DNA of 64,000 bases from Tahibacter soli. Lineage in GTDB: Bacteria; Pseudomonadota; Gammaproteobacteria; Xanthomonadales; Rhodanobacteraceae. Made by a program: the position numbers and the translations under genes. The stretch spans positions 62,001-126,000 of the forward strand of contig NZ_JAOVZO020000018.1 in assembly GCF_025717065.2 (NCBI RefSeq), written 5' to 3'. The notes beneath the pieces are model-generated. The model had not been told where the DNA came from. It did not search any database and was given only the letters and a program-made list of their open reading frames with translations. The stretch's first letter is position 1. Every line of letters starts with the position of its first letter. Positions 1 to 64,000 of this stretch are shown here, piece after piece.

Positions 1-57
1 GTAGTCGCGGCCGGGCGACCGGGCGCACCATGGCGCGACGTCGCCGGATGCGACTAC
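1..57. repeat. Imperfect inverted repeat upstream of the macro-domain gene
   Basis: Bases 1-19 and 40-57 are near-perfect reverse complements: an outer 8-bp arm (GTAGTCGC / GCGACTAC), a 2-base mismatch, then a CCGG(G)CGAC / GTCGCCGG arm, with a loop of about 20 bases. It could be the terminator of a gene left of the window or a leader hairpin of the next gene. The window edge hides the rest, so the function is open. Confidence 0.4.
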
Positions 58-82
58 GAGTAGTTACGGGGGAGGACGCCGA

Positions 83-616
83 ATGCACCTGGTCATCGAA
101 GCGATCGAAGCCGACATCACGACGCTCGCGGTCGACGCGATCGTCAACGCCGCGAACGAGGCGCTCGCCGGCGGCGGCGGCGTCGACGGCGCGATTCACC
201 GCGCGGCCGGCGCGGGCCTCATGGACGAATGCCGCGCGCTGCCGATGATCCGACCGCACGTGCGGCTGCCGACCGGCGAGGCGCTCGTCACCGGCGGCCA
301 CCGCCTGCCGGCACGCCACGTCATCCACACGGTCGGCCCGATCTGGTACGGCGGCGACAAGGGCGAACCGGCGCTGCTCGCATCGTGCTATCGGCGCAGC
401 CTCGATCGCGCGCGCGAGCACGGCTTCGCAAGCGTCGCGTTTCCCGCGATCAGCTGCGGCGTGTTCGGCTATCCGCTCGACCAGGCGACGCAGATCGCCG
501 TCGACGAGGCATACGCCGCATCGCTCGAGCCGGGCTCGCTGAGGCGTATCGTGTTCTGCTGCTTCGGCGCGACCGCGCTGCGCGCGTACCGGGCGGCGCT
601 CTCGGCGCGCGTTTGA
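83..616 (+). CDS. Macro-domain protein, probable O-acetyl-ADP-ribose deacetylase
   Basis: A 177-residue stand-alone macro domain, the usual length for the YmdB-like family that hydrolyses O-acetyl-ADP-ribose and removes ADP-ribose from proteins. The early [10 protein letters not shown] motif and the glycine-rich loop [14 protein letters not shown] (about residues 30-45) form the ADP-ribose pocket, and a later [10 protein letters not shown] segment matches the second phosphate-binding loop. The ATG is preceded by a strong ribosome binding site (GGGGGAGG at 68-75), which fixes the start. The gene is monocistronic, ends just before a bidirectional terminator and converges on the aldolase gene. 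Substrate specificity is inferred from the family. Confidence 0.9.
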
Positions 617-640
617 TCGCCGCGCCGATCGCCTCCATGA

Positions 641-666
641 AAAAAGCCGGCTCGCGCCGGCTTTTT
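641..666. terminator. Bidirectional rho-independent terminator
   Basis: A perfect 11-bp stem (AAAAAGCCGGC, loop TCGC, GCCGGCTTTTT) lies between the convergent macro-domain and aldolase genes. The A-tract and T-tract on the two sides make it usable in both directions. Confidence 0.9.
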
Positions 667-693
667 CTCATCCGCGAGCGGACGCCGCGAGCG

Positions 694-1704
694 TTACGCC
701 GACTTCTTCCACTGGCCGAGCGCGGCCAGGCCGTTCTCGCGCGCGCGCTGCGCGACGGTTTTCTGCGCATCGCCGAAGTGCTTGTCCATATCCTTCGACC
801 ACAGCTTGAGCGCCGCGGACTGCATCGCGCGGCCGTACGAGAACGACAGCGGCCATGGATGCGGGCCCATCTGGTTCATGGCGTTGAGGTGCGCGGTCGC
901 CGCTTCGTCCGACTGGCCGCCCGACAGGAACACGATGCCCGGCAGCGACGCCGGCACGCTGGCCTTCAGGCAGCGGATCGTCGCTTCGGCGACTTCGTCG
1001 ACGCTCGCCTGCTCCGGGCAGTCCTTGCCGGACACGACCATGCTGGCCTTCAGGATCGTGCCTTCGAGCATGACGTTCTGCTCGTACAGCGACGCGAACA
1101 GCGAACGGAGCGTGACTTCGGTGACGTCGTAGCACACTTCAAGATCGTGGCTGCCGTCCATCAGCACTTCGGGCTCGACCATCGGCACGATGCCCGATTC
1201 CTGGCACAGCGCGGCGTAGCGCGCGAGCGCGTGGCAGTTCGCCTCGATGCAGGTCGAGCTCGGCATGTCGTCGCCGATCGTGATGACCGCGCGCCACTTG
1301 GCGAACTTCGCGCCGAGCCTGGCGTATTCCTGCAGGCGCTCGCGCAGGCCGTCGAGGCCCTCGGTGACGAGCTCGCCCGGGAACCCGGCCAGCGGGTGCG
1401 GACCCTTGTCGACCTTGATGCCCGGCAGGATGCCGTTGTCGAGCATGACCTTCGTGAACGGCACGCCGGCGCGCGTCGACTGGCGCAGCGTTTCGTCGTA
1501 CAGGATCGCGCCGGCGATGTGATCGGACAGGTTCGGCGTGGTCAGCAGCATTTCGCGGTAGGCGCGGCGCGTATCTTCGGTGCACTCGATGCCGACGCCG
1601 TCGAAACGCTTCTTGATCGTGGTGTTCGACTCGTCGATCGCGATGATGCCCTTGCCCGGGGCGACCATTGCCTGGGCAATGCTTTCCAGCTGTTCGATGC
1701 TCAT
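694..1704 (-). CDS. Class I fructose-bisphosphate aldolase
   Basis: This 336-residue protein is a class I (Schiff-base) aldolase of the animal/plant-like family. It interconverts fructose-1,6-bisphosphate with dihydroxyacetone phosphate and glyceraldehyde-3-phosphate in the cytoplasm. Visible signatures are GKGIIAIDESNTTIKKRF near the N-terminus, KFAKWRAV (about 133-140), and EGTILKASMVV, where Lys219 is the expected Schiff-base lysine. It is the last gene of a minus-strand run that starts at pyruvate kinase, five genes upstream. Many betaproteobacteria keep pyk directly next to an fba gene; here other genes lie between. Confidence 0.95.
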   Translation of the reverse strand: MSIEQLESIAQAMVAPGKGIIAIDESNTTIKKRFDGVGIECTEDTRRAYREMLLTTPNLSDHIAGAILYDETLRQSTRAGVPFTKVMLDNGILPGIKVDKGPHPLAGFPGELVTEGLDGLRERLQEYARLGAKFAKWRAVITIGDDMPSSTCIEANCHALARYAALCQESGIVPMVEPEVLMDGSHDLEVCYDVTEVTLRSLFASLYEQNVMLEGTILKASMVVSGKDCPEQASVDEVAEATIRCLKASVPASLPGIVFLSGGQSDEAATAHLNAMNQMGPHPWPLSFSYGRAMQSAALKLWSKDMDKHFGDAQKTVAQRARENGLAALGQWKKSA

Positions 1705-1771
1705 GGAGGACTCCGTGGATGAATTCTTCGCCGCGGTCGCGCAGCGCCGCGGCCGGCCGCGAGACCGCCGA

Positions 1772-4252
1772 TTATAGGCCAGAAGGCGTGGCGTTGCCCC
1801 CGGTCGCGGCCGGCGCGGTGAGGCATTCGCGCAGAAACCGGTCGCTCGCCGCGTGCAGCGCGAGCCGGTCGGCCGGCTGCGACAGCGTTTCGTCCGCGTC
1901 CGGCAGCGGCAGCCAGCCCGGCGGCCGGCCCGCGTTCGCCAGCAGGCTGCGCAGGCGCCACGCGTGCTCGAACGGCACCGACATATCCTCGGTGCCGTGC
2001 ACGATCAGCAGCGGCTGCGTCAGCTTCTCGAACTGATAGACCGGCGAGTTCGCGCGCAGCAGATCAAGGTCGCTCGCGGGGTCGCCGACGAGGCGCTTCA
2101 TGCGCGCCACCGCGGCCGGCCGTGCGTTCCAGACGCTGGCGCTGAACATCAGCGGCAGGTCGGTGATCGCCGAAACCGTCACGCCGCAGCGGTAGCGCTG
2201 GGGCGAACTCGCAAGCCGCATCAGCGCCGCGTGGCCGCCGCCGGCGACTCCGAACAGCGCGACGCGGCGCGCGTCGATCGGATGCTTGGCGAGCGCGGCG
2301 TCGAGTGCGAGGTCGACGTCGGCGCCAGCGCGATTGCCGACGCGCAGCACCGCAAAACCATGGTGCACGAACAATTGCAGCGTCGGATCGAACGCGTAGC
2401 GCTCGCCGGCCGCGTTAGGCATCACCACGAGCGGAAACGGGCCGGCGCCGGCCGGCAGCGTCAGGTAGGCGTCGAGCGGACGGCCGTCGGTGCCGGACGG
2501 CGCCAGCGCGACCGACCTGGCGGGCTTGGCGCGCACGAACGGCTCGCGCACGTCGAACAATTTTTCCACTTTGCGCTTTGTAGCATCGTACAGATAGTAG
2601 GCGTTCGGCGCGTCCTCGGCGTGTACGTCGAGTATCGTGCGGCGGCCGTCGCGGCTCGCATCGACGACCGCGACGTGCGCGTCGGGAAAGCTCGCGGCGA
2701 GCGCCTTGGGCACGCCCGCGTCGCCCTCGGCGTAGTGCAGGCGCGCGGTACCGGCGCGGTAGACGTAGCCGCCGAGCAGCGCGCGGTCGCGTGTGCGTAT
2801 CGTCGCGGCGACGATGTTGACGCCGGGCACCGACAGCACGGTGTCCTCGGCGCTGCCGTCGAGCGGAATGCGCACGATGTCGGTCTGGTCGCGCCCTTCG
2901 TCGGTGCGCACGAGCAGCGACGCGCCGTCGAAGCTCAGCGCAACCGGATCGTAGAGGTCGACTTCGGTCAACTCGCGCAGCTTGGTCCACGCGTCGCCGT
3001 CGCGGCGCATCAGCGCGAGCGTGCCGGTCTTCGGATCGTCGAGCACGATCGCGGCGCGCACGGCGCCCTTGCCGTCGACGAAGCCGCGCAGCAGCGTCTT
3101 GTCCTTCCAGTCGCCGTCGAGCCGGCGTCCGGGCCGGAAGTCGAGCGGGTTGTAGCCCGATGCGCGCTTGTCGAGCGCGAACAGGTGCCGCGCGCCGTCC
3201 TCGTCCGCGCGCATCACGATGAAGCGTTCGGGATCGTCCGGCAGCGCGTCGACGACGGTGACGTCCGGCCAGCGCACGCGTTCGAGCGCGTCATCGCGCA
3301 GCGCGCCGTCGCGCAGGCGCACCAGTTCGATGCCGGAGGCCGCATCCGAGGGCTTGAACGATTTCTTGCCCGGCGACTGCGCGAGGATGCCCGTGAGCGT
3401 CTTGCGGAAGCCCACGATCAGGCTGCGGTCGCCGGTCCACAGCACCGATTCGACGACGCCCGCCACGGTCATGATCTTGACGCTTTCGCCGCTGGCGAGG
3501 TCGACGACGACCGCGGTTTCCTGGTTCGGCCGCACTTCCTTGTACGCGACGAAATCGCCGCCCGGCGAAATCTGCGGCCACATTGCGGCGGTCTGCGGCA
3601 CGAAAAGATCCTTGAACGCCGCGGCGAAATCGGGCGCAAGCGCGGCTTCGCGCGTCTGCCGCGCGTCGGCGCCGGACGATTCGACGAGGCGCGCCATGCC
3701 GGCCGCATCCACCTTCGACGCGAGGAACTCCGGAAACGGATCGGGCGCGCCGGCATCGGTACGCCACGGCAGACGCGAACGCGCGCCCGGCGCGTCGCGA
3801 TCGAACATCGCCATGGCGAACGCCGCGCGGTTGAAGCGGCCGCCGGAGATGCGGTGCGGCGACAGCATGCGCAGGACGAGTTCGCCGGGATAGTTGACGA
3901 CGCCAGGTTCCACCGTGAACGTGAAGCGGGCGCGATTGTCCGGGCGATCCATCGAAAAGCGCATGTCGTCGGAACGGTCGGCGCGCGAATAGCGGTACGT
4001 GCCGGCCGGCAGTTTCAAAAGCCGCGTATTGCGGCCGGAAACCAGATCCTTGACCACATGGTCGCCGCCGTCGCCGTCGATGCGCACTGACCACGCCGCG
4101 GCACTGTTTTCGATCGCGACGAGCAGCAGGCCCTGCCCCGGCTTGAGCGCCGCCGGATCGTCCTTGGCCGCCGCCGTCGCGGCGAAAAGCACGAGCACTC
4201 CCGCGCACGCGAGCGCCCGGGCCGGCAGGCGCCGGCCTTGATAGTCGAACAT
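1772..4252 (-). CDS. Secreted prolyl-oligopeptidase-like (S9) protein with degenerate active site
   Basis: An 826-residue protein with a signal peptide (charged start, then ALACAGVLVLFAATAAA). An N-terminal beta-rich region (about 40-170) is followed by a beta-propeller-like region and a C-terminal alpha/beta-hydrolase domain (about 590-810). The fold matches S9 prolyl oligopeptidase/acylaminoacyl peptidase. However, the nucleophile elbow reads FGVAGGGHAA, with Ala670 where GxSxGG needs Ser. The catalytic Asp is kept (HGTEDMSVP, Asp756). The catalytic His position in PDADETLSQPADRL is Glu788. Two of the three triad residues are therefore gone. I infer a pseudoenzyme, perhaps a binding protein; it is unlikely to be an active peptidase. 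Confidence 0.85.
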   Translation of the reverse strand: MFDYQGRRLPARALACAGVLVLFAATAAAKDDPAALKPGQGLLLVAIENSAAAWSVRIDGDGGDHVVKDLVSGRNTRLLKLPAGTYRYSRADRSDDMRFSMDRPDNRARFTFTVEPGVVNYPGELVLRMLSPHRISGGRFNRAAFAMAMFDRDAPGARSRLPWRTDAGAPDPFPEFLASKVDAAGMARLVESSGADARQTREAALAPDFAAAFKDLFVPQTAAMWPQISPGGDFVAYKEVRPNQETAVVVDLASGESVKIMTVAGVVESVLWTGDRSLIVGFRKTLTGILAQSPGKKSFKPSDAASGIELVRLRDGALRDDALERVRWPDVTVVDALPDDPERFIVMRADEDGARHLFALDKRASGYNPLDFRPGRRLDGDWKDKTLLRGFVDGKGAVRAAIVLDDPKTGTLALMRRDGDAWTKLRELTEVDLYDPVALSFDGASLLVRTDEGRDQTDIVRIPLDGSAEDTVLSVPGVNIVAATIRTRDRALLGGYVYRAGTARLHYAEGDAGVPKALAASFPDAHVAVVDASRDGRRTILDVHAEDAPNAYYLYDATKRKVEKLFDVREPFVRAKPARSVALAPSGTDGRPLDAYLTLPAGAGPFPLVVMPNAAGERYAFDPTLQLFVHHGFAVLRVGNRAGADVDLALDAALAKHPIDARRVALFGVAGGGHAALMRLASSPQRYRCGVTVSAITDLPLMFSASVWNARPAAVARMKRLVGDPASDLDLLRANSPVYQFEKLTQPLLIVHGTEDMSVPFEHAWRLRSLLANAGRPPGWLPLPDADETLSQPADRLALHAASDRFLRECLTAPAATGGNATPSGL

Positions 4253-4321
4253 CGATGTTCCCCTGAATGGTTTGCGTTGCGACCCGACGCCGCTATGAAA
4301 CCATGAAGGAACCCGTCCTGG

Positions 4322-4810
4322 TCAACGGGTCGGCGCGCGGTCGAGCTTCGCCGTGACCGTCGCCGCAAAATCGGCGATCGCGCACCGCGCCTTGACCGCA
4401 TCGACATCGGGCGGCCGGCCTGCGTCGTGCATCGCGTAGCCGACCGTGAAATACGTCAGCGTCGGCTTGCGCGCGGCGTTCGCCGGCGCGGGGTCGTAGC
4501 GCAACGCCGCGGCCGCATCGACGGCGGCTTTTTCCAGCTGCTCGCGCTGCTGGTCGCTGGTCGCGTTCGACTGCGTCAGCAGCGAACCGCGCGTCGTCAC
4601 GCGGCCGTCCGATTCGATCAGCGTCGCGACCGCGACGCAGCCGCCGATGCGCGCGCGCAGCAACTGCACCGGATACTTCGGCGGCGGCGACCGCTTGGTA
4701 TCGAGCACCCACAGCGTCGACAGGTTCTTCTCGTCGACGACCTGCACCTCGTCGTTCGCGGCGGCGGCGGCGCTCGCGCAGAGCATCAGTCCGATCATGG
4801 CATAGCGCAT
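4322..4810 (-). CDS. Secreted TonB C-terminal-like protein (copy A)
   Basis: A 162-residue protein starting at an ATG with AAGGAA about 13 bases upstream. A signal peptide (MRYAMIGLMLCASAAAAA) is followed by PPKYPVQLLRARIGGCVAV, which resembles the beta-strand/helix pattern of TonB C-terminal domains without a membrane anchor or proline-rich linker. It is probably a periplasmic protein of unknown role. A second gene of the same type lies directly upstream (4900-5427), suggesting a tandem duplication. In-frame codons upstream of the chosen ATG would put the signal peptide internally, so they are disfavoured. Confidence 0.7.
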   Translation of the reverse strand: MRYAMIGLMLCASAAAAANDEVQVVDEKNLSTLWVLDTKRSPPPKYPVQLLRARIGGCVAVATLIESDGRVTTRGSLLTQSNATSDQQREQLEKAAVDAAAALRYDPAPANAARKPTLTYFTVGYAMHDAGRPPDVDAVKARCAIADFAATVTAKLDRAPTR

Positions 4811-4899
4811 CTTTTTCGATTCCTTCGCGATGGTTGCCGCCGTGCAGAATACCGGCGGCACCGGAAAGTTCCACTAAGCCACTACGCGACGCAGCGTCG

Positions 4900-5427
4900 T
4901 CAACGTTTGTCGGCGGCGGGTTTCGGTGCCACGGGCGCCGCCACCGCGGGCTTGACGACATCCGGCGCGCACGCGGCGACCACCGCGCTGCGCCGCGCCT
5001 GGATCTGCGCGCGCTGCGCCTCGTCGCCCTTGAGCGGCGGCAGGTTCAGCGGCAGCACGAGCCGCGTCGACACGGGATTGAGCGACTTGTTCGACGGCCC
5101 CGGCGCGTAGCGCAGGCTCTTGACGAAGCTGACCGCGACCGTACCGAGCGCGCTCTCGGGCACGAGCTTTTCGAGCACGATGTCGCTCGTCGTGCCGTCG
5201 GCGCGGATGACGTAGCGCAGCGCGGCGCAGGTCGGCTGGTCGAGACCCTTGCCGTTGTGCGGCGCGTCGGCCGTCGGCGACGCGCTCGCGACGAGCCAGT
5301 ACTTCGCAAGCTCGGTCGTCGACACTTCGCGCGGCGGCGACTGCGCGGCCGCGGCCGTCGCGAGCGCGGCGAGCGTCGCCGCGACGGCGCCGCGCGCGCG
5401 AAACCCGGTAGAACGATGACGAAACAT
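4900..5427 (-). CDS. Secreted TonB C-terminal-like protein (copy B)
   Basis: A 175-residue exported protein with a signal peptide ending near ALATAAAAQS. The central part (QPTCAALRYVIRADGTTSD followed by an LRYAPGPSNKS segment) has the same layout as copy A: a conserved strand, a variable loop, then a second strand. The C-terminus is rich in Ala and Pro. It sits 89 bp upstream of copy A in the same minus-strand run. No TonB-box partner or ExbBD genes are nearby, so a classical energy-transducer role is unlikely. Confidence 0.7.
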   Translation of the reverse strand: MFRHRSTGFRARGAVAATLAALATAAAAQSPPREVSTTELAKYWLVASASPTADAPHNGKGLDQPTCAALRYVIRADGTTSDIVLEKLVPESALGTVAVSFVKSLRYAPGPSNKSLNPVSTRLVLPLNLPPLKGDEAQRAQIQARRSAVVAACAPDVVKPAVAAPVAPKPAADKR

Positions 5428-5492
5428 GGCGATCCCTTGGACTTACGTGTCGGATGCCCGATCATCGCCCCGCGTCGGACCGCCAACAAGGC

Positions 5493-6032
5493 CTAGCCCG
5501 CGTCGTCCGCCGGCTTCGGCGCCGGCCTCGCGTAGCGCGCCGCGCGCGTCAGGCGCGCCAGTCCGCCGCTGCCGAGCGCCAGCGCGATGCCCGCCATGAA
5601 CGTCACGGCAGGGCCGACCACCGCATCCCAGCCGTAGTCGGGCGTCCCGCCGTAGCTCGCGCTCAGGCGCTGCGCCATCGCGATGCGCAGCACGGTCCAC
5701 GCGAGCGTGCCGATCGCGCTCAGCGCGAACCACGCGCCGACCACGGCGTACGCGATGCGCTGCAGATCGATCGCGTCGACCGACGATTCGAACGGCTCGT
5801 GCGCGGCGCGCGTCGATGCGAGCCGCGCGACGACGCCGGGATAGAGCCACAGTACGAAGACGCCGACCGCGCAGACGCCGAGATAGATCAGCACGTACAG
5901 CTTCGTCGTCGCGTCGGGCGCGCCCTGCGCCGCGCCGAGCACGCCGGGCAGCGTGAGCAGCAGCCCGATCGCGAACGACAGCGCGAAGCCGCGCACGACG
6001 AGACAAAGCACGGTATAGAGCGACGTTTTCAT
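5493..6032 (-). CDS. Small integral membrane protein, unknown function
   Basis: This 179-residue protein starts at an ATG preceded by AGGGGAAC. I see about four hydrophobic segments: near residues 5-33, 45-65, 95-125 and 145-165. The loops carry no motif I recognise and the C-terminus is charged (RYARPAPKPADDAG). It lies between pyk and the TonB-like pair, 60-90 bp from each neighbour, so it is probably co-transcribed with them. Confidence 0.65.
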   Translation of the reverse strand: MKTSLYTVLCLVVRGFALSFAIGLLLTLPGVLGAAQGAPDATTKLYVLIYLGVCAVGVFVLWLYPGVVARLASTRAAHEPFESSVDAIDLQRIAYAVVGAWFALSAIGTLAWTVLRIAMAQRLSASYGGTPDYGWDAVVGPAVTFMAGIALALGSGGLARLTRAARYARPAPKPADDAG

Positions 6033-6093
6033 GACGGTTCCCCTGAGCGTGAACTCAACGGAACGTCGCGGCGCCCGCCAGGTGAACATTTCT

Positions 6094-7554
6094 CTACAGG
6101 TCGCCCAGCCCCTCCGCGACGCCGCCGGCGCCGACGCGCAGGAGCTTGAGCGTATTCGTGCCGCCGAGCCGGCCGGTGTGGTCGCCGGTCGTGATGATGA
6201 CGCGGTCGTTTTCGGCGAGCCGGCCGAGGTTGAACAGGTGCTGCACCGCGGCCTTCGTCGCGTGCGCGGGGTCGACGCCGCGCGGGTCGAACTCGATCGG
6301 ATACACGTCGCGGTACAGCTGCATGCGCCGCCGCGACGGCGCGCTGCGCGACAGCGCGTAGATCGGCACGGCCGAGCGGTAGCGGCTGAGCCACTGCGCG
6401 GTCGCGCCCGATTCGGTCAGCGCGACGATCGCGCGCGGATTGACCTGCGAGGACAGGAACATCGCCGACATCGCGATGGCCTGGTCGGTGCGGTCGATGC
6501 GGTGCGAGCCGGGCTGCCAGCCTTCCATCGGTTCGAACTGGCGCTCGGCGCCGAGACAGACGCGGCGCATCGCGGCGACGGCCTTGTCCGGATGCCGGCC
6601 GGCCGCGCTTTCCTGGCTCAGCATCACCGCGTCGGTGCCGTCGATCACGGCGTTCGCGACGTCGAGCACCTCGGCGCGCGTGGGAATCGGCGACTCGACC
6701 ATCGACTGCAGCATCTGCGTCGCGGTGATGACGATGCGGTTGCGCGCGAGCGCTTCGCGGATGATCTTCTTCTGCAGGCCCGGCAGTTCGGCGTCGCCGA
6801 TTTCGACGCCCAGGTCGCCGCGCGCGACCATCACCGCGTCCGACGCGTCGATAATTTCGCCGAGCACGTCGATCGCCTCGGCGCGTTCGATCTTCGCCAC
6901 GAGCGCGCCCTGCCCGGCTGCCGCGCGCAACAGGCGCCGCGCCTCGTGCATGTCGTCGGCGGACTTGGCGAAAGATACGGCGAGAAAGTCGGCGTTGAGG
7001 TCGGCGGCGAGGCGGATGTCGGCGCGGTCCTTGTCCGACAGCGCCGCGATCGACAGGCCGCCGCCGAGGCGGTTCAGGCCCTTGCGGTCGGACAGCGCGC
7101 CGCCGACCAGCACCTGGCAGCGCACTTCGGCGTCGATCACGTCGAGCACCGACAGCGCGATCAGGCCGTCGTCGAGCAGCAGCGTGTCGCCCGGCACGAC
7201 GTCGCGCGGCAGGCCCAGATAGCTCACGCCGACGCGAGACGCATCGCCCGGCGGCGCGTCCGCGCGGCACTCGAGCACGAACGGATCGCCCGGTTCGAGC
7301 ACGACGCGGCCGGCGGCAAATTTCTCGATGCGGATTTTTGGACCTTGCAAATCGGCAAGAATGCCGACTTCGCGGCCGAGTTCCTCGGCGACCTGGCGCA
7401 CGTCTTCGGCACGCTTGCGGTGATCGGCCGCGGTGCCGTGCGACAGGTTCAGCCGCACGACGTCGACGCCTTCCTCGACGATGCGTTTCAACATGCCCGG
7501 CGCGTCGGTGGCCGGGCCCAGCGTTGCGATGATCTTCGTGCGGCGCGTCTGCAT
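6094..7554 (-). CDS. pyk: Pyruvate kinase
   Basis: Pyruvate kinase transfers phosphate from phosphoenolpyruvate to ADP, the last step of glycolysis. The protein is about 486 residues, normal for bacterial PYK. It shows the N-terminal TKIIATLGPAT, the substrate-site stretch VRLNLSHG, the AKIERAEA region and the signature MVARGDLGVEIG, then ITATQMLQSM and PTRAEVLDVANAV. An in-frame GTG nine bases upstream (7563) is an alternative start; neither has a strong Shine-Dalgarno, and I prefer the ATG because it leaves the usual short N-terminus. It appears to head the run that ends with the aldolase. Confidence 0.96.
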   Translation of the reverse strand: MQTRRTKIIATLGPATDAPGMLKRIVEEGVDVVRLNLSHGTAADHRKRAEDVRQVAEELGREVGILADLQGPKIRIEKFAAGRVVLEPGDPFVLECRADAPPGDASRVGVSYLGLPRDVVPGDTLLLDDGLIALSVLDVIDAEVRCQVLVGGALSDRKGLNRLGGGLSIAALSDKDRADIRLAADLNADFLAVSFAKSADDMHEARRLLRAAAGQGALVAKIERAEAIDVLGEIIDASDAVMVARGDLGVEIGDAELPGLQKKIIREALARNRIVITATQMLQSMVESPIPTRAEVLDVANAVIDGTDAVMLSQESAAGRHPDKAVAAMRRVCLGAERQFEPMEGWQPGSHRIDRTDQAIAMSAMFLSSQVNPRAIVALTESGATAQWLSRYRSAVPIYALSRSAPSRRRMQLYRDVYPIEFDPRGVDPAHATKAAVQHLFNLGRLAENDRVIITTGDHTGRLGGTNTLKLLRVGAGGVAEGLGDL

Positions 7555-7626
7555 GGTCGTCACTGTCGTTTGAAGCCTCGTAACCTAGCACAGCGCAGCG
7601 ACGGTTCCGATCATGCTTTATGCGTT

Positions 7627-8403
7627 CTACCGCAAGGTTTTGTTGAGTAACGCCGCGAGCCGGGCACCGGCCGCGCGCAGGCGCTGCTCGGCGACCGGCC
7701 GCTCGCGCTCGAGATACGCGTCGTCGATCTTGTTGCCGGCCGGGTAGATGTCGCCGTCGCGCACGATCGCGCACGACTCCTCGGCCCACCGTTCCGGCGT
7801 GCCGCCGCGCTCGGCGTCGCGTCCGCCGGACAGCCGATTCACATATTTCGGCCACGACAAATGCGTGGAATTGAGCAGCAGCCCGTCCCACACGCCGTGC
7901 AGATTCCAGTTCTGCCGCCCGTAGCGCACCTGCACGGTGTTGCCGCCCTTGTCGGGCTTGAAGCTCGCGTGCAGCGGCTGGTGCACGTCGCCGACGAAGT
8001 GCACGACGAATCGCAGCGCGTCGGCGCGTTCGGCGCGCGAGTTCGACCGGTCGGCCAGGATCGCGGTGTACTTTTCCAAAGCGCCGACGACGCATTCGCC
8101 GCCGCGGCAGTCGCGCGAGGCGTCGTAGCGGCACTGGTCGTCGCGGAAGTTGACGTAGTGCTGCCGGCTCGTCTGCCGGTACAGACCCGGGTCGGTATCG
8201 CGCAGGTCGTCGGCCCAGGTCGCGACGTCGACGAGCGTGCGCTCGTTGTCGGGCTTGAGCAGCGCCTGCACTTCGGCGCGCGCGGCGTCGCTCAACTGCC
8301 GGTCGGCGAGACCGGCGACCGTACGATGGCCGAGCGGCCCCCAGGCCAGCGCCGGCGCGGCGAGGGCGCACGCGGCGGCGGCGAACGTCAGCTTGCGCAA
8401 CAT
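7627..8403 (-). CDS. S1/P1-type zinc-dependent nuclease
   Basis: A 258-residue secreted nuclease. The signal peptide ends at ALAAPALA and the mature chain begins WGPLGHRTVAGLA. In S1/P1 nucleases the N-terminal Trp of the mature protein and the nearby His are zinc ligands, so the cleavage site fits. Further signatures are HYVNF, the zinc-binding HFVGDVHQPLHA, the GGNTVQVRY segment and NLHGVWD. It probably degrades single-stranded nucleic acids in the periplasm or outside the cell. It lies 29 bp downstream of the metallohydrolase gene on the same strand. The start is set by the signal peptide; a longer open frame upstream is out-of-frame shadow of the neighbour. Confidence 0.92.
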   Translation of the reverse strand: MLRKLTFAAAACALAAPALAWGPLGHRTVAGLADRQLSDAARAEVQALLKPDNERTLVDVATWADDLRDTDPGLYRQTSRQHYVNFRDDQCRYDASRDCRGGECVVGALEKYTAILADRSNSRAERADALRFVVHFVGDVHQPLHASFKPDKGGNTVQVRYGRQNWNLHGVWDGLLLNSTHLSWPKYVNRLSGGRDAERGGTPERWAEESCAIVRDGDIYPAGNKIDDAYLERERPVAEQRLRAAGARLAALLNKTLR

Positions 8404-8432
8404 CGTCGACTCCGAGAGTTCTTCGCGGCGCA

Positions 8433-9317
8433 TCATGCCTGATCGTCGGCCGCGTTCGACAACGGCAGCCGCAGGTACGCGACGCCTTCGTCGTTCGGCG
8501 CCGGCAGCCGGCCGGCGCGGATGTTCACCTGCAGCGCCCAGTGGAACAGCCGCGGCAGCGACAGCGTGGCGTCGCGCTGCGTGCGGCGCGCGACGAAGTC
8601 GGCTTCGGCCGTGTCGCGGCGCAACTGCGCGTTGCCGCTGCGCTGTTCGACCAGCGGTACGACGCTGCGCGGTTCGGCGTCCTGCGGCGGGTAGTCGTGG
8701 CACAGAAAGACGCGCGTGTCGGCCGGCAGCGCATACAGGCGCTGCACCGAGCGATACAGCGCCTGCGCGCTGCCGCCGGGAAAATCGCAGCGCCCCGTGC
8801 CGGCGGCCGGCGAAAACAGCGTGTCGCCGACGAACACCGCATCGCCGATGCGATAGCTGACGCCGTCGCTCGTGTGGCCGGGCGTGGCAACGACCTCGAT
8901 CGACAGGTCGCCGAGCGGCAGCACGTCGCCGTCGCGCAGCAGACGGTCGAAATCCGAACCGTCGGCGCGGAAGTCGTCGCCGAGGCCGAAGCGGCGCTTG
9001 AACTCGCGCTGCACGTCGACGATGCCGGCGCCGATCGCGACCCGCGGCGCGGCGCCGTCGGCGGCGAGACGGCGCCTGAGCCAGTCGGCCGCGCTCAGGT
9101 GGTCGGCGTGCGCATGCGTTTCGAGTATCCAGTCGACCTTGAGCCCGTGCGCGTGCACGCAGGCCAGGATCGCGGCGGCCGACTCGGCCGATACGCGGCC
9201 CGAAACCGGGTCGAAGTCGAGCACCGGGTCGACGATCGCGGCGCTCGCGCCGTCGCCGGCGGCGGCGACGTGCGACCACGTGTTCGTCGCGGCGTGAAAA
9301 AAGGAATCGATCAACAT
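8433..9317 (-). CDS. MBL-fold metallohydrolase, persulfide-dioxygenase-like
   Basis: A 294-residue metallo-beta-lactamase-fold protein. The metal motif THAHADHL (about residues 55-65), TPGHTSDGVSY, VGDTLF and CHDY supply the expected His/Asp ligands. GTGRCDFPGGSA is a strong marker of the ETHE1/Blh branch, whose members oxidise glutathione persulfide to sulfite. The start is the ATG with GGAAGG eight bases upstream (an ATG 18 bases further out lacks this). A sulfite-producing role would fit the sulfite-dehydrogenase-like genes at the right end of the window, but that link is inference. Confidence 0.88.
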   Translation of the reverse strand: MLIDSFFHAATNTWSHVAAAGDGASAAIVDPVLDFDPVSGRVSAESAAAILACVHAHGLKVDWILETHAHADHLSAADWLRRRLAADGAAPRVAIGAGIVDVQREFKRRFGLGDDFRADGSDFDRLLRDGDVLPLGDLSIEVVATPGHTSDGVSYRIGDAVFVGDTLFSPAAGTGRCDFPGGSAQALYRSVQRLYALPADTRVFLCHDYPPQDAEPRSVVPLVEQRSGNAQLRRDTAEADFVARRTQRDATLSLPRLFHWALQVNIRAGRLPAPNDEGVAYLRLPLSNAADDQA

Positions 9318-9380
9318 CCGTACCTTCCGGCGCATCGGGCAGGCGCGTATTGTAGGCCGCGCGCGACCCGGGGAAGGCAG

Positions 9381-10241
9381 ATGAGCGCACGCGACGCCGT
9401 CACGACGTACCGGCACGATTCCGCACTCGGCCTGTGGTCGATCGCGTTGCGTCGCCCGCATCCGGCGCTGCGTCATCACGTCACGCAGTTCTGGCACGGT
9501 GCCGGCCGCGTGGCTTACCAGCGCGACCGCATCCTGCCGTGTGCGCAAAGTTATCTTTTGATCAATCTCGGCGCGCCGCAGTACATGATCCTGCCCGGCC
9601 CGCCCGAGGTGCGCGTGCCGTTCGACGACCTGTGGTTTTCGGGCCTGTACGAAGGCCCGATCGAATGCGAGGCGCCGCACGGCAGCGTGCTGCTCGGCGT
9701 CGCGTTCAGCGCCACGGGCGCGGCGTCGCTGCTGCCGTGGTCCCAGTCGGAACTGGCGAACCGCACGGGCCCGCTCGAAGACCTGATCGGCATCGCGGCG
9801 CGACGACTGCGCGAACGTCTGCTCGATCTTGCCGACATCGGCGCGCGCCTCGACCTCGTCGAGGACTGGCTGCTCGAAACCTGCATGACCGGCCGCAGCA
9901 TCCACCCGCTCGTGCACTGGGCGACGCGGCGCATCGCCGAAACCGGCGGCCAGGTACGCGCCGAGGCGCTCGCGCGCGAAGCCGGCTGCAGCCGCAAGCA
10001 TCTGACGGGCGTCTTCAGCGCGCAGGTCGGCCTGCCGCCCAAGGCCATCGCGCGCATCCACCGCTTTCAGCGCGCGGTCGGCGACCTGTCGGCCGGTCGC
10101 GCGTGGGCCGATCTCGCCGCGGACTGCGGCTACTACGACCAGTCGCACCTGATTCGCGATTTCCAGCAGTTCGCGCGCATGTCGCCCGCGCAGTTCGCGC
10201 AGCAGGCGCGGCCCGACGCCACGAGCGTCGTGGTCCGGTGA
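9381..10241 (+). CDS. AraC-family transcriptional regulator
   Basis: A 286-residue protein with an N-terminal sensor-like region and a C-terminal AraC/XylS double helix-turn-helix (about residues 185-275): LAREAGCSRKHLTGVF is the first recognition region and CGYYDQSHLIRDFQQFARMSPAQF the conserved second one. GGGAAGGCAG precedes the ATG. It is divergent from the metallohydrolase gene with only about 60 bp between starts, so it may control that gene and itself. The effector is unknown. Confidence 0.9.
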   Translation: MSARDAVTTYRHDSALGLWSIALRRPHPALRHHVTQFWHGAGRVAYQRDRILPCAQSYLLINLGAPQYMILPGPPEVRVPFDDLWFSGLYEGPIECEAPHGSVLLGVAFSATGAASLLPWSQSELANRTGPLEDLIGIAARRLRERLLDLADIGARLDLVEDWLLETCMTGRSIHPLVHWATRRIAETGGQVRAEALAREAGCSRKHLTGVFSAQVGLPPKAIARIHRFQRAVGDLSAGRAWADLAADCGYYDQSHLIRDFQQFARMSPAQFAQQARPDATSVVVR

Positions 10242-10322
10242 CGTTTTTCCAATACGAGCACGAGGCGTCTTCGTAATCTGGCCGCACCACCAACAACGCA
10301 CCAACAACAACGGGGAGTAGAC

Positions 10323-10727
10323 ATGTCCGGTATGCCGTTCAACATCTGGGCCGTATTGCTGTCGGCGGTGCTCGCGTTCGTGCTCGGCGGCCTGTGGTAT
10401 TCGCCGGCGCTGTTCGGCAAGGCGTGGCAGCGCGAAGTGGGGCTGTCGGACGAAGAACTCGCGCGCGGCAACATGGCGCGCATCTTCGGTCTCGCGTTCG
10501 TCGCGGCGCTGATCGCCGCGCTGATGTTCGCCGTGTTCCTCGGGCCGCGGCCGTCGGTCGCGCTCGGCGTCGGCGCCGGGTTTTCGGCGGGTCTGTGCTG
10601 GGTCGCGTCGAGCTTCGGCATGAACTATCTGTTCGCGCGGCGCAGCCTGAAGCTGTTCCTGATCGACGGCGGCTACCACACCGTGCAGTTCACGCTGATC
10701 GGCGCGGTGTTGTCGTTCTGGCATTGA
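10323..10727 (+). CDS. DUF1761 family membrane protein
   Basis: A 134-residue protein with four predicted membrane helices and the family hallmark GGLWYSPALFGKAW at the end of the first helix. DUF1761 proteins have no established function. A GGGGAG ribosome binding site lies just before the ATG. The 80-bp upstream region holds short CACCAACAAC repeats. It is probably a single-gene unit ending before the hairpin at 10746. Confidence 0.85.
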   Translation: MSGMPFNIWAVLLSAVLAFVLGGLWYSPALFGKAWQREVGLSDEELARGNMARIFGLAFVAALIAALMFAVFLGPRPSVALGVGAGFSAGLCWVASSFGMNYLFARRSLKLFLIDGGYHTVQFTLIGAVLSFWH

Positions 10728-10745
10728 GCGTCTGACGGCGGACGA

Positions 10746-10770
10746 CCTCGGCCGTGTCGCGCGGCCGAGG
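10746..10770. terminator. GC-rich hairpin downstream of the DUF1761 gene
   Basis: A 9-bp perfect stem (CCTCGGCCG / CGGCCGAGG) with a 7-base loop lies 18 bp after the DUF1761 stop and ahead of fadE. It has no T-tract, so it is at best a weak or rho-assisted terminator. Confidence 0.45.
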
Positions 10771-10825
10771 CCGAGGCGGTCGCGCTGACGCATAATCAGG
10801 CGTCGCCCGCTGCCGGACCGCGATC

Positions 10826-13240
10826 ATGCTCGTCACCGCCATTCTCGCGCTTTTTGTATTTCTTGCGATTGCGTTCGTCGGCCGCGGATTTCTCGCGTGG
10901 CTCGCGGCCACCGCCGTGTGGCTCGTCGGCTGGCGCGTCGCCGGCGTCGATTCGCCGGACCTGTTCCGCCTCGTCGTGATCGTGCTGTTCGCGCTCGCCG
11001 CCGTGTTCGGCCTGCCGGCGCTGCGCCGCGGACTCGTCTCGCGCACGGCGATGCGCACGATGGCCAAGGTGCTGCCCAAGCTCGGCGACACCGAACGCGT
11101 CGCGCTCGACGCCGGCACCGTCTGGTGGGACGCGCAGCTCTTTTCCGGCATGCCGCACTGGCAGGAACTGCTCGACTTCAAACCGCAGCCGCTCGCACCC
11201 GACGAACAGGCGTTTCTCGACGGGCCGGTCGAAGAACTGTGCCGCCGTCTCGACGACTGGCAGGTGCAGCAGCTGCGCGACCTGCCGCCGGACATCTGGG
11301 CATTCCTCAAGGAACACCGCTTCTTCGGCATGATCGTGCCGAAGGAATTCGGCGGCCACGGCTTCTCGGCCATCATGCATTCGCGCGTCGTGACGAAGAT
11401 TTCTTCGCGGTCGGTCGCGTGCGCCGTCACCGTGATGGTGCCGAACTCGCTCGGCCCCGCCGAATTGCTGCTGCACTACGGCAGCGACGACGAGAAGCGC
11501 ACGATGCTGCCGCGCCTGGCACGCGGCGAGGAAATCCCGTGCTTCGCGCTGACCGGTCCGGAGGCCGGATCGGACGCCGCCGCGACGCAATCGGAAGGCA
11601 TCGTGGAAACACGCGTCGTCGACGGCGTCGACACGCTCGGCATGCGGCTGTCGTGGAAGAAGCGCTACATCACGCTCGCGCCGGTCGCGACGCTGATCGG
11701 CCTCGCGTTTCGCCTGAAGGATCCGAACCGGCTGCTCGGCGACAAAGAAGATCTCGGCATCACCTGCGCGCTGATTCCGCGCGCGACGCCGGGCGTCGAG
11801 ATCGGCGACCGCCACGATCCGATGGGCGTGCCGTTCATGAACGGGCCGACGGTCGGCCGCGACGTGTGGGTGCCGCTCACGACGATCATCGGCGGTCGCG
11901 CCGGCATCGGCGAAGGCTGGCGCATGCTCATGGAATCGCTCGCCGCGGGCCGCTCGATCTCGCTGCCGGCGCTCTCGGTCGGCGCCGCGCAGATGGCCAC
12001 GCGCATCTGCGGCGCGTATGCGACGGTGCGCGAACAGTTCGACACGCCGATCGGCCGCTTCGAAGGCATCGAAGAACCGCTCGCGCGCATCGCCGGCCTC
12101 AACTACCTCATGACCGCGACGCGCACGCTCACCTGCGGCGCGCTCGACGCCGGCCAGAAGCCGTCGGTGCTGTCGGCGATCGCCAAGGCGTATCTGACCG
12201 AAGGCATGCGCGCGGTCGTGATCGACGCGATGGACATTCGCGCGGGCGCCGCGATCCAGCGCGGCCCGCGCAACTCGCTCGCACGCGCGTGGGACGCCGT
12301 GCCGATCGGCATCACGGTAGAAGGCGCGAACATCCTCACGCGCTCGATGATCATCTACGGCCAGGGCGCGATCCGCTGCCATCCGTTCGTGCAGAAGGAA
12401 ATCGCAAGCATCGCCGCGAACGATCTCGCCGCGTTCGACACGGCGCTGTTCGGCCACGTGAATTTTCTCGTCACGCGCGCCGTGCGCGCGCTCGTCTGCG
12501 CGTTCACCGGCAGCCGCCTCGCCGCGGCACCCGACGCGATCGACACGACGCGCTACTACCGCCACCTGTCGCGTTTCTCGGCCGCGTTCGCGATCGTGTC
12601 GGATACCGCGATGGGCACACTCGGCGGATCGCTCAAGCGCCGCGAAAAGATTTCCGGCCGCCTCGCCGACGCGCTCGCGTACCTGTATCTCGCGAGCGCG
12701 GCGCTCAAGCGCTATCACGACGAAGGCAAGACCACGGCGCGCTACAACCTCGTGCAATGGTCGGTCGAAACGAGCCTCTACCGCATCCAGGAAGCGCTGC
12801 TCGGCATTCTCGACAACCTGCCGGCGCGACCGGCCGCGTGGGCGCTGCGCGCGCTGATCTTTCCGCTCGGCGCGCGCTTCCGGCCGCCGTCGGACAAGCT
12901 CGGGCAGCGCGTCGCGCGCGATATTCTCGAGGACAAGGAGGCGCGCCTGAACCTGACCGAAGACGTGTTCGTGCCGCGAGCCGACGAGCCGGGCCTCGGC
13001 GCGCTCGAGGCGGCGCTGGACAAGGCCGTGCGTGCGATTCCGGTCGAAACGAAACTGCGCGACGCGGTGCGCGGCGGCCGGCTCGACCGCGCGCCGGGCT
13101 ACATGCTCGACGACCTCGGCCTCGCCGCCGGCGTGATTTCGCAGGCCGAGTACGATCTGTTGAACGACGCCCGCGACGCGCGCGACGAAGTGATCCAGGT
13201 CGACGCGTTCGATCCGCAAACGTTCAAAACGCTACATTGA
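10826..13240 (+). CDS. fadE: Acyl-CoA dehydrogenase, FadE type
   Basis: This 804-residue protein matches the long proteobacterial FadE (about 815 residues), which catalyses the first step of fatty acid beta-oxidation with FAD. Two or three hydrophobic segments open the protein. The dehydrogenase core follows, with FGGHGFSAIMHS, FALTGPEAGSDAA and a C-terminal helical region ending in a FadE-specific extension. ILTRSMIIYGQGAIRCHP is the conserved late-core segment. The isomerase gene starts 11 bp downstream. The opposite strand carries a very long open frame that is a codon-bias shadow. Confidence 0.95.
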   Translation: MLVTAILALFVFLAIAFVGRGFLAWLAATAVWLVGWRVAGVDSPDLFRLVVIVLFALAAVFGLPALRRGLVSRTAMRTMAKVLPKLGDTERVALDAGTVWWDAQLFSGMPHWQELLDFKPQPLAPDEQAFLDGPVEELCRRLDDWQVQQLRDLPPDIWAFLKEHRFFGMIVPKEFGGHGFSAIMHSRVVTKISSRSVACAVTVMVPNSLGPAELLLHYGSDDEKRTMLPRLARGEEIPCFALTGPEAGSDAAATQSEGIVETRVVDGVDTLGMRLSWKKRYITLAPVATLIGLAFRLKDPNRLLGDKEDLGITCALIPRATPGVEIGDRHDPMGVPFMNGPTVGRDVWVPLTTIIGGRAGIGEGWRMLMESLAAGRSISLPALSVGAAQMATRICGAYATVREQFDTPIGRFEGIEEPLARIAGLNYLMTATRTLTCGALDAGQKPSVLSAIAKAYLTEGMRAVVIDAMDIRAGAAIQRGPRNSLARAWDAVPIGITVEGANILTRSMIIYGQGAIRCHPFVQKEIASIAANDLAAFDTALFGHVNFLVTRAVRALVCAFTGSRLAAAPDAIDTTRYYRHLSRFSAAFAIVSDTAMGTLGGSLKRREKISGRLADALAYLYLASAALKRYHDEGKTTARYNLVQWSVETSLYRIQEALLGILDNLPARPAAWALRALIFPLGARFRPPSDKLGQRVARDILEDKEARLNLTEDVFVPRADEPGLGALEAALDKAVRAIPVETKLRDAVRGGRLDRAPGYMLDDLGLAAGVISQAEYDLLNDARDARDEVIQVDAFDPQTFKTLH

Positions 13241-13251
13241 AAGGATTGCGC

Positions 13252-13881
13252 ATGCACGTTTCGTGGTATTTCGATTTCATCTCGCCGTTCGCGTACCTGC
13301 AGCTGCCGAAGGTGCTCGCGCTGCGCGAGCGCGTGGCGATCGCGCCGGTGCCGATCCTGTTCGCCGCGGTGCTCGACAAGGTCGGGCAGATCGGCCCGGC
13401 CGAGATCCCGGCGAAACGCACGTTCATGTACCGCCACATTCAGTGGACCGCGCGGCGCGAAGGCACGCCGCTCTCCTTTCCGCCGAAGCATCCGTTCAAT
13501 CCGCTGCAGTCGCTGCGGCTCGCCATCGCGTGCGGCAACCGCTGGGACGCGATCGCCGCGATCTACCGCCACATCTGGCGTGACGGCAAGGACGGCGACA
13601 CGCTCGAATCGCTCGCGGGACTCGCCGAGCAGCTCGGCATCGACGACATCGCCACGGCGACCGCCGAGCCGCAGGTGAAGAACGCGCTGCGCACGAACAC
13701 CGAGCAGGCGCTCGCCGACGGCGTGTTCGGCGTGCCGACGCTGCGCATCGGCGACACGATGTTCTGGGGCAACGACGCGACGGCGATGGCGGTGGAATAT
13801 CTCGACGATCCGGCGATGTTCGAGGCGGCGGAATATCGGCGCGTTGATGAACTGCCGGTAGGGGTGGAGCGCAAGCGCTGA
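13252..13881 (+). CDS. DsbA-family protein, 2-hydroxychromene-2-carboxylate isomerase-like
   Basis: A 209-residue thioredoxin-fold protein of the HCCA isomerase/kappa-GST type. The opening YFDFISPFAYLQL is the family signature; Ser at the CxxC-equivalent position is the glutathione-contacting residue in the isomerases. Late in the chain FGVPTLRIGDTMFWGNDA is the conserved cis-Pro loop. AAAGGA sits just upstream of the ATG, 11 bp after fadE, so the two are translationally close and probably one transcript. The substrate is unknown; aromatic catabolism genes are not nearby. Confidence 0.88.
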   Translation: MHVSWYFDFISPFAYLQLPKVLALRERVAIAPVPILFAAVLDKVGQIGPAEIPAKRTFMYRHIQWTARREGTPLSFPPKHPFNPLQSLRLAIACGNRWDAIAAIYRHIWRDGKDGDTLESLAGLAEQLGIDDIATATAEPQVKNALRTNTEQALADGVFGVPTLRIGDTMFWGNDATAMAVEYLDDPAMFEAAEYRRVDELPVGVERKR

Positions 13882-13891
13882 CCTTGCGACT

Positions 13892-14009
13892 CCCTCTCCT
13901 CCAAGCTCGCCTTGGGGGAGAGGGGGCGGCGACAAACCCGCGCCGACGCGAACCGACACGTCACCCCCTCACCCCGGCCCTCTCCCCCACAAGTCTGTGG
14001 GGGAGAGGG
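13892..14009. repeat. Pair of REP-like palindromes between convergent genes
   Basis: Two 14-bp-stem hairpins share the same core, CCCTCTCC...GGAGAGGG. The first is at 13892-13924 (loop CTCGC, one G-T wobble) and the second at 13978-14009 (loop AGTC, perfect). A stretch of about 50 bases separates them. They fill the space between the isomerase and threonine aldolase stop codons. Their form resembles interspersed palindromic elements of proteobacteria, and they may also act as a bidirectional terminator. Confidence 0.7.
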
Positions 14010-14020
14010 AGAAAATATCG

Positions 14021-15055
14021 CTATGCCAAAATTTCGCGCAGAACCGACAACGCCTTCTCCACCGCCGCCGCATCGACATCCAGATGCGTCACCGCGCGCA
14101 ACGTCCGCGCCCCCATCTCCGAAAACCGCACGCCGCGTTCGAACGCCGCGGCGGCCAGTCTCGCCGCGTCGAACCGTTCGTCGACGACATCGAAATAGAC
14201 GAGATTCGTCTCGACACCGGCGACGTCGACCGCAAGCCCCGCGATCTCGCCGATCCCCCGCGCAAGCGTGCGCGCGTTCGCGTGATCGTCGGCCAGCCGC
14301 TCGACGTGGCGATCGAGCGCGTATTCGCACGCCGCGGCGATGATGCCGCTCTGGCGCATCGCGCCGCCCCAGCGGAATTTCAGCCGCGTCGCCTCGGCGA
14401 TGAACGCCGCGTCGCCGGCGAGCACCGCGCCGCCCGGCGCGCCGAGGCCTTTGGAGAAGTCGATCCAGACCGAGTCGTAGCCCTGCGCGTAGTCGGCCGC
14501 GGCGACGCCGCTCGCGACGCACGCGTTGAGCAGCCGCGCGCCGTCCATATGCGTCGCGAGGCCGTGCGCCTTCGCAACGTCGGCCACCTCGCGCAGCGCC
14601 GCGAGCGGCCACACCGCGCCGCCGCCGAGGTTCGCGGTCTGCTCGACTTCGACCAGCCGCTGCCGCGGCGCATAGGGCCGGTCGGGGCGCAGCTTGTCGC
14701 GCAGCTGCTGCGCGCCGTAGATGCCGCGCGCGCCGGCGATCGTGTTGAGCATGACGCCGGCGATCGCGGCGGGGCCGCCGCCTTCGTAGCCGATCAGGTG
14801 CGACGTCGCGTCGCACAGCACTTCGTCGCCGGGCCGGCAATGCACCGCCACGGCGATCTCGTTGCACATCGTGCCGGACGGCAGGTACACCGCGGCCGAT
14901 TTGCCGAGCAGCGCGGCGCAGCGCTCGACGAGGCGATTGACCGTCGGATCTTCGCCGGCGCGCTCGTCGCCGACCTCGGCATTCGCCATCGCGGCGCGCA
15001 TGGCCGCGGTCGGCCGGGTCTTGGTGTCGGAAAAGAAATCGGCGAACGCGGGCAT
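14021..15055 (-). CDS. ltaE: Low-specificity L-threonine aldolase
   Basis: A 344-residue PLP-dependent fold-type I enzyme that cleaves L-threonine or L-allo-threonine to glycine and acetaldehyde. The N-terminus FFSDTKTRPTAAMRAAM and the VGDERAGEDPTVNRLE-like stretch are typical of the family; His85 matches the residue that stacks on the cofactor; HMDGARL contributes the PLP-contacting Asp. SKGLGAPGG carries the Schiff-base Lys202. The chosen ATG has CGGAG about 10 bases upstream. The gene is divergent from the DUF4124 gene across 90 bp. Confidence 0.93.
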   Translation of the reverse strand: MPAFADFFSDTKTRPTAAMRAAMANAEVGDERAGEDPTVNRLVERCAALLGKSAAVYLPSGTMCNEIAVAVHCRPGDEVLCDATSHLIGYEGGGPAAIAGVMLNTIAGARGIYGAQQLRDKLRPDRPYAPRQRLVEVEQTANLGGGAVWPLAALREVADVAKAHGLATHMDGARLLNACVASGVAAADYAQGYDSVWIDFSKGLGAPGGAVLAGDAAFIAEATRLKFRWGGAMRQSGIIAAACEYALDRHVERLADDHANARTLARGIGEIAGLAVDVAGVETNLVYFDVVDERFDAARLAAAAFERGVRFSEMGARTLRAVTHLDVDAAAVEKALSVLREILA

Positions 15056-15145
15056 GTCGGACTCCGTCGGGGCGAACGCGCAAGATCGCGGCAACGGCGC
15101 GTCGCGCGCAAGAGCCGCAAGTCGGTTCGCGCTAAGATCGCCGGC

Positions 15146-15790
15146 ATGCGCCGCCATGTTCGCCCAGGGCTTCTCGCGCTGCTGCTCGTCGCGGCGGGCG
15201 CGGCGCACGCCGAAACCGGCTATCGCTGCGTCGACGCGACCGGCCGCGTCGCGTTCCAGGATCGCCCCTGCCCGGCCGGCAGCGCCGCCTCGTCGTTCCG
15301 CTACGAGAAGCCGCCGCCGGGTCCGCCGCCCGCGCCCGCGGCGGTCGAGACGAAGCCCGAAGCGCCGCCGGCACCCGCCGCGCCGCCGCCGCAGCGCGTG
15401 CCGGTCGCGCCGCTGTACGCCTGCACGAACGCGGTCAACGGCGACGGCTACATGAGCGAGACCGGTGTCACGCAGCCGTACCTCGCACCGCTCGGCGCGC
15501 TCGGCTGGCCGCCGCGCACGTTGAACGACACCGCGCGATCGAGCGGCCTGTCGGCGCCGGGCATGAACCGGCCGTCGGTGTCGGCGCCGACCGGATCGAA
15601 CGCACTGGCCGGCGCCTACGTCACGGTGCAGGACGAATGCCGGCGTCTGTCCGATGCCGCCGCGTGCGCCATGCGCCGCAAGGAGATCGGCGACAACCGC
15701 AGCCGCCAGCGCAACGCGTTCAAGGCCGAACGCGCGACGCTCGAGGCGCGCGAGGCCGCGCTCGAGCAGGCGCTGGCCGGCTGTCGATAA
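15146..15790 (+). CDS. Secreted DUF4124 domain protein
   Basis: A 214-residue exported protein. The signal peptide (RPGLLALLLVAAGAAHA) is followed by a DUF4124 module, YRCVDATGRVAFQDRPC, in which two Cys probably form a disulfide. A Pro/Ala-rich linker (about 55-90) leads to a second domain with four Cys and a charged helical C-terminus suited to a coiled coil. DUF4124 proteins are periplasmic and mostly uncharacterised. The gene ends directly at the repeat array. Confidence 0.8.
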   Translation: MRRHVRPGLLALLLVAAGAAHAETGYRCVDATGRVAFQDRPCPAGSAASSFRYEKPPPGPPPAPAAVETKPEAPPAPAAPPPQRVPVAPLYACTNAVNGDGYMSETGVTQPYLAPLGALGWPPRTLNDTARSSGLSAPGMNRPSVSAPTGSNALAGAYVTVQDECRRLSDAAACAMRRKEIGDNRSRQRNAFKAERATLEAREAALEQALAGCR

Positions 15791-15811
15791 TTCGAGCGAT
15801 CCGAGCGGAAC

Positions 15812-16438
15812 CGTTGCGCGGCGCGGCCCGCAGCGTTTCATCCACAGGCTTCTCCCGACGTTTGTCCACAGCGGCTGTGGATAAGCACGTCGAAAATTTT
15901 TTGCTTTGTGCAATCGCGCGATGTCCGCGCGACATCGGCGCGCGTGACCAAAGTTTGATCAAACCGTGCCGCACCCGCGCCGCCGCTGGCGATGCGACGG
16001 CAGCCCACAGACTTGTCACCAGGGTTGTCCACAGGGCATGTGGATAGTCGCGCGGCGCTGGCGAAAGTTTCGGCAAACCGTGCGAGAGCGTTGCGCCGCA
16101 ACGCCTGCAGCGATTCATCCACAGGCTTGTCAGACACTCTTTCCACAGGCGCTGTGGGTAACCGCCGTCGCGGCGCGCCGCGAGTTCAATTGGATACAAA
16201 TATCTTTCGCAGAAACGCGCCTGGCGAAAATCTGAGCAAACCGTGCCGCACCCGCGTCGCCGCTCGCGCTGCGGCGGCTGCCCACAGACTTGTCACCACG
16301 GTTGTCCACAGGCCCTGTGGATAGCCGCGCGCCCGCTGCCGAAAGTTCGGCAGATCGTGCGAAAGCGTTGCACCGCAACGCCTGCAGCGATTCATCCACA
16401 GGCTTGCCCGCCCCTCTATCCACAGCGGTCGTGCATTA
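15812..16438. repeat. Direct-repeat array dense in DnaA-box-like sites
   Basis: The 645-bp space between two convergent genes is filled by a higher-order repeat. Two near-full units start at 15961 and 16238 (period 277 bp), and a partial unit covers 15812-15885. Each half-unit holds a (T/C)CCACAG(G/A)CTTGTC-like segment and then a palindrome of the form TTGTCCACAG...CTGTGGATA. The cores start at 15841, 16004, 16118, 16281 and 16395, alternating 163 and 114 bp apart. Against the DnaA box TTATCCACA I count one perfect site (15876-15884, reverse) and ten with one mismatch. Two AT-rich patches lie inside (about 15893-15908 and 16187-16215). The role is unknown: DnaA titration, a terminator cluster or an interspersed repeat family are all possible. 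Confidence 0.85.
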
Positions 16439-17215
16439 GAACGCGTAGCGCAAAAACCCGCCGTCCACAGCGATGCATTCACCCGTCACATAGCTCGCCG
16501 CCGGCAGGCACAGAAACGCGACGGCCGCGGCCACTTCCTCGGGTTCGCCGATGCGGCGCATCGGCGTGCGGTCGAGCACTTCTTCGAGGTATTCCGGATC
16601 GGCCAGCGCCGGCTCCGAGCGCTGCGTGCGGATGTACCACGGCGCGACGGCGTTGACGCGGATGCCGTCCTGCGCCCACTCGCACGCAAGATTGCGCGTG
16701 AGCTGGTGCAGCGCGGCCTTGGTCATGCCGTACGGCGAGCCGGTGCGCACGTGCGCAAGGCCCGATACCGACCCCACGTTGACGATCGCCGCGCTGCCGT
16801 GTTCGGCGAGCAGCGGATGCGCGAGGCGGCAGATCTCGAACGCGCTGACGAGATTGGTGTCGATCAGAAACCGCACTTCGGCTTCGGTGTAGTCGAGCGT
16901 CGGCTTGCGCACATTCGTGCCGACGTTGTTGACGAGCACCGACAGGTTCGCGTCGAGATCGGCGACCCAGTCGAACAGTTCCAGCCTTTGCTCGTGCTGC
17001 GACAGGTCGCCGGCGAACGTCTCGATGCGGCCGTCGGGAAACTCGTCGGCGAGTTCGGCGCTCACCTGCTCCAGATGCGCCTCGTCGCGCGCGACCATCA
17101 ATACGTCGGCGCCGAGGCCGAGCAGCTCGCGCGCGCACGCGTAGCCGATGCCCTTGCTCGCGCCGGTCACGAGCGCGCCGTGGCCGTCGAGCCGCCAGCG
17201 TGATGCAGTGGTCAT
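16436..17215 (-). CDS. SDR-family oxidoreductase, tropinone-reductase-like
   Basis: A 259-residue classical short-chain dehydrogenase. TGASKGIG (about 14-21) binds NAD(P), LVNNVGTN stabilises the central sheet, and the catalytic Ser and Tyr-x3-Lys are visible in NVGSVSG and [10 protein letters not shown]. The C-terminal [13 protein letters not shown] is typical of the class. The substrate cannot be read; the overall pattern is closest to tropinone-reductase-like SDRs. The ATG at 17215 has GGAAGAG upstream; an earlier in-frame start adds 13 unlikely residues. The stop codon touches the repeat array. Confidence 0.88.
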
Positions 17216-17290
17216 TACCGGGTCTCTTCCGTGCTTGTTGGCGAGCCAACGCAAGCGCAGACTTTAGCGCAGCCCGTTGCGGAGAATCTC

Positions 17291-17485
17291 ATGCGCCACC
17301 TTGCCATCGCCCTCGCCGCCGCCGCGCTCGCCGCCTGCGGCGCCGCCCCGCCCCCGCCGCCCCCGCCGCAGAAGACGGTCATCGACGCGCAGCTCAAGGC
17401 GCTGGAAAAAGCCAAGGCCGTGCAGGACACGGTCGATCAGGCGACGCAGGACCGCCGCAAGCAGGTCGACGACGCCGGCGGCTGA
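17291..17485 (+). CDS. Small lipoprotein
   Basis: A 64-residue protein with a lipoprotein signal: MRHLAIALAAAALAACGA, where LAAC is the lipobox and Cys16 the lipidation site. A run of seven prolines follows, then a charged helical tail (QLKALEKAKAVQDTVDQA) that could coil. GGAGAATCTC precedes the ATG. It is divergent from the SDR gene and convergent with sppA. I do not recognise the family. Confidence 0.75.
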   Translation: MRHLAIALAAAALAACGAAPPPPPPPQKTVIDAQLKALEKAKAVQDTVDQATQDRRKQVDDAGG

Positions 17486-17509
17486 CGCGCGCCGGCGCCG
17501 CCGGCGAAA

Positions 17510-19357
17510 TCAGCGCAGATCGCAGAAGCAGTAGGCGAACACGGCCGGCTTGCCCGCCGTGACGTTGTCGAGCAGTTTGAGCGGACGACGCAGGTCGGCG
17601 TCGCGCAGCAGCGCGTTCTCCGGACGCAGCATGTCGATGCGGCCGATCGCCTGCAGGGCGGCATTGCCGCTGAAGCCGAGCATGAATTGTTCGAACGCGT
17701 TGAGCGGCTTTTCGACGTAGCGCTGCTGATAGTCGCCGAGCTTGGCGCGCTCGGCCGCCGACGCGACGGCGGCGTCGAGGCCGCCGAGCTTGTCGACGAG
17801 ACCGCGCTCGAGCGCCTGGCGACCGCTCCAGACTCGACCGCGCGCGATCTGGTCGATCTCGTTCGGCTGTTTGCCGCGCGCGGCGGCGACGCGGCCGATG
17901 AAGTCGCGGTAGCCCTTGTCGATGACCGACTGGATGACCGTGCCGACCGCGGGATCGAGCGGACGGCGCACGTCGAACGCCCCGGCGAACGACGTCGTGC
18001 CGACGCCGTCGGTATGCACGCCGACCTTCGCGAGCGTCTCGGGCACGTTGACGAACATGCCGAAGATGCCGATCGAGCCCGTGATCGTGCCGGGCTGCGC
18101 GTAGATCTCGTCGGCGTTCATCGAAATCCAGTAGCCGCCCGATGCCGCGACGTCGCCCATCGACACGACGACCGGCTTGCCGGCGGTCTTGGTCAGCTCG
18201 ATTTCGCGGCGGATCTGTTCGGACGCGAACACTTCGCCGCCCGGCGAATTGACGCGCAGCACGAGCGCCTTGACCTTGTCGTCCTCGCGCGCGGTGCGGA
18301 TGAGGTCGGCGGTCGAATCGCCGCCGACCGTGCCGGCGCGCTGCTCGCCGCCGACGATCTCGCCTTCGGCGACGACGATCGCGACGGCCGGACGCATATC
18401 GCCGATCGCTTCGAGCGGATGGCTATTCAAATACGCGCGCCAGCCGATCTGGCGGAAGCTGTGGAGTTCGGCGTCCTTCTCGCCCTTGGCGATCAGCACT
18501 TCGCGCGCCTGGTCGCGCGTGGCGAGCTGGTCGACGAGGTTCGACGTCAGCGCGAGCTTGGCAAGATCGCCCTGCGCGGCCTTGAGCGTCTCGGGCAGCG
18601 TCTCGATGCCGTTCTGGATCGCCTTCGGTTCGAGCTTGCGGCGCTGGCCGACTTCCGAAAGCCACGTCTGCCACAAGCCGTTGAGCCAGTACAGGTCGGC
18701 CTCGCGCGCCTCGCTCGACGCGCCGTTGAGAATGTACGGCTCGGCCGCCGACTTGAACTCGCCGACGCGAAACAGGTGCACGTCGATCGCGAGCTTGTCG
18801 ATCAGATCCTTGTAGTAGCTGCGATAGCTGCCGAAGCCTTGCAGCAGCACCGCGCCGTCGGGGTGCAGCAGCACCTGGTCGGCGTGCGCGGCGAGGAAGT
18901 ACTGCATCTGCGTCATGCCGTTGGACAGCGCGATCACTTCCTTGCCGGTCGCGCGGAAGCGTTCGAGCGCCGCGCCGATTTCGGTGAGCGTGGCGAGGCC
19001 CGCGCCGGTCAGCTCGTCGGGAATCAGCACGATGCGTTCTATATTCGTATCTTTTGCCGCAGTGTCGATGACGTGCAGCAGGTCGCGCAGCTGCACCTCC
19101 TTCACTTCGTCGCCGAGAAAACCCGACAGCGCGCGCGATTCGGGATCGCTGCGGTACTGCTCGACGATCTCGCCCTTCGGGTCGATCACGAGCGCCGTGC
19201 GCGGCGCAAGGAGCGGCGCCTTGGCGAACAGCACCGACAGGAACAATACGAGAAGGATCACGAAGATCGCGTTGAGAACGAGCCTGCGCGTGAAATTCAC
19301 CGCGGCCCAGATGCCGCCGAAGAAGCGCCGGATGAAACCCGGTTTGCCGTCGGACAT
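17510..19357 (-). CDS. sppA: Signal peptide peptidase SppA, 67K type
   Basis: A 615-residue inner-membrane serine protease that digests leftover signal peptides. One N-terminal membrane anchor (about 26-45) is followed by two tandem S49 domains, as in the long E. coli form (618 residues). The Ser/Lys dyad is split across the domains: Lys202 in GEFKSAAEPY and Ser406 in GDVAASGGYW, equivalent to E. coli Lys209 and Ser409. RVNSPGGEVFASE forms the oxyanion region. The start is supported by the short positively charged N-terminus before the anchor. Confidence 0.95.
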   Translation of the reverse strand: MSDGKPGFIRRFFGGIWAAVNFTRRLVLNAIFVILLVLFLSVLFAKAPLLAPRTALVIDPKGEIVEQYRSDPESRALSGFLGDEVKEVQLRDLLHVIDTAAKDTNIERIVLIPDELTGAGLATLTEIGAALERFRATGKEVIALSNGMTQMQYFLAAHADQVLLHPDGAVLLQGFGSYRSYYKDLIDKLAIDVHLFRVGEFKSAAEPYILNGASSEAREADLYWLNGLWQTWLSEVGQRRKLEPKAIQNGIETLPETLKAAQGDLAKLALTSNLVDQLATRDQAREVLIAKGEKDAELHSFRQIGWRAYLNSHPLEAIGDMRPAVAIVVAEGEIVGGEQRAGTVGGDSTADLIRTAREDDKVKALVLRVNSPGGEVFASEQIRREIELTKTAGKPVVVSMGDVAASGGYWISMNADEIYAQPGTITGSIGIFGMFVNVPETLAKVGVHTDGVGTTSFAGAFDVRRPLDPAVGTVIQSVIDKGYRDFIGRVAAARGKQPNEIDQIARGRVWSGRQALERGLVDKLGGLDAAVASAAERAKLGDYQQRYVEKPLNAFEQFMLGFSGNAALQAIGRIDMLRPENALLRDADLRRPLKLLDNVTAGKPAVFAYCFCDLR

Positions 19358-19461
19358 GATTCGATGTCTCCAGAATGTGCCGCCGCACCGGCTTCGTGCC
19401 GATGGGATACGGGCCTATTGTCGCGCCTAAACGGTAAGAATTCGCAAAGGGCGAAAGGGTT

Positions 19462-20823
19462 TCACGGCTGCGAACTTTGGTGACGCGTTCGCAGCCAGAA
19501 CCGCACGAACAGCAACACGGCCGCGACCGACAGGCCCGCGATCAGGCCGAACCACATGCCGCGCGCGCCGTAGCCGGCCTCGAACGTGAGCCACCAGCCG
19601 GTCGGCATGCCGACCGCCCAATACGCCAGCACCGTGATGACCATCGGCACGCGCGTGTCCTTCAGGCCGCGCAGCGCGCCGTTCGACGCCACCTGCACAC
19701 CGTCGGAAAACTGGAAGATGCCGGCGAGGATCAAAAGCTGGCTCGCGAGCGCGGTCACCGCGGCATCGGACGTGTAGAAACCGACGATGGTCTGCGGAAA
19801 CGACAGCATCAGCGACGTCGCCACGACCTGCGTCGCGAACGCGAGGCCGATGCCGACGAAGCCGGCGTAGCGCACGCCGCTCGCGTCGCCGCGGCCGACC
19901 GCATGACCGACGCGAACGGTGATCGCCATCGCAAGCCCGAGCGGAATCATGAACGCGATCGATGCGACGTTCAGCGCCACCTGATGGCTCGCGGCCGTCG
20001 TTTCGCCGAGCCGTGCGAGCGCGAGCGCCGCCGTGGCGAACAGACCCGCTTCCATCAGCACCGAAAATCCCATCGGCACGCCGATGCGCAGAAGCTCGCC
20101 GATCGGTGCCGCGCGCGGGCGCTCGAAGCCGGCGAACAGGTTCAGGCGCGCGTACTCGGGCCGGAAATACAGCCACGCGAGCATCGCCGCGAACTGCAGC
20201 CACAGCACGATCGCGGTCGCGGCGCCGGCGCCCGCGGCGCCCATCGGCGCGATGCCGAGCCTGCCGTACATCAGCACGTAGCCGATCGGCGCGAGCAGCA
20301 TCAGCGCGAACAGGCCGAAATACATGCTGGGGCGCGTCAGGCCCACGCCTTCGCTGACGCCGCGCAACGCGAAATAGCCCGTCACCGCCGGCACGCCCCA
20401 GGCCACCGCATGCAGGAACGCGGTCGTCTCTTCGCGCAGGTTCGGCGCGACGCCGATCGCGCCCAGCAGCCGCGGGCCGAGAAAATACAGCGCCGCGACG
20501 AGCGCCGCGCCGATCGCGAGCGCAAGCCACAGCGCCTGGCGGAACAGCGGACCGATCTCGCCGTGGCGATTCGCGCCGGCGAGCTGCGCGACCGACGGCG
20601 GCAGCGCCATCATGAGCCCCAGCGCGCAGACGTAGGCGAGCGCGTACGTGTTCGCGCCGACGCCCACGGCACCGAGCGTGTGCGCGTCGAGGTGCCCGGC
20701 GAGCATCGCGTCGACGAAGGTCATGCCGACGCCCGTCAGCTGCCCGGCGATCACCGGCAAGGCGAGGACGACGGTTTCGGAAAGTTCGCGGCGCAAACGC
20801 GCGCGGTCAACGGCTAGAATCAC
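19462..20823 (-). CDS. MATE-family multidrug/sodium antiporter
   Basis: A 453-residue protein with about twelve membrane helices in two homologous halves, the normal size for NorM-type MATE pumps that export cationic drugs in exchange for Na+ or H+. The first helix region (ALPVIAGQLTGVGMTFVDAM) and the matching start of the second half (RIGVPMGFSVLMEAGLFATA) show the internal duplication. The start is 51 bp from the divergent epimerase gene. Substrates are not deducible. Confidence 0.9.
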   Translation of the reverse strand: MILAVDRARLRRELSETVVLALPVIAGQLTGVGMTFVDAMLAGHLDAHTLGAVGVGANTYALAYVCALGLMMALPPSVAQLAGANRHGEIGPLFRQALWLALAIGAALVAALYFLGPRLLGAIGVAPNLREETTAFLHAVAWGVPAVTGYFALRGVSEGVGLTRPSMYFGLFALMLLAPIGYVLMYGRLGIAPMGAAGAGAATAIVLWLQFAAMLAWLYFRPEYARLNLFAGFERPRAAPIGELLRIGVPMGFSVLMEAGLFATAALALARLGETTAASHQVALNVASIAFMIPLGLAMAITVRVGHAVGRGDASGVRYAGFVGIGLAFATQVVATSLMLSFPQTIVGFYTSDAAVTALASQLLILAGIFQFSDGVQVASNGALRGLKDTRVPMVITVLAYWAVGMPTGWWLTFEAGYGARGMWFGLIAGLSVAAVLLFVRFWLRTRHQSSQP

Positions 20824-20874
20824 GACAATCTGTCGCAGGCAGGGCGGCGTAGTTTACTCCGCGCAGGGGATGGC

Positions 20875-21867
20875 ATGGTTCGGGTATTGCTGACCGGCGC
20901 CGGCGGCTTTCTCGGCGGGCACGTACTGCGGCAGCTCGTCGATCAGGGCGTCGCGGTCGTCGCGCTGTGCCGCGACGATGCGAGCGAGGCGCGCCTGCGC
21001 GATCTCGGCGCCGATACCGCGCGCGGCGATCTCGCCGACGGCGCGAGCCTCGCCGCGGCGCTCGGCGCGAACACCGATTCCATCTTCCACATGGCGGCAG
21101 ATACGTCATCGTGGAAATTGGCGAACGCGGCGCAGACGCGCACGAACGTCGCCGGCACGGCAAACCTCGTCGCCGCAGCGCGCGACGCCGGCGTGCGCCG
21201 CTTCGTGCACACTTCGTCGGTCGCCGCGTTCGGCCGCGTCGAGCACTCGGCGCTGTTCGAGGCGCTGCCGCGCCTCGGCATCGAGTCGTGGATCAACTAC
21301 GAGCGCACGAAAGCTGCCGCGGAGCTGATCGTGCGCGACGCTGGCCGCAGCGGCTGGTTCGAAACGGCGATCCTCAACCCCTCGCACATCCTCGGGCCGG
21401 GCGACCGGCGCGGCTGGGCGCGGCTGTTTCTGATGATCGACAGCGGCAAGCTGCCGGGCGCGCCGCCGGGCGCCGGCGCGTTCGCCGACGTGCGCGAGGT
21501 CGCGCGCGCACACGTCGCCGCGTGGCGCCACCCCGGCAACGGCGAGTCGTGGCTGCTCGGCGGCGCGCAGGCGACCTTTCTCGACCTGATCGGGCGCATC
21601 GCCGCGGAACTGGGCCGCCCGGCGCCGAAGCGCGCGATGCCGCTCGGACTGCTCAAGGCCTACGCGAAGCTTTCCGAACTCGCGAGCTACGTGACGCGGC
21701 GCGCGCCGGCACTGACGCCCGAGGCGGTCGCGCTGACGAGCCACAACCTCAGGGTGGACTGCCGCAAGGCCGAGGCGCAGCTCGACTATCGCATGCCTCC
21801 GCTCGAAATCCTGATCCGCGATACCATCGACGGGTTGCGAAACGAAGGACTGCTGCAAGCCCGATGA
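20875..21867 (+). CDS. NAD-dependent epimerase/dehydratase family protein
   Basis: A 330-residue extended SDR. The Rossmann motif GAGGFLG lies at residues 8-14, DLADGASL is the cofactor-adenine contact, and the catalytic Tyr-x3-Lys is in INYERTKAAAE. The general pattern is that of dihydroflavonol-reductase-like or sterol-dehydrogenase-like extended SDRs. The last bases overlap the next start (ATGA), so it is translationally coupled with the DUF3667 gene. Confidence 0.88.
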   Translation: MVRVLLTGAGGFLGGHVLRQLVDQGVAVVALCRDDASEARLRDLGADTARGDLADGASLAAALGANTDSIFHMAADTSSWKLANAAQTRTNVAGTANLVAAARDAGVRRFVHTSSVAAFGRVEHSALFEALPRLGIESWINYERTKAAAELIVRDAGRSGWFETAILNPSHILGPGDRRGWARLFLMIDSGKLPGAPPGAGAFADVREVARAHVAAWRHPGNGESWLLGGAQATFLDLIGRIAAELGRPAPKRAMPLGLLKAYAKLSELASYVTRRAPALTPEAVALTSHNLRVDCRKAEAQLDYRMPPLEILIRDTIDGLRNEGLLQAR

Positions 21868-23063
21868 ACTCCGCCGCTCCCACGCCCGTCGAACCGACGC
21901 TGCCCTGCCCGAACTGCGGCGCGCCGCTGCAGGGCGACTACTGCCATTCCTGCGGCCAGCCGAGGAAGGGCATGATCCGTCCGCTGTCGGGCATCATGGC
22001 CGACGTTGTCGACAGCGTGCTGAACATCGACTCGCGCATCCTGCGCACGGTCGGCCCGCTGCTGTTCCGGCCCGGCCGGCTCACGAACGACTACTTCGCC
22101 GGCCGCCGGACGCGCTACGTCACGCCGTTCCGGCTGTTCTTCTTCATGACCGTGGTCGCGTTCTTCACCGTGCAGTGGTACCTCGACCAGAGCTCGCCCG
22201 AAGGCTGGAAGCTCAACGTCGACGACAGCGCGATCGACCGCGCGCAGACGCAGTCCGAGCTGCAGAAGCAGCTCGACGAGCAGATGGCCGAGCTCGACAA
22301 GGCGCGCGCCGAAATGGCCGAGCAGATCAAGGCCGGCGGACCCGGACGCGCGGGCCTCGAAGCCGGCCTCGCCGGACTCGAAGCCGGACGCGAGGAACTG
22401 CGCAAGCGCGCGCGCGTTCGCGCCGACTGGATCCTGCGCGCCGACGAGGCGAAGGCGAAAAACCTGCCGCTGCCGCCGTTCATCAGCGAGGCGATCGACA
22501 AGGGCGAGGAAGACCTGAGCTTCAACGGCAAACCCTGGGACGCGAAGGACAACCCGATCAAGTTCGACTGGTTGCCCGACGCCGGCAACGCCAAGCTCAA
22601 CCAGATGGCGAGCAACGCGCGCGACAATCTGCGCCGCGGCATCCGCGACCCTAAGCGCCTCGCCGCCGGCGTGCTCAACGTGCTGCCGCAGACGCTGTTC
22701 GTGATGATGCCGCTGTTCGCGGTGCTGTTGAAGATTTTCTATATTTTCAAGCGCCGCCTGTACATGGAGCACCTGATCGTCGCGCTGCACAGCCACGCGT
22801 TCATTTCGTTCTCGCTGCTGATCGTGAGCGCGCTGGGCCTCGTCAAGACGTGGGTGCCGTCGATCGCCGTGCCGGCGGGCTGGATCATGTCCTGCCTGGG
22901 CGTGTGGGTTCCCGTGTACCTCTTCCTGATGCAGAAGCGCGTATACCGGCAGGGCTGGATCATGACGACGCTGAAGTTCGGCGCGATCGGCATCTGCTAC
23001 ACGGTGCTGATTTCGACCGCGGTCGCCATCGCGGCGGTCGCGAGCCTCGCGATCGCGTCGTGA
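21864..23063 (+). CDS. DUF3667 zinc-ribbon membrane protein
   Basis: A 399-residue protein. A zinc ribbon opens it (CPNCGAPLQGDYCHSCGQ), followed by the DUF3667 core: GPLLFRPGRLTNDYFAGRR and YVTPFRLFFFMTVVAFF, where the first membrane helix starts. A long charged coiled-coil segment (about residues 120-210) sits between the first helix and a cluster of three or four helices at the C-terminus. The function is unknown. Its start codon overlaps the epimerase stop. Confidence 0.85.
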   Translation: MNSAAPTPVEPTLPCPNCGAPLQGDYCHSCGQPRKGMIRPLSGIMADVVDSVLNIDSRILRTVGPLLFRPGRLTNDYFAGRRTRYVTPFRLFFFMTVVAFFTVQWYLDQSSPEGWKLNVDDSAIDRAQTQSELQKQLDEQMAELDKARAEMAEQIKAGGPGRAGLEAGLAGLEAGREELRKRARVRADWILRADEAKAKNLPLPPFISEAIDKGEEDLSFNGKPWDAKDNPIKFDWLPDAGNAKLNQMASNARDNLRRGIRDPKRLAAGVLNVLPQTLFVMMPLFAVLLKIFYIFKRRLYMEHLIVALHSHAFISFSLLIVSALGLVKTWVPSIAVPAGWIMSCLGVWVPVYLFLMQKRVYRQGWIMTTLKFGAIGICYTVLISTAVAIAAVASLAIAS

Positions 23064-23073
23064 TCGCCGCGCG

Positions 23074-23403
23074 ATGATCGTCTACGAGGTCGATCTCGAA
23101 ATCGACGCCGATGTCGCGGTCGAATACCGCGCATGGCTCGGCGCGCACATCGACGAGATTCTCGCGCTGCCGGGCTTCGCCGGCGCGAGCCTCGCGACGC
23201 GGCTCGATCCGGCGCCGGCGCAAGGCCGCGTATCGCTCGTCGTCGCGTACCGGCTCGCCGACGAGGCGGCGCTCGCGCGCTACCTCGCCGAACACGCGCC
23301 GCGTCTGCGCGAAGAAGGCGTCGCGCGGTTCGGCGGGCGCTTCGCGGCGGCGCGGCGGGTGTTGCGCGTTGAAAACCAGGCACCGCAGATACGTTCGGCA
23401 TAA
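23074..23403 (+). CDS. DUF4286 family protein
   Basis: A 109-residue small cytoplasmic protein with the DUF4286 pattern: MIVYEVDLEID at the start, a WLGAHIDEIL helix, then alternating strands. DUF4286 proteins resemble dimeric alpha-beta barrels (about 100 residues) and have no assigned reaction. It begins 10 bp after the DUF3667 stop and is probably the third gene of that operon. Composition falls sharply just after its end. Confidence 0.8.
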   Translation: MIVYEVDLEIDADVAVEYRAWLGAHIDEILALPGFAGASLATRLDPAPAQGRVSLVVAYRLADEAALARYLAEHAPRLREEGVARFGGRFAAARRVLRVENQAPQIRSA

Positions 23404-23466
23404 GTCGGCCGTCGCACGGCCAGGGCGATTCTGGATGCCCGGATTTCTGGTTGTTGCCACTCTCCC

Positions 23467-23492
23467 AAGAGATTCCGGGCGTCCAGCTTCCG
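23467..23492 (+). repeat. 26-bp direct repeat, copy 1
   Basis: An exact 26-base sequence (it contains GATTCCGGGCGTCCAGC) recurs at 23752-23777 in the same orientation, 285 bp away. The two copies bracket the 71-residue gene. A degenerate inverted copy lies just left at about 23426-23449. It resembles fragments of interspersed repeats and marks the left side of a lower-GC islet. Confidence 0.85.
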
Positions 23493-23509
23493 GGAAATTA
23501 TGCGGCAGC

Positions 23510-23725
23510 CTATCGAACGCTCACCCCAAGCTCGACTGCCTTGCTGCGAAACGCTTCCCTTGACTGTTCCGTCAGGAACTCAAGCACGATTGTCTCGCCA
23601 TCGAGAAAGCGTTCGACGTCGTTTTTTGCTTCCGACAGGGATCGGCAGGCATATGTGTGCACGGCTTTTATTAATGAGACGGTTTTTAGTCCGGGACGCC
23701 ATTCCGTAAGCTCGAGCGTTTTCAT
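23510..23725 (-). CDS. 71-residue protein resembling the ribosomal L7/L12 C-terminal domain
   Basis: Starting at MKTLELTEWRPG, the protein has the order strand, GLKTVSLIKAVHTYACRSL, SEAKNDVERFLDG, a strand, then EAFRSKAVELGVSV. This recalls the L7/L12 C-terminal fold, where KVxVIKxVRxxTGLGLKEAK is followed by a short loop and a closing helix. The true L7/L12 N-terminal dimerisation domain is absent, so this is not the ribosomal stalk protein. G+C is close to 50 percent, much lower than the neighbours, and the gene lies between 26-bp direct repeats, which suggests acquisition. The function is unknown and the domain match is my inference. Confidence 0.6.
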   Translation of the reverse strand: MKTLELTEWRPGLKTVSLIKAVHTYACRSLSEAKNDVERFLDGETIVLEFLTEQSREAFRSKAVELGVSVR

Positions 23726-23751
23726 AGACCGGCCTCCAATGTTATTGGGCG

Positions 23752-23777
23752 AAGAGATTCCGGGCGTCCAGCTTCCG
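23752..23777 (+). repeat. 26-bp direct repeat, copy 2
   Basis: The second exact copy of the 26-base repeat at 23467-23492. It lies just upstream (in the minus-strand sense) of the 71-residue gene, so it could also carry its promoter region. Degenerate fragments of the same motif continue to about 23810. Confidence 0.85.
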
Positions 23778-23881
23778 CTGCAAACCTTGGATGTCCAGGA
23801 TTCTGCCTGCGGCATTGTCTCGATCGCCTCCATGAAGGGGACGGACGACCAAAAACCGCCCGTGCTCCAATAGAACTTGAC

Positions 23882-24280
23882 TCATTCGTCAAGTCGAACT
23901 GCCAACACACGACCATCGGGAAAGCGAAGCCTGTCATTTTTTTCCAACGCGCCCAAAATTCCTTCGACATCGCCACGCGAAATCTTCTCGCCGTCTTTGC
24001 CGATCGACACGTAGGCGTTGGCGAACGCCGCCACGACGATTTCATAGCGATGGGAGTTTGGACCATCCTCTGGGCAGGGAACTATTGCCGTGAAAACTTC
24101 AGAAGCAGGCTGCGGTCGTTTGGCAATCCAATCGATCGATGAGCGGAATATCCACCACTTCCCGTGCGATGTTACTGAGATTTCCGGCGCGCCGAGAATC
24201 ATTGACTGATAGGCTAGCTTCGACATCATCATTTCGCCCATCGCTGACGATACTGGAAAATATAGATCTCTTGCGGGCAC
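23882..24280 (-). CDS. Hypothetical protein in low-GC islet
   Basis: Up to 132 residues; later in-frame ATGs around 24229-24241 would give about 114-119 residues, and no start has a clear ribosome binding site. The sequence (HGKWWIFRSSIDWIAK, IVPCPEDGPNSHRYEIVV, KISRGDVEGILGALEKNDRL) looks like a soluble alpha/beta protein. It has no membrane segment or motif that I recognise. Base composition is clearly lower in G+C than the surrounding genes. It points the same way as the 71-residue gene, about 155 bp upstream of it, so the two could form a small transferred unit. Confidence 0.55.
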   Translation of the reverse strand: MPARDLYFPVSSAMGEMMMSKLAYQSMILGAPEISVTSHGKWWIFRSSIDWIAKRPQPASEVFTAIVPCPEDGPNSHRYEIVVAAFANAYVSIGKDGEKISRGDVEGILGALEKNDRLRFPDGRVLAVRLDE

Positions 24281-24399
24281 CTCGAATAACCCCTTCGCGA
24301 CAGCACAAACTCGCTGAAGCGACGATTCATGAGGCTGGACCGGGTGCGGCTACATAGATCATTGCCGCTCACTCGCCGCATCGCGGCGGCGGCGGCCCC

Positions 24400-24612
24400 T
24401 CACACGGGCACGATTCCGCGGTGCTTCAGCTGCTCGGAGGCGCGCACCTTTTTGTCGTATTCGACGTAGGCCGGGACGCTTGCGCTGCCGCGCAGGACGA
24501 GCGGATCGGGTGGGGATTGTGCGTGTGCGGCGAGCGACAGGATCAGCAGTGCGTTGAATCCCCCGGCGATCTTGCAACGCCGCCGAAACCACGAAGCTTC
24601 CTGCAATTCCAT
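24400..24612 (-). CDS. Possible small secreted protein
   Basis: A 70-residue frame in a 480-bp region otherwise lacking genes. It has a plausible signal peptide (RRRCKIAGGFNALLILSLAAHAQS) and a short polar mature part ending HRGIVPV. No family is recognised. It may be the remnant of a longer energy-transducer-like protein (VLRGSASVPAYVEYDKKVR). The remaining flanks, 24281-24399 and 24613-24764, show nothing I can support. Confidence 0.35.
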   Translation of the reverse strand: MELQEASWFRRRCKIAGGFNALLILSLAAHAQSPPDPLVLRGSASVPAYVEYDKKVRASEQLKHRGIVPV

Positions 24613-24764
24613 GACGCCATCCGTGACGCGTCGAGCCGACGCGACATCGACGCTAAACGCGACCCGCGGCGTATGGGAATCGGAAACTGGCGCATCGGCG
24701 CCTCGGAAGATTCAGAGTGCGTCGGCGTATGTCAAAGTGGTTTTTCTGAGCGTGTCTGAGCCGA

Positions 24765-25493
24765 CTACTCCCGCGGCGGCGGCGGCGGAAAGCGCGGCGG
24801 CGGCGCGATCTGCCGGAGCCGCTGCGTGCGCGCGTCCGGCGCCAGCGCCAACAGCTCGCGGCGAATCGCATCGCGCTCGGCCGGCGTCTGCGCGTCGCGC
24901 AGCGTGCGCATGAACGCTCGGCGGTCCTCGGGCGCGAAGGCGTCGAACATCGCGCTCGACGCCGCACGCTCGTTTTCCGGTACCGACTCGAGCCAGCGAT
25001 CCTTCATCATCGCCCGGCGCTGCTCGCCCGCACCGCGCAGGAACGCGCGACGCTCGTCCGGCGACATGCCCTCGTACTGCTTGCGCAGGCGCTCGCGCTC
25101 GTCCGGCGGCAGCGAACGGAATTGACGGAAGCTTTCGCGAATGCTGCGCTGCTGTTCGGGCGGCAGCGACCGGAAATGCTCGAAACGCTGACGGATTTCC
25201 TCGCGCTTCTCCGGCGGCAGCGACTGCCAGCGGCGAAAACGCTCGGCCGCCTGCGCGCGCTGCTCGGGCGTCATCGACGCCCAGCGCTCGGCGCCGCGGC
25301 GCAGCCGATCCTGCCTGGGCGGCGGCAAGGTATCCCAGACGTCCTTGAACTCGGCGAGCTGCGAACGCTCCAGCGCGCTCAGGCTCGCGAACGGAATCGG
25401 CTCGGTCGGTGTCGGTGGCGGCGGTTGCGCGTTCGACGCGCCCGCGACGAGCACGCCCAGAACGGCCGCCAACAGTCGGTTGCGCTTAGTCAT
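24765..25493 (-). CDS. Secreted DUF3106 protein
   Basis: A 242-residue exported protein. A signal peptide (RLLAAVLGVLVAGASNAQ) and a proline-rich stretch precede at least five copies of a roughly 17-residue helical repeat of the form W/FRxLPPExRExIRQRF (about residues 45-165), then a more divergent helical part and a Pro-rich tail. DUF3106 proteins are periplasmic and of unknown function. It is the last gene of the sigma factor operon; its ATG overlaps the previous stop by 8 bp. Confidence 0.85.
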   Translation of the reverse strand: MTKRNRLLAAVLGVLVAGASNAQPPPPTPTEPIPFASLSALERSQLAEFKDVWDTLPPPRQDRLRRGAERWASMTPEQRAQAAERFRRWQSLPPEKREEIRQRFEHFRSLPPEQQRSIRESFRQFRSLPPDERERLRKQYEGMSPDERRAFLRGAGEQRRAMMKDRWLESVPENERAASSAMFDAFAPEDRRAFMRTLRDAQTPAERDAIRRELLALAPDARTQRLRQIAPPPRFPPPPPRE

Positions 25494-25737
25494 CGTCGTC
25501 CTGCTTCGTGTCCGCGGGCCGCTCATGCTGCTCGGCGGCCGCCATTTCGGCGCGATCGAGCACTTCGCCGTCGCTGTCGTCGAAGTCGGCGAGAAACATC
25601 AGAAGGTCGGCCGACGGCACCGACGGATTTTGGTCGTTCGGATCCTGCGCCGGCGCGTTGCCGCCCGCGGTCGCCTGCAGCGTGCCGAGCATCAGCACGA
25701 GGATCAGCCATTGTGCTCGTCTTCGGCGTCGAGCCAT
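25486..25737 (-). CDS. Small secreted protein between DUF3619 and DUF3106 genes
   Basis: An 83-residue protein with a signal-peptide-like N-terminus (RRRRAQWLILVLMLGTLQATA) and an acidic mature part (LLMFLADFDDSDGEVLDR, ending in four Asp). Its start overlaps the DUF3619 gene by 34 bp and its end overlaps the DUF3106 start by 8 bp, so translational coupling is likely. I do not recognise a family; operon position suggests it works with the DUF3106 protein. Confidence 0.7.
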   Translation of the reverse strand: MARRRRRAQWLILVLMLGTLQATAGGNAPAQDPNDQNPSVPSADLLMFLADFDDSDGEVLDRAEMAAAEQHERPADTKQDDDD

Positions 25738-26093
25738 GCGTAAAACTCCAGGTCCTGCGCGAGTTCGAGATTGTCGTCGGCGACGATGAGTTCCGCGTCG
25801 TCGGCGCCGCCGGCCGCGAGCGCAGGCACGGCGATCGCCGGCTCCGGCGCCGGCCGCGTCAGCGGATTGACCACGACGAGCGCCAGCAGCACCGACGCCA
25901 TGGTCGCGGCGCCCGCCGGCAGCCACCAGCGGCGGGCGGGCCGGGCGCGCGCGGCGAGCGCACGCTGGCGCGCGCGGTTCAGGCGCGAGGCCGTCGCGCC
26001 GTCGAGCGCGTCGGCCGACGCATCGAGCAGCTCGCGCGCCTGCGCGGTCCATTCGGGCGGCGCGTCGTCGCGCCGGTCGTCACGGGCGTTCAT
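25704..26093 (-). CDS. DUF3619 family protein
   Basis: A 129-residue protein with an N-terminal cytoplasmic helical part (WTAQARELLDASADALDG, RLNRARQRALAA), one membrane helix (about residues 60-80) and a periplasmic tail ending EFYAWLDAEDEHNG. This layout resembles small anti-sigma-like membrane proteins, and DUF3619 genes commonly follow a sigma factor gene in betaproteobacteria. The ATG overlaps the sigma factor stop (ATGA). An anti-sigma role is inference. Confidence 0.85.
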   Translation of the reverse strand: MNARDDRRDDAPPEWTAQARELLDASADALDGATASRLNRARQRALAARARPARRWWLPAGAATMASVLLALVVVNPLTRPAPEPAIAVPALAAGGADDAELIVADDNLELAQDLEFYAWLDAEDEHNG

Positions 26094-26692
26094 TGATGTT
26101 CCTCCAGCGCGCTGCGCAAAGCGTTCAGCGCGCGCCACAGATGGGTTTTCACGCTGCCCTCGCCGCAGCGCATCGCATTGGCCGTCTGGGCGACGTCGAG
26201 TCCTTCCCAGACGCGCAGCAGAAACGCCTGACGCTGGCGCAGCGGCAACGCCGCGAGCGCCCCGTTGAGCGCGGCACCGGCGTCGGCGTCGACGAGACGC
26301 GCCAGCGGTCCGGGTTCGCGCAGGTCCGGCGCCTCGGCCAGCGGATCGCCCGCGTCGTCGTCGTCGCGCCGGCCGAACCACGCGCCGATCCATCGACCGC
26401 GCACCTGCTGGCGGCGGTGCCAGTCGGTCATGCGGCTGTCGAGCACGCGATGAAACAGCGGCGGCCATTCGGCTGCCGGCTTGTCGGCATAGTTGCGTAC
26501 GAACGCCAGCATCGCGTCCTGCACGAGATCGAGCGCCTCGTCGCGCTGGCCGGTCGTCAGTTCGGCCATGCGCAGCGCGCGGCGCTCGACGCCGCGCAGG
26601 AACCGATCCAGCGCCGCCCGCCCGTCGGCGAGCTCTTGCGTTTCTACGGGCATCCAGGGTTGTCCGTCGGTTCGAACGCGATTCTCCAGCAT
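26090..26692 (-). CDS. RNA polymerase sigma factor, ECF-like
   Basis: A 200-residue (or 187 if the ATG at 26653 is used) sigma-70-family factor with regions 2 and 4 only. Region 2 covers about 38-100 (QRDEALDLVQDAMLAFVRNY and RMTDWHRRQQVRGRW). Region 4 covers about 140-195 (LPLRQRQAFLLRVWEGLDV with the helix-turn-helix CGEGSVKTHLWRALNALR). Neither start has a strong ribosome binding site. It heads a four-gene operon with the DUF3619, small secreted and DUF3106 genes, all overlapping. The target promoters are unknown. Confidence 0.88.
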   Translation of the reverse strand: MLENRVRTDGQPWMPVETQELADGRAALDRFLRGVERRALRMAELTTGQRDEALDLVQDAMLAFVRNYADKPAAEWPPLFHRVLDSRMTDWHRRQQVRGRWIGAWFGRRDDDDAGDPLAEAPDLREPGPLARLVDADAGAALNGALAALPLRQRQAFLLRVWEGLDVAQTANAMRCGEGSVKTHLWRALNALRSALEEHQ

Positions 26693-27166
26693 TTGTCGAT
26701 CCGATTCCGCGTCGTCGCAGCCCTCAACGCGCGGCCACCATACCGGTTGACATCGGGCAAACCCAACAGCGAAGCGGTTGACCGCGAACCGGGCCCGCTG
26801 TCAAGGGTTTTGCACAGGCCCCGAGCGCGCGTCGCGAAACTGTCACGGAGGCTGTCCAACGCCTGAATTTGTCCAATTCTGACAACGCAAGTTGTTGAAT
26901 AATAAGAACTAAGACAGATTGCTCAAAGATTAGTCAAGCCGAGCGAAGGCCCGTCAGGACGCGCTCTGCGGGCCTCTTCCGGCCGTTCGTCCACAAGGTT
27001 ATCCACAGGGGTTGTGGATAAACGGCAAATGCCTTGGGAAACAAACCGCTGCGGCACATTGCTCGAAAATTGCGAATCCGTTGCCGCGACCGGCACTTTC
27101 GGCCCAGGCAGCCGCCCGTCCGCGGGGTAATCTCGGACAGGGGCATCTCGACCTTTGGGGCACGAC
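26693..27166. other. Divergent intergenic region with an AT-rich patch
   Basis: A 474-bp gap between the sigma operon and the M19 peptidase gene. It contains an AT-rich stretch (about 26865-26935) suited to promoters in one or both directions, the DnaA-box palindrome at 26999-27021, and GGGG eight bases before the peptidase ATG. I see no gene in it. Confidence 0.6.
26999..27021. repeat. Inverted pair of perfect DnaA boxes
   Basis: TTATCCACA (26999-27007) and TGTGGATAA (27013-27021) are both exact matches to the DnaA box and face each other across five bases, forming a 9-bp-stem palindrome. GTCCACAAGG just before it mirrors the first half of the core repeat in the array at 15812-16438, so this is a sixth, better-conserved copy of that core. 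It lies in a divergent promoter region, so DnaA-linked regulation or titration is possible. Confidence 0.75.
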
Positions 27167-28354
27167 ATGACGCAAGACCCGACCGGCGGTTTCGACCGCC
27201 GCCGCTTTCTCACGCTCGCCGCCGCAGCGGCAACCGTCGCCGCGGCACCCGGCGCATTCGCGGCCGAACCGGCGCCGTCGGCGCGCTGGCGCAACGCGAT
27301 CGTCGTCAACGCACTCGGCGCGCTCGACAACCCGAACGTCGAGCGCCCGGGCACCGATCCGGCCGGCATGAAGCAGGCGAAGCGCGAGCGCCTGTCGCTC
27401 GACGCGCGCGCGCTGAAAGACGCCCACGCGTCGGGCCTGACCGCCGTGAACTGGACGATCGGCTTCGTCGCCGGCCCCGGCGATCCGTTCGAACGCAGCG
27501 TTTCCGACATCGCGCTGTACGACCGGCTGATTCGCGATACGTCGGCCGACCTCGTCAAGGTGCTGCGCGCCGGCGATATCGCCCAGGCCAAGCGCGAAGG
27601 CCGCATCGGCGTCATCTACGGCTTCCAGAACGCGGTGCAGCTCGGCGACAACCTCGAGCGCGTCGACGTCTTCGCCGATCTCGGCGTGCGCATCGTGCAA
27701 CTGACCTACAACCCGGCGAACACGCTCGGCGACGGCGCGATGGCACCCGAGAACCGCGGGCTGACGCCGTTCGGCCGCGAGGCGGTCGCGCGTCTGAACG
27801 ACAACCGCGTGATGGTCGACCTGTCGCACAGCGGCGAAAAAACCTGCCTCGAAGCCGCGCGGGTTTCCAGACAGCCGATTTCGATCAACCACACCGGCTG
27901 TCGCGCGCTCGTGGACCTGCCGCGCAACAAGACCGACGAGGAATTGAAACTCGTCGCCGACAAGGGCGGCTTCGTCGGCATCTATTTCATGCCGTTCCTC
28001 GACGCCGGCGGCATCGTGACCGCCGACGACGTGGTCGCGCACATCGAGCACGCGGTGAAAACCTGCGGCGAGGACGCGGTCGGCATCGGTACCGACGGCA
28101 CGGTCGTTTCGATCGACGATCTCGACGGCTATCGCAAGGAACTGGCCGAAGCCGTCGAGGCGCGCAAGAAGGCCGGCATCGGCGCGAAGGGCGAAGGGCC
28201 GCACACGCTGCCGTTCGCGGTGGACCTGCGCGGCGTCAACCAGTTCTTCGATCTCGCCGACCGCCTGGCCAAACGCGGCCACTCCGACGCGCGCATCGAG
28301 AAGATTCTCGGCGGCAACTTCGTGCGCTACGCCACGACCGTGTGGGGCGCGTGA
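27167..28354 (+). CDS. Peptidase M19 (membrane dipeptidase-like), Tat-exported
   Basis: A 395-residue protein of the renal dipeptidase family. The N-terminus is a twin-arginine signal (DRRRFLTLAAAAATVAAAPGAFAA). Conserved elements are VMVDLSHSGEKT (His221), ISINHTGCRAL (His242) and VGIGTDG (Asp310). The usual HxD pair near the start is not visible (VVNALGALD) and the bridging Glu is Gln154 (VIYGFQN), so the metal site differs from renal dipeptidase; a distinct subfamily is likely. The ATG is preferred over a TTG 12 bases upstream. It is the first gene of an operon with a transporter and an OCD-family enzyme. Confidence 0.85.
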   Translation: MTQDPTGGFDRRRFLTLAAAAATVAAAPGAFAAEPAPSARWRNAIVVNALGALDNPNVERPGTDPAGMKQAKRERLSLDARALKDAHASGLTAVNWTIGFVAGPGDPFERSVSDIALYDRLIRDTSADLVKVLRAGDIAQAKREGRIGVIYGFQNAVQLGDNLERVDVFADLGVRIVQLTYNPANTLGDGAMAPENRGLTPFGREAVARLNDNRVMVDLSHSGEKTCLEAARVSRQPISINHTGCRALVDLPRNKTDEELKLVADKGGFVGIYFMPFLDAGGIVTADDVVAHIEHAVKTCGEDAVGIGTDGTVVSIDDLDGYRKELAEAVEARKKAGIGAKGEGPHTLPFAVDLRGVNQFFDLADRLAKRGHSDARIEKILGGNFVRYATTVWGA

Positions 28355-29253
28355 TGCCGAACGAGATCGTCGCACTGGTCAACACCGCGGTCGTGCCGAT
28401 CGGGCTCGTCGCGATCATGTTCAGCATGGGCCTGTCGCTGACCGCGAACGACTTCCGCGAGGTCGCGCGCAATCCGCGCGCGGTGTTCGGCGGTCTCGCC
28501 GGCCAGCTCGTGCTGCTGCCGCCGCTCGCGATCGCCGTCGCATGGCTGTTCCGGCTGCCGCCGGAAATGGCGACGGGCCTGTTCATCCTCGCGATCTGCC
28601 CCGGCGGCATCACGTCGAACGCGATCACTTACGCGGCGAAGGCCAACGTCGCGCTCGCGGTCGTGCTCACGACCGCGTCGAGCCTCGTCACGGTTTTCAC
28701 GATTCCGCTGCTGCTCAACTGGGCGCTGACGCACTACTTCGTCGCCGGCGAGATCCCGCCGCTGTCGGTGCCGAAGACGATGCTGCAGCTCGCGCAGATG
28801 ACGCTGATGCCGGTCGCGCTCGGCATGGCGATCCGCGCGTGGCGGCCCGCCGCCGCGGCGCGCATGACCGTGTGGCTGCGCCCGGCGTCGCTCGTCGTGC
28901 TGATCGCGGTGATCGCGTTCTCGGTCGCGGTGAGCGCGCAGCTCGTGCTCGACAACCTGCTGTACGCCGGCCCGGCCGCGTTCGTGCTGAACGCCGCGAG
29001 CATGGGCGTCGGCCTCGTCATCGCGCGCGGGTTGTCGCTCGATCGCAACGACACGCTGACGGTAGCGATCGAGGTGGGCATTCACAACGCGACGATGGCG
29101 ACGTTCCTGTCGCTGTCGGTGCTCAAAGACATCGCGCTCGCGATCACGCCGACGATCTACGGCGTGATCATGGTGATCAACGCGGGCCTGCTCGTGCGGT
29201 TGTTCCGCGCGCTCGCGACGCGACGCGCACAAAGCGCCGGAGCGACGCCGTGA
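28354..29253 (+). CDS. Bile acid:sodium symporter family (BASS) transporter
   Basis: A 299-residue protein with nine or ten membrane helices. GLVAIMFSMGLSL in the first helix, FILAICPGGITSN and EVGIHNATMATFLSL are typical BASS family stretches; the last two form the crossed-helix sodium and substrate site. Bacterial members take up organic anions such as bile acids, pantoate or keto acids. Its ATG overlaps the peptidase stop (TGATG). The operon suggests an amino-acid-derived or organic acid substrate; this is inference. Confidence 0.88.
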   Translation: MPNEIVALVNTAVVPIGLVAIMFSMGLSLTANDFREVARNPRAVFGGLAGQLVLLPPLAIAVAWLFRLPPEMATGLFILAICPGGITSNAITYAAKANVALAVVLTTASSLVTVFTIPLLLNWALTHYFVAGEIPPLSVPKTMLQLAQMTLMPVALGMAIRAWRPAAAARMTVWLRPASLVVLIAVIAFSVAVSAQLVLDNLLYAGPAAFVLNAASMGVGLVIARGLSLDRNDTLTVAIEVGIHNATMATFLSLSVLKDIALAITPTIYGVIMVINAGLLVRLFRALATRRAQSAGATP

Positions 29254-30224
29254 TTCTGATCGATGGGGAAACCGTGCGCGCGCGGCTCGACATGCGCGCC
29301 TGCATCGACCTCTTGCGCCCCGCGATGATCGCGCTCGCTCGCGGACAGACGCGCCAGCTGCTGCGCGGCATCGTCGACCTCGACGCCGGCCGCGCGTTCG
29401 GCGTGATGCCCGGCGCGCTCGGCGTCGGCGAGGCGTTCGGCGCGAAGCTCATTTCGGTGTATCCGGAAAATTTCCATCAGGGCAAGCAGTCGCACCAGGG
29501 CGTCGTCGCGCTGTTCGATCCGGCCGACGGCGCGCCGGTCGCGCTCGTGCATGCCGGAGAAATCACGGCGATCCGCACCGCCGCGGCGTCGGCGCTCGCA
29601 ACCGACGCGCTCGCGCGCCGCGACGCCGCACGGCTCGCCGTGCTCGGCTACGGCGAACAGGCCGAACGGCACGTCGTCGCGATGGCCTGCGTGCGCGACA
29701 TCGCCGGCGTGCGCGTGTGGGGCCGCTCGCCGGAACGCACGGCCGACTTCGCCGCGCGCGTCGGCGCGCACACCGGTCTCGCCGTATCCGCCGCCGCGAA
29801 CGTACGCGACGCGGTCGACGGCGCCGACATCGTCTGCACGACCACGGCCGCCGCCGAACCGATCCTGCTCGGCGACTGGATCGCACCCGGCACGCATCTG
29901 AATCTCGTCGGGTCGAGCCGCGCTGGGCCGGTCGAAGTCGACCATGACGTCGTCGTGCGCGCGCGCTTCTTCGCCGACCATCGCGAAGGCGTGCTGCGGC
30001 AAGGTGCGGAATTCCTGCGCGCGAAGGAAGCCGGGCTCGTCGGCGACGACCACGTGCTCGGCGACATCGGCGCGGTGCTCGCCGGCGACCTTGCGGGCCG
30101 CACGTCGGACGCCGACGTCACCGCGTACAAGTCGCTCGGTTCGATCGTGCAGGATCTGGCCTGCGCATGGCATTTGGTCGAGCGGGCGCGCTCGGAAGGC
30201 TTCGGCGTCCGCGTACCGTTCTGA
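29250..30224 (+). CDS. Ornithine cyclodeaminase / mu-crystallin family protein
   Basis: A 324-residue NAD(P)-binding enzyme starting at a GTG that overlaps the transporter stop (GTGA). GAKLISVYPEN and HAGEITAIRTAAASALA are the OCD/mu-crystallin substrate-site motifs, VLGYGEQAERHV is the dinucleotide-binding loop, and VTAYKSLGSIVQDL is the conserved C-terminal signature. Family members include ornithine cyclodeaminase, alanine dehydrogenase and ketimine reductases, so the exact reaction cannot be read. With a dipeptidase-like protein and a transporter in the same operon, imino or amino acid catabolism is likely. Confidence 0.88.
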   Translation: MILIDGETVRARLDMRACIDLLRPAMIALARGQTRQLLRGIVDLDAGRAFGVMPGALGVGEAFGAKLISVYPENFHQGKQSHQGVVALFDPADGAPVALVHAGEITAIRTAAASALATDALARRDAARLAVLGYGEQAERHVVAMACVRDIAGVRVWGRSPERTADFAARVGAHTGLAVSAAANVRDAVDGADIVCTTTAAAEPILLGDWIAPGTHLNLVGSSRAGPVEVDHDVVVRARFFADHREGVLRQGAEFLRAKEAGLVGDDHVLGDIGAVLAGDLAGRTSDADVTAYKSLGSIVQDLACAWHLVERARSEGFGVRVPF

Positions 30225-30245
30225 CGTCTGTGCGAAAATCGGCGC

Positions 30246-32426
30246 ATGCCCGATGTTTTGCGCGTCGCCGTGCCGGTGCCGCTACCGCAGCTGTTCGACT
30301 ATCGCGCGCCGCCCGGTGAAACCGTGGCGGCCGGCTGCCGCGTGGTCGTCCCGTTCGGACGCAACAAGCGCGTCGGCATCGTCGTCGGCCATGCCGCGAC
30401 GAGCGAGGTGCCGGCGGGGCGGCTCAAAACGATCGACGCGGTGCTCGACGACGCGCCGCTCATCGGCGCCGAACTGCTCGCGACGCTGCAATGGGCGTCG
30501 CGCTACTACCAGCATCCGCTCGGCGCCGTGCTCGAAACGGCGCTGCCGGTCGGCATGCGCCAGGCCAAACCGCTGCCGTTCGAAGGCGAGCGCGCGCTGA
30601 CGCTCGCCGCCGCCGGCCGCGCCGTCGCGGCCGATCCGCCGCTGCGCCGCGGCACGCGCGTACGCACGCTGTTCGAACGGCTCGTCGACGGCCCGCTCGC
30701 CTACGCGACCCTCGACGAAACCCTGCCCGGCTGGCGCGACAGCGCGAGCGCGCTGCGGCAGCGTAACTTTGTGGAAACTATCGCGTTGTCCACGGCGACG
30801 CTGCCGACGGCGCGCGTGACGGGCCCGACGCTGACCGACGAGCAGCGGGCCGCGATCGACGCCGTCGCGGCCGAACACGGCCGCTTCCGCGCGTTCCTGC
30901 TCGAAGGCGTCACCGGCAGCGGCAAGACCGAGGTGTATCTGCAGCTGATCGAACGCGTGCTCGCGGCCGGCGGTCAGGCGCTGATGCTCGTGCCTGAAAT
31001 CGGCCTGACGCCGCAGACGCTGCGGCGCTTCCGCGAACGCTTCGGCGCGTCGGTGTTCGCGCTGCATTCGGGTCTCGCCGAGGGCGAACGTTCGCGCGCG
31101 TGGCTCGCCGCGGCGCGCGGCGACGCCGGCGTGATCCTCGGCACGCGCTCGGCGATCTTCGCGCCGCTGCCGCGCCTGGCCATCATCGCGGTCGACGAGG
31201 AACACGACGCGTCGTACAAGCAGCAGGACGGCTTTCGCTACAGCGCGCGCGACCTCGCGATCGTGCGCGCCCGCGCGCTCGGCGTGCCGGTGGTGCTCGG
31301 CTCGGCGACGCCGTCGCTCGAGACGCTCGCCAACGTCGAGGCCGAGCGCTACACGCGCGTGCGCCTGTCGGCGCGGCCCGGCAGCGCGCGCGCGCCGACG
31401 CTGCGCGTCGTCGACATGCGCCGCTCGCGGCTCGTGCACGGCATGAGTCCCGAACTCGTCACCGCGGTGCGCGACTGCCTCGCGCGCGGCGAACAGGCGC
31501 TGATCTTTCGCAACCGCCGCGGCTACGCGCCGGTGCTCACGTGCCACGACTGCGGCTGGCACGCCGACTGCGAACGCTGCGCCAAGCCGATGACGCTGCA
31601 CCGCGCGCGCGCGCGGCTCGTGTGCCATCACTGCGGCGCCGAGCGCAACGTGCCGGCGCAGTGCCCCGAATGCGCGGCGCAGACGCTCGCGCCGCAAGGC
31701 CACGGCACCGAGCGGCTCGAAGAAGCGCTCGTCGACCTGTTTCCGCAGGCACCCGTCGTGCGCATCGACCGCGAAACGACGCGACGCCGCGGCGCGCTCG
31801 AAGCGCTGTTCGACAGCCTCGGCCCCGACAAGCCCGGCATCTACGTCGGCACGCAGATGCTCGCCAAGGGCCACGACCTGCCGAATCTCACGCTCGTGGC
31901 GATCCTCGGCGTCGACGACGGCCTGTACAGCGCCGACTTCCGCGCGTCCGAACGGCTCGGACAACTGGTGGTGCAGGTGTCGGGCCGCGCCGGCCGGGCG
32001 AGCAAGCCCGGCTCGGTGCTGCTGCAGACGCATCATCCCGACCACGCGCTGCTCGGCACGCTGCTGCGCGGCGGCTATCGCGGGCTGGCCGCGAGCCTCC
32101 TGGCCGAACGCCGCGACGCGCAGTGGCCGCCTTACGCGCATCTGGCGCTGCTGCGCGCCGAAGCGAAGCAGTTGCAGCAGACGGAGAAATTTCTACGCGA
32201 CGCCGCCGAGGCGGCGGGCATGCCCGACGGCATCGACCTCGCCGGGCCGATACCCGCGCCGATGCCGCTGCGCGCGGGCATGCATCGCGCGCAGATCCTG
32301 CTGTCGAGCGCCGAGCGCGCGCGGCTGCAGCATTTCCTGCCGGCGTGGATCGACGCGCTGCGCGCGCTCGCGTCGGCGCGGCACGTGCGCTGGTCGGTCG
32401 ACGTCGATCCGATCGATTTGTATTGA
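30246..32426 (+). CDS. priA: Primosomal replication helicase PriA
   Basis: A 726-residue superfamily 2 3'-5' helicase that reloads the replisome at stalled forks. The N-terminal DNA 3'-end-binding domain (FDYRAPPGE, VVVPFGRNKRVGIVVG) is followed by Walker A GVTGSGKTEVY (about 221), the DEEHD box, and a zinc-binding insertion of eight Cys at about 433-480 (CHDCGWHADCERC, CHHCGAERNVPAQCPEC). YVGTQMLAKGHDLPN and VSGRAGRASKPG are motifs V and VI. It lies 21 bp after the OCD gene. Confidence 0.96.
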   Translation: MPDVLRVAVPVPLPQLFDYRAPPGETVAAGCRVVVPFGRNKRVGIVVGHAATSEVPAGRLKTIDAVLDDAPLIGAELLATLQWASRYYQHPLGAVLETALPVGMRQAKPLPFEGERALTLAAAGRAVAADPPLRRGTRVRTLFERLVDGPLAYATLDETLPGWRDSASALRQRNFVETIALSTATLPTARVTGPTLTDEQRAAIDAVAAEHGRFRAFLLEGVTGSGKTEVYLQLIERVLAAGGQALMLVPEIGLTPQTLRRFRERFGASVFALHSGLAEGERSRAWLAAARGDAGVILGTRSAIFAPLPRLAIIAVDEEHDASYKQQDGFRYSARDLAIVRARALGVPVVLGSATPSLETLANVEAERYTRVRLSARPGSARAPTLRVVDMRRSRLVHGMSPELVTAVRDCLARGEQALIFRNRRGYAPVLTCHDCGWHADCERCAKPMTLHRARARLVCHHCGAERNVPAQCPECAAQTLAPQGHGTERLEEALVDLFPQAPVVRIDRETTRRRGALEALFDSLGPDKPGIYVGTQMLAKGHDLPNLTLVAILGVDDGLYSADFRASERLGQLVVQVSGRAGRASKPGSVLLQTHHPDHALLGTLLRGGYRGLAASLLAERRDAQWPPYAHLALLRAEAKQLQQTEKFLRDAAEAAGMPDGIDLAGPIPAPMPLRAGMHRAQILLSSAERARLQHFLPAWIDALRALASARHVRWSVDVDPIDLY

Positions 32427-32459
32427 CGTAGACTGCCGTCCGACCGTGAGGAGGCGAAA

Positions 32460-33023
32460 GTGAGCACGGAAGGCGCGATCACGCAGTGGCTCAGGCGATT
32501 GTCGAACGGCGAGGCACGCGCCGAGCACGAGCTGCTCGCGCTCGTCTACGACGAACTGCGCCGGCTGGCCGCGCGTCAGCTCGCCGGCGAACGCGCCGGC
32601 CACACGCTGTCGCCGACGGCGCTCGTGCACGAGGCCTACCTGCGCCTGTCCGGGGACGCGTCGCTCTCGCCCGCCGACCGGCGCCAGTTTTTCGCGGTCG
32701 CGGCCAAGCGCATGCGACAGGTGCTGATCGACCACGCGCGCGCGCGCGACGCGGCCAAGCGCGGCGGCGCGGGCAAAGAAGCGGTCACGCTGTCGTCGCT
32801 CGTCGGCGACGACGGCGCGCGCGACGTCGACTTCCTCGCGCTCGACCAGGCGCTCGCACAGCTCGAAGCGACCGACGCGCGCAAGGCCCGCGTCGTCGAA
32901 CTGCGGTATTTCGCGGGCCTGGAAATGACCGACATCGCCGAGCTGCTCGAGATCTCGCGCGCGACCGCGCAGCGCGACTGGGAAGTGGCGCGCGCGTTTC
33001 TGTTCGAGGCGCTCAACGGCTGA
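32460..33023 (+). CDS. ECF sigma factor, TIGR02999 type
   Basis: A 187-residue extracytoplasmic-function sigma factor from a GTG with GAGGAGG immediately upstream. QLAGERAGHTLSPTALVHEAYLRL and FFAVAAKRMRQVLIDHARAR are region 2 hallmarks of the TIGR02999 branch; region 4 ends EMTDIAELLEISRATAQRDWEVARAFL. Genes of this branch are typically found beside Ser/Thr kinases with TPR domains, as here (33802-36078). Phosphorylation-dependent control of the sigma factor is therefore likely but inferred. Confidence 0.92.
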   Translation: MSTEGAITQWLRRLSNGEARAEHELLALVYDELRRLAARQLAGERAGHTLSPTALVHEAYLRLSGDASLSPADRRQFFAVAAKRMRQVLIDHARARDAAKRGGAGKEAVTLSSLVGDDGARDVDFLALDQALAQLEATDARKARVVELRYFAGLEMTDIAELLEISRATAQRDWEVARAFLFEALNG

Positions 33024-33173
33024 ACGATCGGCACCGCTTCGAGACGGCCGCACGGCCGCGACGGTGAACCGTTCCGCAGATTCGCACGAAAGTCCCGAGC
33101 GTGTGAGACATCCGGACGCCGCTCGTCGCCCTTCCGATCGACCGCGAATCGACGCGGGACAGGAGACGATGCG

Positions 33174-33785
33174 ATGAACACCCGATATTCCGTGCTGCCG
33201 TTCGCCCTGCTGTCGCTCATCGGCACCGGCACGGCCGCCGCGCAGGATTTCGACGCGATGATCCGCCAGCAGCTGCAGGCCGGCCAGGCGCTGTCGATGC
33301 AGATGCAGCAGGCGGAACAGCAGATCGTGCAGCAGACGATGCAGAACCCCGACTGCCAGGCGAAATACCGGCAGCACATCGCGTCCGGCGGAAAGCTGTC
33401 GTATCCGCAGTTCGCCTACCAGTACGCCGCGACCGGCGGCTTCACGCCGGGCGGCATCGCCAACTTCCGCCGCGGCGAGCAGGCGAACCAGGCGGCCGAA
33501 CAAGCCACCTGGAACGGCTACCGCGGCGCGCAGGACCAGCGCGCCGCCGCACAGGCCGCGTACTCGGAAAGCTACTTCGCCGGCCAAGCCGAGCAAGGCC
33601 GCGTGATGCAAGGCCAGAGCACGTGGGTCGATCCGAACGACGGACAGGCGCGCTCGCTGTCGTACGTCGGCGGCAACGCTTACGTCGACCCGAACACCGG
33701 TCAGGCGTTCGTGCGCGACGGCAACGGCCAGTACTACGCGCAAGGCCCCGACGGGCAGTGGTATCCGATGACGCCGTCGCGTTGA
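33174..33785 (+). CDS. Secreted Gln-rich protein, unknown function
   Basis: A 203-residue protein with a signal peptide (YSVLPFALLSLIGTGTAAAQ). The mature part is rich in Gln, Ala, Gly and Tyr: an N-terminal helical stretch (IRQQLQAGQALSMQMQQAEQ), two Cys, and a C-terminal half with repeated WVDPNDGQ / YVDPNTGQ / DGNGQYYAQGPDGQWYP elements. The repeats look like surface or beta-hairpin modules. It lies 150 bp after the ECF sigma factor and ends 16 bp from the convergent kinase gene, so it may be a target of that system. The family is not recognised. Confidence 0.75.
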   Translation: MNTRYSVLPFALLSLIGTGTAAAQDFDAMIRQQLQAGQALSMQMQQAEQQIVQQTMQNPDCQAKYRQHIASGGKLSYPQFAYQYAATGGFTPGGIANFRRGEQANQAAEQATWNGYRGAQDQRAAAQAAYSESYFAGQAEQGRVMQGQSTWVDPNDGQARSLSYVGGNAYVDPNTGQAFVRDGNGQYYAQGPDGQWYPMTPSR

Positions 33786-33801
33786 ATTTTTTTGAGGATT
33801 T

Positions 33802-36078
33802 TTATCTCGCCGGCGCGCCGAGCTTCGCGCGGGCGTCGTCGAGCAAGGCCTGCGCCTTGTCGCGGCGCCCGGCCTCGACCATGTCGGCGCCGTCGTAGAT
33901 CGCGATTGCCGCTTGCGCGCGCGATGCCGCCTCGGCCGCGTCGCCGCGCGCGAGTGCCACGCGCGCGGCGGCGACGAGCAGGTTGGCGTATTTCTGGTCG
34001 TTCGTGTCATAGGCGCCCGGCGCCAGGCGCAGCGCGTCGGCGGTCGCGGCCATCGCCTCATCGTGCCGGCCGAGTTTCGAGTAGCGCAGCGCGAGGTTCG
34101 ACAGCTGCACCGCCAGACGCGGGTAATCCGGTCCCATGATCTTGCGGTACAGCGCGACCGCGCGCTCCTGGGTCGCGGCGGACTCCTCCAGACGCCCCAT
34201 CTCGTCTTGCAGATACGCCAGATTGTTCAACGTGATGCCGAGATCGAGCTCGGGTTGCGGTCGCATCGCCTCGCCGATCGCGATCGCCTGCCGGTACGCC
34301 GCGTACGATTCGTCGAAACGCTGCAGGCCGTCGAGCGCGTTGGCGACGTTCGAGAGGTTCACCATGCGCTCGCGCGGCGCGACGTCGGGCAGCGCGTCCT
34401 TGATGCGCAGCGCTTCCTGCGCGAGCGGCAGCGCTTCGGCGTAGCGGCCGACATCGCCGAGCAGCGCCGACAGGTCGTTGAGCACCTCCGAGCGCTGCGC
34501 CGCATCGCCGCCGCTGTGCGTCAGCGCGAGACGGTACAGCCGCTCGGCGTCGGCGTAGCGTCCGAGCCGCCATTCGAGCTGCGCCTGCGAGCCGAGTACC
34601 TTCGAATACCCGGGGCCGCCGTCGGTCGCGCGCAGTCGCGCCGCGCGATCGAGCTGTTCCTTCGCTGCGTCGTTGCGCTCGAGCGAAAGATACGCGTCGC
34701 CGATCGCGCGGCGCACGTCGGCTTCGAGCAGCGGCTGGCCGCCGAGCTGCTGATCGATGCCGGATACCGCGCGGTCGAGCGCGTCGACGAGCAGCGGCGG
34801 CTTGCCGCCGTAGAACGGGTTCGCGCGGCCGATCATGTCGACGAGAAAGCGGTTCGCGCGCTGCGCGCGGTCGCCTTCCTGCGCGGCGCGGCGCGCCTGC
34901 AGTGCGGCGACGCCGAGGCCGGCCGCGAGCGCGAGCGCGGCCGCGGCGGATGCCGCGACCGGCCAGCGATGGCGCCGCAGAAACTTCGCGAGGCGATAGC
35001 CGGCGCCGCCGCCGCGCGCGAGCACAGGCCGGTGCGCGAGCCAGCGTTCGAGATCGTCGGCGAACGCGCGCGCCGAACCGTAGCGCCGTTCGGGTTCGAC
35101 GGCGAGCGCCTTGCGCACGACGCGATCGAGATCGCCCGCGACACGATGGCGCCAGTCGCGCGCGGCGCGTTCGGACAGGCCCAGCGCCGCGGCATCGACG
35201 CGCGCGCTCGTCGGCGCGATCGTCTCGTCGGCGACGCGGCGCGCAAGTTCCGTGATTGCGATGCCGGCGCGCAGCACGCGTCCGGTCAGCAGTTCGTCGA
35301 GCAGCAGGCCTAGCGCGTAGACGTCGCACCCGGTCGTCAGCGGCCAGTCAAGCAGTTGCTCGGGACTCGCGTATTCCGGCGTCAGCGGCACAAGACCGGT
35401 GCGCGTCGAACCGGGCATGCGTTCGTCGAGCGATTTGGCGATGCCGAAGTCGAGCAGTTTCGCGCGGCCGTTCGCGTCGACGAGGATGTTGCCGGGCTTG
35501 ATGTCGCGGTGAATGATCAGCGCGCGATGCGCCGCGTCGACGGCCGACAGCACGTCGAGAAACAGCGCGACGCGTGCTTCGATGCCGAGCGCGCGTTCGC
35601 GGCACCACGCGTCGATGCGCCGGCCGTCGACGTATTCCATGACGACGTACGGCTGGCCGGCCGGCGTCGTGCCGCCGTCGAGCACGCGCGCGATGTGCGG
35701 ATGCTCCAGCCACGCGAGAAACTGCCGCTCGCGTTCGGCGCGGCGGATCGATTCGGGATCGCCAAGCGTGCCGGCCAGCACCTTGATCGCGACCTGCTGC
35801 TCGAACGCGCCGTCGCGGCGCCGCGCCAGCCACACCTGCCCCATGCCGCCCGCGCCGATGCGTTCGATCAGCCGGTACGCGCCGAGATCGAGCGGCGTGT
35901 CGGCCGGCGGCGCCGGTTCCAGAAAGCCGTCGCTGGCCGCGTGCGCGGCGAGGAGGCGCAGCACCGACTCGCACAACGCGGTATCCGTGCCGGCCCGCTC
36001 GCGCACGTAGCGTTCGCGCTCGCCGGCCGGCAGCGCGAGCGACGCTTCGAGAAGCTCCAGGGCGTTGCGCAAGGCCAT
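33802..36078 (-). CDS. Transmembrane Ser/Thr protein kinase with TPR repeats
   Basis: A 758-residue protein starting at MALRNALEL. An N-terminal helical segment precedes the kinase domain (about 65-345): glycine loop GAGGMGQVW, AIKVL with the ATP Lys, HRDIKPGNILVD and DFGIAK, all intact. One membrane helix lies at about 368-392 (PVAASAAAALALAAGLGVAA). The rest is a series of TPR-like helical pairs, e.g. ALPLAQEALRIKDAL and ESYAAYRQAIAIGEA. This architecture commonly pairs with TIGR02999 sigma factors such as the one 0.8 kb away on the other strand. It presumably senses an envelope signal through its periplasmic TPRs. Confidence 0.9.
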   Translation of the reverse strand: MALRNALELLEASLALPAGERERYVRERAGTDTALCESVLRLLAAHAASDGFLEPAPPADTPLDLGAYRLIERIGAGGMGQVWLARRRDGAFEQQVAIKVLAGTLGDPESIRRAERERQFLAWLEHPHIARVLDGGTTPAGQPYVVMEYVDGRRIDAWCRERALGIEARVALFLDVLSAVDAAHRALIIHRDIKPGNILVDANGRAKLLDFGIAKSLDERMPGSTRTGLVPLTPEYASPEQLLDWPLTTGCDVYALGLLLDELLTGRVLRAGIAITELARRVADETIAPTSARVDAAALGLSERAARDWRHRVAGDLDRVVRKALAVEPERRYGSARAFADDLERWLAHRPVLARGGGAGYRLAKFLRRHRWPVAASAAAALALAAGLGVAALQARRAAQEGDRAQRANRFLVDMIGRANPFYGGKPPLLVDALDRAVSGIDQQLGGQPLLEADVRRAIGDAYLSLERNDAAKEQLDRAARLRATDGGPGYSKVLGSQAQLEWRLGRYADAERLYRLALTHSGGDAAQRSEVLNDLSALLGDVGRYAEALPLAQEALRIKDALPDVAPRERMVNLSNVANALDGLQRFDESYAAYRQAIAIGEAMRPQPELDLGITLNNLAYLQDEMGRLEESAATQERAVALYRKIMGPDYPRLAVQLSNLALRYSKLGRHDEAMAATADALRLAPGAYDTNDQKYANLLVAAARVALARGDAAEAASRAQAAIAIYDGADMVEAGRRDKAQALLDDARAKLGAPAR

Positions 36079-36215
36079 CGGCGTTCCACGCGAGCGGGCT
36101 CGAAGCATCGTAGCGCAGCGCGCACGATCCACGTCTTGATCGGCGCGGTTCCGGCGCTAGATTGCTCTCATGCGGCCACGCCGCGAAGGATTTCTTTCAA
36201 GAAAGGGAAAGCGCC

Positions 36216-37478
36216 ATGAGCGAACGCAAGGTTCCTCACGTCGTCATCGTCGGCGGCGGATTCGGCGGACTGTGGGCGGCGCGCGGCCTGGCCGGCGCGC
36301 CGGTGCGGGTCACGCTGATCGATCGCTGCAATCACCATCTGTTCCAGCCGCTGTTGTACCAGGTCGCCACCGCCGGCCTGTCGTCGCCGGATATCGCGGC
36401 GCCGTTGCGCCACATCCTGCGGCGGCAGGCGAACGTCACCGTGCTGATGGACGAGGTCGAACACGTCGACGCCGACGGCAAGGCCGTCGCACTCGCGCAC
36501 GGCGGACGGCTCGACTACGACTGGCTCGTGCTCGCGACCGGCGCGCGCCACGCCTACTTCGGCCGCGACGAATGGGCCGAACACGCGCCGGGCCTGAAGA
36601 CGCTCGACGACGCGCTCGCGATCCGGCGTCGCATTCTCGCCGCGTTCGAACGCGCCGAAGCCGAAAACGACGCCGCCGCGCGCCGCGCCTGGCTGACGTT
36701 CGTCGTGATCGGCGGCGGCCCGACCGGCGTGGAACTCGCCGGCACGCTCGCCGAGATCGCGCGCCACACGCTGCGGCGCGAGTTTCGCAACGCCGATCCG
36801 AGCCACGCGCGCGTGATGCTCGTCGAGGCCGGGCCGCGCATCCTGTCGGCGCTGCCCGAATCGCTGTCGGCCAAGGCGCAGCGGCAGCTCGAAAAGCTCG
36901 GCGTGGAAGTGCAGACCGGCCGCGCGGTCACGGCGATCGATGCGACCGGCGTCGAACTCGGCGGCGAACGCATCGCGACGCGCACGGCGCTGTGGGCGGC
37001 CGGCGTCGCGGCGTCGCCGCTCGGGCGCGAACTCGGCGTCGCGGTCGACCGCGCCGGGCGCGTCGCGGTCGCACCGGACCTGTCGGTGCCGGGGCATGGC
37101 GAGATCTTCGTCGTCGGCGATCTGGCGAGCGTCGCGAGCGACGGCAAGCCGGTGCCGGGCGTCGCGCCGGCCGCCAAGCAGATGGGCGCGCACGCGGCGC
37201 GGGCGATCCGCGCGCGCCTCGCCGGTCGCGACACCACGGCGTTCCGCTATGCCGACGCGGGTTCGCTCGCGACGATCGGACGCATGGCCGCGGTGGCCGA
37301 TCTCGGCCGGATCAAGCTGTCGGGGCTCGCCGCGTGGTGGTTCTGGCTCTTCATCCACATCTTCTTTCTGATCGGATTCCGCAGCCGCCTGATCGTCTTG
37401 ATCAATTGGGCGTGGTCGTACTGGACGTACCAGCGGCACGCGCGAATCATCGTCGGCACGCCGAAATCGCCGAGCTGA
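36216..37478 (+). CDS. ndh: Type II NADH:quinone oxidoreductase-like flavoprotein
   Basis: A 420-residue FAD enzyme with two Rossmann motifs, VVIVGGGFGGLWAARGL for FAD and FVVIGGGPTGVELAGTL for NADH, and the second FAD contact GEIFVVGDLA. NHHLFQPLLYQVATAGLS is diagnostic of NDH-2. The C-terminus has the amphipathic membrane-binding part with WWFWLFIHIFFLIGFR. It oxidises NADH and reduces quinone without pumping protons. The ATG has GAAAGGGAAAG upstream. It is divergent from the kinase gene. Confidence 0.92.
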   Translation: MSERKVPHVVIVGGGFGGLWAARGLAGAPVRVTLIDRCNHHLFQPLLYQVATAGLSSPDIAAPLRHILRRQANVTVLMDEVEHVDADGKAVALAHGGRLDYDWLVLATGARHAYFGRDEWAEHAPGLKTLDDALAIRRRILAAFERAEAENDAAARRAWLTFVVIGGGPTGVELAGTLAEIARHTLRREFRNADPSHARVMLVEAGPRILSALPESLSAKAQRQLEKLGVEVQTGRAVTAIDATGVELGGERIATRTALWAAGVAASPLGRELGVAVDRAGRVAVAPDLSVPGHGEIFVVGDLASVASDGKPVPGVAPAAKQMGAHAARAIRARLAGRDTTAFRYADAGSLATIGRMAAVADLGRIKLSGLAAWWFWLFIHIFFLIGFRSRLIVLINWAWSYWTYQRHARIIVGTPKSPS

Positions 37479-37493
37479 CGCGCGCAAAAGACA

Positions 37494-37513
37494 ACGGCCC
37501 CTCGCGGGGCCGT
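37494..37513. terminator. Terminator between ndh and rpoH
   Basis: An 8-bp stem, ACGGCCCC / GGGGCCGT, with loop TCGC lies 15 bp after the ndh stop and 41 bp after the rpoH stop. Read on the minus strand it is followed by TTTT within 10 bases, so it probably ends rpoH transcripts and may work both ways. Confidence 0.8.
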
Positions 37514-37554
37514 CGTCGTCTTGCTGCCTGTGGTTCGGTGGAGCGTCTTGCGGA

Positions 37555-38421
<867 letters not shown>

Positions 38422-38451
38422 TGCTTGAAACCTCCGGTACTGGTGCACAGA

Positions 38452-38478
38452 TTAGCACTCGCGATCTGGGAGTGCTAA
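38452..38478. promoter_or_regulatory. CIRCE element (HrcA operator) upstream of rpoH
   Basis: TTAGCACTC, nine bases, GAGTGCTAA: an exact match to the CIRCE consensus, located 31-57 bp before the rpoH ATG. HrcA binds CIRCE to repress heat shock genes. CIRCE ahead of rpoH has been noted in betaproteobacteria, where it links the HrcA and sigma-32 circuits. The hrcA gene is not in this window. Confidence 0.95.
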
Positions 38479-38817
38479 GAACGCCGGTAGTTCCCTTCAG
38501 GAGTGCGGCGAACGGGGGTTAGTGTACCAGAGAGTTCAGGAAAAACATCAAAAAAGCGTGACGATCGGTAACATAATTTCTATCGCGTTCATTGAGCGCG
38601 CCTATCGATACGCAAGCCACTGTTTTTTCGATATTTAACGGGACGGACACATCTTCGCTCCCTGCGAAGGTCGCAGATGTGGCATGACTTTCGGCCTGTT
38701 TTTCGGGGTCGATCGGCACTGCCGAACGGCAAGAAATCGCAACAGCGACAGCGCCATTGTCCTCGCAGCGCGATTGAGACATTCAATGTCTTCGACCAAT
38801 GGCTATATCGGTCGAGG
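38479..38817. other. Intergenic region upstream of rpoH
   Basis: A 339-bp stretch with lower G+C than its surroundings. It must hold the rpoH promoter(s): on the minus strand TACACT lies about 50 bp before the CIRCE element and could be a -10 box. A short open frame (38519-38782) has no family likeness or ribosome binding site, so I do not call a gene. Confidence 0.5.
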
Positions 38818-39498
38818 CTACGGCGTCCAGTCGATCGGCGTCTGGCCGCGTTCTTCGAGATACGCGTTGGCGATCGAAAAATGCCGGCAGCCGAGAAAGC
38901 CGCGATGCGCCGACAGCGGCGACGGATGCGGCGCCTTGAGCACGAGATGGCGGCGCGGGTCGATCAGGCGGCCCTTCGCCTGCGCGTACGACCCCCACAG
39001 CATGAACACGAGGCCTTCGCGCTCGCGGTTGAGGTGATCGATCACGGCGTCGGTGAAACCTTCCCAACCCTTGCCCTGGTGCGAACCGGCGAGACCCTGT
39101 TCGACCGTCAGCACCGCGTTGAGCAGCAGCACGCCCTGTTCCGCCCAGCGCGTGAGATGGCCGTGCCGCGGCATCGGAATGCCGAGGTCGTTCTGGATCT
39201 CGAGGTACATGTTGCGCAGCGACGGCGGAATCGGCACGCCCGGCTGCACCGAGAAGCACAGGCCGTGCGCCTGGCCGGGACCGTGGTACGGATCCTGGCC
39301 GAGAATCACGACCTTCACGTTCTCGAACGGCGTGGCGTCGAGCGCCGAGAAAATCTGCTTCGGCGGCGGGTAGATCGTCTTGCCGGCGCGCAGTTCGGTG
39401 CGCAGGAATTCCGACAGCGCCTGCATGTCGGGCCGGTCGAAATAGTCGCCGACGCGCCGCTTCCACGATTCTTCGAGTTTCAACCGCGCGTCGCTCAC
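38818..39498 (-). CDS. ung: Uracil-DNA glycosylase
   Basis: A 226-residue family 1 UDG that removes uracil from DNA to start base excision repair. [18 protein letters not shown] contains the catalytic Asp, LLLNAVLTV the uracil-contacting Asn, and [19 protein letters not shown] the HPSPLS loop with the active-site His. The GTG start overlaps the response regulator stop (GTGA), so the two are translationally coupled. It is the last gene of a run from gspF through ftsE and ftsX. Confidence 0.96.
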
Positions 39499-40346
39499 GC
39501 CGCTTCGCCCGCGGCGCGCGAGCGGGCGTGCTGGCCGACGCGCAGCTGGAACAAGAGCTTGGTGATCAGCAGGCGTTCCTCGATCGGCTTTTCGACGAGA
39601 TCGTTGGCGCCGGCGCGGATCAGCGCGGCCTGGTTCTTCGGATTGTCGTCGCCGGTCATCACGAGCACGGGCAGCTCGGCCTTGCCGTAGGCGAATTCGT
39701 TGCGGATGCGGTCGAGCAGGTCGCCGCCGGTCAGTTCGCCTTTGAGGTTCACGTCGGTCAGCACGATGTCGGCGCCGGCGCCGCGGCCTTGCGCCTTCGC
39801 CGTTTCGAGCAGCGCCAGCGCGTCCTCGACGCTCACGACGTGCAATACGGTCAGTCCGTGCTTTTCCATCATGCGACGCGTGGCGAGCGCCACGACGCGG
39901 CTGTCCTCGACATACAGCACGTCGCCGGTCGTGTTCGATTCGGGCCGCACGTAGCCGCGAATGAACGACGCCAGCGCGTGGAAGCCGAGCGACTTGTCGA
40001 AATAATCGGTCACCGCGTCTGTCAGCGTGCGCGCGGCGAGGCGCTCCTGCACGTCGCCCGAGACGACGACGATCGGGATGTAGGCCTGCGGCGCGTGCTC
40101 GCGGATGTGGCTGGCGAGTTCGAGGCCGTCCATGTCGGGCAGGCGCAGCGCGGTCGTGACGAAATCGACGACGCCGGCTTCGAGCTGCTGCTTGGCTTCG
40201 GCGCCGGTTTCGCACGGCAGCACGGTGACGCCCGGCAGGTCGGCCTTGAGCACCTGTTCGATCAGCTTGCGCACGACCTTCGAACCGTCGACGACCATCA
40301 CGCGCGGTTCGTCGCTGGCGATATGTCTGGTCAGATGCGTTTCCAT
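39495..40346 (-). CDS. Response regulator with two receiver domains, the first degenerate
   Basis: A 283-residue protein of two tandem REC domains without an output domain. The second (about 142-270) is complete: YVEDS, phospho-acceptor Asp198 in [10 protein letters not shown], Thr231 and Lys253 in VEKPIE. The first (about 15-135) keeps VVDGS, LPDMDG, VVVSG and Lys118 but has Ala66 where the acceptor Asp belongs ([12 protein letters not shown]). It therefore probably cannot be phosphorylated there. No histidine kinase lies nearby. It sits 54 bp after ftsX and overlaps ung, so it may be expressed with cell-division genes. The partner and output are unknown. Confidence 0.88.
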
Positions 40347-40400
40347 CAGTCCCCCTGTGGAAACTCGTTCATGTCAACGCTCGGCATCGGCCCTCGTCGC

Positions 40401-41399
40401 TCATTCCGGATGGCCTTCGGCGAGATGCCGGGCGGTCGCTAGCATAGCGCCAAGCCACCCGAGTGCGGCACTGACGAACGGCACTGACGCGGCGGCCAGC
40501 GGATTCAGGCCCTGCAGCACGAAGCGGTGGTCGTAGCTGTCGAGCAGCTGCCCGACCGGCCCCGACAGCGCGAACTGCACCGCGAACACGGCGATCAGCG
40601 CGAACGCGCCGGCGAACAGGCCGTACCAGATGCCGGTGTACAGAAACGGCCGCCGCACGAAGCCCGGGCTCGCGCCGATCAGCTGCATGACGGCGATTTC
40701 CTCGGCGCGCGCCTGGATGTCCATGCGCACCGTGTTGCCGACGACGAGCAGCGTCGCGAGCCCCAGCAGCCCCGCGAGCACGAACACGCCGCGCTGCGCG
40801 AGTTCGAGGATCGCGCCGAGTCGCCGGCGCCAGCTCGCGTCGTACTGCACGAGGTCGACGCCGGACTCGGCCTTGAGCGCGGCGAGCACCGCCGGATCCT
40901 GGCCGCGCGCCGGCTCGCGCGGCGTCACGATCAGTACGTTCGGCAGCGGGTTGTACTTGAGCACGTCGAGCGCGTCGGCGAAGCCCGACATCGCGCGGAA
41001 TTCGTCGAGGCCTTCCTGCGGCGTCTTGCGCTTGACCGCGACCACGTCGGCGCGTGCCGACAGCTTTTGCGCGAGCGCCGCGGCGGCCGCGTCGTCGGAA
41101 GCCGGCTGCATGAACACGGTGATCTCGCGCGCGTCCTGCCAACCGCCCGAAAGAGACCGCGCATTGTTCAGAAGTACCAGAAACAACAAAGGCAGCGCGA
41201 GCGCGAGGCCCATCACGAGCGCGGTCAGCGCCGTCGCCCACGGTCGCGCCACGAGCCGGCCGAGACTCGAGAACAGGCTGTACAGGTGCTGGTCGCGCCA
41301 GCTGGAAAAGCCCAGCCGCTGGCGCGGCGCGGCGCGCTCGGCCGGACGCGGCGCGGTCGTGGGCTTCAGGCGATTGCCGGTCGGCTTGCGTCCGAACAT
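40401..41399 (-). CDS. ftsX: Cell division protein FtsX
   Basis: A 332-residue permease-like partner of FtsE that governs cell-wall hydrolases at the septum. A basic, Pro-rich cytoplasmic N-terminus (about 1-45) precedes the first of four membrane helices (WATALTALVMGLALALPLLFL), a periplasmic domain (about 85-180) and three C-terminal helices. AEEIAVMQLIGASPGFVRRPF is the FtsX/MacB signature. The ATG overlaps the ftsE stop (ATGA); a GTG just upstream is an alternative. Confidence 0.94.
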   Translation of the reverse strand: MFGRKPTGNRLKPTTAPRPAERAAPRQRLGFSSWRDQHLYSLFSSLGRLVARPWATALTALVMGLALALPLLFLVLLNNARSLSGGWQDAREITVFMQPASDDAAAAALAQKLSARADVVAVKRKTPQEGLDEFRAMSGFADALDVLKYNPLPNVLIVTPREPARGQDPAVLAALKAESGVDLVQYDASWRRRLGAILELAQRGVFVLAGLLGLATLLVVGNTVRMDIQARAEEIAVMQLIGASPGFVRRPFLYTGIWYGLFAGAFALIAVFAVQFALSGPVGQLLDSYDHRFVLQGLNPLAAASVPFVSAALGWLGAMLATARHLAEGHPE

Positions 41400-42073
41400 C
41401 ACAGCGCTCCCGGACGAAAGTCGTCGAGCAGCCGGCCGTGGTCGAGCACGATCACGCGCTTGCCCATGCGCTTGACCAGCGGCAGGTCGTGGCTGGCGAC
41501 GACGACGGTCGTGCCGACCTGCTGAAATTCGGCGAACAGCTGCATGATTTCGGCGGAGAGCTGCGGATCGAGATTGCCGGTCGGCTCGTCGGCGATCAGC
41601 ACGGCGGGCTTGGCGACGATCGCGCGCGCGATGCCGACGCGCTGCTGCTCGCCGGTCGAGAGCGTGATCGGCGCGGCGCGGTCGCGGTCGAGCAGGCCCA
41701 CCTTGTCGAGCGCGGCGCGTACGCGCTTGCCGATCTCCTCGCGCGCGAGGCCCGCGATGACCAGCGGCAGCGCGACGTTGTCGAACACGCTGCGGTCCAT
41801 CAGCAGGCGATGATCCTGAAACACCATGCCGATGCCGCGCCGATGCTGCGGCACCGAGCGCTGACGCATCGCGCCGATATTCTGGCCGTTGACCGTGACG
41901 TGGCCGCGCGTCGGCCGCTCGATCAGCGCGATGAGCTTGAGCAGCGTGCTCTTGCCCGCGCCGGAGTGACCGGTGATGAACGCCATTTCGCCGGCCCCGA
42001 GTTCGAGAGAGAGCTCGTGCAGCGCTTCATGGCCCGACGCGTAGCGTTTGGTGACCTGGTCGAAGCGGATCAT
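41399..42073 (-). CDS. ftsE: Cell division ATP-binding protein FtsE
   Basis: A 224-residue ABC ATPase. Walker A is GHSGAGKST (about 36-44), the signature is LSTGEQQRVGIARA, Walker B is AVLIADEPTG, and the H-loop is VVVASHDL. FtsE works with FtsX at the divisome. Its start lies 9 bp after the gspF stop, so it may be co-transcribed with gspF. FtsE-FtsX-RpoH order is an old proteobacterial arrangement; here two genes are inserted before rpoH. Confidence 0.96.
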   Translation of the reverse strand: MIRFDQVTKRYASGHEALHELSLELGAGEMAFITGHSGAGKSTLLKLIALIERPTRGHVTVNGQNIGAMRQRSVPQHRRGIGMVFQDHRLLMDRSVFDNVALPLVIAGLAREEIGKRVRAALDKVGLLDRDRAAPITLSTGEQQRVGIARAIVAKPAVLIADEPTGNLDPQLSAEIMQLFAEFQQVGTTVVVASHDLPLVKRMGKRVIVLDHGRLLDDFRPGAL

Positions 42074-42082
42074 GACGCCACG

Positions 42083-43288
42083 CTACTTCACCATCTGGTT
42101 GAGGTTGAAAATGGGCAGCAGGATGGCCAGCACGATGAACAGCACCATCGCGCCCACCAGCAGGATCACCGCCGGGCCGAGCACCGCGGTCAGCACGGCG
42201 AGCCAGCGGTCGAGCTCCTTCGCCTGGTGGTTCGCCGCCTCGTCGAGCATGCGTTCGAGCTGACCCGAGCGTTCGCCGCTGGCGATCAGGCGCAGCGCGA
42301 CCGGCGGAAAATAGCCGCTGTCGCCGAGCGCGCGCGAGAACGCGCCGCCTTCGCGCACGCGATGGGCCGCGCGACGCATCGCCTCGCGCATCGGCAGGTT
42401 CGGCACCACTTGCGCGGCGATGCCGAGCGCGTCGAGCAGCGGCACCGCGCTGGCAGACAGCAGCGCGAGCGTGCGAGCCGCGCGCGCCGTGTTCGACGCG
42501 CGCGTGAGCTTGCCGACGAGCGGCAGCCGCAGCAGCACGCGATGCCACGCCGCGCGCACGCTGTCGCGACGCAGCGCGAGGCGCGCGCCGACGATCGCGA
42601 CGATGAGGCCCAACGCGACGATCCAGCCGTAATGCTTGACGCCGTCCGACAGCGCGATCAGGAACATCGTCGGCCACGGCAACGCCTGTTTGAGATTGGC
42701 GAACACGCCGGTGATCTGCGGCACGACGTAGACGAGCAGGCCCGTCACGACGGCGATCGCGACGATCGCCAGCAGTACCGGATACGCGAGCGCGGTCAGC
42801 ACCTGCTGGCGCAGCGCGTCGCGCGACTCGGCGTAGTCGGCGAGGCGCTCGAGCACCGTGTCGAGCCGGCCCGACTGCTCGCCGGCCGCGACCGACGCGC
42901 GATAGATTTCGGGAAAGCTCTCCGGATACTCGGCGAACGCGGCGGCGAGGCCCGCGCCTTCGAGCACGCGCGCGCGCAACGCGGCGGTGAGGCTGCGCGA
43001 GCGATCGTCCTCGCCCTGCTCCGACAGCGCGGCCAGCGCCTCGTCGATCGGCAGGCCCGCGCGCAGGAGCGTCGCGAGCTGGCGCGTGAACAGCGCGAGC
43101 TGCGATGCCGACAGGCCGCGCACGCCGAGCGGCGAACGGCTGCGCGCCTCGTCGACCGGCTTGACGTCGATCGGGGAGAGGCCGCGCTCGCGCAACGCCT
43201 GGCGCACCGCGCGCGCGGTGTCGCCCTGCAAAACGCCGCGCTGCGTCTTGCCGCTGGCGTCGAGAGCCTGATAGGCGAATGCCGGCAC
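42083..43288 (-). CDS. gspF: Type II secretion inner-membrane platform protein GspF
   Basis: A 401-residue protein starting at a GTG (VPAFAYQALDASGK) with CGGAA upstream; longer in-frame starts add non-conserved sequence. Two T2SSF domains (about 68-192 and 270-392) each end in membrane helices. FTRQLATLLRAGLPIDEAL and the repeat LALLSASAVPLLDALGIA show the internal duplication. GspF helps assemble the pseudopilus with GspE and GspL. It is separated from gspE (48474) by five unrelated genes, so the usual E-F linkage is broken. Confidence 0.94.
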   Translation of the reverse strand: MPAFAYQALDASGKTQRGVLQGDTARAVRQALRERGLSPIDVKPVDEARSRSPLGVRGLSASQLALFTRQLATLLRAGLPIDEALAALSEQGEDDRSRSLTAALRARVLEGAGLAAAFAEYPESFPEIYRASVAAGEQSGRLDTVLERLADYAESRDALRQQVLTALAYPVLLAIVAIAVVTGLLVYVVPQITGVFANLKQALPWPTMFLIALSDGVKHYGWIVALGLIVAIVGARLALRRDSVRAAWHRVLLRLPLVGKLTRASNTARAARTLALLSASAVPLLDALGIAAQVVPNLPMREAMRRAAHRVREGGAFSRALGDSGYFPPVALRLIASGERSGQLERMLDEAANHQAKELDRWLAVLTAVLGPAVILLVGAMVLFIVLAILLPIFNLNQMVK

Positions 43289-43401
43289 GCGGATTCCGTA
43301 CGTCGGGAACAGTAGCCGATTGTGTACGGAATCGCGCTGCGCGTGGAGCCCCCGCGCCGCCGGAACGAACGTCCCGACGGCAAGGCTGCGGAATCGGCGA
43401 A

Positions 43402-43815
43402 TCAGATCAGCGTAACGCCCGGCGGCGGCTGCACTTCCGCGACGGTCTTCCAGAACCAGATCTTGTGGCCGGCGGGATCGACCACCGAGAAGTTGCGGTC
43501 GCCCCACCACTGCGTTTCCGGCGCGTTCGCGATCGCGACGCCGCGACCGGCGAGTTCGGCGTGATAGGCGTCGACGTCGGTCACTTCGACATAGATTTCG
43601 AGCGCGCCGGCCGTCGCGCCGTCGGGCGTCTGGGGGCGCGCGAGCATCAGCATCGCGCCGGTGCGCGTGACGATCGAGAAGTCGAGCTGCCCGTCCTTGC
43701 CGACCACGCCCATCATGTGCTCGAAGCCGAGGCTGTCGATGTAGTACTGGCGCACCGCGTCGACGGACGGGACGTAGCGCAGGGGAATGACGGCCGGGGT
43801 GAATTTCGCGTTCAT
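43402..43815 (-). CDS. VOC-family (glyoxalase/bleomycin resistance fold) protein
   Basis: A 137-residue protein made of two beta-alpha-beta-beta-beta modules, PLRYVPSVDAVRQYYIDSLGFE and LEIYVEVTDVDAYHAELAGRGV. The C-terminal WGDRNFSVVDPAGHKIWFW is the usual VOC ending, but I cannot fix metal ligands or substrate. GAGGAACGCC precedes the ATG. It is divergent from the TrmB-type regulator with 80 bp between starts, so it may be that regulator's target. Confidence 0.85.
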   Translation of the reverse strand: MNAKFTPAVIPLRYVPSVDAVRQYYIDSLGFEHMMGVVGKDGQLDFSIVTRTGAMLMLARPQTPDGATAGALEIYVEVTDVDAYHAELAGRGVAIANAPETQWWGDRNFSVVDPAGHKIWFWKTVAEVQPPPGVTLI

Positions 43816-43878
43816 GGCGTTCCTCGTGGTGGGTGGTTGCCGCGAAATCAGTATCCGGGCACGCTTGGCGCGTTTCAT

Positions 43879-43894
43879 CTACTTTCGGGAGTAG
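43879..43894. promoter_or_regulatory. Short palindrome before the TrmB-type regulator
   Basis: CTACT, six bases, AGTAG sits two bases before the regulator's ATG and overlaps its ribosome binding site (GGGAGTAG). It could be an autoregulatory operator or a translation-masking hairpin. The stem is only 5 bp, so this is weak evidence. Confidence 0.35.
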
Positions 43895-43896
43895 AA

Positions 43897-44760
43897 ATGC
43901 GCGTCGCCTGGCCCGAGTTCGCGCTGCTCGACGAAGCCGGCTTCGGCAGCTACGAGAAGCGCGCCCTGGTAACGCTGGCGGTGCACGGCGTCAGCGACGC
44001 GGCAACCCTGTGCCGCGACGGCGACATCCCGACGTCGAAGATATACGCGGCGATGGAGAAACTCTCGCGGCTCGGCCTCGTGGAAGTGCGCCGCTCGCGA
44101 CCGCAGCTGTACGCGGCGCTGCCGCCCGAACCGCTGGTCGAGCGCCTCAACGCGATCGCCCGCGAGCGCGCCGACGCGTTCGCCGACGCCTCCGCCGGCC
44201 TGCGTGCCGCATTCGAGAAATTGCCGCACAAGCTAAAAAGCAGCGAGGCGCGCGTCGACCTCGCGCTCGGCGCCGAAAGCCACGTCAAGCGGCACGTCAG
44301 CCGGCTCGCGTCGGCGCGGCAATGCGTGCGCTCGTACATGGAGTCGGGCGACATCGACGCGATCCGCAGCCAGCGCGACCGCGGCTTCGACGCGATGAAG
44401 GCGATCGCGCGCCAGCGCGAGAAGAGCGGCGTCGAACACCGCGCGATCTTCGGCTTCAGCGACCGCACCGCGCCGCGGCTGCTCGAATTCCTGCGCGAGT
44501 TCGCGGCGTCGACGCGCACGCTTTCCGGCGTGCGCTATTCCGGCGAAATCGGCCACCCGTTCCACGTCGTCGACGACGACACGGTGATCCTCGCGCTCGA
44601 TCATCCGTTCGTCGGCGAGGGACGCTTCGCCTCGCTGCTCGTGCAGGACCGCGCGCTCGCGGGACAGCTGATCGAAGGCTTCGACGCGCTGTGGACGCGC
44701 GCGCTCAAGGATCTGCGCGAAATCCGGGCGTGGCCGCGACCGCAACGGCCCGCGACGTGA
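43897..44760 (+). CDS. TrmB-type transcriptional regulator
   Basis: A 287-residue protein. The N-terminal winged helix (about 5-75) reads GFGSYEKRALVTLAVHGVSD then IPTSKIYAAMEKLSRLGLVEV, which matches the TrmB pattern common in archaea and rarer in bacteria. A helical linker (LNAIARERADAFADASAGL) leads to a C-terminal phospholipase-D-like regulatory fold (about 115-275). It is divergent from the VOC gene, which it may control. The ligand is unknown. Confidence 0.82.
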   Translation: MRVAWPEFALLDEAGFGSYEKRALVTLAVHGVSDAATLCRDGDIPTSKIYAAMEKLSRLGLVEVRRSRPQLYAALPPEPLVERLNAIARERADAFADASAGLRAAFEKLPHKLKSSEARVDLALGAESHVKRHVSRLASARQCVRSYMESGDIDAIRSQRDRGFDAMKAIARQREKSGVEHRAIFGFSDRTAPRLLEFLREFAASTRTLSGVRYSGEIGHPFHVVDDDTVILALDHPFVGEGRFASLLVQDRALAGQLIEGFDALWTRALKDLREIRAWPRPQRPAT

Positions 44761-44880
44761 CGCGCGACGCGAAGCCCGCTTCGTCCGTCTGATGAACGCA
44801 GGCGTACGAAAACGCGCCGTACCCTTGCAGTCCGCCGCAGGCGGCGGAAGATAGTCGTCGCAACCGTCAGGAGATTCGTC

Positions 44881-45450
44881 ATGAAAAGCCGCATCGCATT
44901 CGCATTCGTCGCCGCGTGCGCCGCCGCGCTCGTCGCGCCGGCGGTCGGCTACGCCAAATCGCGCAGCGTCACCGATCCCGACGCGCCGCGCAGCCTGCCG
45001 GCCGAGGGATCGGTCAGCGTGCGCTGGGAAGATCCCGCGCAGTTCTCGGAAATCCGCTACAGCCGCAACCGCTTCGAGGCGCGTCAGGGCGACTGGGTGA
45101 ACCAGCTCGCGACGTACCTGCGCACGCGCGCGCAGGCGCAGCTGCCGGCCGGCGAAAAGCTCGACGTGGACATCACCGACATCAAGCGCGCCGGCGACTA
45201 CGAGCCGTGGCACAGCCCGCAGCTGCAGGATACGCGCGTGATCCGCGACCTGTATCCGCCGCGCATCGACCTGACGATCAGGCGCACCGGCGCCGACGGC
45301 CGCGTGATCGCCGAAGGCGAACGGCGCCTGCGCAACCTGAGCTTCATGATGGACGCGCGCATGCTCAACGATTCCGATCCGCTGCGCTACGAAAAAGCGC
45401 TGATCGACCGCTGGCTGCGCAGCGAGCTACGCGACAAGGACGGCGCGTAG
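44881..45450 (+). CDS. Secreted DUF3016 protein
   Basis: A 189-residue exported protein. The signal peptide ends near LVAPAVGYA; the mature part has the DUF3016 pattern: VSVRWEDPAQFSEIRYSRNR, LPAGEKLDVDITDIKRAGDYEPW and LRNLSFMMD. Members are periplasmic and uncharacterised. An AGGAG site lies about 10 bp before the ATG. It is convergent with the amino acid permease gene. Confidence 0.85.
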   Translation: MKSRIAFAFVAACAAALVAPAVGYAKSRSVTDPDAPRSLPAEGSVSVRWEDPAQFSEIRYSRNRFEARQGDWVNQLATYLRTRAQAQLPAGEKLDVDITDIKRAGDYEPWHSPQLQDTRVIRDLYPPRIDLTIRRTGADGRVIAEGERRLRNLSFMMDARMLNDSDPLRYEKALIDRWLRSELRDKDGA

Positions 45451-45468
45451 CCCGCTGTGCGGTGAGGC

Positions 45469-46905
45469 TCAGTTCTTCTTCGCGAGCAGGCTGTGGCGCA
45501 TGCCGTAGCCGAAGTACACGACGAGGCCCAGGATCATCCACAGGCCGAAGCGTTCCCAGGTGATCCACGGCAGCTTCGACACGAGCCACGCCGAAAACAG
45601 AATGCCGACGATCGGAATCAGCGGCACGAAGGGCGTGCGGAACGCGCGCGGAACGTCAGGGCGCGTGCGGCGCAGCACGATGATCGACGCGCAGATCACG
45701 ATGAACGCGCACAGCGTGCCGATGTTCACGAGTTCGGCGAGTTCGCCGATCGGCAGCGCGCCGGCGGCGAGACCCGTGACGACGCCGAGGATCAGCGTCG
45801 GACGATACGGCGTGCCGTAGCGCGGGTGCACCTTCGCGAACCACTGCGGCAACAGGCCGTCGCGCGCGAGCGAGTACCAGATGCGCGCCGCGGCGAGCAT
45901 GAACGCGAACACGACGCTGATGATGCCCATGACGGCCGTGGCCGAGATCGCGTGGCTCACCCAGGTGAGGCCGCGCGCGGCGAACGCGTTGGCGACCGGC
46001 GCGTCGTTGCCGAGCGTCGTGTAGTTCGCGACGCCCGTGAGCACCATCGAGATCGTGAGGTACAGCGCCATCGAGATGCCGAGCGAGAGCAGCACCGCGC
46101 GCGGCAGGTCGCGCTGCGGATTCTTCGCTTCCTCGGCCGCCGTCGTCAGCGTGTCGTAGCCGAACACCGCGAAGAACACGACCGCCGCGGCCGTGACGAC
46201 GCCGTTGAAGCCGTAGTGCGACACGCCCTTGGCGTCGACCGTTTCGGCCGGAATGAACGGAATCCAGTTGTTCGGATCGATGTAGAACACGCCGACGCCG
46301 ATCACCAGCACGACGCCGATCACCTTGATCGCGACGACGACCGTGTTGAGGCGCGCGCCGACTTCGGTGCGCACGGTCAGGAGCACCGCGACGGCCATCG
46401 CGACGACCGCGGCGATCACGTTGAACACGCGGCCTTCGCCGGTGCCCATCGCGCCCTGCGCCCACACCGGCAGGTGGATGCCGACCGCCGTGAGCAGGTT
46501 CACCAGATACCCCGACCAGCCGCTCGCGACCGCCGCGACGATCAGCGCGTATTCGAGCAGGAGGTCCCAGCCGATCAGCCACGCGACGCCTTCGCCGAGC
46601 ACCGCGTAGCCGTACGTGTACGCGCTGCCCGTGACCGGAATCATGCCGGCGAATTCGGCATAGCACAGTGCCGCGGCGGCGCTGGCGATGCCGGCGATGA
46701 TGAACGCGAGCGCGACCGCCGGCCCCGCGTTCACCGCGGCCTGCTGCCCGGCCAGTACGAACACGCCGACGCCGATGATGCCGCCGAGGCCGATCGCGGT
46801 GAGCTGCCACAGGCCTAGCACGCGGCGGAAATCGCCGCGCGTGCCGGCTTCGGCCTGCAGTTGTTCGACCGTCTTGTGACGGGTGATCTGTTGGATGAGG
46901 CTCAT
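45469..46905 (-). CDS. APC-family amino acid permease, cationic-amino-acid-transporter type
   Basis: A 478-residue protein of about twelve membrane helices plus extra C-terminal segments. TAIGLGGIIGVGVFVLAGQ is the first-helix APC signature (GxGIFxxxG), and EEAKNPQRDLPRA and ARDGLLPQWFAKVH are family landmarks of the CAT subgroup, which often carries Lys, Arg or broad-range amino acids. The ATG at 46905 has AGGGAA upstream. A second APC permease gene lies 66 bp upstream on the same strand. Confidence 0.9.
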   Translation of the reverse strand: MSLIQQITRHKTVEQLQAEAGTRGDFRRVLGLWQLTAIGLGGIIGVGVFVLAGQQAAVNAGPAVALAFIIAGIASAAAALCYAEFAGMIPVTGSAYTYGYAVLGEGVAWLIGWDLLLEYALIVAAVASGWSGYLVNLLTAVGIHLPVWAQGAMGTGEGRVFNVIAAVVAMAVAVLLTVRTEVGARLNTVVVAIKVIGVVLVIGVGVFYIDPNNWIPFIPAETVDAKGVSHYGFNGVVTAAAVVFFAVFGYDTLTTAAEEAKNPQRDLPRAVLLSLGISMALYLTISMVLTGVANYTTLGNDAPVANAFAARGLTWVSHAISATAVMGIISVVFAFMLAAARIWYSLARDGLLPQWFAKVHPRYGTPYRPTLILGVVTGLAAGALPIGELAELVNIGTLCAFIVICASIIVLRRTRPDVPRAFRTPFVPLIPIVGILFSAWLVSKLPWITWERFGLWMILGLVVYFGYGMRHSLLAKKN

Positions 46906-46971
46906 GATTTCCCTCCCGGGGAGTCGCGGGATCATAGCGGACGCGGCGAGTTCGCCCATACGGGCGAAACG

Positions 46972-48375
46972 TCATGTCGTTCCAGTGTCTTTGCGGCGCT
47001 GCAGCACGTAGAAGATCGGCACGCCGAGCAGCACGATGCCGAGGCCGGGCCACGTATACGCCGGCTTCCAGATCAAAAGGCCGATGCCGACCGCGCTCGC
47101 GAGCAGCATGTACAGCGCCGGCAGCCACGGATAGCCGAACGCGCGATACGGGCGCTCGGCGTCGGGCCGCATGCGGCGCAGACGGAACAGGCCCGCGATC
47201 GTCAGCACGTAGAAGATCAGCGTTGCGAAAATCACGTAGTCGAGCAGATCGCCGTAGCGGCCGGTCAGGCACAGCGCCGACGCCCACACCGCCTGCACCG
47301 CGAGGCTCCAGCCCGGCACCGCGCGCGCGTTGAGCCGCCCGGCGGGCGCGAAGAACAGGCCGTCCTGCGCCATCGAGTAGTACGCGCGCGCGCCGGACAT
47401 CACGAGCCCGTTCACGCAGCCGAACGTCGACACCATGATCAGCACCGCGATGATCGTCGTGCCGACCGGTCCGAACGCCGCCTGCGCCGCGGCGACGCCG
47501 ACGCGGTCGGCCGGCGCGTGCGCGATCTCGGCGAGCGGCAGCACCGCGAGGTACATCAGGTTCGCCACGACATACAGCGTGCAGACGATGATCGTGCCGA
47601 GCGCGAGCGAGCGGCCGACGTTGCGTTTCGGATCGCGGATCTCGCCGGCGATGAACGTCACGCTGTTCCACGAATCGGACGAGAACAGCGCACCGACCAT
47701 CGACACGGCGATCGCCGGCACGAGCGCGAGCATCAGCGCGTCGGGCGTCGCCGGCGCGCGGTCGAACGCGTTCGACCAGTTCGCGTCCCAGACCTGCGCG
47801 TTCGCGCCGAGCGCCACGCCGAACGCGATCAGCGCGAGCACCGAGGCGATCTTCGCGAGCGTGAAACTCGTCTGTATCCATTTGCCGTAGTTCACGCCGC
47901 GGCCGTTGACGTAGGTCAGGAGCACGATCAGCGCGATCGACACGAGCTGCGCGGCGCTGATGGAAAATCCACCGGCGGAGAAGACCACGTTCTGGTCGCC
48001 GAGCGCGGGAAACAGATACGCCGCGAACTTCGCGAACGCGACGCCGACCGCGGCGATCGAGCCGGTCTGGATCACCGCGAAATACGACCAGCCGTAGAGG
48101 AACGCCGGCAGCCTGCCCCACGCTTCCCGCAAGTACACGTACTGCCCGCCGGCTTTCGGATACATCGCCGACAACTCGCCGTACGAGAGCGCGCCGATCA
48201 CGGTCATCAGGCCGGAAATCAGCCAGACGACGACGAGCCAGCCGGCCGAACCGACGTTGCGCGCGATGTCGGCGCTGACGATGAAGATGCCCGATCCGAT
48301 CATCGAGCCGGCCACGAGCATCGTGCCGTCGAGCAATCCGAGCGAACGGTGGAATTCTTGATCTCGCTGCGTCAC
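46972..48375 (-). CDS. APC-family amino acid permease
   Basis: A 467-residue permease with twelve predicted helices. GTMLVAGSMIGSGIFIVSADIA is the first-helix substrate-binding signature, PKAGGQYVYLREAWG and DPKRNVGRSLALGT are conserved loops. It resembles the LAT/serine-threonine exchanger-like group more than the CAT-type neighbour, so the two probably differ in substrate. It lies between gspE and the CAT-type gene. Confidence 0.9.
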   Translation of the reverse strand: MTQRDQEFHRSLGLLDGTMLVAGSMIGSGIFIVSADIARNVGSAGWLVVVWLISGLMTVIGALSYGELSAMYPKAGGQYVYLREAWGRLPAFLYGWSYFAVIQTGSIAAVGVAFAKFAAYLFPALGDQNVVFSAGGFSISAAQLVSIALIVLLTYVNGRGVNYGKWIQTSFTLAKIASVLALIAFGVALGANAQVWDANWSNAFDRAPATPDALMLALVPAIAVSMVGALFSSDSWNSVTFIAGEIRDPKRNVGRSLALGTIIVCTLYVVANLMYLAVLPLAEIAHAPADRVGVAAAQAAFGPVGTTIIAVLIMVSTFGCVNGLVMSGARAYYSMAQDGLFFAPAGRLNARAVPGWSLAVQAVWASALCLTGRYGDLLDYVIFATLIFYVLTIAGLFRLRRMRPDAERPYRAFGYPWLPALYMLLASAVGIGLLIWKPAYTWPGLGIVLLGVPIFYVLQRRKDTGTT

Positions 48376-48398
48376 GCGCTTCCTCCCCAGGCAAAGGA

Positions 48399-48428
48399 AA
48401 CGCCACGCGCCGCCAGGCGCGTGGCGTT
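48399..48428. terminator. Strong hairpin downstream of gspE
   Basis: A perfect 13-bp stem (AACGCCACGCGCC / GGCGCGTGGCGTT) with loop GCCA lies 45 bp after the gspE stop. In the minus direction it is followed by TTTCC, a modest T-tract. It probably ends the gspCDE transcript before the permease genes. Confidence 0.8.
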
Positions 48429-48473
48429 CGGATCGTGACGTCGCAGGCCCGGGGCGGCGTCGTTGTTGTAGCG

Positions 48474-49952
48474 TCAGTCTTCCCGCGTCACCCGCAATAC
48501 TTCATCGACCGACGTGGCGCCCGCAAGACACTTGCGCCAGCCGTCGTCGACGATCGACGGAAATTTCGTGCGCGCGTGCCGATCCATCTCGGCTTCCGAC
48601 GCGCCCTCGTGAATCATGCGCCGCAAGGTTTCGTCGACGCCGATCAGTTCGTAGATGCCGGTGCGACCGCGATAGCCCGACGCGCGGCCCGCGAGCCCTT
48701 CGGCCGGCCGGTGCAGGATCGCGTGCGCGTCGGGCGACTGGCCGAACGCCGAGAGTTCGCGCGCGGTCGCCGCGTACGCCTCGCGCGTCGCGGGATCGAG
48801 CACGCGCACGAGGCGCTGCGCGAGCACGCCGACCAGCGACGACGACAGCAGGAACGGTTCGACGCCCATGTCGCGCAGTCGCGTCACCGCGCCGACCGCG
48901 GAATTCGTGTGCAAGGTGGACAAGACCAGATGTCCCGTCAGCGACGCCTGCACCGCGATCTGCGCGGTTTCGAGGTCGCGGATTTCTCCGACCATGACGA
49001 CATCGGGGTCCTGGCGCAGGATCGCGCGCAGACCGCGCGCGAACGTCATTTCCACCTTCGTGTTGACCTGGGTCTGGCCGACGCCGTCGATGTAGTACTC
49101 GATCGGGTCTTCCACGGTCATGATGTTGCGGCTGGCGTCGTTGAGCTTGAGCAGCGCGGCGTACAGCGTCGTCGTCTTGCCCGAGCCGGTCGGGCCGGTC
49201 ACGAGAAAGATGCCGTGCGGCCGTTCGATGATGCTCTCGATGCGCGTGCGGTCTTCCGGCGCCATGCCGAGCTGCACGAGATCGAGCCGCCCGGCCTGCT
49301 TGTCGAGCAGACGCAGCACGACGCGTTCGCCGTGTCCGGCGGGAATCGTCGAAACGCGCACGTCGACCGGCCGCCCGGCGATGCGCAGGCCGATGCGGCC
49401 GTCCTGCGGCAGGCGCTTCTCGGCGATGTCGAGCTTCGCCATCACCTTGATGCGGCTGACCACCGCGTTCGCGACCGCTTTCTGCGGCGACAGGATCTCG
49501 CGCAGCACGCCGTCGATGCGAAAGCGCACGACGAGACGGTTTTCGTACGGTTCGACGTGGATGTCGGACGCGCCTTCCTTGACCGCTTCGGTCAGCAGCG
49601 CGTTGATCAGGCGGATGATCGGCGCGTCGTCGTCGCTTTCGAGCAGGTCTTCCGGCTCGGGCAGATCGTCGGCGAGCGATTTGAGATCGAGCGATTCGTC
49701 CATGTCGGAGACGACGCCGCGCGCGTCGTCGCCCTGCTCGTACAGGCGGCGCAGCAGCTGCTCGAACTCGGCCGCGCTGTGGCGCGTGAGCTTCATCGGC
49801 GCGCGCAGGTAGCGGCGCAGTTCCGCCAGCGCCTCGGGCTTCACCCCTTCGCGGCACGCGACCTCGGCGTGGTCGTCGTGCCACGCGACGAGCGTCGCGC
49901 CGTTGCGGCGGGCGAAACCGAAACTCGGTCGCCCGGGACGCGCTTCACTCAC
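48474..49952 (-). CDS. gspE: Type II secretion ATPase GspE
   Basis: A 492-residue secretion ATPase starting at a GTG that overlaps the gspD stop (GTGA). Walker A is GPTGSGKTTTLYAAL, the Asp box ISTxEDPIEY appears as MTVEDPIEYYIDGVGQ, Walker B is DPDVVMVGEIRD, and the His box is HLVLSTLHTNSA. The tetracysteine zinc motif normal near the C-terminus is missing: LVRVLDPATREAY and AEGLAGRASGYRGRTG hold no Cys. GspE powers pseudopilus assembly at the inner membrane. Confidence 0.95.
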   Translation of the reverse strand: MSEARPGRPSFGFARRNGATLVAWHDDHAEVACREGVKPEALAELRRYLRAPMKLTRHSAAEFEQLLRRLYEQGDDARGVVSDMDESLDLKSLADDLPEPEDLLESDDDAPIIRLINALLTEAVKEGASDIHVEPYENRLVVRFRIDGVLREILSPQKAVANAVVSRIKVMAKLDIAEKRLPQDGRIGLRIAGRPVDVRVSTIPAGHGERVVLRLLDKQAGRLDLVQLGMAPEDRTRIESIIERPHGIFLVTGPTGSGKTTTLYAALLKLNDASRNIMTVEDPIEYYIDGVGQTQVNTKVEMTFARGLRAILRQDPDVVMVGEIRDLETAQIAVQASLTGHLVLSTLHTNSAVGAVTRLRDMGVEPFLLSSSLVGVLAQRLVRVLDPATREAYAATARELSAFGQSPDAHAILHRPAEGLAGRASGYRGRTGIYELIGVDETLRRMIHEGASEAEMDRHARTKFPSIVDDGWRKCLAGATSVDEVLRVTRED

Positions 49953-52036
49953 TTCTTGCTCCGCGCCGCCTTGTTGGTCGCGGCGGGCTTGGCGGCCGGC
50001 TTCGGCGCCTGCGCGGGCTCCTGCGAGACCGGGTTGGCGAGGAAGTCGTGCATCTCCGGCACCGCCGGCTGCTTGAGCGCCGGCGTCATGTTCTCGCGGT
50101 TCTGCTGCATCTGGAGCTGTTCGGTACGAATGTAATTGTATTTTTCGCTCGACACCGCGCGTTCGCTCGCCGCGTCGCGCAGGATCTTCGGATGCAGAAA
50201 CACCATCAGGTCGCGCTTGGTGACGTTGTTGCTGCGGTAGCGGAACAGGTTGCCGAGCACCGGGATGCTGCCGAGCCCCGGCACCTTCTGGTTGTTGTCC
50301 TTGGCCGACTGGTCGACCAGGCCGCCGAGCACGAGCGTCGAATCGTCGGCGACGAGCACGCTCGTCGACAGCTCGCTCTTTTTCGTGATGAGGTCGACCG
50401 CGCCGGCCACGCTCGGTGCGATCGACGACACCTCTTGATGCAGGTCCAGGCGCACCGAATCGCCTTCGTTGACGTGCGGCGTCACCTTCAGCGTGAGGCC
50501 GACGTCCTTGCGTTCGATCGTCTGGAACGGATTCAGCTGGTTGTTGCCGGCCGTCGTGCCGGAGGCGTTCGTGTACTGGCCGGTCTTGAACGGCACTTCC
50601 TGCACGACCTTGATGACCGCTTCCTGGTTGTCGAGCGTGAGCACCGACGGCGTCGACAGCACGTTCGAACGCCCGTCGCCCTGCAGTGCGCGCGCGAGCA
50701 CGCCGAGGTTGAGAATTTCCTGGCCGCCGATGCTCACGGTGCCGTCGAGATAGCCGAGCGACAGGCCGTTGCCGAGCGCGAAGCCGTTGCGGCCGACGTT
50801 GGTCACGGTGCTCAGCATGTTCGGTTCGCCGTTCGCGCCGCTGAACAGCGAGCCGCCGATCACGCCCTTGCCGTCCTTCGGCGCGCCGAACCACTGCACG
50901 CCGATTTCGCGCGCGGATTCGTCGGACACTTCGGCGATGATCGCCTCGATCAGCACCTGCGCGCGGCGCACGTCGAGCTGGCGCACCACGCCTTCGAGCG
51001 CGCGGAACACCGCGGGCGACGCGCTGATGACCAGCGAATTGGTTTCCTCGTGCGCCTGGATCGTCGCGTTGCCGCCGGCCGCGCCGCCCGCTTCGCCGGC
51101 CTTCGGCGCCGTCGGCGGCGATTCGTTGTTCAGCGTCGCCGCGACACCGGAAAGAATCGGTACGAGATCTTTCGCCTTCGCGTAGCGCAGATAGACGACG
51201 CTCGTGCCGCCGTCCTTCGTCAGAGGCGTGTCCAGATGCGTCACCAGCGTGCGCATGCGCAGACGGCCGCTCTTGGCGCCCGCGATGAGGATCGAGTTCG
51301 TGCGTTCGTCGGCGAGCACGCGCGGCGCCTCGCCGTTCGCCTGCGCGCTCTTGTCTTCGGAAAGAATGGACAAGGTGCGCGCCATTTCCGAGGCGTTCGC
51401 GTGCTGCAGCGGAATCACTTCGACTTCGGCGTCCGACACCGTGTCGATGCGCGCGATGATGCCGGCGACGCGCTGGATGTTGCTCGCGCGGTCGGAGATC
51501 ACGAGCGAGTTCGACGTCTGGTGCGCGATGAGCTGCGCGCCCTGCGGCAGCAGCGGTCGCAGAATCGGCACGAGCTCGGCCGCGGCGACGTGGCGCAGCG
51601 GGACGATCTGCGTGACGATCGCGTCGCCCGACTCGGCCGTCGCGACGCTGTTGCCGCCTTCGGCCTGCGCCATCGCCTCGGGCACGATCTTGATCATGCT
51701 GCCGGCCGATACCGCGGCGTAACCGTGCACGCGCAGCACCGACAGGAACACGTCGTAGATTTCGTCGGGCTGCATCGGCCGCGCCGAGATCACGCTGACC
51801 TTGCCCTGCACGTTCGGCCCGACGATGAAGTTGCGGCCGGTGATTTCCGAGACGGTCGCGATCAGCGCCTGGATGTCGGCGTCCTTGAGGTTCAGGGTGT
51901 GCGTGCCCGGCGGGTTGCCCGCGGCCGACGGCGGCGGCTGGGCGACTGCCGGCGCGCTCGCGCAGGCGATCGCGACGGCCATGACGACGGCGCGAGACAG
52001 AGCGGATTTGTGCAGCAATCGCATCATTCGCATCAT
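49949..52036 (-). CDS. gspD: Type II secretion outer-membrane secretin GspD
   Basis: A 695-residue secretin. The signal peptide ends at ASAPAVAQ, then come the N0 domain (LNLKDADIQALIATVSEITG), three KH-like N domains (about 125-330, with an Ala/Gly-rich insert near 320-335), and the secretin C-domain: VLSTPSVLTLDNQEA, VPGLGSIPVLGNLFRYR and LMVFLHPKILRD. The Lys/Ala-rich tail is unusual in length. The first ATG overlaps the gspC stop (ATGA). It forms the outer-membrane channel for folded exoproteins. Confidence 0.95.
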   Translation of the reverse strand: MMRMMRLLHKSALSRAVVMAVAIACASAPAVAQPPPSAAGNPPGTHTLNLKDADIQALIATVSEITGRNFIVGPNVQGKVSVISARPMQPDEIYDVFLSVLRVHGYAAVSAGSMIKIVPEAMAQAEGGNSVATAESGDAIVTQIVPLRHVAAAELVPILRPLLPQGAQLIAHQTSNSLVISDRASNIQRVAGIIARIDTVSDAEVEVIPLQHANASEMARTLSILSEDKSAQANGEAPRVLADERTNSILIAGAKSGRLRMRTLVTHLDTPLTKDGGTSVVYLRYAKAKDLVPILSGVAATLNNESPPTAPKAGEAGGAAGGNATIQAHEETNSLVISASPAVFRALEGVVRQLDVRRAQVLIEAIIAEVSDESAREIGVQWFGAPKDGKGVIGGSLFSGANGEPNMLSTVTNVGRNGFALGNGLSLGYLDGTVSIGGQEILNLGVLARALQGDGRSNVLSTPSVLTLDNQEAVIKVVQEVPFKTGQYTNASGTTAGNNQLNPFQTIERKDVGLTLKVTPHVNEGDSVRLDLHQEVSSIAPSVAGAVDLITKKSELSTSVLVADDSTLVLGGLVDQSAKDNNQKVPGLGSIPVLGNLFRYRSNNVTKRDLMVFLHPKILRDAASERAVSSEKYNYIRTEQLQMQQNRENMTPALKQPAVPEMHDFLANPVSQEPAQAPKPAAKPAATNKAARSKK

Positions 52037-52986
52037 TTGACGTTCACGCTCAAGGTCACGGGTTTGCCGTCGCGCAGCACCGTCACGGTCACGCGGCTGG
52101 CACTCTGTACGCTGGACATCACTTGCTGGACGCGCGCCGGCGAATCGATCGGCACGTTGTTGACCGCGGTCACGACGTCGTTCGGCTGCAGGCCGAGCGA
52201 CGCGACCATCGCCGCGCCGGGGCCGCCGGACAGGCGCACGCCGACCATGCGGCCGTTTTCGAGCACGGGCTGCGCATTGACCTGGCGCGCGAGCGCGGCC
52301 GGGTCGAGCGCGAGCTGTTGTTGAACCTTGGAAAAATCCACCGCGCCCTGCGCCATCTGCGGCGGCACGAACATCGGCGTGATCTGGCCGACCGAACCCG
52401 GCGGCGTCGCCGGCGCGGGAGCGCCCGGATTGACGCCGGCCGGCAGACGCGGCGCGCCGGGGTTGCCGCCCGGCTGCGGCGGTGCCGAACCGATCGCCGG
52501 TGACGGATGATCGAACGGCAGCGCGAGCGTTTCCTGTACGCCCTCGTGCAGCAGCACGACGCGATCGGGATACACCGCATCGAGCGTGGCGCCGCCGGGC
52601 AGCGCGTCGCCGACGCGATAGGCGCGCTCGCCGGCGGTCGGATCGGCGATCACGGCCATGCCTTCGCGCGGCTCGGCCTCGGCGAGCGTGCCGCGCAGAA
52701 TGAGCTGCAGCTGCGTCGCGGGCGCGGCGCGCGCCAGATCGTGCACGCTCGGCCCCGCGTTGCCGAACAAATGCCATTTGGAGACCGAAACGGTCGCGCG
52801 CAGCGCGGTTTCGGCGGCGGCGGCCATCGGGGGCGCGGCGGCAAGATCGTCGCCGCGCGGCAGCGCGACCCACAGGGTGCGTACGGCGAGCCAGGCGCAG
52901 AGAAGACCGGCGAGCGCGCACGCGGCGAGCGCGCCGTAGCGCGATGCCCGTTCCATCTCGGCTGTCGTCAACTCACGCATGTTCAT
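52033..52986 (-). CDS. gspC: Type II secretion protein GspC
   Basis: A 317-residue bitopic inner-membrane protein that links the platform to the secretin. One membrane helix (about 18-40) precedes the homology region (LQLILRGTLAEAEPREGMAVI), a Pro/Gly-rich linker (about 165-205) and a C-terminal PDZ domain (LGLQPNDVVTAVNNVPIDSP). It is the first of three overlapping genes C-D-E, followed by a hairpin. The remaining T2SS genes (G to N) are not here. Confidence 0.92.
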   Translation of the reverse strand: MNMRELTTAEMERASRYGALAACALAGLLCAWLAVRTLWVALPRGDDLAAAPPMAAAAETALRATVSVSKWHLFGNAGPSVHDLARAAPATQLQLILRGTLAEAEPREGMAVIADPTAGERAYRVGDALPGGATLDAVYPDRVVLLHEGVQETLALPFDHPSPAIGSAPPQPGGNPGAPRLPAGVNPGAPAPATPPGSVGQITPMFVPPQMAQGAVDFSKVQQQLALDPAALARQVNAQPVLENGRMVGVRLSGGPGAAMVASLGLQPNDVVTAVNNVPIDSPARVQQVMSSVQSASRVTVTVLRDGKPVTLSVNVK

Positions 52987-53041
52987 TCCCCCGAACTACA
53001 CGTCTACCGCTTTAACGCATTCCCGTTGCCGTGTCCCTCGA

Positions 53042-54403
53042 TCAGGTCGCCTCGGGCGGCTTCGCCGCCGGCGCCCCGCTCTTGCGCGGTCCGCTGCGCG
53101 AACGGCGGCGACGGCGCTTGGGCGCAGCGCCCGGCGCGTTCGCGGGCGCCGAGCCCGTCGCGGCCGGCGCGTCGTCGGCTTCGTCGTCATCGTCGTCGGG
53201 CAGCGCGGCCGGCCGGTCGCGCTTGGGCGGCGGAACGATCAGCTCCGCGGTCACCGTCGCGACCGGAATCTTCTGTTCGATATAGGCCTCGATGTCCGGC
53301 AGGCCCATGGCGTACATGTCGCAGGCGAAGCTGATCGCGTCGCCCTCGGCGCCGAGGCGCGCGGTGCGGCCGATGCGGTGCACGTAGTCTTCGGCGTCGT
53401 TCGGCAGGTCGTAGTTGAACACGTGGCTGACGGCCGGGATGTGCAGGCCGCGCGCGGCGACGTCGGTCGCCACGAGCACTTCGACGTCGCCGCGCTGGAA
53501 GCGCTCGAGCAGCTTCTGGCGCTTGCGCTGCGGCACGTCGCCCGACAGTGCGCCTACGCGCAGGCCGTGGCGCTCCAGGCGCGTCGTGACGCGCTCGGCC
53601 CACACCTTCGTATTGACGAACACGATGCTGCGCTGCACGTCGGGCCGCATGATGAGGTTGAGCAGCAGCGGCATTTTTTCTTCGGTCGCCGGGAAGTACA
53701 CCTGCTGGCGCACGCGCGCGGCCGTCACCGATTCGGTCTCGGCCGACAGCTTCTGCGGATTGTTCATGTGCTCGTAGGCGAGCTCGAGCACGCGATAGCT
53801 GAGCGTCGCCGAGAACAGCAGGCCCAGGCGCTGCTCGCGCGGCGGCAGGCGGCGCATGATGAAGCGCACGTCCTTGATGAAGCCGAGGTCGAACATGCGG
53901 TCGGCTTCGTCGATGACCATGACGTCGCACGCGCGCAGCGAGAACACGTGCTGCTTGAAATAGTCGATCAGGCGGCCCGGCGTCGCGATGATGATGTCGA
54001 CGCCGCCGCGCAGCTGTTCACGCTGCTTGTCGTAGTCGACGCCGCCGTAGATCAGCGCCGAGCGCAGACCGGTGTGGCGGCCGAGGTTTCTGAAATCCTT
54101 GTCGATCTGGATCGCCAGCTCGCGCGTGGGCGCAAGGATCAGGCAGCGCGGATCGTTCGCCTTGCGCTCGGGCAGCGCCGGCAGCGTCAGGAGGCGCTGC
54201 ATCGCCGCGACCAGAAACGCGCCGGTCTTGCCGGTACCGGTCTGGGCTTGTCCGGCGACGTCGCGCCCGGCCAGCGCAACCGGCAGGGTCAGCGCCTGAA
54301 TCGGCGTGCAACGCGTGAACCCCGACTCGTGCAGGCCGGCCAGGAGGCTCGGATGCAGGTCGAAGTTGTCGAAAAAGCTGTCGGTCAGTACTTGTTCGGA
54401 CAT
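53042..54403 (-). CDS. rhlB: DEAD-box RNA helicase RhlB
   Basis: A 453-residue ATP-dependent RNA helicase. Motif I is AQTGTGKT, motif II is DEAD in [15 protein letters not shown], motif III is SAT, and motif VI is [10 protein letters not shown]. The phrases [21 protein letters not shown] and [23 protein letters not shown] are close to E. coli RhlB. The C-terminal tail is acidic then very basic ([10 protein letters not shown]). It is divergent from trxA-rho, the same neighbourhood as in E. coli, and probably works in mRNA decay. Confidence 0.92.
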
Positions 54404-54584
54404 TCCAGTGGCCAGATGAGTCGAGTGCGCACGCCCTTCGTTCCTTCAGGGCTTGAAGCGGGCCTTCCCGGCCCAACTTGAATCGGTCAGTCGATTGGGC
54501 TCAAATGCAGCCCATTCCACCCCCGGCGCTCGCCGCCTCCCGCATGCGCTTTGCGATGCGGCCGAGTGTAGCCTAATTCCAGAC

Positions 54585-54606
54585 ATTTCCGCAGCTTGGC
54601 GGAAAT
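54585..54606. promoter_or_regulatory. Palindrome in the trxA leader
   Basis: A perfect 8-bp inverted repeat, ATTTCCGC / GCGGAAAT with a six-base loop, lies about 20 bp before the trxA start, just ahead of its ribosome binding site. It could be an operator or an mRNA hairpin tuning translation. The rest of the 222-bp rhlB-trxA gap also holds a GGGCC...GGCCC and a TGGGCT/AGCCCA hairpin. Confidence 0.4.
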
Positions 54607-54625
54607 ATTTCAGACGGAGTACACC

Positions 54626-54952
54626 TTGAGCCAGCTTATTGCCCACACCAGCGACGCATCCTTCGAAACCGACGTGCTCCAGTCGGACGAGCCGGTACTG
54701 GTCGATTTCTGGGCCGAATGGTGCGGCCCGTGCAAGATGATCGCGCCGATGCTCGACGAACTGGCGACGAACTACCAGGGACGCATGAAAGTCGTCAAGG
54801 TTAACATCGACCACAACCAGAAAACGCCTCGCAGCTACAACGTTCGCGGCATTCCGACGCTGATGATCTTCAAGAACGGCAAGGTCGAGGCGACGCAGAT
54901 CGGCGCCGTGACGAAGTCGGTGCTGACGCAACTGATTGATCGTACGATCTAA
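54626..54952 (+). CDS. trxA: Thioredoxin 1
   Basis: A 108-residue thioredoxin (E. coli: 109), the cytoplasmic disulfide reductant for ribonucleotide reductase and others. The active site is FWAEWCGPCKM and the cis-Pro loop GIPTLMIF. The TTG start, with GGAG eight bases before it, gives MSQLIAHTSDASFET, which aligns with other TrxA starts; the earlier TTG frame adds 10 non-conserved residues. The rho gene follows after a hairpin. Confidence 0.96.
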   Translation: MSQLIAHTSDASFETDVLQSDEPVLVDFWAEWCGPCKMIAPMLDELATNYQGRMKVVKVNIDHNQKTPRSYNVRGIPTLMIFKNGKVEATQIGAVTKSVLTQLIDRTI

Positions 54953-54962
54953 GTTTTACCGG

Positions 54963-54988
54963 CGGCGGCCCGCGAAGCCGGGCCGCCG
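54963..54988 (+). terminator. Hairpin after trxA
   Basis: A 10-bp stem (CGGCGGCCCG / CGGGCCGCCG) with a six-base loop, 11 bp after the trxA stop. It has no T-tract, so it may attenuate rather than stop transcription into rho. Confidence 0.5.
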
Positions 54989-55181
54989 CGCAATACCGTG
55001 AACCGCCCGCGCGTACGGCGGCCCACGACGCCCGCCCCCGCTTTACGCGTCGATTTCACAGTGCTAACTTAGCCGCAGCTTCTCCCGGGGCGTGCCCGTC
55101 CCGACCCCTTCCGGTACACCCCCTGATTCCATCCCGCCAGCGGTTGTCTGCTGGCCAACGGCGCCCATGCGAGGTCTGCCC

Positions 55182-57056
55182 GTGTCTGATATCGAGAACA
55201 AAGAAAACGGCCCGGCCGCGCCGGCCGAAGCGCGTGGCGAAACCGCGCCGACCGAGCGCGTATCGCGCCGCGAATCGCAGGCAGCCCGCGCCGAAGCGCA
55301 GGCCGCCCGCGCCGCCGCCAAGGCCGTAGCCGCCGCGCGCAACGAAGCCGCCGCGGCCGAAGCGGCCGCCGCGGCGCCCGCGCCGCGCGCCGAGCGCAAC
55401 GAATCGCCACGGGCGGAGCGTCACGAGGCGCCGCGCGCCGAACGCAACGAGAACCCGCCCGACCGCGGCGGCGTCCCCGACATGTTCGGCGGCGACGGCC
55501 CGCAGCCGGGCCAGAGCGTACCGCCGCCGCAACCGGTCGGCAGCGACGACGCCGGCAACCAGAGTCAGCAGGGTCAGGGCCAGAATCCCCAGCAGGGCGG
55601 CAATTCGAATCAGGGCCAGGGCGGCGGCAACCAGGGCAACAACAACGGCCCGCAGGGCCAGCAGGGCCGCCGCGAAGGCCGCAACCGCAATCGCAACCGG
55701 CAGAACCGCCAGCAACAGCAACAGATGCGCGGCGGCGGCGGTTACGACGAGGAGATTCCGGACGAGCGCAACGGCGGCGGCAGCGGCCCGCTGATCAACC
55801 TCACCGAACTCAAGCGCAAGCCGGCCGCGGCGCTGCTGGAAATGGCCGAAGACCTCGGCATCCAGGAAGGCGTCGCCCGCGCGCGCAAGCAGGACGTCAT
55901 CTTCAACATCCTGAAGGCGCACGCGCGGTCCGGCGGCGGCATCTGGGGCGAGGGCGTACTGGAAATCCTGCAGGACGGCTTCGGCTTCCTGCGCTCGGGC
56001 GACGAGTCGTATCTCGCCGGTCCCGACGACATCTACGTCAGCCCGTCGCAGATCCGCCGCTTCAACCTGCGCACCGGCGACTACATCACCGGCCGCATCC
56101 GCCCTCCGAAGGACGGCGAGCGCTATTTCGCGCTGCTCAAGGTCGACGACATCAATTCCGAGCCGCCGGAAGCGTCGAAGAACAAGTACCTGTTCGAAAA
56201 CCTCACGCCGCTGTTTCCGCGCAAGGCGTTCCGTCTCGAACGCGGCAACGGCTCGTCCGAAGACATCACCGGCCGCATCCTCGACCTCATGTCGCCGGTC
56301 GGCAAGGGCCAGCGCGGCCTGATCGTCTCGCCGCCGAAGGCCGGCAAGACGATGATGCTGCAGAACGTCGCGCAGGCGATCGTGCACAACCATCCGGAAG
56401 TGCACCTCATCATCCTGCTGATCGACGAGCGCCCGGAAGAAGTGACCGAAATGCAGCGCGGCGTGCGCGCCGAGGTCATCAGTTCGACGTTCGACGAGCC
56501 GGCCGCGCGCCACGTGCAGGTCGCCGACATGGTGATCGAGCGCGCCAAGCGCCTCGTCGAACACAAGCGCGACGTCGTGATCCTGCTCGATTCGATCACG
56601 CGCCTGGCTCGCGCCTACAACACCGTCGTGCCGTCGTCCGGCAAGGTGCTCACCGGCGGCGTCGACGCCAACGCGCTGCAGCGCCCGAAGCGCTTCTTCG
56701 GCGCCGCGCGCAACGTCGAGGAAGGCGGCTCGCTGACGATCCTCGCGACCGCGCTGGTCGACACCGGCTCGAAGATGGACGAGGTGATCTACGAAGAGTT
56801 CAAGGGCACCGGCAACATGGAAGTGCACCTGGACCGCCGCATCACCGAAAAGCGCGTCTACCCCGCGATCAACATCAACCGCTCGGGCACGCGCCGCGAA
56901 GAACTGCTGATCGAACCGGACATGCTGCAGAAGATCTGGATCCTGCGCAAACTGCTGCATCCGATGGATGAGCTGGCGGCCATGGAATTCCTGCTCGACA
57001 AGATGAAGAACACGAAGTCGAACGACGAGTTCTTCAACACCATGAAACGCGGCTGA
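55182..57056 (+). CDS. rho: Transcription termination factor Rho with long disordered N-terminus
   Basis: A 624-residue Rho; E. coli Rho has 419. The conserved core begins near residue 204 ([18 protein letters not shown]), with the RNA-binding [15 protein letters not shown]-loop [11 protein letters not shown] (about 383), [15 protein letters not shown] and [11 protein letters not shown]. The first 200 residues are low complexity: an Ala/Glu/Arg-rich part ([16 protein letters not shown]), [12 protein letters not shown]-type repeats, then an Asn/Gln/Gly-rich stretch (about 126-180) ending in [16 protein letters not shown] chose the GTG with GAGG upstream over earlier ATGs. Confidence 0.93.
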
Positions 57057-57076
57057 TCGGACCGCGACGCCCACGG

Positions 57077-57102
57077 AAGGGCCGGCATTGCCGGCCCTTT
57101 TT
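57077..57102 (+). terminator. Rho-independent terminator after rho
   Basis: A 10-bp stem, AAGGGCCGGC / GCCGGCCCTT, with a three-base loop followed by TTT and TCATT lies 20 bp after the rho stop. It is a good intrinsic terminator. Confidence 0.9.
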
Positions 57103-57250
57103 CATTCCGGGGCAAAAAGCAGTTCTGCAAAGGCGTACTATTTCCCCACCTTCCGGCGCGCCGCCGTGCGACCCGCCGGAAACGATCGGCGTCCCCGGCG
57201 AGCTCGCGCCGCAAACGCCGATCGGCGGCAAAGCCCCCGGAGAGGCGGTC

Positions 57251-57985
57251 ATGCGTGTCGCGTACGGAACGTTCGACCTGGTCCTGGTCTTCCTGTCATA
57301 CCTGATTTCGGTATGCGGTTCGTACACCGCGCTCGTCTTCGCGCGCGAATCGCAGCGCGCCAAGCAGGAGGAGCGCCTCGCGCTGATCGTGTGGGCCGGC
57401 GTCGTCATGGGCGCGGTGGCGATCTGGTCGATGCATTTCGTCGGCATGATGGCGCTCGACCTCGGCATGCCGGCGAGCTACGAGGTCGGCCGCACCTGCC
57501 TCTCGATGCTGCTGGCGATCGCCGCGACCAGCGTCGGCTTCGCCGTGGTCGGCGCCGTATCGCGTTCGGGGCCGGCGATCGTCTCGGCCGGCGTGTTCAT
57601 GGGCCTCGGCATCGCCGCGATGCACTACACCGGCATGGCCGCGCTGTGCGTGACGGCGGCGCGGTGGTACGACGGCCCGATCGTCGCGCTGTCGGTGGCA
57701 ATCGCGATCGCCGCGGCGACGGTCGCGCTGTGGATGGCGTTCCACCTCGACCGGCCGTGGCATCTCGTGGTCGCGTCGCTGATCGCGGGCTTCGCGGTCT
57801 GCGGCATGCACTACACCGGCATGCTCGCGCTGAACCTCGTTCCCGACCCGTCGCTGCCCGACCAGCTGCCGACGATGCTCTCGCCGATGGTCGTCGGCGG
57901 CGGCCTGTCGATCCTGAGCCTCGTCGTGCTGTGGCTCGGCCATGCCATGACGCGCGAGACGCGGCTGGAAACGGTCGACACCTGA
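57251..57985 (+). CDS. MHYT domain membrane protein
   Basis: A 244-residue protein with seven predicted membrane helices and three copies of the MHYT motif: WSMHFVGM, AAMHYTGMAA and CGMHYTGMLAL. The conserved His and Met are thought to bind copper near the outer face and sense O2, CO or NO. Most MHYT proteins carry a GGDEF or EAL domain; this one ends right after the membrane part, so any output would need a partner. It converges on the patatin gene. Confidence 0.9.
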   Translation: MRVAYGTFDLVLVFLSYLISVCGSYTALVFARESQRAKQEERLALIVWAGVVMGAVAIWSMHFVGMMALDLGMPASYEVGRTCLSMLLAIAATSVGFAVVGAVSRSGPAIVSAGVFMGLGIAAMHYTGMAALCVTAARWYDGPIVALSVAIAIAAATVALWMAFHLDRPWHLVVASLIAGFAVCGMHYTGMLALNLVPDPSLPDQLPTMLSPMVVGGGLSILSLVVLWLGHAMTRETRLETVDT

Positions 57986-57998
57986 CCGGACCCGCACT

Positions 57999-58973
57999 TC
58001 AGCCGCGCGGATGCACCTTGCGGCTCTGCCACCGCGCGAGCGCCTCGCGCGTGCGCTGGCGGCCGATTTCGATCACTTCCTCGGCGCGCTGGAATTCGTA
58101 GAACGCGCAGACGTTGCGCGGAATGCTGATGACGAGGTCGGGCGGCTGCGCCGCGAGCTTGTAGCGCGTCAGCGTTTCCTGCACGACGTCGAGCGAGCGC
58201 GCGAAGAGCTCGAGCACGCCCGGCTCCGGCGCCACGGCGCGCCGGCGCGCGCGGCGTTCGACGAAGCCTTCGAACAGCGCGGCGATGCGCCGGTAGCCAT
58301 GCAGGTTCTCCGCCGGCACCGGCTCGGCGATTTCCGGCCGCGTGATCGGCGTCTCGCGCTCGGCGATGCCCTCGGCCTCGGCGTTCACGTCGACCGCGAT
58401 CGTCGCGTCGGTCAGGTCGCGCAGCGTCGGCGTCACGGGCACCGGATTGAGCAGCCCGCCGTCGACCAGCCGCCGCCCCTGGTAGGTATGCGGGCGAAAA
58501 ACGGTAGGAATGGAAATCGACGCACGGATCGCGTCGAACAGCGAGCCGCGCGAAAACCACACCTCGCGCTGCGCGTCGATGTCGACGGCGACCGCGGTGT
58601 AGCTGATCGGCAGGTCTTCGATATTGATGTCGCCGACGAGGTCGCGCAGCGCCCCGATCACGCGCTGCCCCTTGATCAGGCCGCCGCCGCGCCAGGTCCA
58701 GTCGACGAGCCGCAGCACGTCGAACGTCTTCAGGCCCTTGGCCCAGTCGCGGTACGCGTCGAGCCGCCCCGCCGCGAACACGCCGCCGACGAGCGCGCCC
58801 ATCGAACTGCCCGCGACCGACTGGATCGAATAGCCCTGTGCGCGCAGCTCCTCGATCACGCCGACATGCGCATAGCCGCGCGCGCCGCCGGAGCCGAGCA
58901 CGAGCGAGATCGACGCCCGCGGCAGCGCGTCCTGCGGCGCGAGCGGCGCAAGGCCGGTCGGATGCGCGCTCAC
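57999..58973 (-). CDS. Patatin-like phospholipase, RssA/NTE-like
   Basis: A 324-residue cytoplasmic protein with a Ser-Asp dyad. LVLGSGGARGYAHVGV is the oxyanion loop, SVAGSSMGALVGG the nucleophile GxSxG, and RRLVDGGLLNPVPV the catalytic DGG. The C-terminal helical part (about 215-324) is typical of the RssA group and has no signal peptide. The GTG start overlaps the WYL regulator stop (GTGA). It is probably a lysophospholipase or lipid esterase; the natural substrate is unknown. Confidence 0.88.
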   Translation of the reverse strand: MSAHPTGLAPLAPQDALPRASISLVLGSGGARGYAHVGVIEELRAQGYSIQSVAGSSMGALVGGVFAAGRLDAYRDWAKGLKTFDVLRLVDWTWRGGGLIKGQRVIGALRDLVGDINIEDLPISYTAVAVDIDAQREVWFSRGSLFDAIRASISIPTVFRPHTYQGRRLVDGGLLNPVPVTPTLRDLTDATIAVDVNAEAEGIAERETPITRPEIAEPVPAENLHGYRRIAALFEGFVERRARRRAVAPEPGVLELFARSLDVVQETLTRYKLAAQPPDLVISIPRNVCAFYEFQRAEEVIEIGRQRTREALARWQSRKVHPRG

Positions 58974-59947
58974 GGCTGGTACGCGCCGATCGCGAGCTGC
59001 AGCAGGATTTTCATTTCTTCGCGCAGACTCAACGGGCCGACGATTTCGGCGTCCGGTCCGTACTTGAGTACGTCCATCAGGAGTTCCTTGGAGTTGCTGT
59101 ACGGCAGCTTCAGTTCGTAGCGGCCGTCGGACAGGAACTGGCCTTTCTGCTGCGAATGCCAGTGTTCGTCGGCGACCCAGCGCGACGCGTGCGGCGAGAA
59201 GCGGATCGTCGCCTCGGCCTTGGGCTTGCCGGAGAAAATGCCGTAGCTTGCGGCGAGATGCTCGTTGAGTTCGGCGTCGGCGCGGTCGATCGCGGCCGCC
59301 TCGAGCATCTGCGCCGCCGCGACGCGGTCGACCGCGAAGCTGCGCAGCGCCTCTCGCTCGTGGTCCCACGCGTCGAGATACCAGTTGTCGCGATAGTGCG
59401 CGAGCCGCTGCGGCGACACCACGCGCTCGGTCGTCGAACCGGTGGATCGCGCGCGATAGCGAAACTTGAGCTGCTTGCGCGCCATGACCGATCCGGCCAC
59501 CGCGCGGAAGCTCGCCTGGTCGAGCTTGCGCATGCCGCTGCCGATCACGCGGATGCGCTCGATCGGCAGCTTCATGCCGCTGACGTGGTCGGACATCAGC
59601 GTCTGGATGCGCGACTGGAACGGCTGCAGCGCGTCGGACAGGATGCCGCCCGGCCCGCTCTTGCCGATCAGTTCGTTCAGCGCCATCAGCGCCGACAGCT
59701 CGTCGCTGGTCAGCCACAGGCCGGGCAGCTCGAAGCGCTCGGCCTCGGCCTGGTCGTAGCGGAAGGCGGCCTGCTCGCCCTCGCCCGACTCGATCGGCGC
59801 GCCGAGCGCGTCGCGCAGAAACGCGATGTCGCGATACAGCGTCGCGCGCGAGCAGCCGAGTTCGTCCTTGAGCCGTTGCAGGCTGACCGGATAGCGCGCG
59901 GACTTGAGCAGGCGATGCAGACTTAAGATGCGTTCGTAACGGTCCAT
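58970..59947 (-). CDS. WYL-domain transcriptional regulator
   Basis: A 325-residue protein with an N-terminal winged helix (RYERILSLHRLLKSARYPVS, LGCSRATLYRDIAFLRD) and a WYL domain (about 145-215, RLAHYRDNWYLDAWDHE) followed by the WCX-type C-terminal extension. WYL domains bind ligands such as cyclic nucleotides or single-stranded DNA. The gene overlaps the patatin gene by four bases and probably regulates it or the divergent LolA-like gene. Confidence 0.9.
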   Translation of the reverse strand: MDRYERILSLHRLLKSARYPVSLQRLKDELGCSRATLYRDIAFLRDALGAPIESGEGEQAAFRYDQAEAERFELPGLWLTSDELSALMALNELIGKSGPGGILSDALQPFQSRIQTLMSDHVSGMKLPIERIRVIGSGMRKLDQASFRAVAGSVMARKQLKFRYRARSTGSTTERVVSPQRLAHYRDNWYLDAWDHEREALRSFAVDRVAAAQMLEAAAIDRADAELNEHLAASYGIFSGKPKAEATIRFSPHASRWVADEHWHSQQKGQFLSDGRYELKLPYSNSKELLMDVLKYGPDAEIVGPLSLREEMKILLQLAIGAYQP

Positions 59948-60109
59948 GGCTCGATTGTCGCGTTTAGGGTTGTGGTCCGTAAATACGCCGGGGATCGCCC
60001 GCGTCCCGCGGCGAAAACCGGCGTTCGCCCGGCGCCCTTGATGTCACCGGCGCAGCACTTATTGCGTATAGGATTTCGTAAAGTCGACCTCTACCCGACG
60101 GAGAATCGC

Positions 60110-60688
60110 ATGTCCCGCACGAAACTCGCGCTCGCATTCTTCCTCGCGGCGTTCGCCGGCACCGCCCTCGCCGGCCCGAAGGAGGCGCTGCACGACGCGT
60201 TCGTGAAGTTCCTGGAGGCCAGAAGCTTTCGCGCGAACGTCGTCGACGCGACCAAGGGCCAGCAGATTTCCACGATGGATTTCGTCGCGCCGGACCGCTA
60301 CCGCATCCGCACGGGCCAGGGCGGCACCGAGCAGACGATCATCGGCGACGACGCCTACACGATCATCGAGGGCCGCGCGATGAAGCTGCCGATTCCGGTC
60401 GGCAGGATCATCGGCCAGTACCGCAACCCCGCGACGCTCGCACAGCTCGAACAAGGCATGATCGTTACCCCCGCCGGCAGCGACAGCGTCGACGGCGAAC
60501 TCGCCGACGCGTTCACCTACACGATCACCGAGCCGGTCAAGGCCGATGTGAAAGTGTGGATATCGCAGAAATCGGGCCTGCCGATCCAGATCGAATCGCA
60601 GGGCCGCTTCATGGGCGTCAAGTCGACGACGCGCGTGAAGTACTACGACTTCGACGACGCGAGCATCGAGGTGACCGCTCCGAATTGA
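60110..60688 (+). CDS. Periplasmic protein with LolA-like fold
   Basis: A 192-residue exported protein. The signal peptide ends at AGTALAG, and the mature part follows the LolA/LppX beta-sheet pattern: FVKFLEARSFRANVVDATKG, STMDFVAPDRYRIRTG, IIGDDAYTIIEGR and VKVWISQKSGLPIQIE. Such proteins carry lipids or lipoproteins, or serve as regulators. It is too short and divergent to be LolA itself. GACGGAG lies just before the ATG. It is divergent from the WYL gene. Confidence 0.78.
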   Translation: MSRTKLALAFFLAAFAGTALAGPKEALHDAFVKFLEARSFRANVVDATKGQQISTMDFVAPDRYRIRTGQGGTEQTIIGDDAYTIIEGRAMKLPIPVGRIIGQYRNPATLAQLEQGMIVTPAGSDSVDGELADAFTYTITEPVKADVKVWISQKSGLPIQIESQGRFMGVKSTTRVKYYDFDDASIEVTAPN

Positions 60689-60794
60689 CGATGAGTATGC
60701 CGGCGCGACGTCTCACCGGTCGCGACACCGGTTCGCCCGGCGGCGTGCCCTCCGCTACCATGCGCGTCTAGCCACGGCTGCGACCCGCCAGCGA

Positions 60795-63575
60795 ATGCCC
60801 CACGCGAACCTCAAGCTTCACGAACCCGTCGGCGACGAGGTCAAAACGACCACCTGCTACATGTGCGCGTGCCGCTGCGGCATCAAAGTGCACGTCAAGG
60901 ACGGCAAGATCCGCTACATCCAGGGCAACCCCGACCATCCGGTCAATCGCGGCGTGATCTGCGCGAAAGGATCCGCCGGCATCATGCAGCACTATTCGCC
61001 GGCGCGGCTGACCAAGCCGCTGCTGCGTACCGGCGAGCGCGGCGCCGGGCAGTTTCGCGAAATCGAATGGGACGAGGCGCTCGCGCTCGCGGCGCAATGG
61101 CTCGGCGACGTGCGCCGGCGCAATCCGGACGAGCTGGCGTTCTTCACCGGCCGCGACCAGTCGCAGGCGCTGACCGGCTGGTGGGCGCAGCAGTTCGGCA
61201 CGATCAACTACGCCGCGCACGGCGGCTTCTGCTCGGTCAACATGGCCGCGGCGGGCATGTACACGCTCGGCGGCTCGTTCTGGGAATTCGGCGAGCCCGA
61301 CTGGGAACACACGCGCTATCTCCTCATGTTCGGCGTCGCCGAAGACCACGACTCGAACCCGATCAAGCTCGGCCTCGGCCGCATCAAGGCGCGCGGCGCG
61401 AAGATCGTCGCGATCAATCCCGTGCGCACCGGCTACGCCGCGATCGCCGACGAATGGCTCGGCATCCGGCCCGGCACCGACGGTCTCTTCGTCGGCGCGC
61501 TGATCGGCGAGTTGCTGCGCAACGACTGGATCGACTTCGACTATCTCGTGCGCTACACCAACGCCCACCACCTCGTGATTCAAAACCCCGGCGGCGCCGA
61601 CGACGGCCTGATCGCGCGCGACGACGCCGGCCGTACGCTGTGCTGGAACCGCGCGGCGAACGCCGCGGCGCCGGCCGACGCGATCGACATCGCGCCCGCG
61701 ATCGCCGGCGAATTCGCGCTCGCCGACGGCCGCCGCGCGACCACCGCGTTCGCGCTGTTCGCCGCGCGCTTTCTGACCGACGAATACCTGCCCGAAGCCG
61801 CCGCGGACGCCTCCGGCATCGACGCGCCGACGATCCGCCGCATCGCCGCTGAAATCGCGCACGCGGCGTTCAAGGAGGAAATCCGCCTGCCGGTCGCGTG
61901 GACCGACGCGTGCGGGCGGCGCCACGAAGAAATGATCGGCCGTCCGGTCGCGCTGCACGCGATGCGCGGCATCTCGGCGCATTCGAACGGTTTCCACACG
62001 TGCCGGATGCTGCATACGCTGCAAATGCTGATCGGCGCGATCGACACGCCCGGCAGTTTCCGCTACCAGCCGCCGTATCCGAAAGGCGTGCCGCCGGCGA
62101 ACCGGCCCGGCAAGTCGCGCAAGCCCGACGGCACGCTCGACGGCGGTCCGCTCGGCTACGTGCACGCGCCCGAGGATCTTCTCGTCGACGCGAACGGCGA
62201 GCCGCGCCGCATCGACAAGGCGTTTTCGTGGCAGCACCCGCTTGCCGTGCACGGCATGCTGCAGAGCGTGATCGCCAACGCCGTCGCCGGCGATCCGTAT
62301 CGCATCGACACGCTGTTCCTGTTCATGGCGAACATGAGCTGGAACTCGGCGATGAACACCACCGGCACGCGGCGCATGCTCGCCGAGCGCGACGCGGCGA
62401 CCGGCGAGTACAAGATTCCGCGCATCATCTACGTCGACGCGTACGCGTCGGAGATGGTCGAGTTCGCCGACCTCGTGCTGCCCGACACGACGTATCTCGA
62501 ACGCTACGACTGCATCTCGATCCTCGACCGCCCGATCTCCGACGCCGACGGCGCGAGCGACGCGATCCGCCATCCGATCGCGACGCCCGACCGCGACGTG
62601 CGCGCGTTCCAGGACGTGCTGATCGATCTCGGCGCACGCATCGGCCTGCCCGGCCTGCTCAAGCCCGACGGCGGCGCGCGCTATCCCGGCGGCTACGCGC
62701 AGTACATGGTCGAACACGAGCGCGCGCCGGGCGTGGGCCTCCTCGCGGGCTGGCGCGGTCGCGACGGCGCGAGCGAGGGCACCGGCGAGCCGAACCCGGA
62801 TCAGTTGAAGCGCTACATCGAACACGGCTCGCACTGGCACGCGCCGGTGCCCGAAGCCGGCCGCTACTACAAGATGGCCAATCGCGACTACCTCGAATGG
62901 GCGCGCGGCCTCGGCTTCGTCGGCAACACGGCGCCGATCGTGATCGAGCTGTATTCCGAGCGCCTGCAGCGCTTCCGCCTCGCCGCGCTCGGCCACGGCG
63001 CGACGCAGCCGCCGGACCGCGATCGCGCGCGCGTGGCCCGCTACTTCGACCCGCTGCCGTTCTGGTACGAGCCGTTCGAATGGGAAGGGCTCGACATGGC
63101 GCGCTATCCGATCGCCGCGATCACGCAGCGTCCGATGTTCATGTACCACGCGTGGGGCTCGCAGAACGCTTGGCTGCGCCAGATCGCGGCGCGCAATTTT
63201 CTCTATGTACACCCCGATACGGCCGCGCGACTGCATCTTTCCGACGACGACTGGGCGTGGGTCGAGTCGCCGCACGGCCGCATCCGCGTGCCGGTGCGCC
63301 TGCACGCGGGCACCGAGCCCGGTACGGTGTGGAGCTGGAACGCTATCGGCAAGCGCAAGGGCGCCTGGAAGCTCGCGCCGGACGCGCCGGAGTCGCAGCG
63401 CGGATTCCTGCTCAACCACGTGATTACCGAACTGCTGCCGCCGCGCGCGGACGGCCGGCGCTACGCGAACGCCGACCCGGTCACCGGACAGGCCGCGTGG
63501 TTCGATCTGCGCGTGCGCATCGAGAAGGACGCATCGTCTGAAGCGCCCGGGCATCGCGTGGAGGCGCCGGCATGA
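60795..63575 (+). CDS. Molybdopterin oxidoreductase, SoeA-like sulfite dehydrogenase large subunit
   Basis: A 926-residue DMSO-reductase-family enzyme. The N-terminal 4Fe-4S motif is CYMCACRCG with the fourth Cys in GVICAKG (Cys21, 24, 28, 56). The molybdenum ligand is probably Cys146 in AHGGFCSVNM. Molybdopterin-binding stretches include IVAINPVRTGYA, LFMANMSWNSAMNTTG and QRPMFMYHAWGSQNAW. No Tat signal is visible, so the enzyme is probably cytoplasmic, as SoeABC is. The following ferredoxin gene overlaps it (ATGA). SoeA oxidises sulfite to sulfate; a different substrate is possible. Confidence 0.8.
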   Translation: MPHANLKLHEPVGDEVKTTTCYMCACRCGIKVHVKDGKIRYIQGNPDHPVNRGVICAKGSAGIMQHYSPARLTKPLLRTGERGAGQFREIEWDEALALAAQWLGDVRRRNPDELAFFTGRDQSQALTGWWAQQFGTINYAAHGGFCSVNMAAAGMYTLGGSFWEFGEPDWEHTRYLLMFGVAEDHDSNPIKLGLGRIKARGAKIVAINPVRTGYAAIADEWLGIRPGTDGLFVGALIGELLRNDWIDFDYLVRYTNAHHLVIQNPGGADDGLIARDDAGRTLCWNRAANAAAPADAIDIAPAIAGEFALADGRRATTAFALFAARFLTDEYLPEAAADASGIDAPTIRRIAAEIAHAAFKEEIRLPVAWTDACGRRHEEMIGRPVALHAMRGISAHSNGFHTCRMLHTLQMLIGAIDTPGSFRYQPPYPKGVPPANRPGKSRKPDGTLDGGPLGYVHAPEDLLVDANGEPRRIDKAFSWQHPLAVHGMLQSVIANAVAGDPYRIDTLFLFMANMSWNSAMNTTGTRRMLAERDAATGEYKIPRIIYVDAYASEMVEFADLVLPDTTYLERYDCISILDRPISDADGASDAIRHPIATPDRDVRAFQDVLIDLGARIGLPGLLKPDGGARYPGGYAQYMVEHERAPGVGLLAGWRGRDGASEGTGEPNPDQLKRYIEHGSHWHAPVPEAGRYYKMANRDYLEWARGLGFVGNTAPIVIELYSERLQRFRLAALGHGATQPPDRDRARVARYFDPLPFWYEPFEWEGLDMARYPIAAITQRPMFMYHAWGSQNAWLRQIAARNFLYVHPDTAARLHLSDDDWAWVESPHGRIRVPVRLHAGTEPGTVWSWNAIGKRKGAWKLAPDAPESQRGFLLNHVITELLPPRADGRRYANADPVTGQAAWFDLRVRIEKDASSEAPGHRVEAPA

Positions 63576-64000
63576 CCACGCTGCCGCCGCCGTCGACGAA
63601 GAAGCTCGGCCTCGTCATCGATCTCGACACCTGCGTCGGCTGTCACGCCTGCGCCGTCGCCTGCAAGGAATGGAACGAAGGCGGCCAGTTCGGTCCGCTC
63701 CCGGACGAGCACGCGTACGGCAAGGAGCCGCTCGGCGTGTGGTTCAACCGTATCCACAGCTACGAGGTGACGCCGAAGGGCTGCGGCGGCGACGCGAAGG
63801 CGGCGACGACCGTCCAAGGCGCCGCCCCGGCGCCGCCCATGACCGTACACTTCCCGCGCTCGTGCCTGCACTGCGAAACGCCGGACTGCGTGACCGTCTG
63901 CCCGACCGGCGCGAGCTACAAGCGCGCCGAGGACGGCATCGTGCTCGTCGACGAAGACAAGTGCATCGGCTGCAAGCTGTGCTCGTGGGCCTGCCCGTAC
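63572..64000 (+). CDS. 4Fe-4S ferredoxin subunit, SoeB-like (partial, cut by window end)
   Basis: At least 143 residues, running off the right edge. Three Cys clusters are visible: CVGCHACAVACK, CLHCETPDCVTVCP and CIGCKLCSWACP, typical of the electron-transfer subunit of molybdoenzymes. The opening LGLVIDLDTCVGCHACAVACKE and the SCLHCETPDCVTVCPTGASYK region fit the SoeB/PsrB class. A membrane subunit (SoeC/NrfD-type) would be expected just past the window. The ATG overlaps the large-subunit stop. Confidence 0.88.
   Translation, partial: MTTLPPPSTKKLGLVIDLDTCVGCHACAVACKEWNEGGQFGPLPDEHAYGKEPLGVWFNRIHSYEVTPKGCGGDAKAATTVQGAAPAPPMTVHFPRSCLHCETPDCVTVCPTGASYKRAEDGIVLVDEDKCIGCKLCSWACPY

What the first reader, a model, noticed from the sequence alone, without database searches (positions are those of the whole stretch)
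15812..16438. Repeat array with eleven DnaA-box-like sites in a convergent intergenic region
The gap between two stop codons holds a 277-bp higher-order repeat (two near-full units, one partial). Its five cores (starts 15841, 16004, 16118, 16281, 16395) alternate 163 and 114 bp apart. Each core carries sites matching TTATCCACA at eight or nine of nine bases: one perfect (15876-15884) and ten with one mismatch. Under uniform base use one would expect about 0.1 such sites in this length. Several sites are paired head to head as palindromes, and two AT-rich patches lie inside. This is like a DnaA titration locus (datA), but in a gene setting unrelated to known ones.
Basis: partly seen in the sequence, partly recalled or inferred. 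Interest (0 to 1): 0.75.

Follow-up and report, generated by a model that had tools for sequence, protein, structure and literature searches.

The report
Tandem DARS-like DnaA-box module array
Between two converging genes this bacterium carries five copies of a small module that looks like a binding site for DnaA, the protein that starts chromosome copying; the modules are arranged more like the E. coli sites that recharge DnaA than like its DnaA sink, and related modules recur in much of its bacterial family.

Summary
In detail: a 277-bp higher-order repeat holds five cores and eleven sites within one mismatch of TTATCCACA; the most in 2000 shuffles was one. The array is single-copy, about 800 kb from dnaA, and not at the GC-skew minimum. 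Six of 7 congeners have it; in aligned relatives 90% of box bases are kept against 67% elsewhere. The three-box module occurs in 86 of 144 family genomes, twice or more in 76. The datA reading needs changing: each intact module has a facing box pair with exactly 5 bp between, the box I/II geometry of the E. coli DARS cores, whereas datA's essential boxes share one direction and need an IHF site; none was found. Eleven kb away (26987-27021) lies a complete DARS-core geometry; such cores stand directly before priA in 30 of 60 fetched loci of the order and class. Best reading: a DnaA-control locus of tandem DARS-like modules that recharges and/or titrates DnaA. DnaA binding is inferred, not shown. 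New variant of a known kind.

The parts
15838..15884 (+). Module 1: box A TCATCCACA (15838+), box B TTGTCCACA (15862+), box C TTATCCACA (15876-, perfect)
16001..16047 (+). Module 2: degenerate A (16001+, 4 mismatches), B TTGTCCACA (16025+), C CTATCCACA (16039-)
16115..16161 (+). Module 3: A TCATCCACA (16115+), B CTTTCCACA (16139+, 2 mismatches, read), C TTACCCACA (16153-)
16278..16324 (+). Module 4: degenerate A (16278+, 3 mismatches), B TTGTCCACA (16302+), C CTATCCACA (16316-)
16392..16438 (+). Module 5, partial: A TCATCCACA (16392+), B CTATCCACA (16416+), C degenerate (16430-, 3 mismatches by eye)
15939..16425 (.). 277-bp higher-order direct repeat (210-nt copies at 15939 and 16216, 84% identical)
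15137..15790 (+). DUF4124 gene converging on the array
   Evidence: Pfam PF13511
16436..17254 (-). Short-chain dehydrogenase/reductase (SDR) gene converging on the array
   Evidence: Pfam PF13561/PF00106
26987..27021 (+). Site 2: DARS-core geometry, box III TCGTCCACA (26987+), box II TTATCCACA (26999+), box I TTATCCACA (27013-); steps 12 and 14
26888..26900 (-). IHF-like sequence ATTCAACAACTTG (1 mismatch to WATCAANNNNTTR) about 90 bp from site 2; 0.15 such sites expected in shuffles of the gap
30246..32426 (+). priA; in the window three genes lie between site 2 and priA, in most fetched relatives none
   Evidence: Pfam PF17764, PF18074; context

Best explanation
The array is a DnaA-control locus built from tandem DARS-like modules. 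Each module would bind DnaA on three boxes, two of which (B and C) face each other across 5 bp, the arrangement with which E. coli DARS1/DARS2 bring two ADP-DnaA AAA+ domains head to head, expel ADP and release apo-DnaA to be reloaded with ATP. Repeating the module in a convergent gap would raise the local DnaA load, so that the locus can both hold (titrate) and recharge DnaA once the fork has duplicated it, 12-14% of the chromosome away from dnaA. Shown here: geometry, conservation, non-origin position, and a DnaA that keeps the box-reading residues checked. Inferred: DnaA binding, nucleotide exchange, and any effect on initiation timing.
For: Eleven boxes, far above chance. In six aligned relatives 478 of 531 box bases (90%) are identical against 1937 of 2900 others (67%); box positions slid by 20-60 bp give 56-72%. 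Facing pair with a 5-bp spacer in modules 1-4 (module 3 with one changed base in the pair pattern), as in DARS1 and DARS2 (14-bp steps). Among perfect facing boxes 0-30 bp apart in 369 genomes of the class, 69 of the 75 places listed (listing cut) have exactly 5 bp. Module pattern in 86 of 144 family genomes, 19 of 26 genera, control 0. Arrays of four to six pairs in the same gene gap in another genus, with different repeat sequence (L196, L199, L286). A complete 12/14 DARS geometry 11 kb away. DnaA keeps D269, R281, R285, L290 and nearly all domain IV positions checked.
Against: No binding or exchange was measured. The box at -12, DARS box III, is weak in the array (3 to 8 mismatches in own-genus modules; the strong third box is at -23/-24 instead), so the array is not a strict DARS core. 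No IHF site in the array; Fis, IHF and DiaA genes were not searched. Congener G003 lacks an array match; 7 of 26 genera and 58 of 144 genomes lack the module pattern, and the two Dokdonella loci have no box within the fetched 10.8 kb. Convergent position and distance from the origin also fit datA.
Confidence: 0.5

Rival explanations
1. A DnaA sink like datA or the Bacillus DnaA-box clusters: the array binds DnaA after duplication and lowers the free pool (with or without ATP hydrolysis), and the facing geometry is only a way to bind DnaA pairs tightly.
For: Many boxes at one locus, convergent gap as at datA, about 12% of the genome from dnaA; clusters that titrate DnaA are known (PMC4451416, passage).
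Against: Essential datA boxes share one direction and need IHF; here they face each other and no IHF site is seen. The facing pair of datA has 3 bp between by my reading.
Confidence: 0.3
2. The modules are sites of another protein that recognises a TCCACA-N5-TGTGGA palindrome.
For: The best conserved half-site is TCCACA; the outer bases of the boxes vary. No binding data.
Against: At site 2 both half-sites are the full DnaA box TTATCCACA, and the step sizes equal those of DARS1/DARS2; domain IV of this DnaA is 62 of 94 identical to E. coli and keeps the HTH residues checked.
Confidence: 0.12
3. A neutral or selfish tandem repeat, or a bidirectional terminator, whose likeness to DnaA boxes is incidental.
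For: It is a tandem repeat that differs in copy number between species; the pair could form a short hairpin. In one other genus modules sit among REP-like repeats (L195, by eye).
Against: Single locus in this genome; box bases kept at 90% against 67%; same site geometry in other genera with unrelated spacers; the three terminator-like hits all lie inside the SDR coding region and are near the shuffle mean of 1.3; three Rfam hits at 19 bits against cut-offs of 38-95.
Confidence: 0.06
4. A second replication origin.
For: DnaA boxes with two AT-rich patches (read).
Against: In the one-contig congener G001 the cumulative GC-skew minimum is a flat valley from about 6.3 to 0.65 Mb around dnaA (455 kb), the maximum is near 3.5 Mb, and the array lies at 1.35 Mb (40 samples of 20 kb).
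Confidence: 0.02

Closest known systems
DARS1 and DARS2 of E. coli (DnaA-reactivating sequences)
   Same: Box I faces box II with 5 bp between (14-bp step); a third box on the same side in the same direction as box II; non-coding, away from oriC
   Different: In the array the strong third box is 23/24 bp, not 12 bp, from box II; five modules in tandem instead of one core; no IHF or Fis site shown; different gene neighbours. Site 2 has the full 12/14 geometry but before priA
datA of E. coli
   Same: Cluster of DnaA boxes in a convergent gap (glyVXY and queG), about a tenth of the genome from oriC
   Different: Essential boxes share one direction and need one IHF site; the array is made of facing pairs without an IHF match
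DnaA-box clusters of Bacillus subtilis and Streptomyces
   Same: Intergenic box clusters away from oriC (Bacillus: passage; Streptomyces: title in a reference list)
   Different: Different phyla; their layout was not compared here

Membership tests
DARS | Box I faces box II with a 14-bp step (5 bp between) | tested here: met
   Modules 1, 2 and 4 exactly, module 3 with one changed base in the pair pattern, module 5 not; site 2 exactly; reference DARS1/DARS2 read
DARS | Box III 12 bp from box II in the same direction | tested here: not met
   Array: only a weak TTNTCC-like sequence at -12 (3 mismatches in window modules 1, 2, 4), strong box at -24. Site 2 meets it (2 mismatches at -12). The array is therefore not filed as a DARS
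DARS | ADP-DnaA binding and nucleotide exchange | not testable with these tools
   Needs biochemistry
DARS2 | IHF and Fis sites beside the core | tested here: inconclusive
   IHF: none in the array, one 1-mismatch match near site 2. Fis sites not tested
datA | Essential DnaA boxes in one direction | tested here: not met
   Facing pairs in modules 1-4; rule from PMC5742627 passage
datA | IHF-binding site within the cluster | tested here: not met
   No match with <= 1 mismatch in 15812-16438
DnaA-box cluster (general) | More DnaA boxes than chance, conserved | tested here: met
DnaA-box cluster (general) | Bound by DnaA | not testable with these tools
   Inferred from box identity and conserved DnaA residues
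oriC | At the GC-skew minimum / dnaA | tested here: not met

The most novel reading that the evidence does not exclude
Gammaproteobacteria well outside the E. coli group carry a DARS-type core, often fixed just before priA, and Rhodanobacteraceae have in addition multiplied a DARS-derived module into tandem arrays in convergent gaps, giving a dosage-tunable DnaA recharging (or holding) station without counterpart in E. coli.
Probability: 0.4. Interest if true: 0.8.

Novelty: new variant of a known kind. Interest (0 to 1): 0.68.

Why it matters
DARS and datA are worked out in E. coli; the 2014 DARS2 paper places the DARS2 core, like Fis, in gamma-proteobacteria related to E. coli (PMC4245941, passage). 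A fixed facing geometry in distant relatives, once as a single core, often before priA, and once as tandem arrays, would make it testable how general DnaA recharging is, whether array copy number sets initiation timing, and whether the replication-restart gene priA is tied to the DnaA cycle.

Tried and rejected
Interspersed repeat: rejected for this genome. Phage or plasmid origin: no match in either collection at distant sensitivity. Second oriC: rejected by skew and position. Structured RNA: no Rfam match near its cut-off. Terminator array. IHF in the array: none. Array beside the SDR gene in relatives at large: of 50 of the 80 SDR loci that I scanned within 1.5 kb downstream (three with less sequence), 5 had two or more boxes; the other 30 were not scanned, and L041, probably the same record as G007:C42, showed only the first two sites because its array starts later. 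Placing dnaA in other one-contig genomes by reading their ends led nowhere. The DnaA query was a wrong-frame ORF; it was replaced, where 0 of 60 loci showed DnaA, DnaN, RecF, GyrB, MutH or UvrB. E. coli has no such core in the priA-rpmE gap (two 2-mismatch boxes only). The base-by-base conservation was made on modules picked by their boxes, so its box values are partly by construction; one search is the test without that bias.

Literature searches. None of the listings named a tandem DARS array or a DARS core before priA (searches returned no paper); only open-licence PMC papers are held, so absence is not proved. Seen: passages of PMC4585315, PMC8682772, PMC5742627, PMC4245941 and PMC4451416; one section of PMC12371093; the abstract and outline of PMC11317965; the rest as listings only.

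Full report
What is there. The gap between the DUF4124 gene (15137-15790 +) and the SDR gene (16436-17254 -) holds eleven sites within one mismatch of TTATCCACA, one of them perfect, in a 277-bp higher-order repeat. Two thousand dinucleotide shuffles gave a mean of 0.031 sites and never more than one; 1240 other windows of that length in the 64 kb gave at most two. The repeat resolves into five modules, each with box A (+), box B (+) 24 bp on, and box C (-) 14 bp further, so that B and C face each other across 5 bp. A is degenerate in modules 2 and 4, B has two mismatches in module 3, and C is degenerate in module 5.

Where it is. The window lies in contig C18 of a 6.65-Mb genome in 23 contigs. 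The family is probably Rhodanobacteraceae: contig C42 of congener G007 has the same length, 158,635, as JAEUPP010000049.1, a Rhodanobacteraceae MAG; the genus may be Tahibacter, a guess from recall. The full array has one place in the genome; other matches are at most 47 bp (40 of 276 candidates scored). Exact TCCACA-N5-TGTGGA pairs occur in the genome three times in the array and once at window 27002, nowhere else. dnaA is on the same contig about 800 kb away. In the one-contig congener G001, dnaA is at 455 kb, site 2 at 1339 kb and the array at 1350 kb; in forty 20-kb samples the cumulative GC skew is lowest in a flat valley from about 6.3 to 0.65 Mb and highest near 3.5 Mb. The array is therefore not the origin.

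Conservation of the array. Six of 7 congeners match; G003 does not. In five (L169-L172, L175) the array lies between the DUF4124 and SDR genes; in the sixth (L173) the SDR gene is not in the fetched contig. In L171 a 6-O-methylguanine-DNA methyltransferase gene lies between array and SDR. In alignments of these six with the window, 478 of 531 box bases (90%) are identical and 1937 of 2900 others (67%); box positions slid by 20-60 bp give 56-72%. In genus g14, probably Dyella (G020:C1 has the length of NZ_SAYT01000001.1, Dyella amyloliquefaciens), the same gap carries six, five and four exact pairs 113-128 bp apart in L196, L199 and L286, with different spacer sequence, and single pairs in others (L194, L201, L283, L287). 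The module pattern TCCACA-N17/18-TCCACA-N5-TGTGGA is found in 86 of 144 family genomes and 19 of 26 genera, with two or more copies in 76 genomes and three or more in 44; the reversed control is 0. Copies per genome were counted, not tandem position; in the fetched loci many stand 113-207 bp apart. A second module locus lies in the convergent gap of accD and a PAP2-family gene (L272, L273 and others). A profile of modules shows boxes at 1.40-1.75 bits per base and a right flank at 0.06-0.14, but the modules were picked by their boxes, so the box part is partly by construction; the A-B link, with GGCTT, was not picked and has 0.58-1.00 bits.

Site 2. At 26987, 26999 and 27013 three boxes stand 12 and 14 bp apart with directions +, +, -. 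Among fetched family loci, 20 hold a perfect TTATCCACA-N5-TGTGGATAA pair. In 16 of them priA is the next gene on that side; in the other 4 (L177, L178, L180, L181) the dipeptidase and transporter genes that also stand there in the window follow, and priA lies beyond the fetched stretch. All 20 and the window have TCCACA at the -12 box. The three-box pattern with at most one mismatch is in 160 of 200 genomes of the order and 240 of 369 of the class (the two samples overlap), control 0 and 1. Of the 60 loci that these two searches returned, 30 (19 of 30 and 11 of 30) have priA downstream, 65-316 bp from the aligned start of the protein, and all 30 have the same orientation towards priA. The other 30 have other neighbours, among them folE2 and ksgA; none of the 60 shows dnaA, dnaN, recF, gyrB, mutH or uvrB. 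129 of the 369 class genomes have no match at all.

Comparison with E. coli. I read DARS1 (between bioD and uvrB) and DARS2 (upstream of mutH) from NC_000913: boxes +, -, - with steps of 14 and 12 bp in both; that these are core boxes I-III rests on the rule in PMC5742627 (equal spacing in both, box I opposite to II and III; passages) and on their places. The same paper names the head-to-head contact of box I- and box II-bound DnaA as the prominent feature of DARS (also PMC8682772, passages). datA has its essential boxes in one direction and an IHF site. In a search for perfect facing boxes 0-30 bp apart in 369 genomes, 160 matched and 69 of the 75 places listed have exactly 5 bp; the listing was cut. 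The array modules thus share the box I/II half of the DARS core, and site 2 shares the whole layout.

Reader protein. The DnaA of this genome has 261 residues identical to E. coli DnaA (467 aa) and 62 of 94 in domain IV. Of the domain IV positions that I checked, only A414 (S here) and K443 (T) differ; of the AAA+ positions, D269, R281, R285, L290 and R334 are kept while R245 (T) and S268 (C) differ (the choice of positions is recalled, D269 and L290 are named). Hda is present above its cut-off. Fis, IHF and DiaA were not searched.

Verdict. DnaA binding is likely (about 0.85, inferred). The DARS-like reading is preferred over the datA-like one because of the fixed facing geometry. The weak -12 box and the lack of an IHF match mean that the array is not filed as a DARS; it most likely works like one, perhaps with titration as a second effect.

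Noticed in passing
window 26987-27021; L207-L266: DARS-core geometry (12/14), directly before priA in 30 of 60 fetched loci of the order and class, always in the same orientation.
   Followed up: yes
L272, L273, L277, L284, L193, L195 (other genera): Second locus of the same modules in the convergent gap of accD and a PAP2 gene, with further modules about 4.2 kb away beside trpF in some.
   Followed up: partly
about 60 bp left of box A in own-genus modules, e.g. window 16064-16080: Conserved motif like CTGGCGAAA-TTTGCGCAAACCG, unexplained; it may be a further binding site or shared ancestry.
   Followed up: no
L021 1779-1822 (dnaA-dnaN gap of this genome): Two perfect boxes pointing away from each other, and TAACTTGTTGAAT, an IHF-like sequence (by eye): the likely oriC.
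   Followed up: no
L195 3100-4100: GTGGGAGCGCACCCTGTGCGCGA-type REP-like repeats interleaved with the modules (by eye).
   Followed up: no
G003 (congener): The only one of 7 congeners without an array match; it keeps a site-2 pair. Loss or an assembly gap (680 contigs).
   Followed up: no
L206 2952-2974 (E. coli, upstream of mutH): A further facing arrangement with a 14-bp step, one side with 3 mismatches, in the DARS2 region.
   Followed up: no
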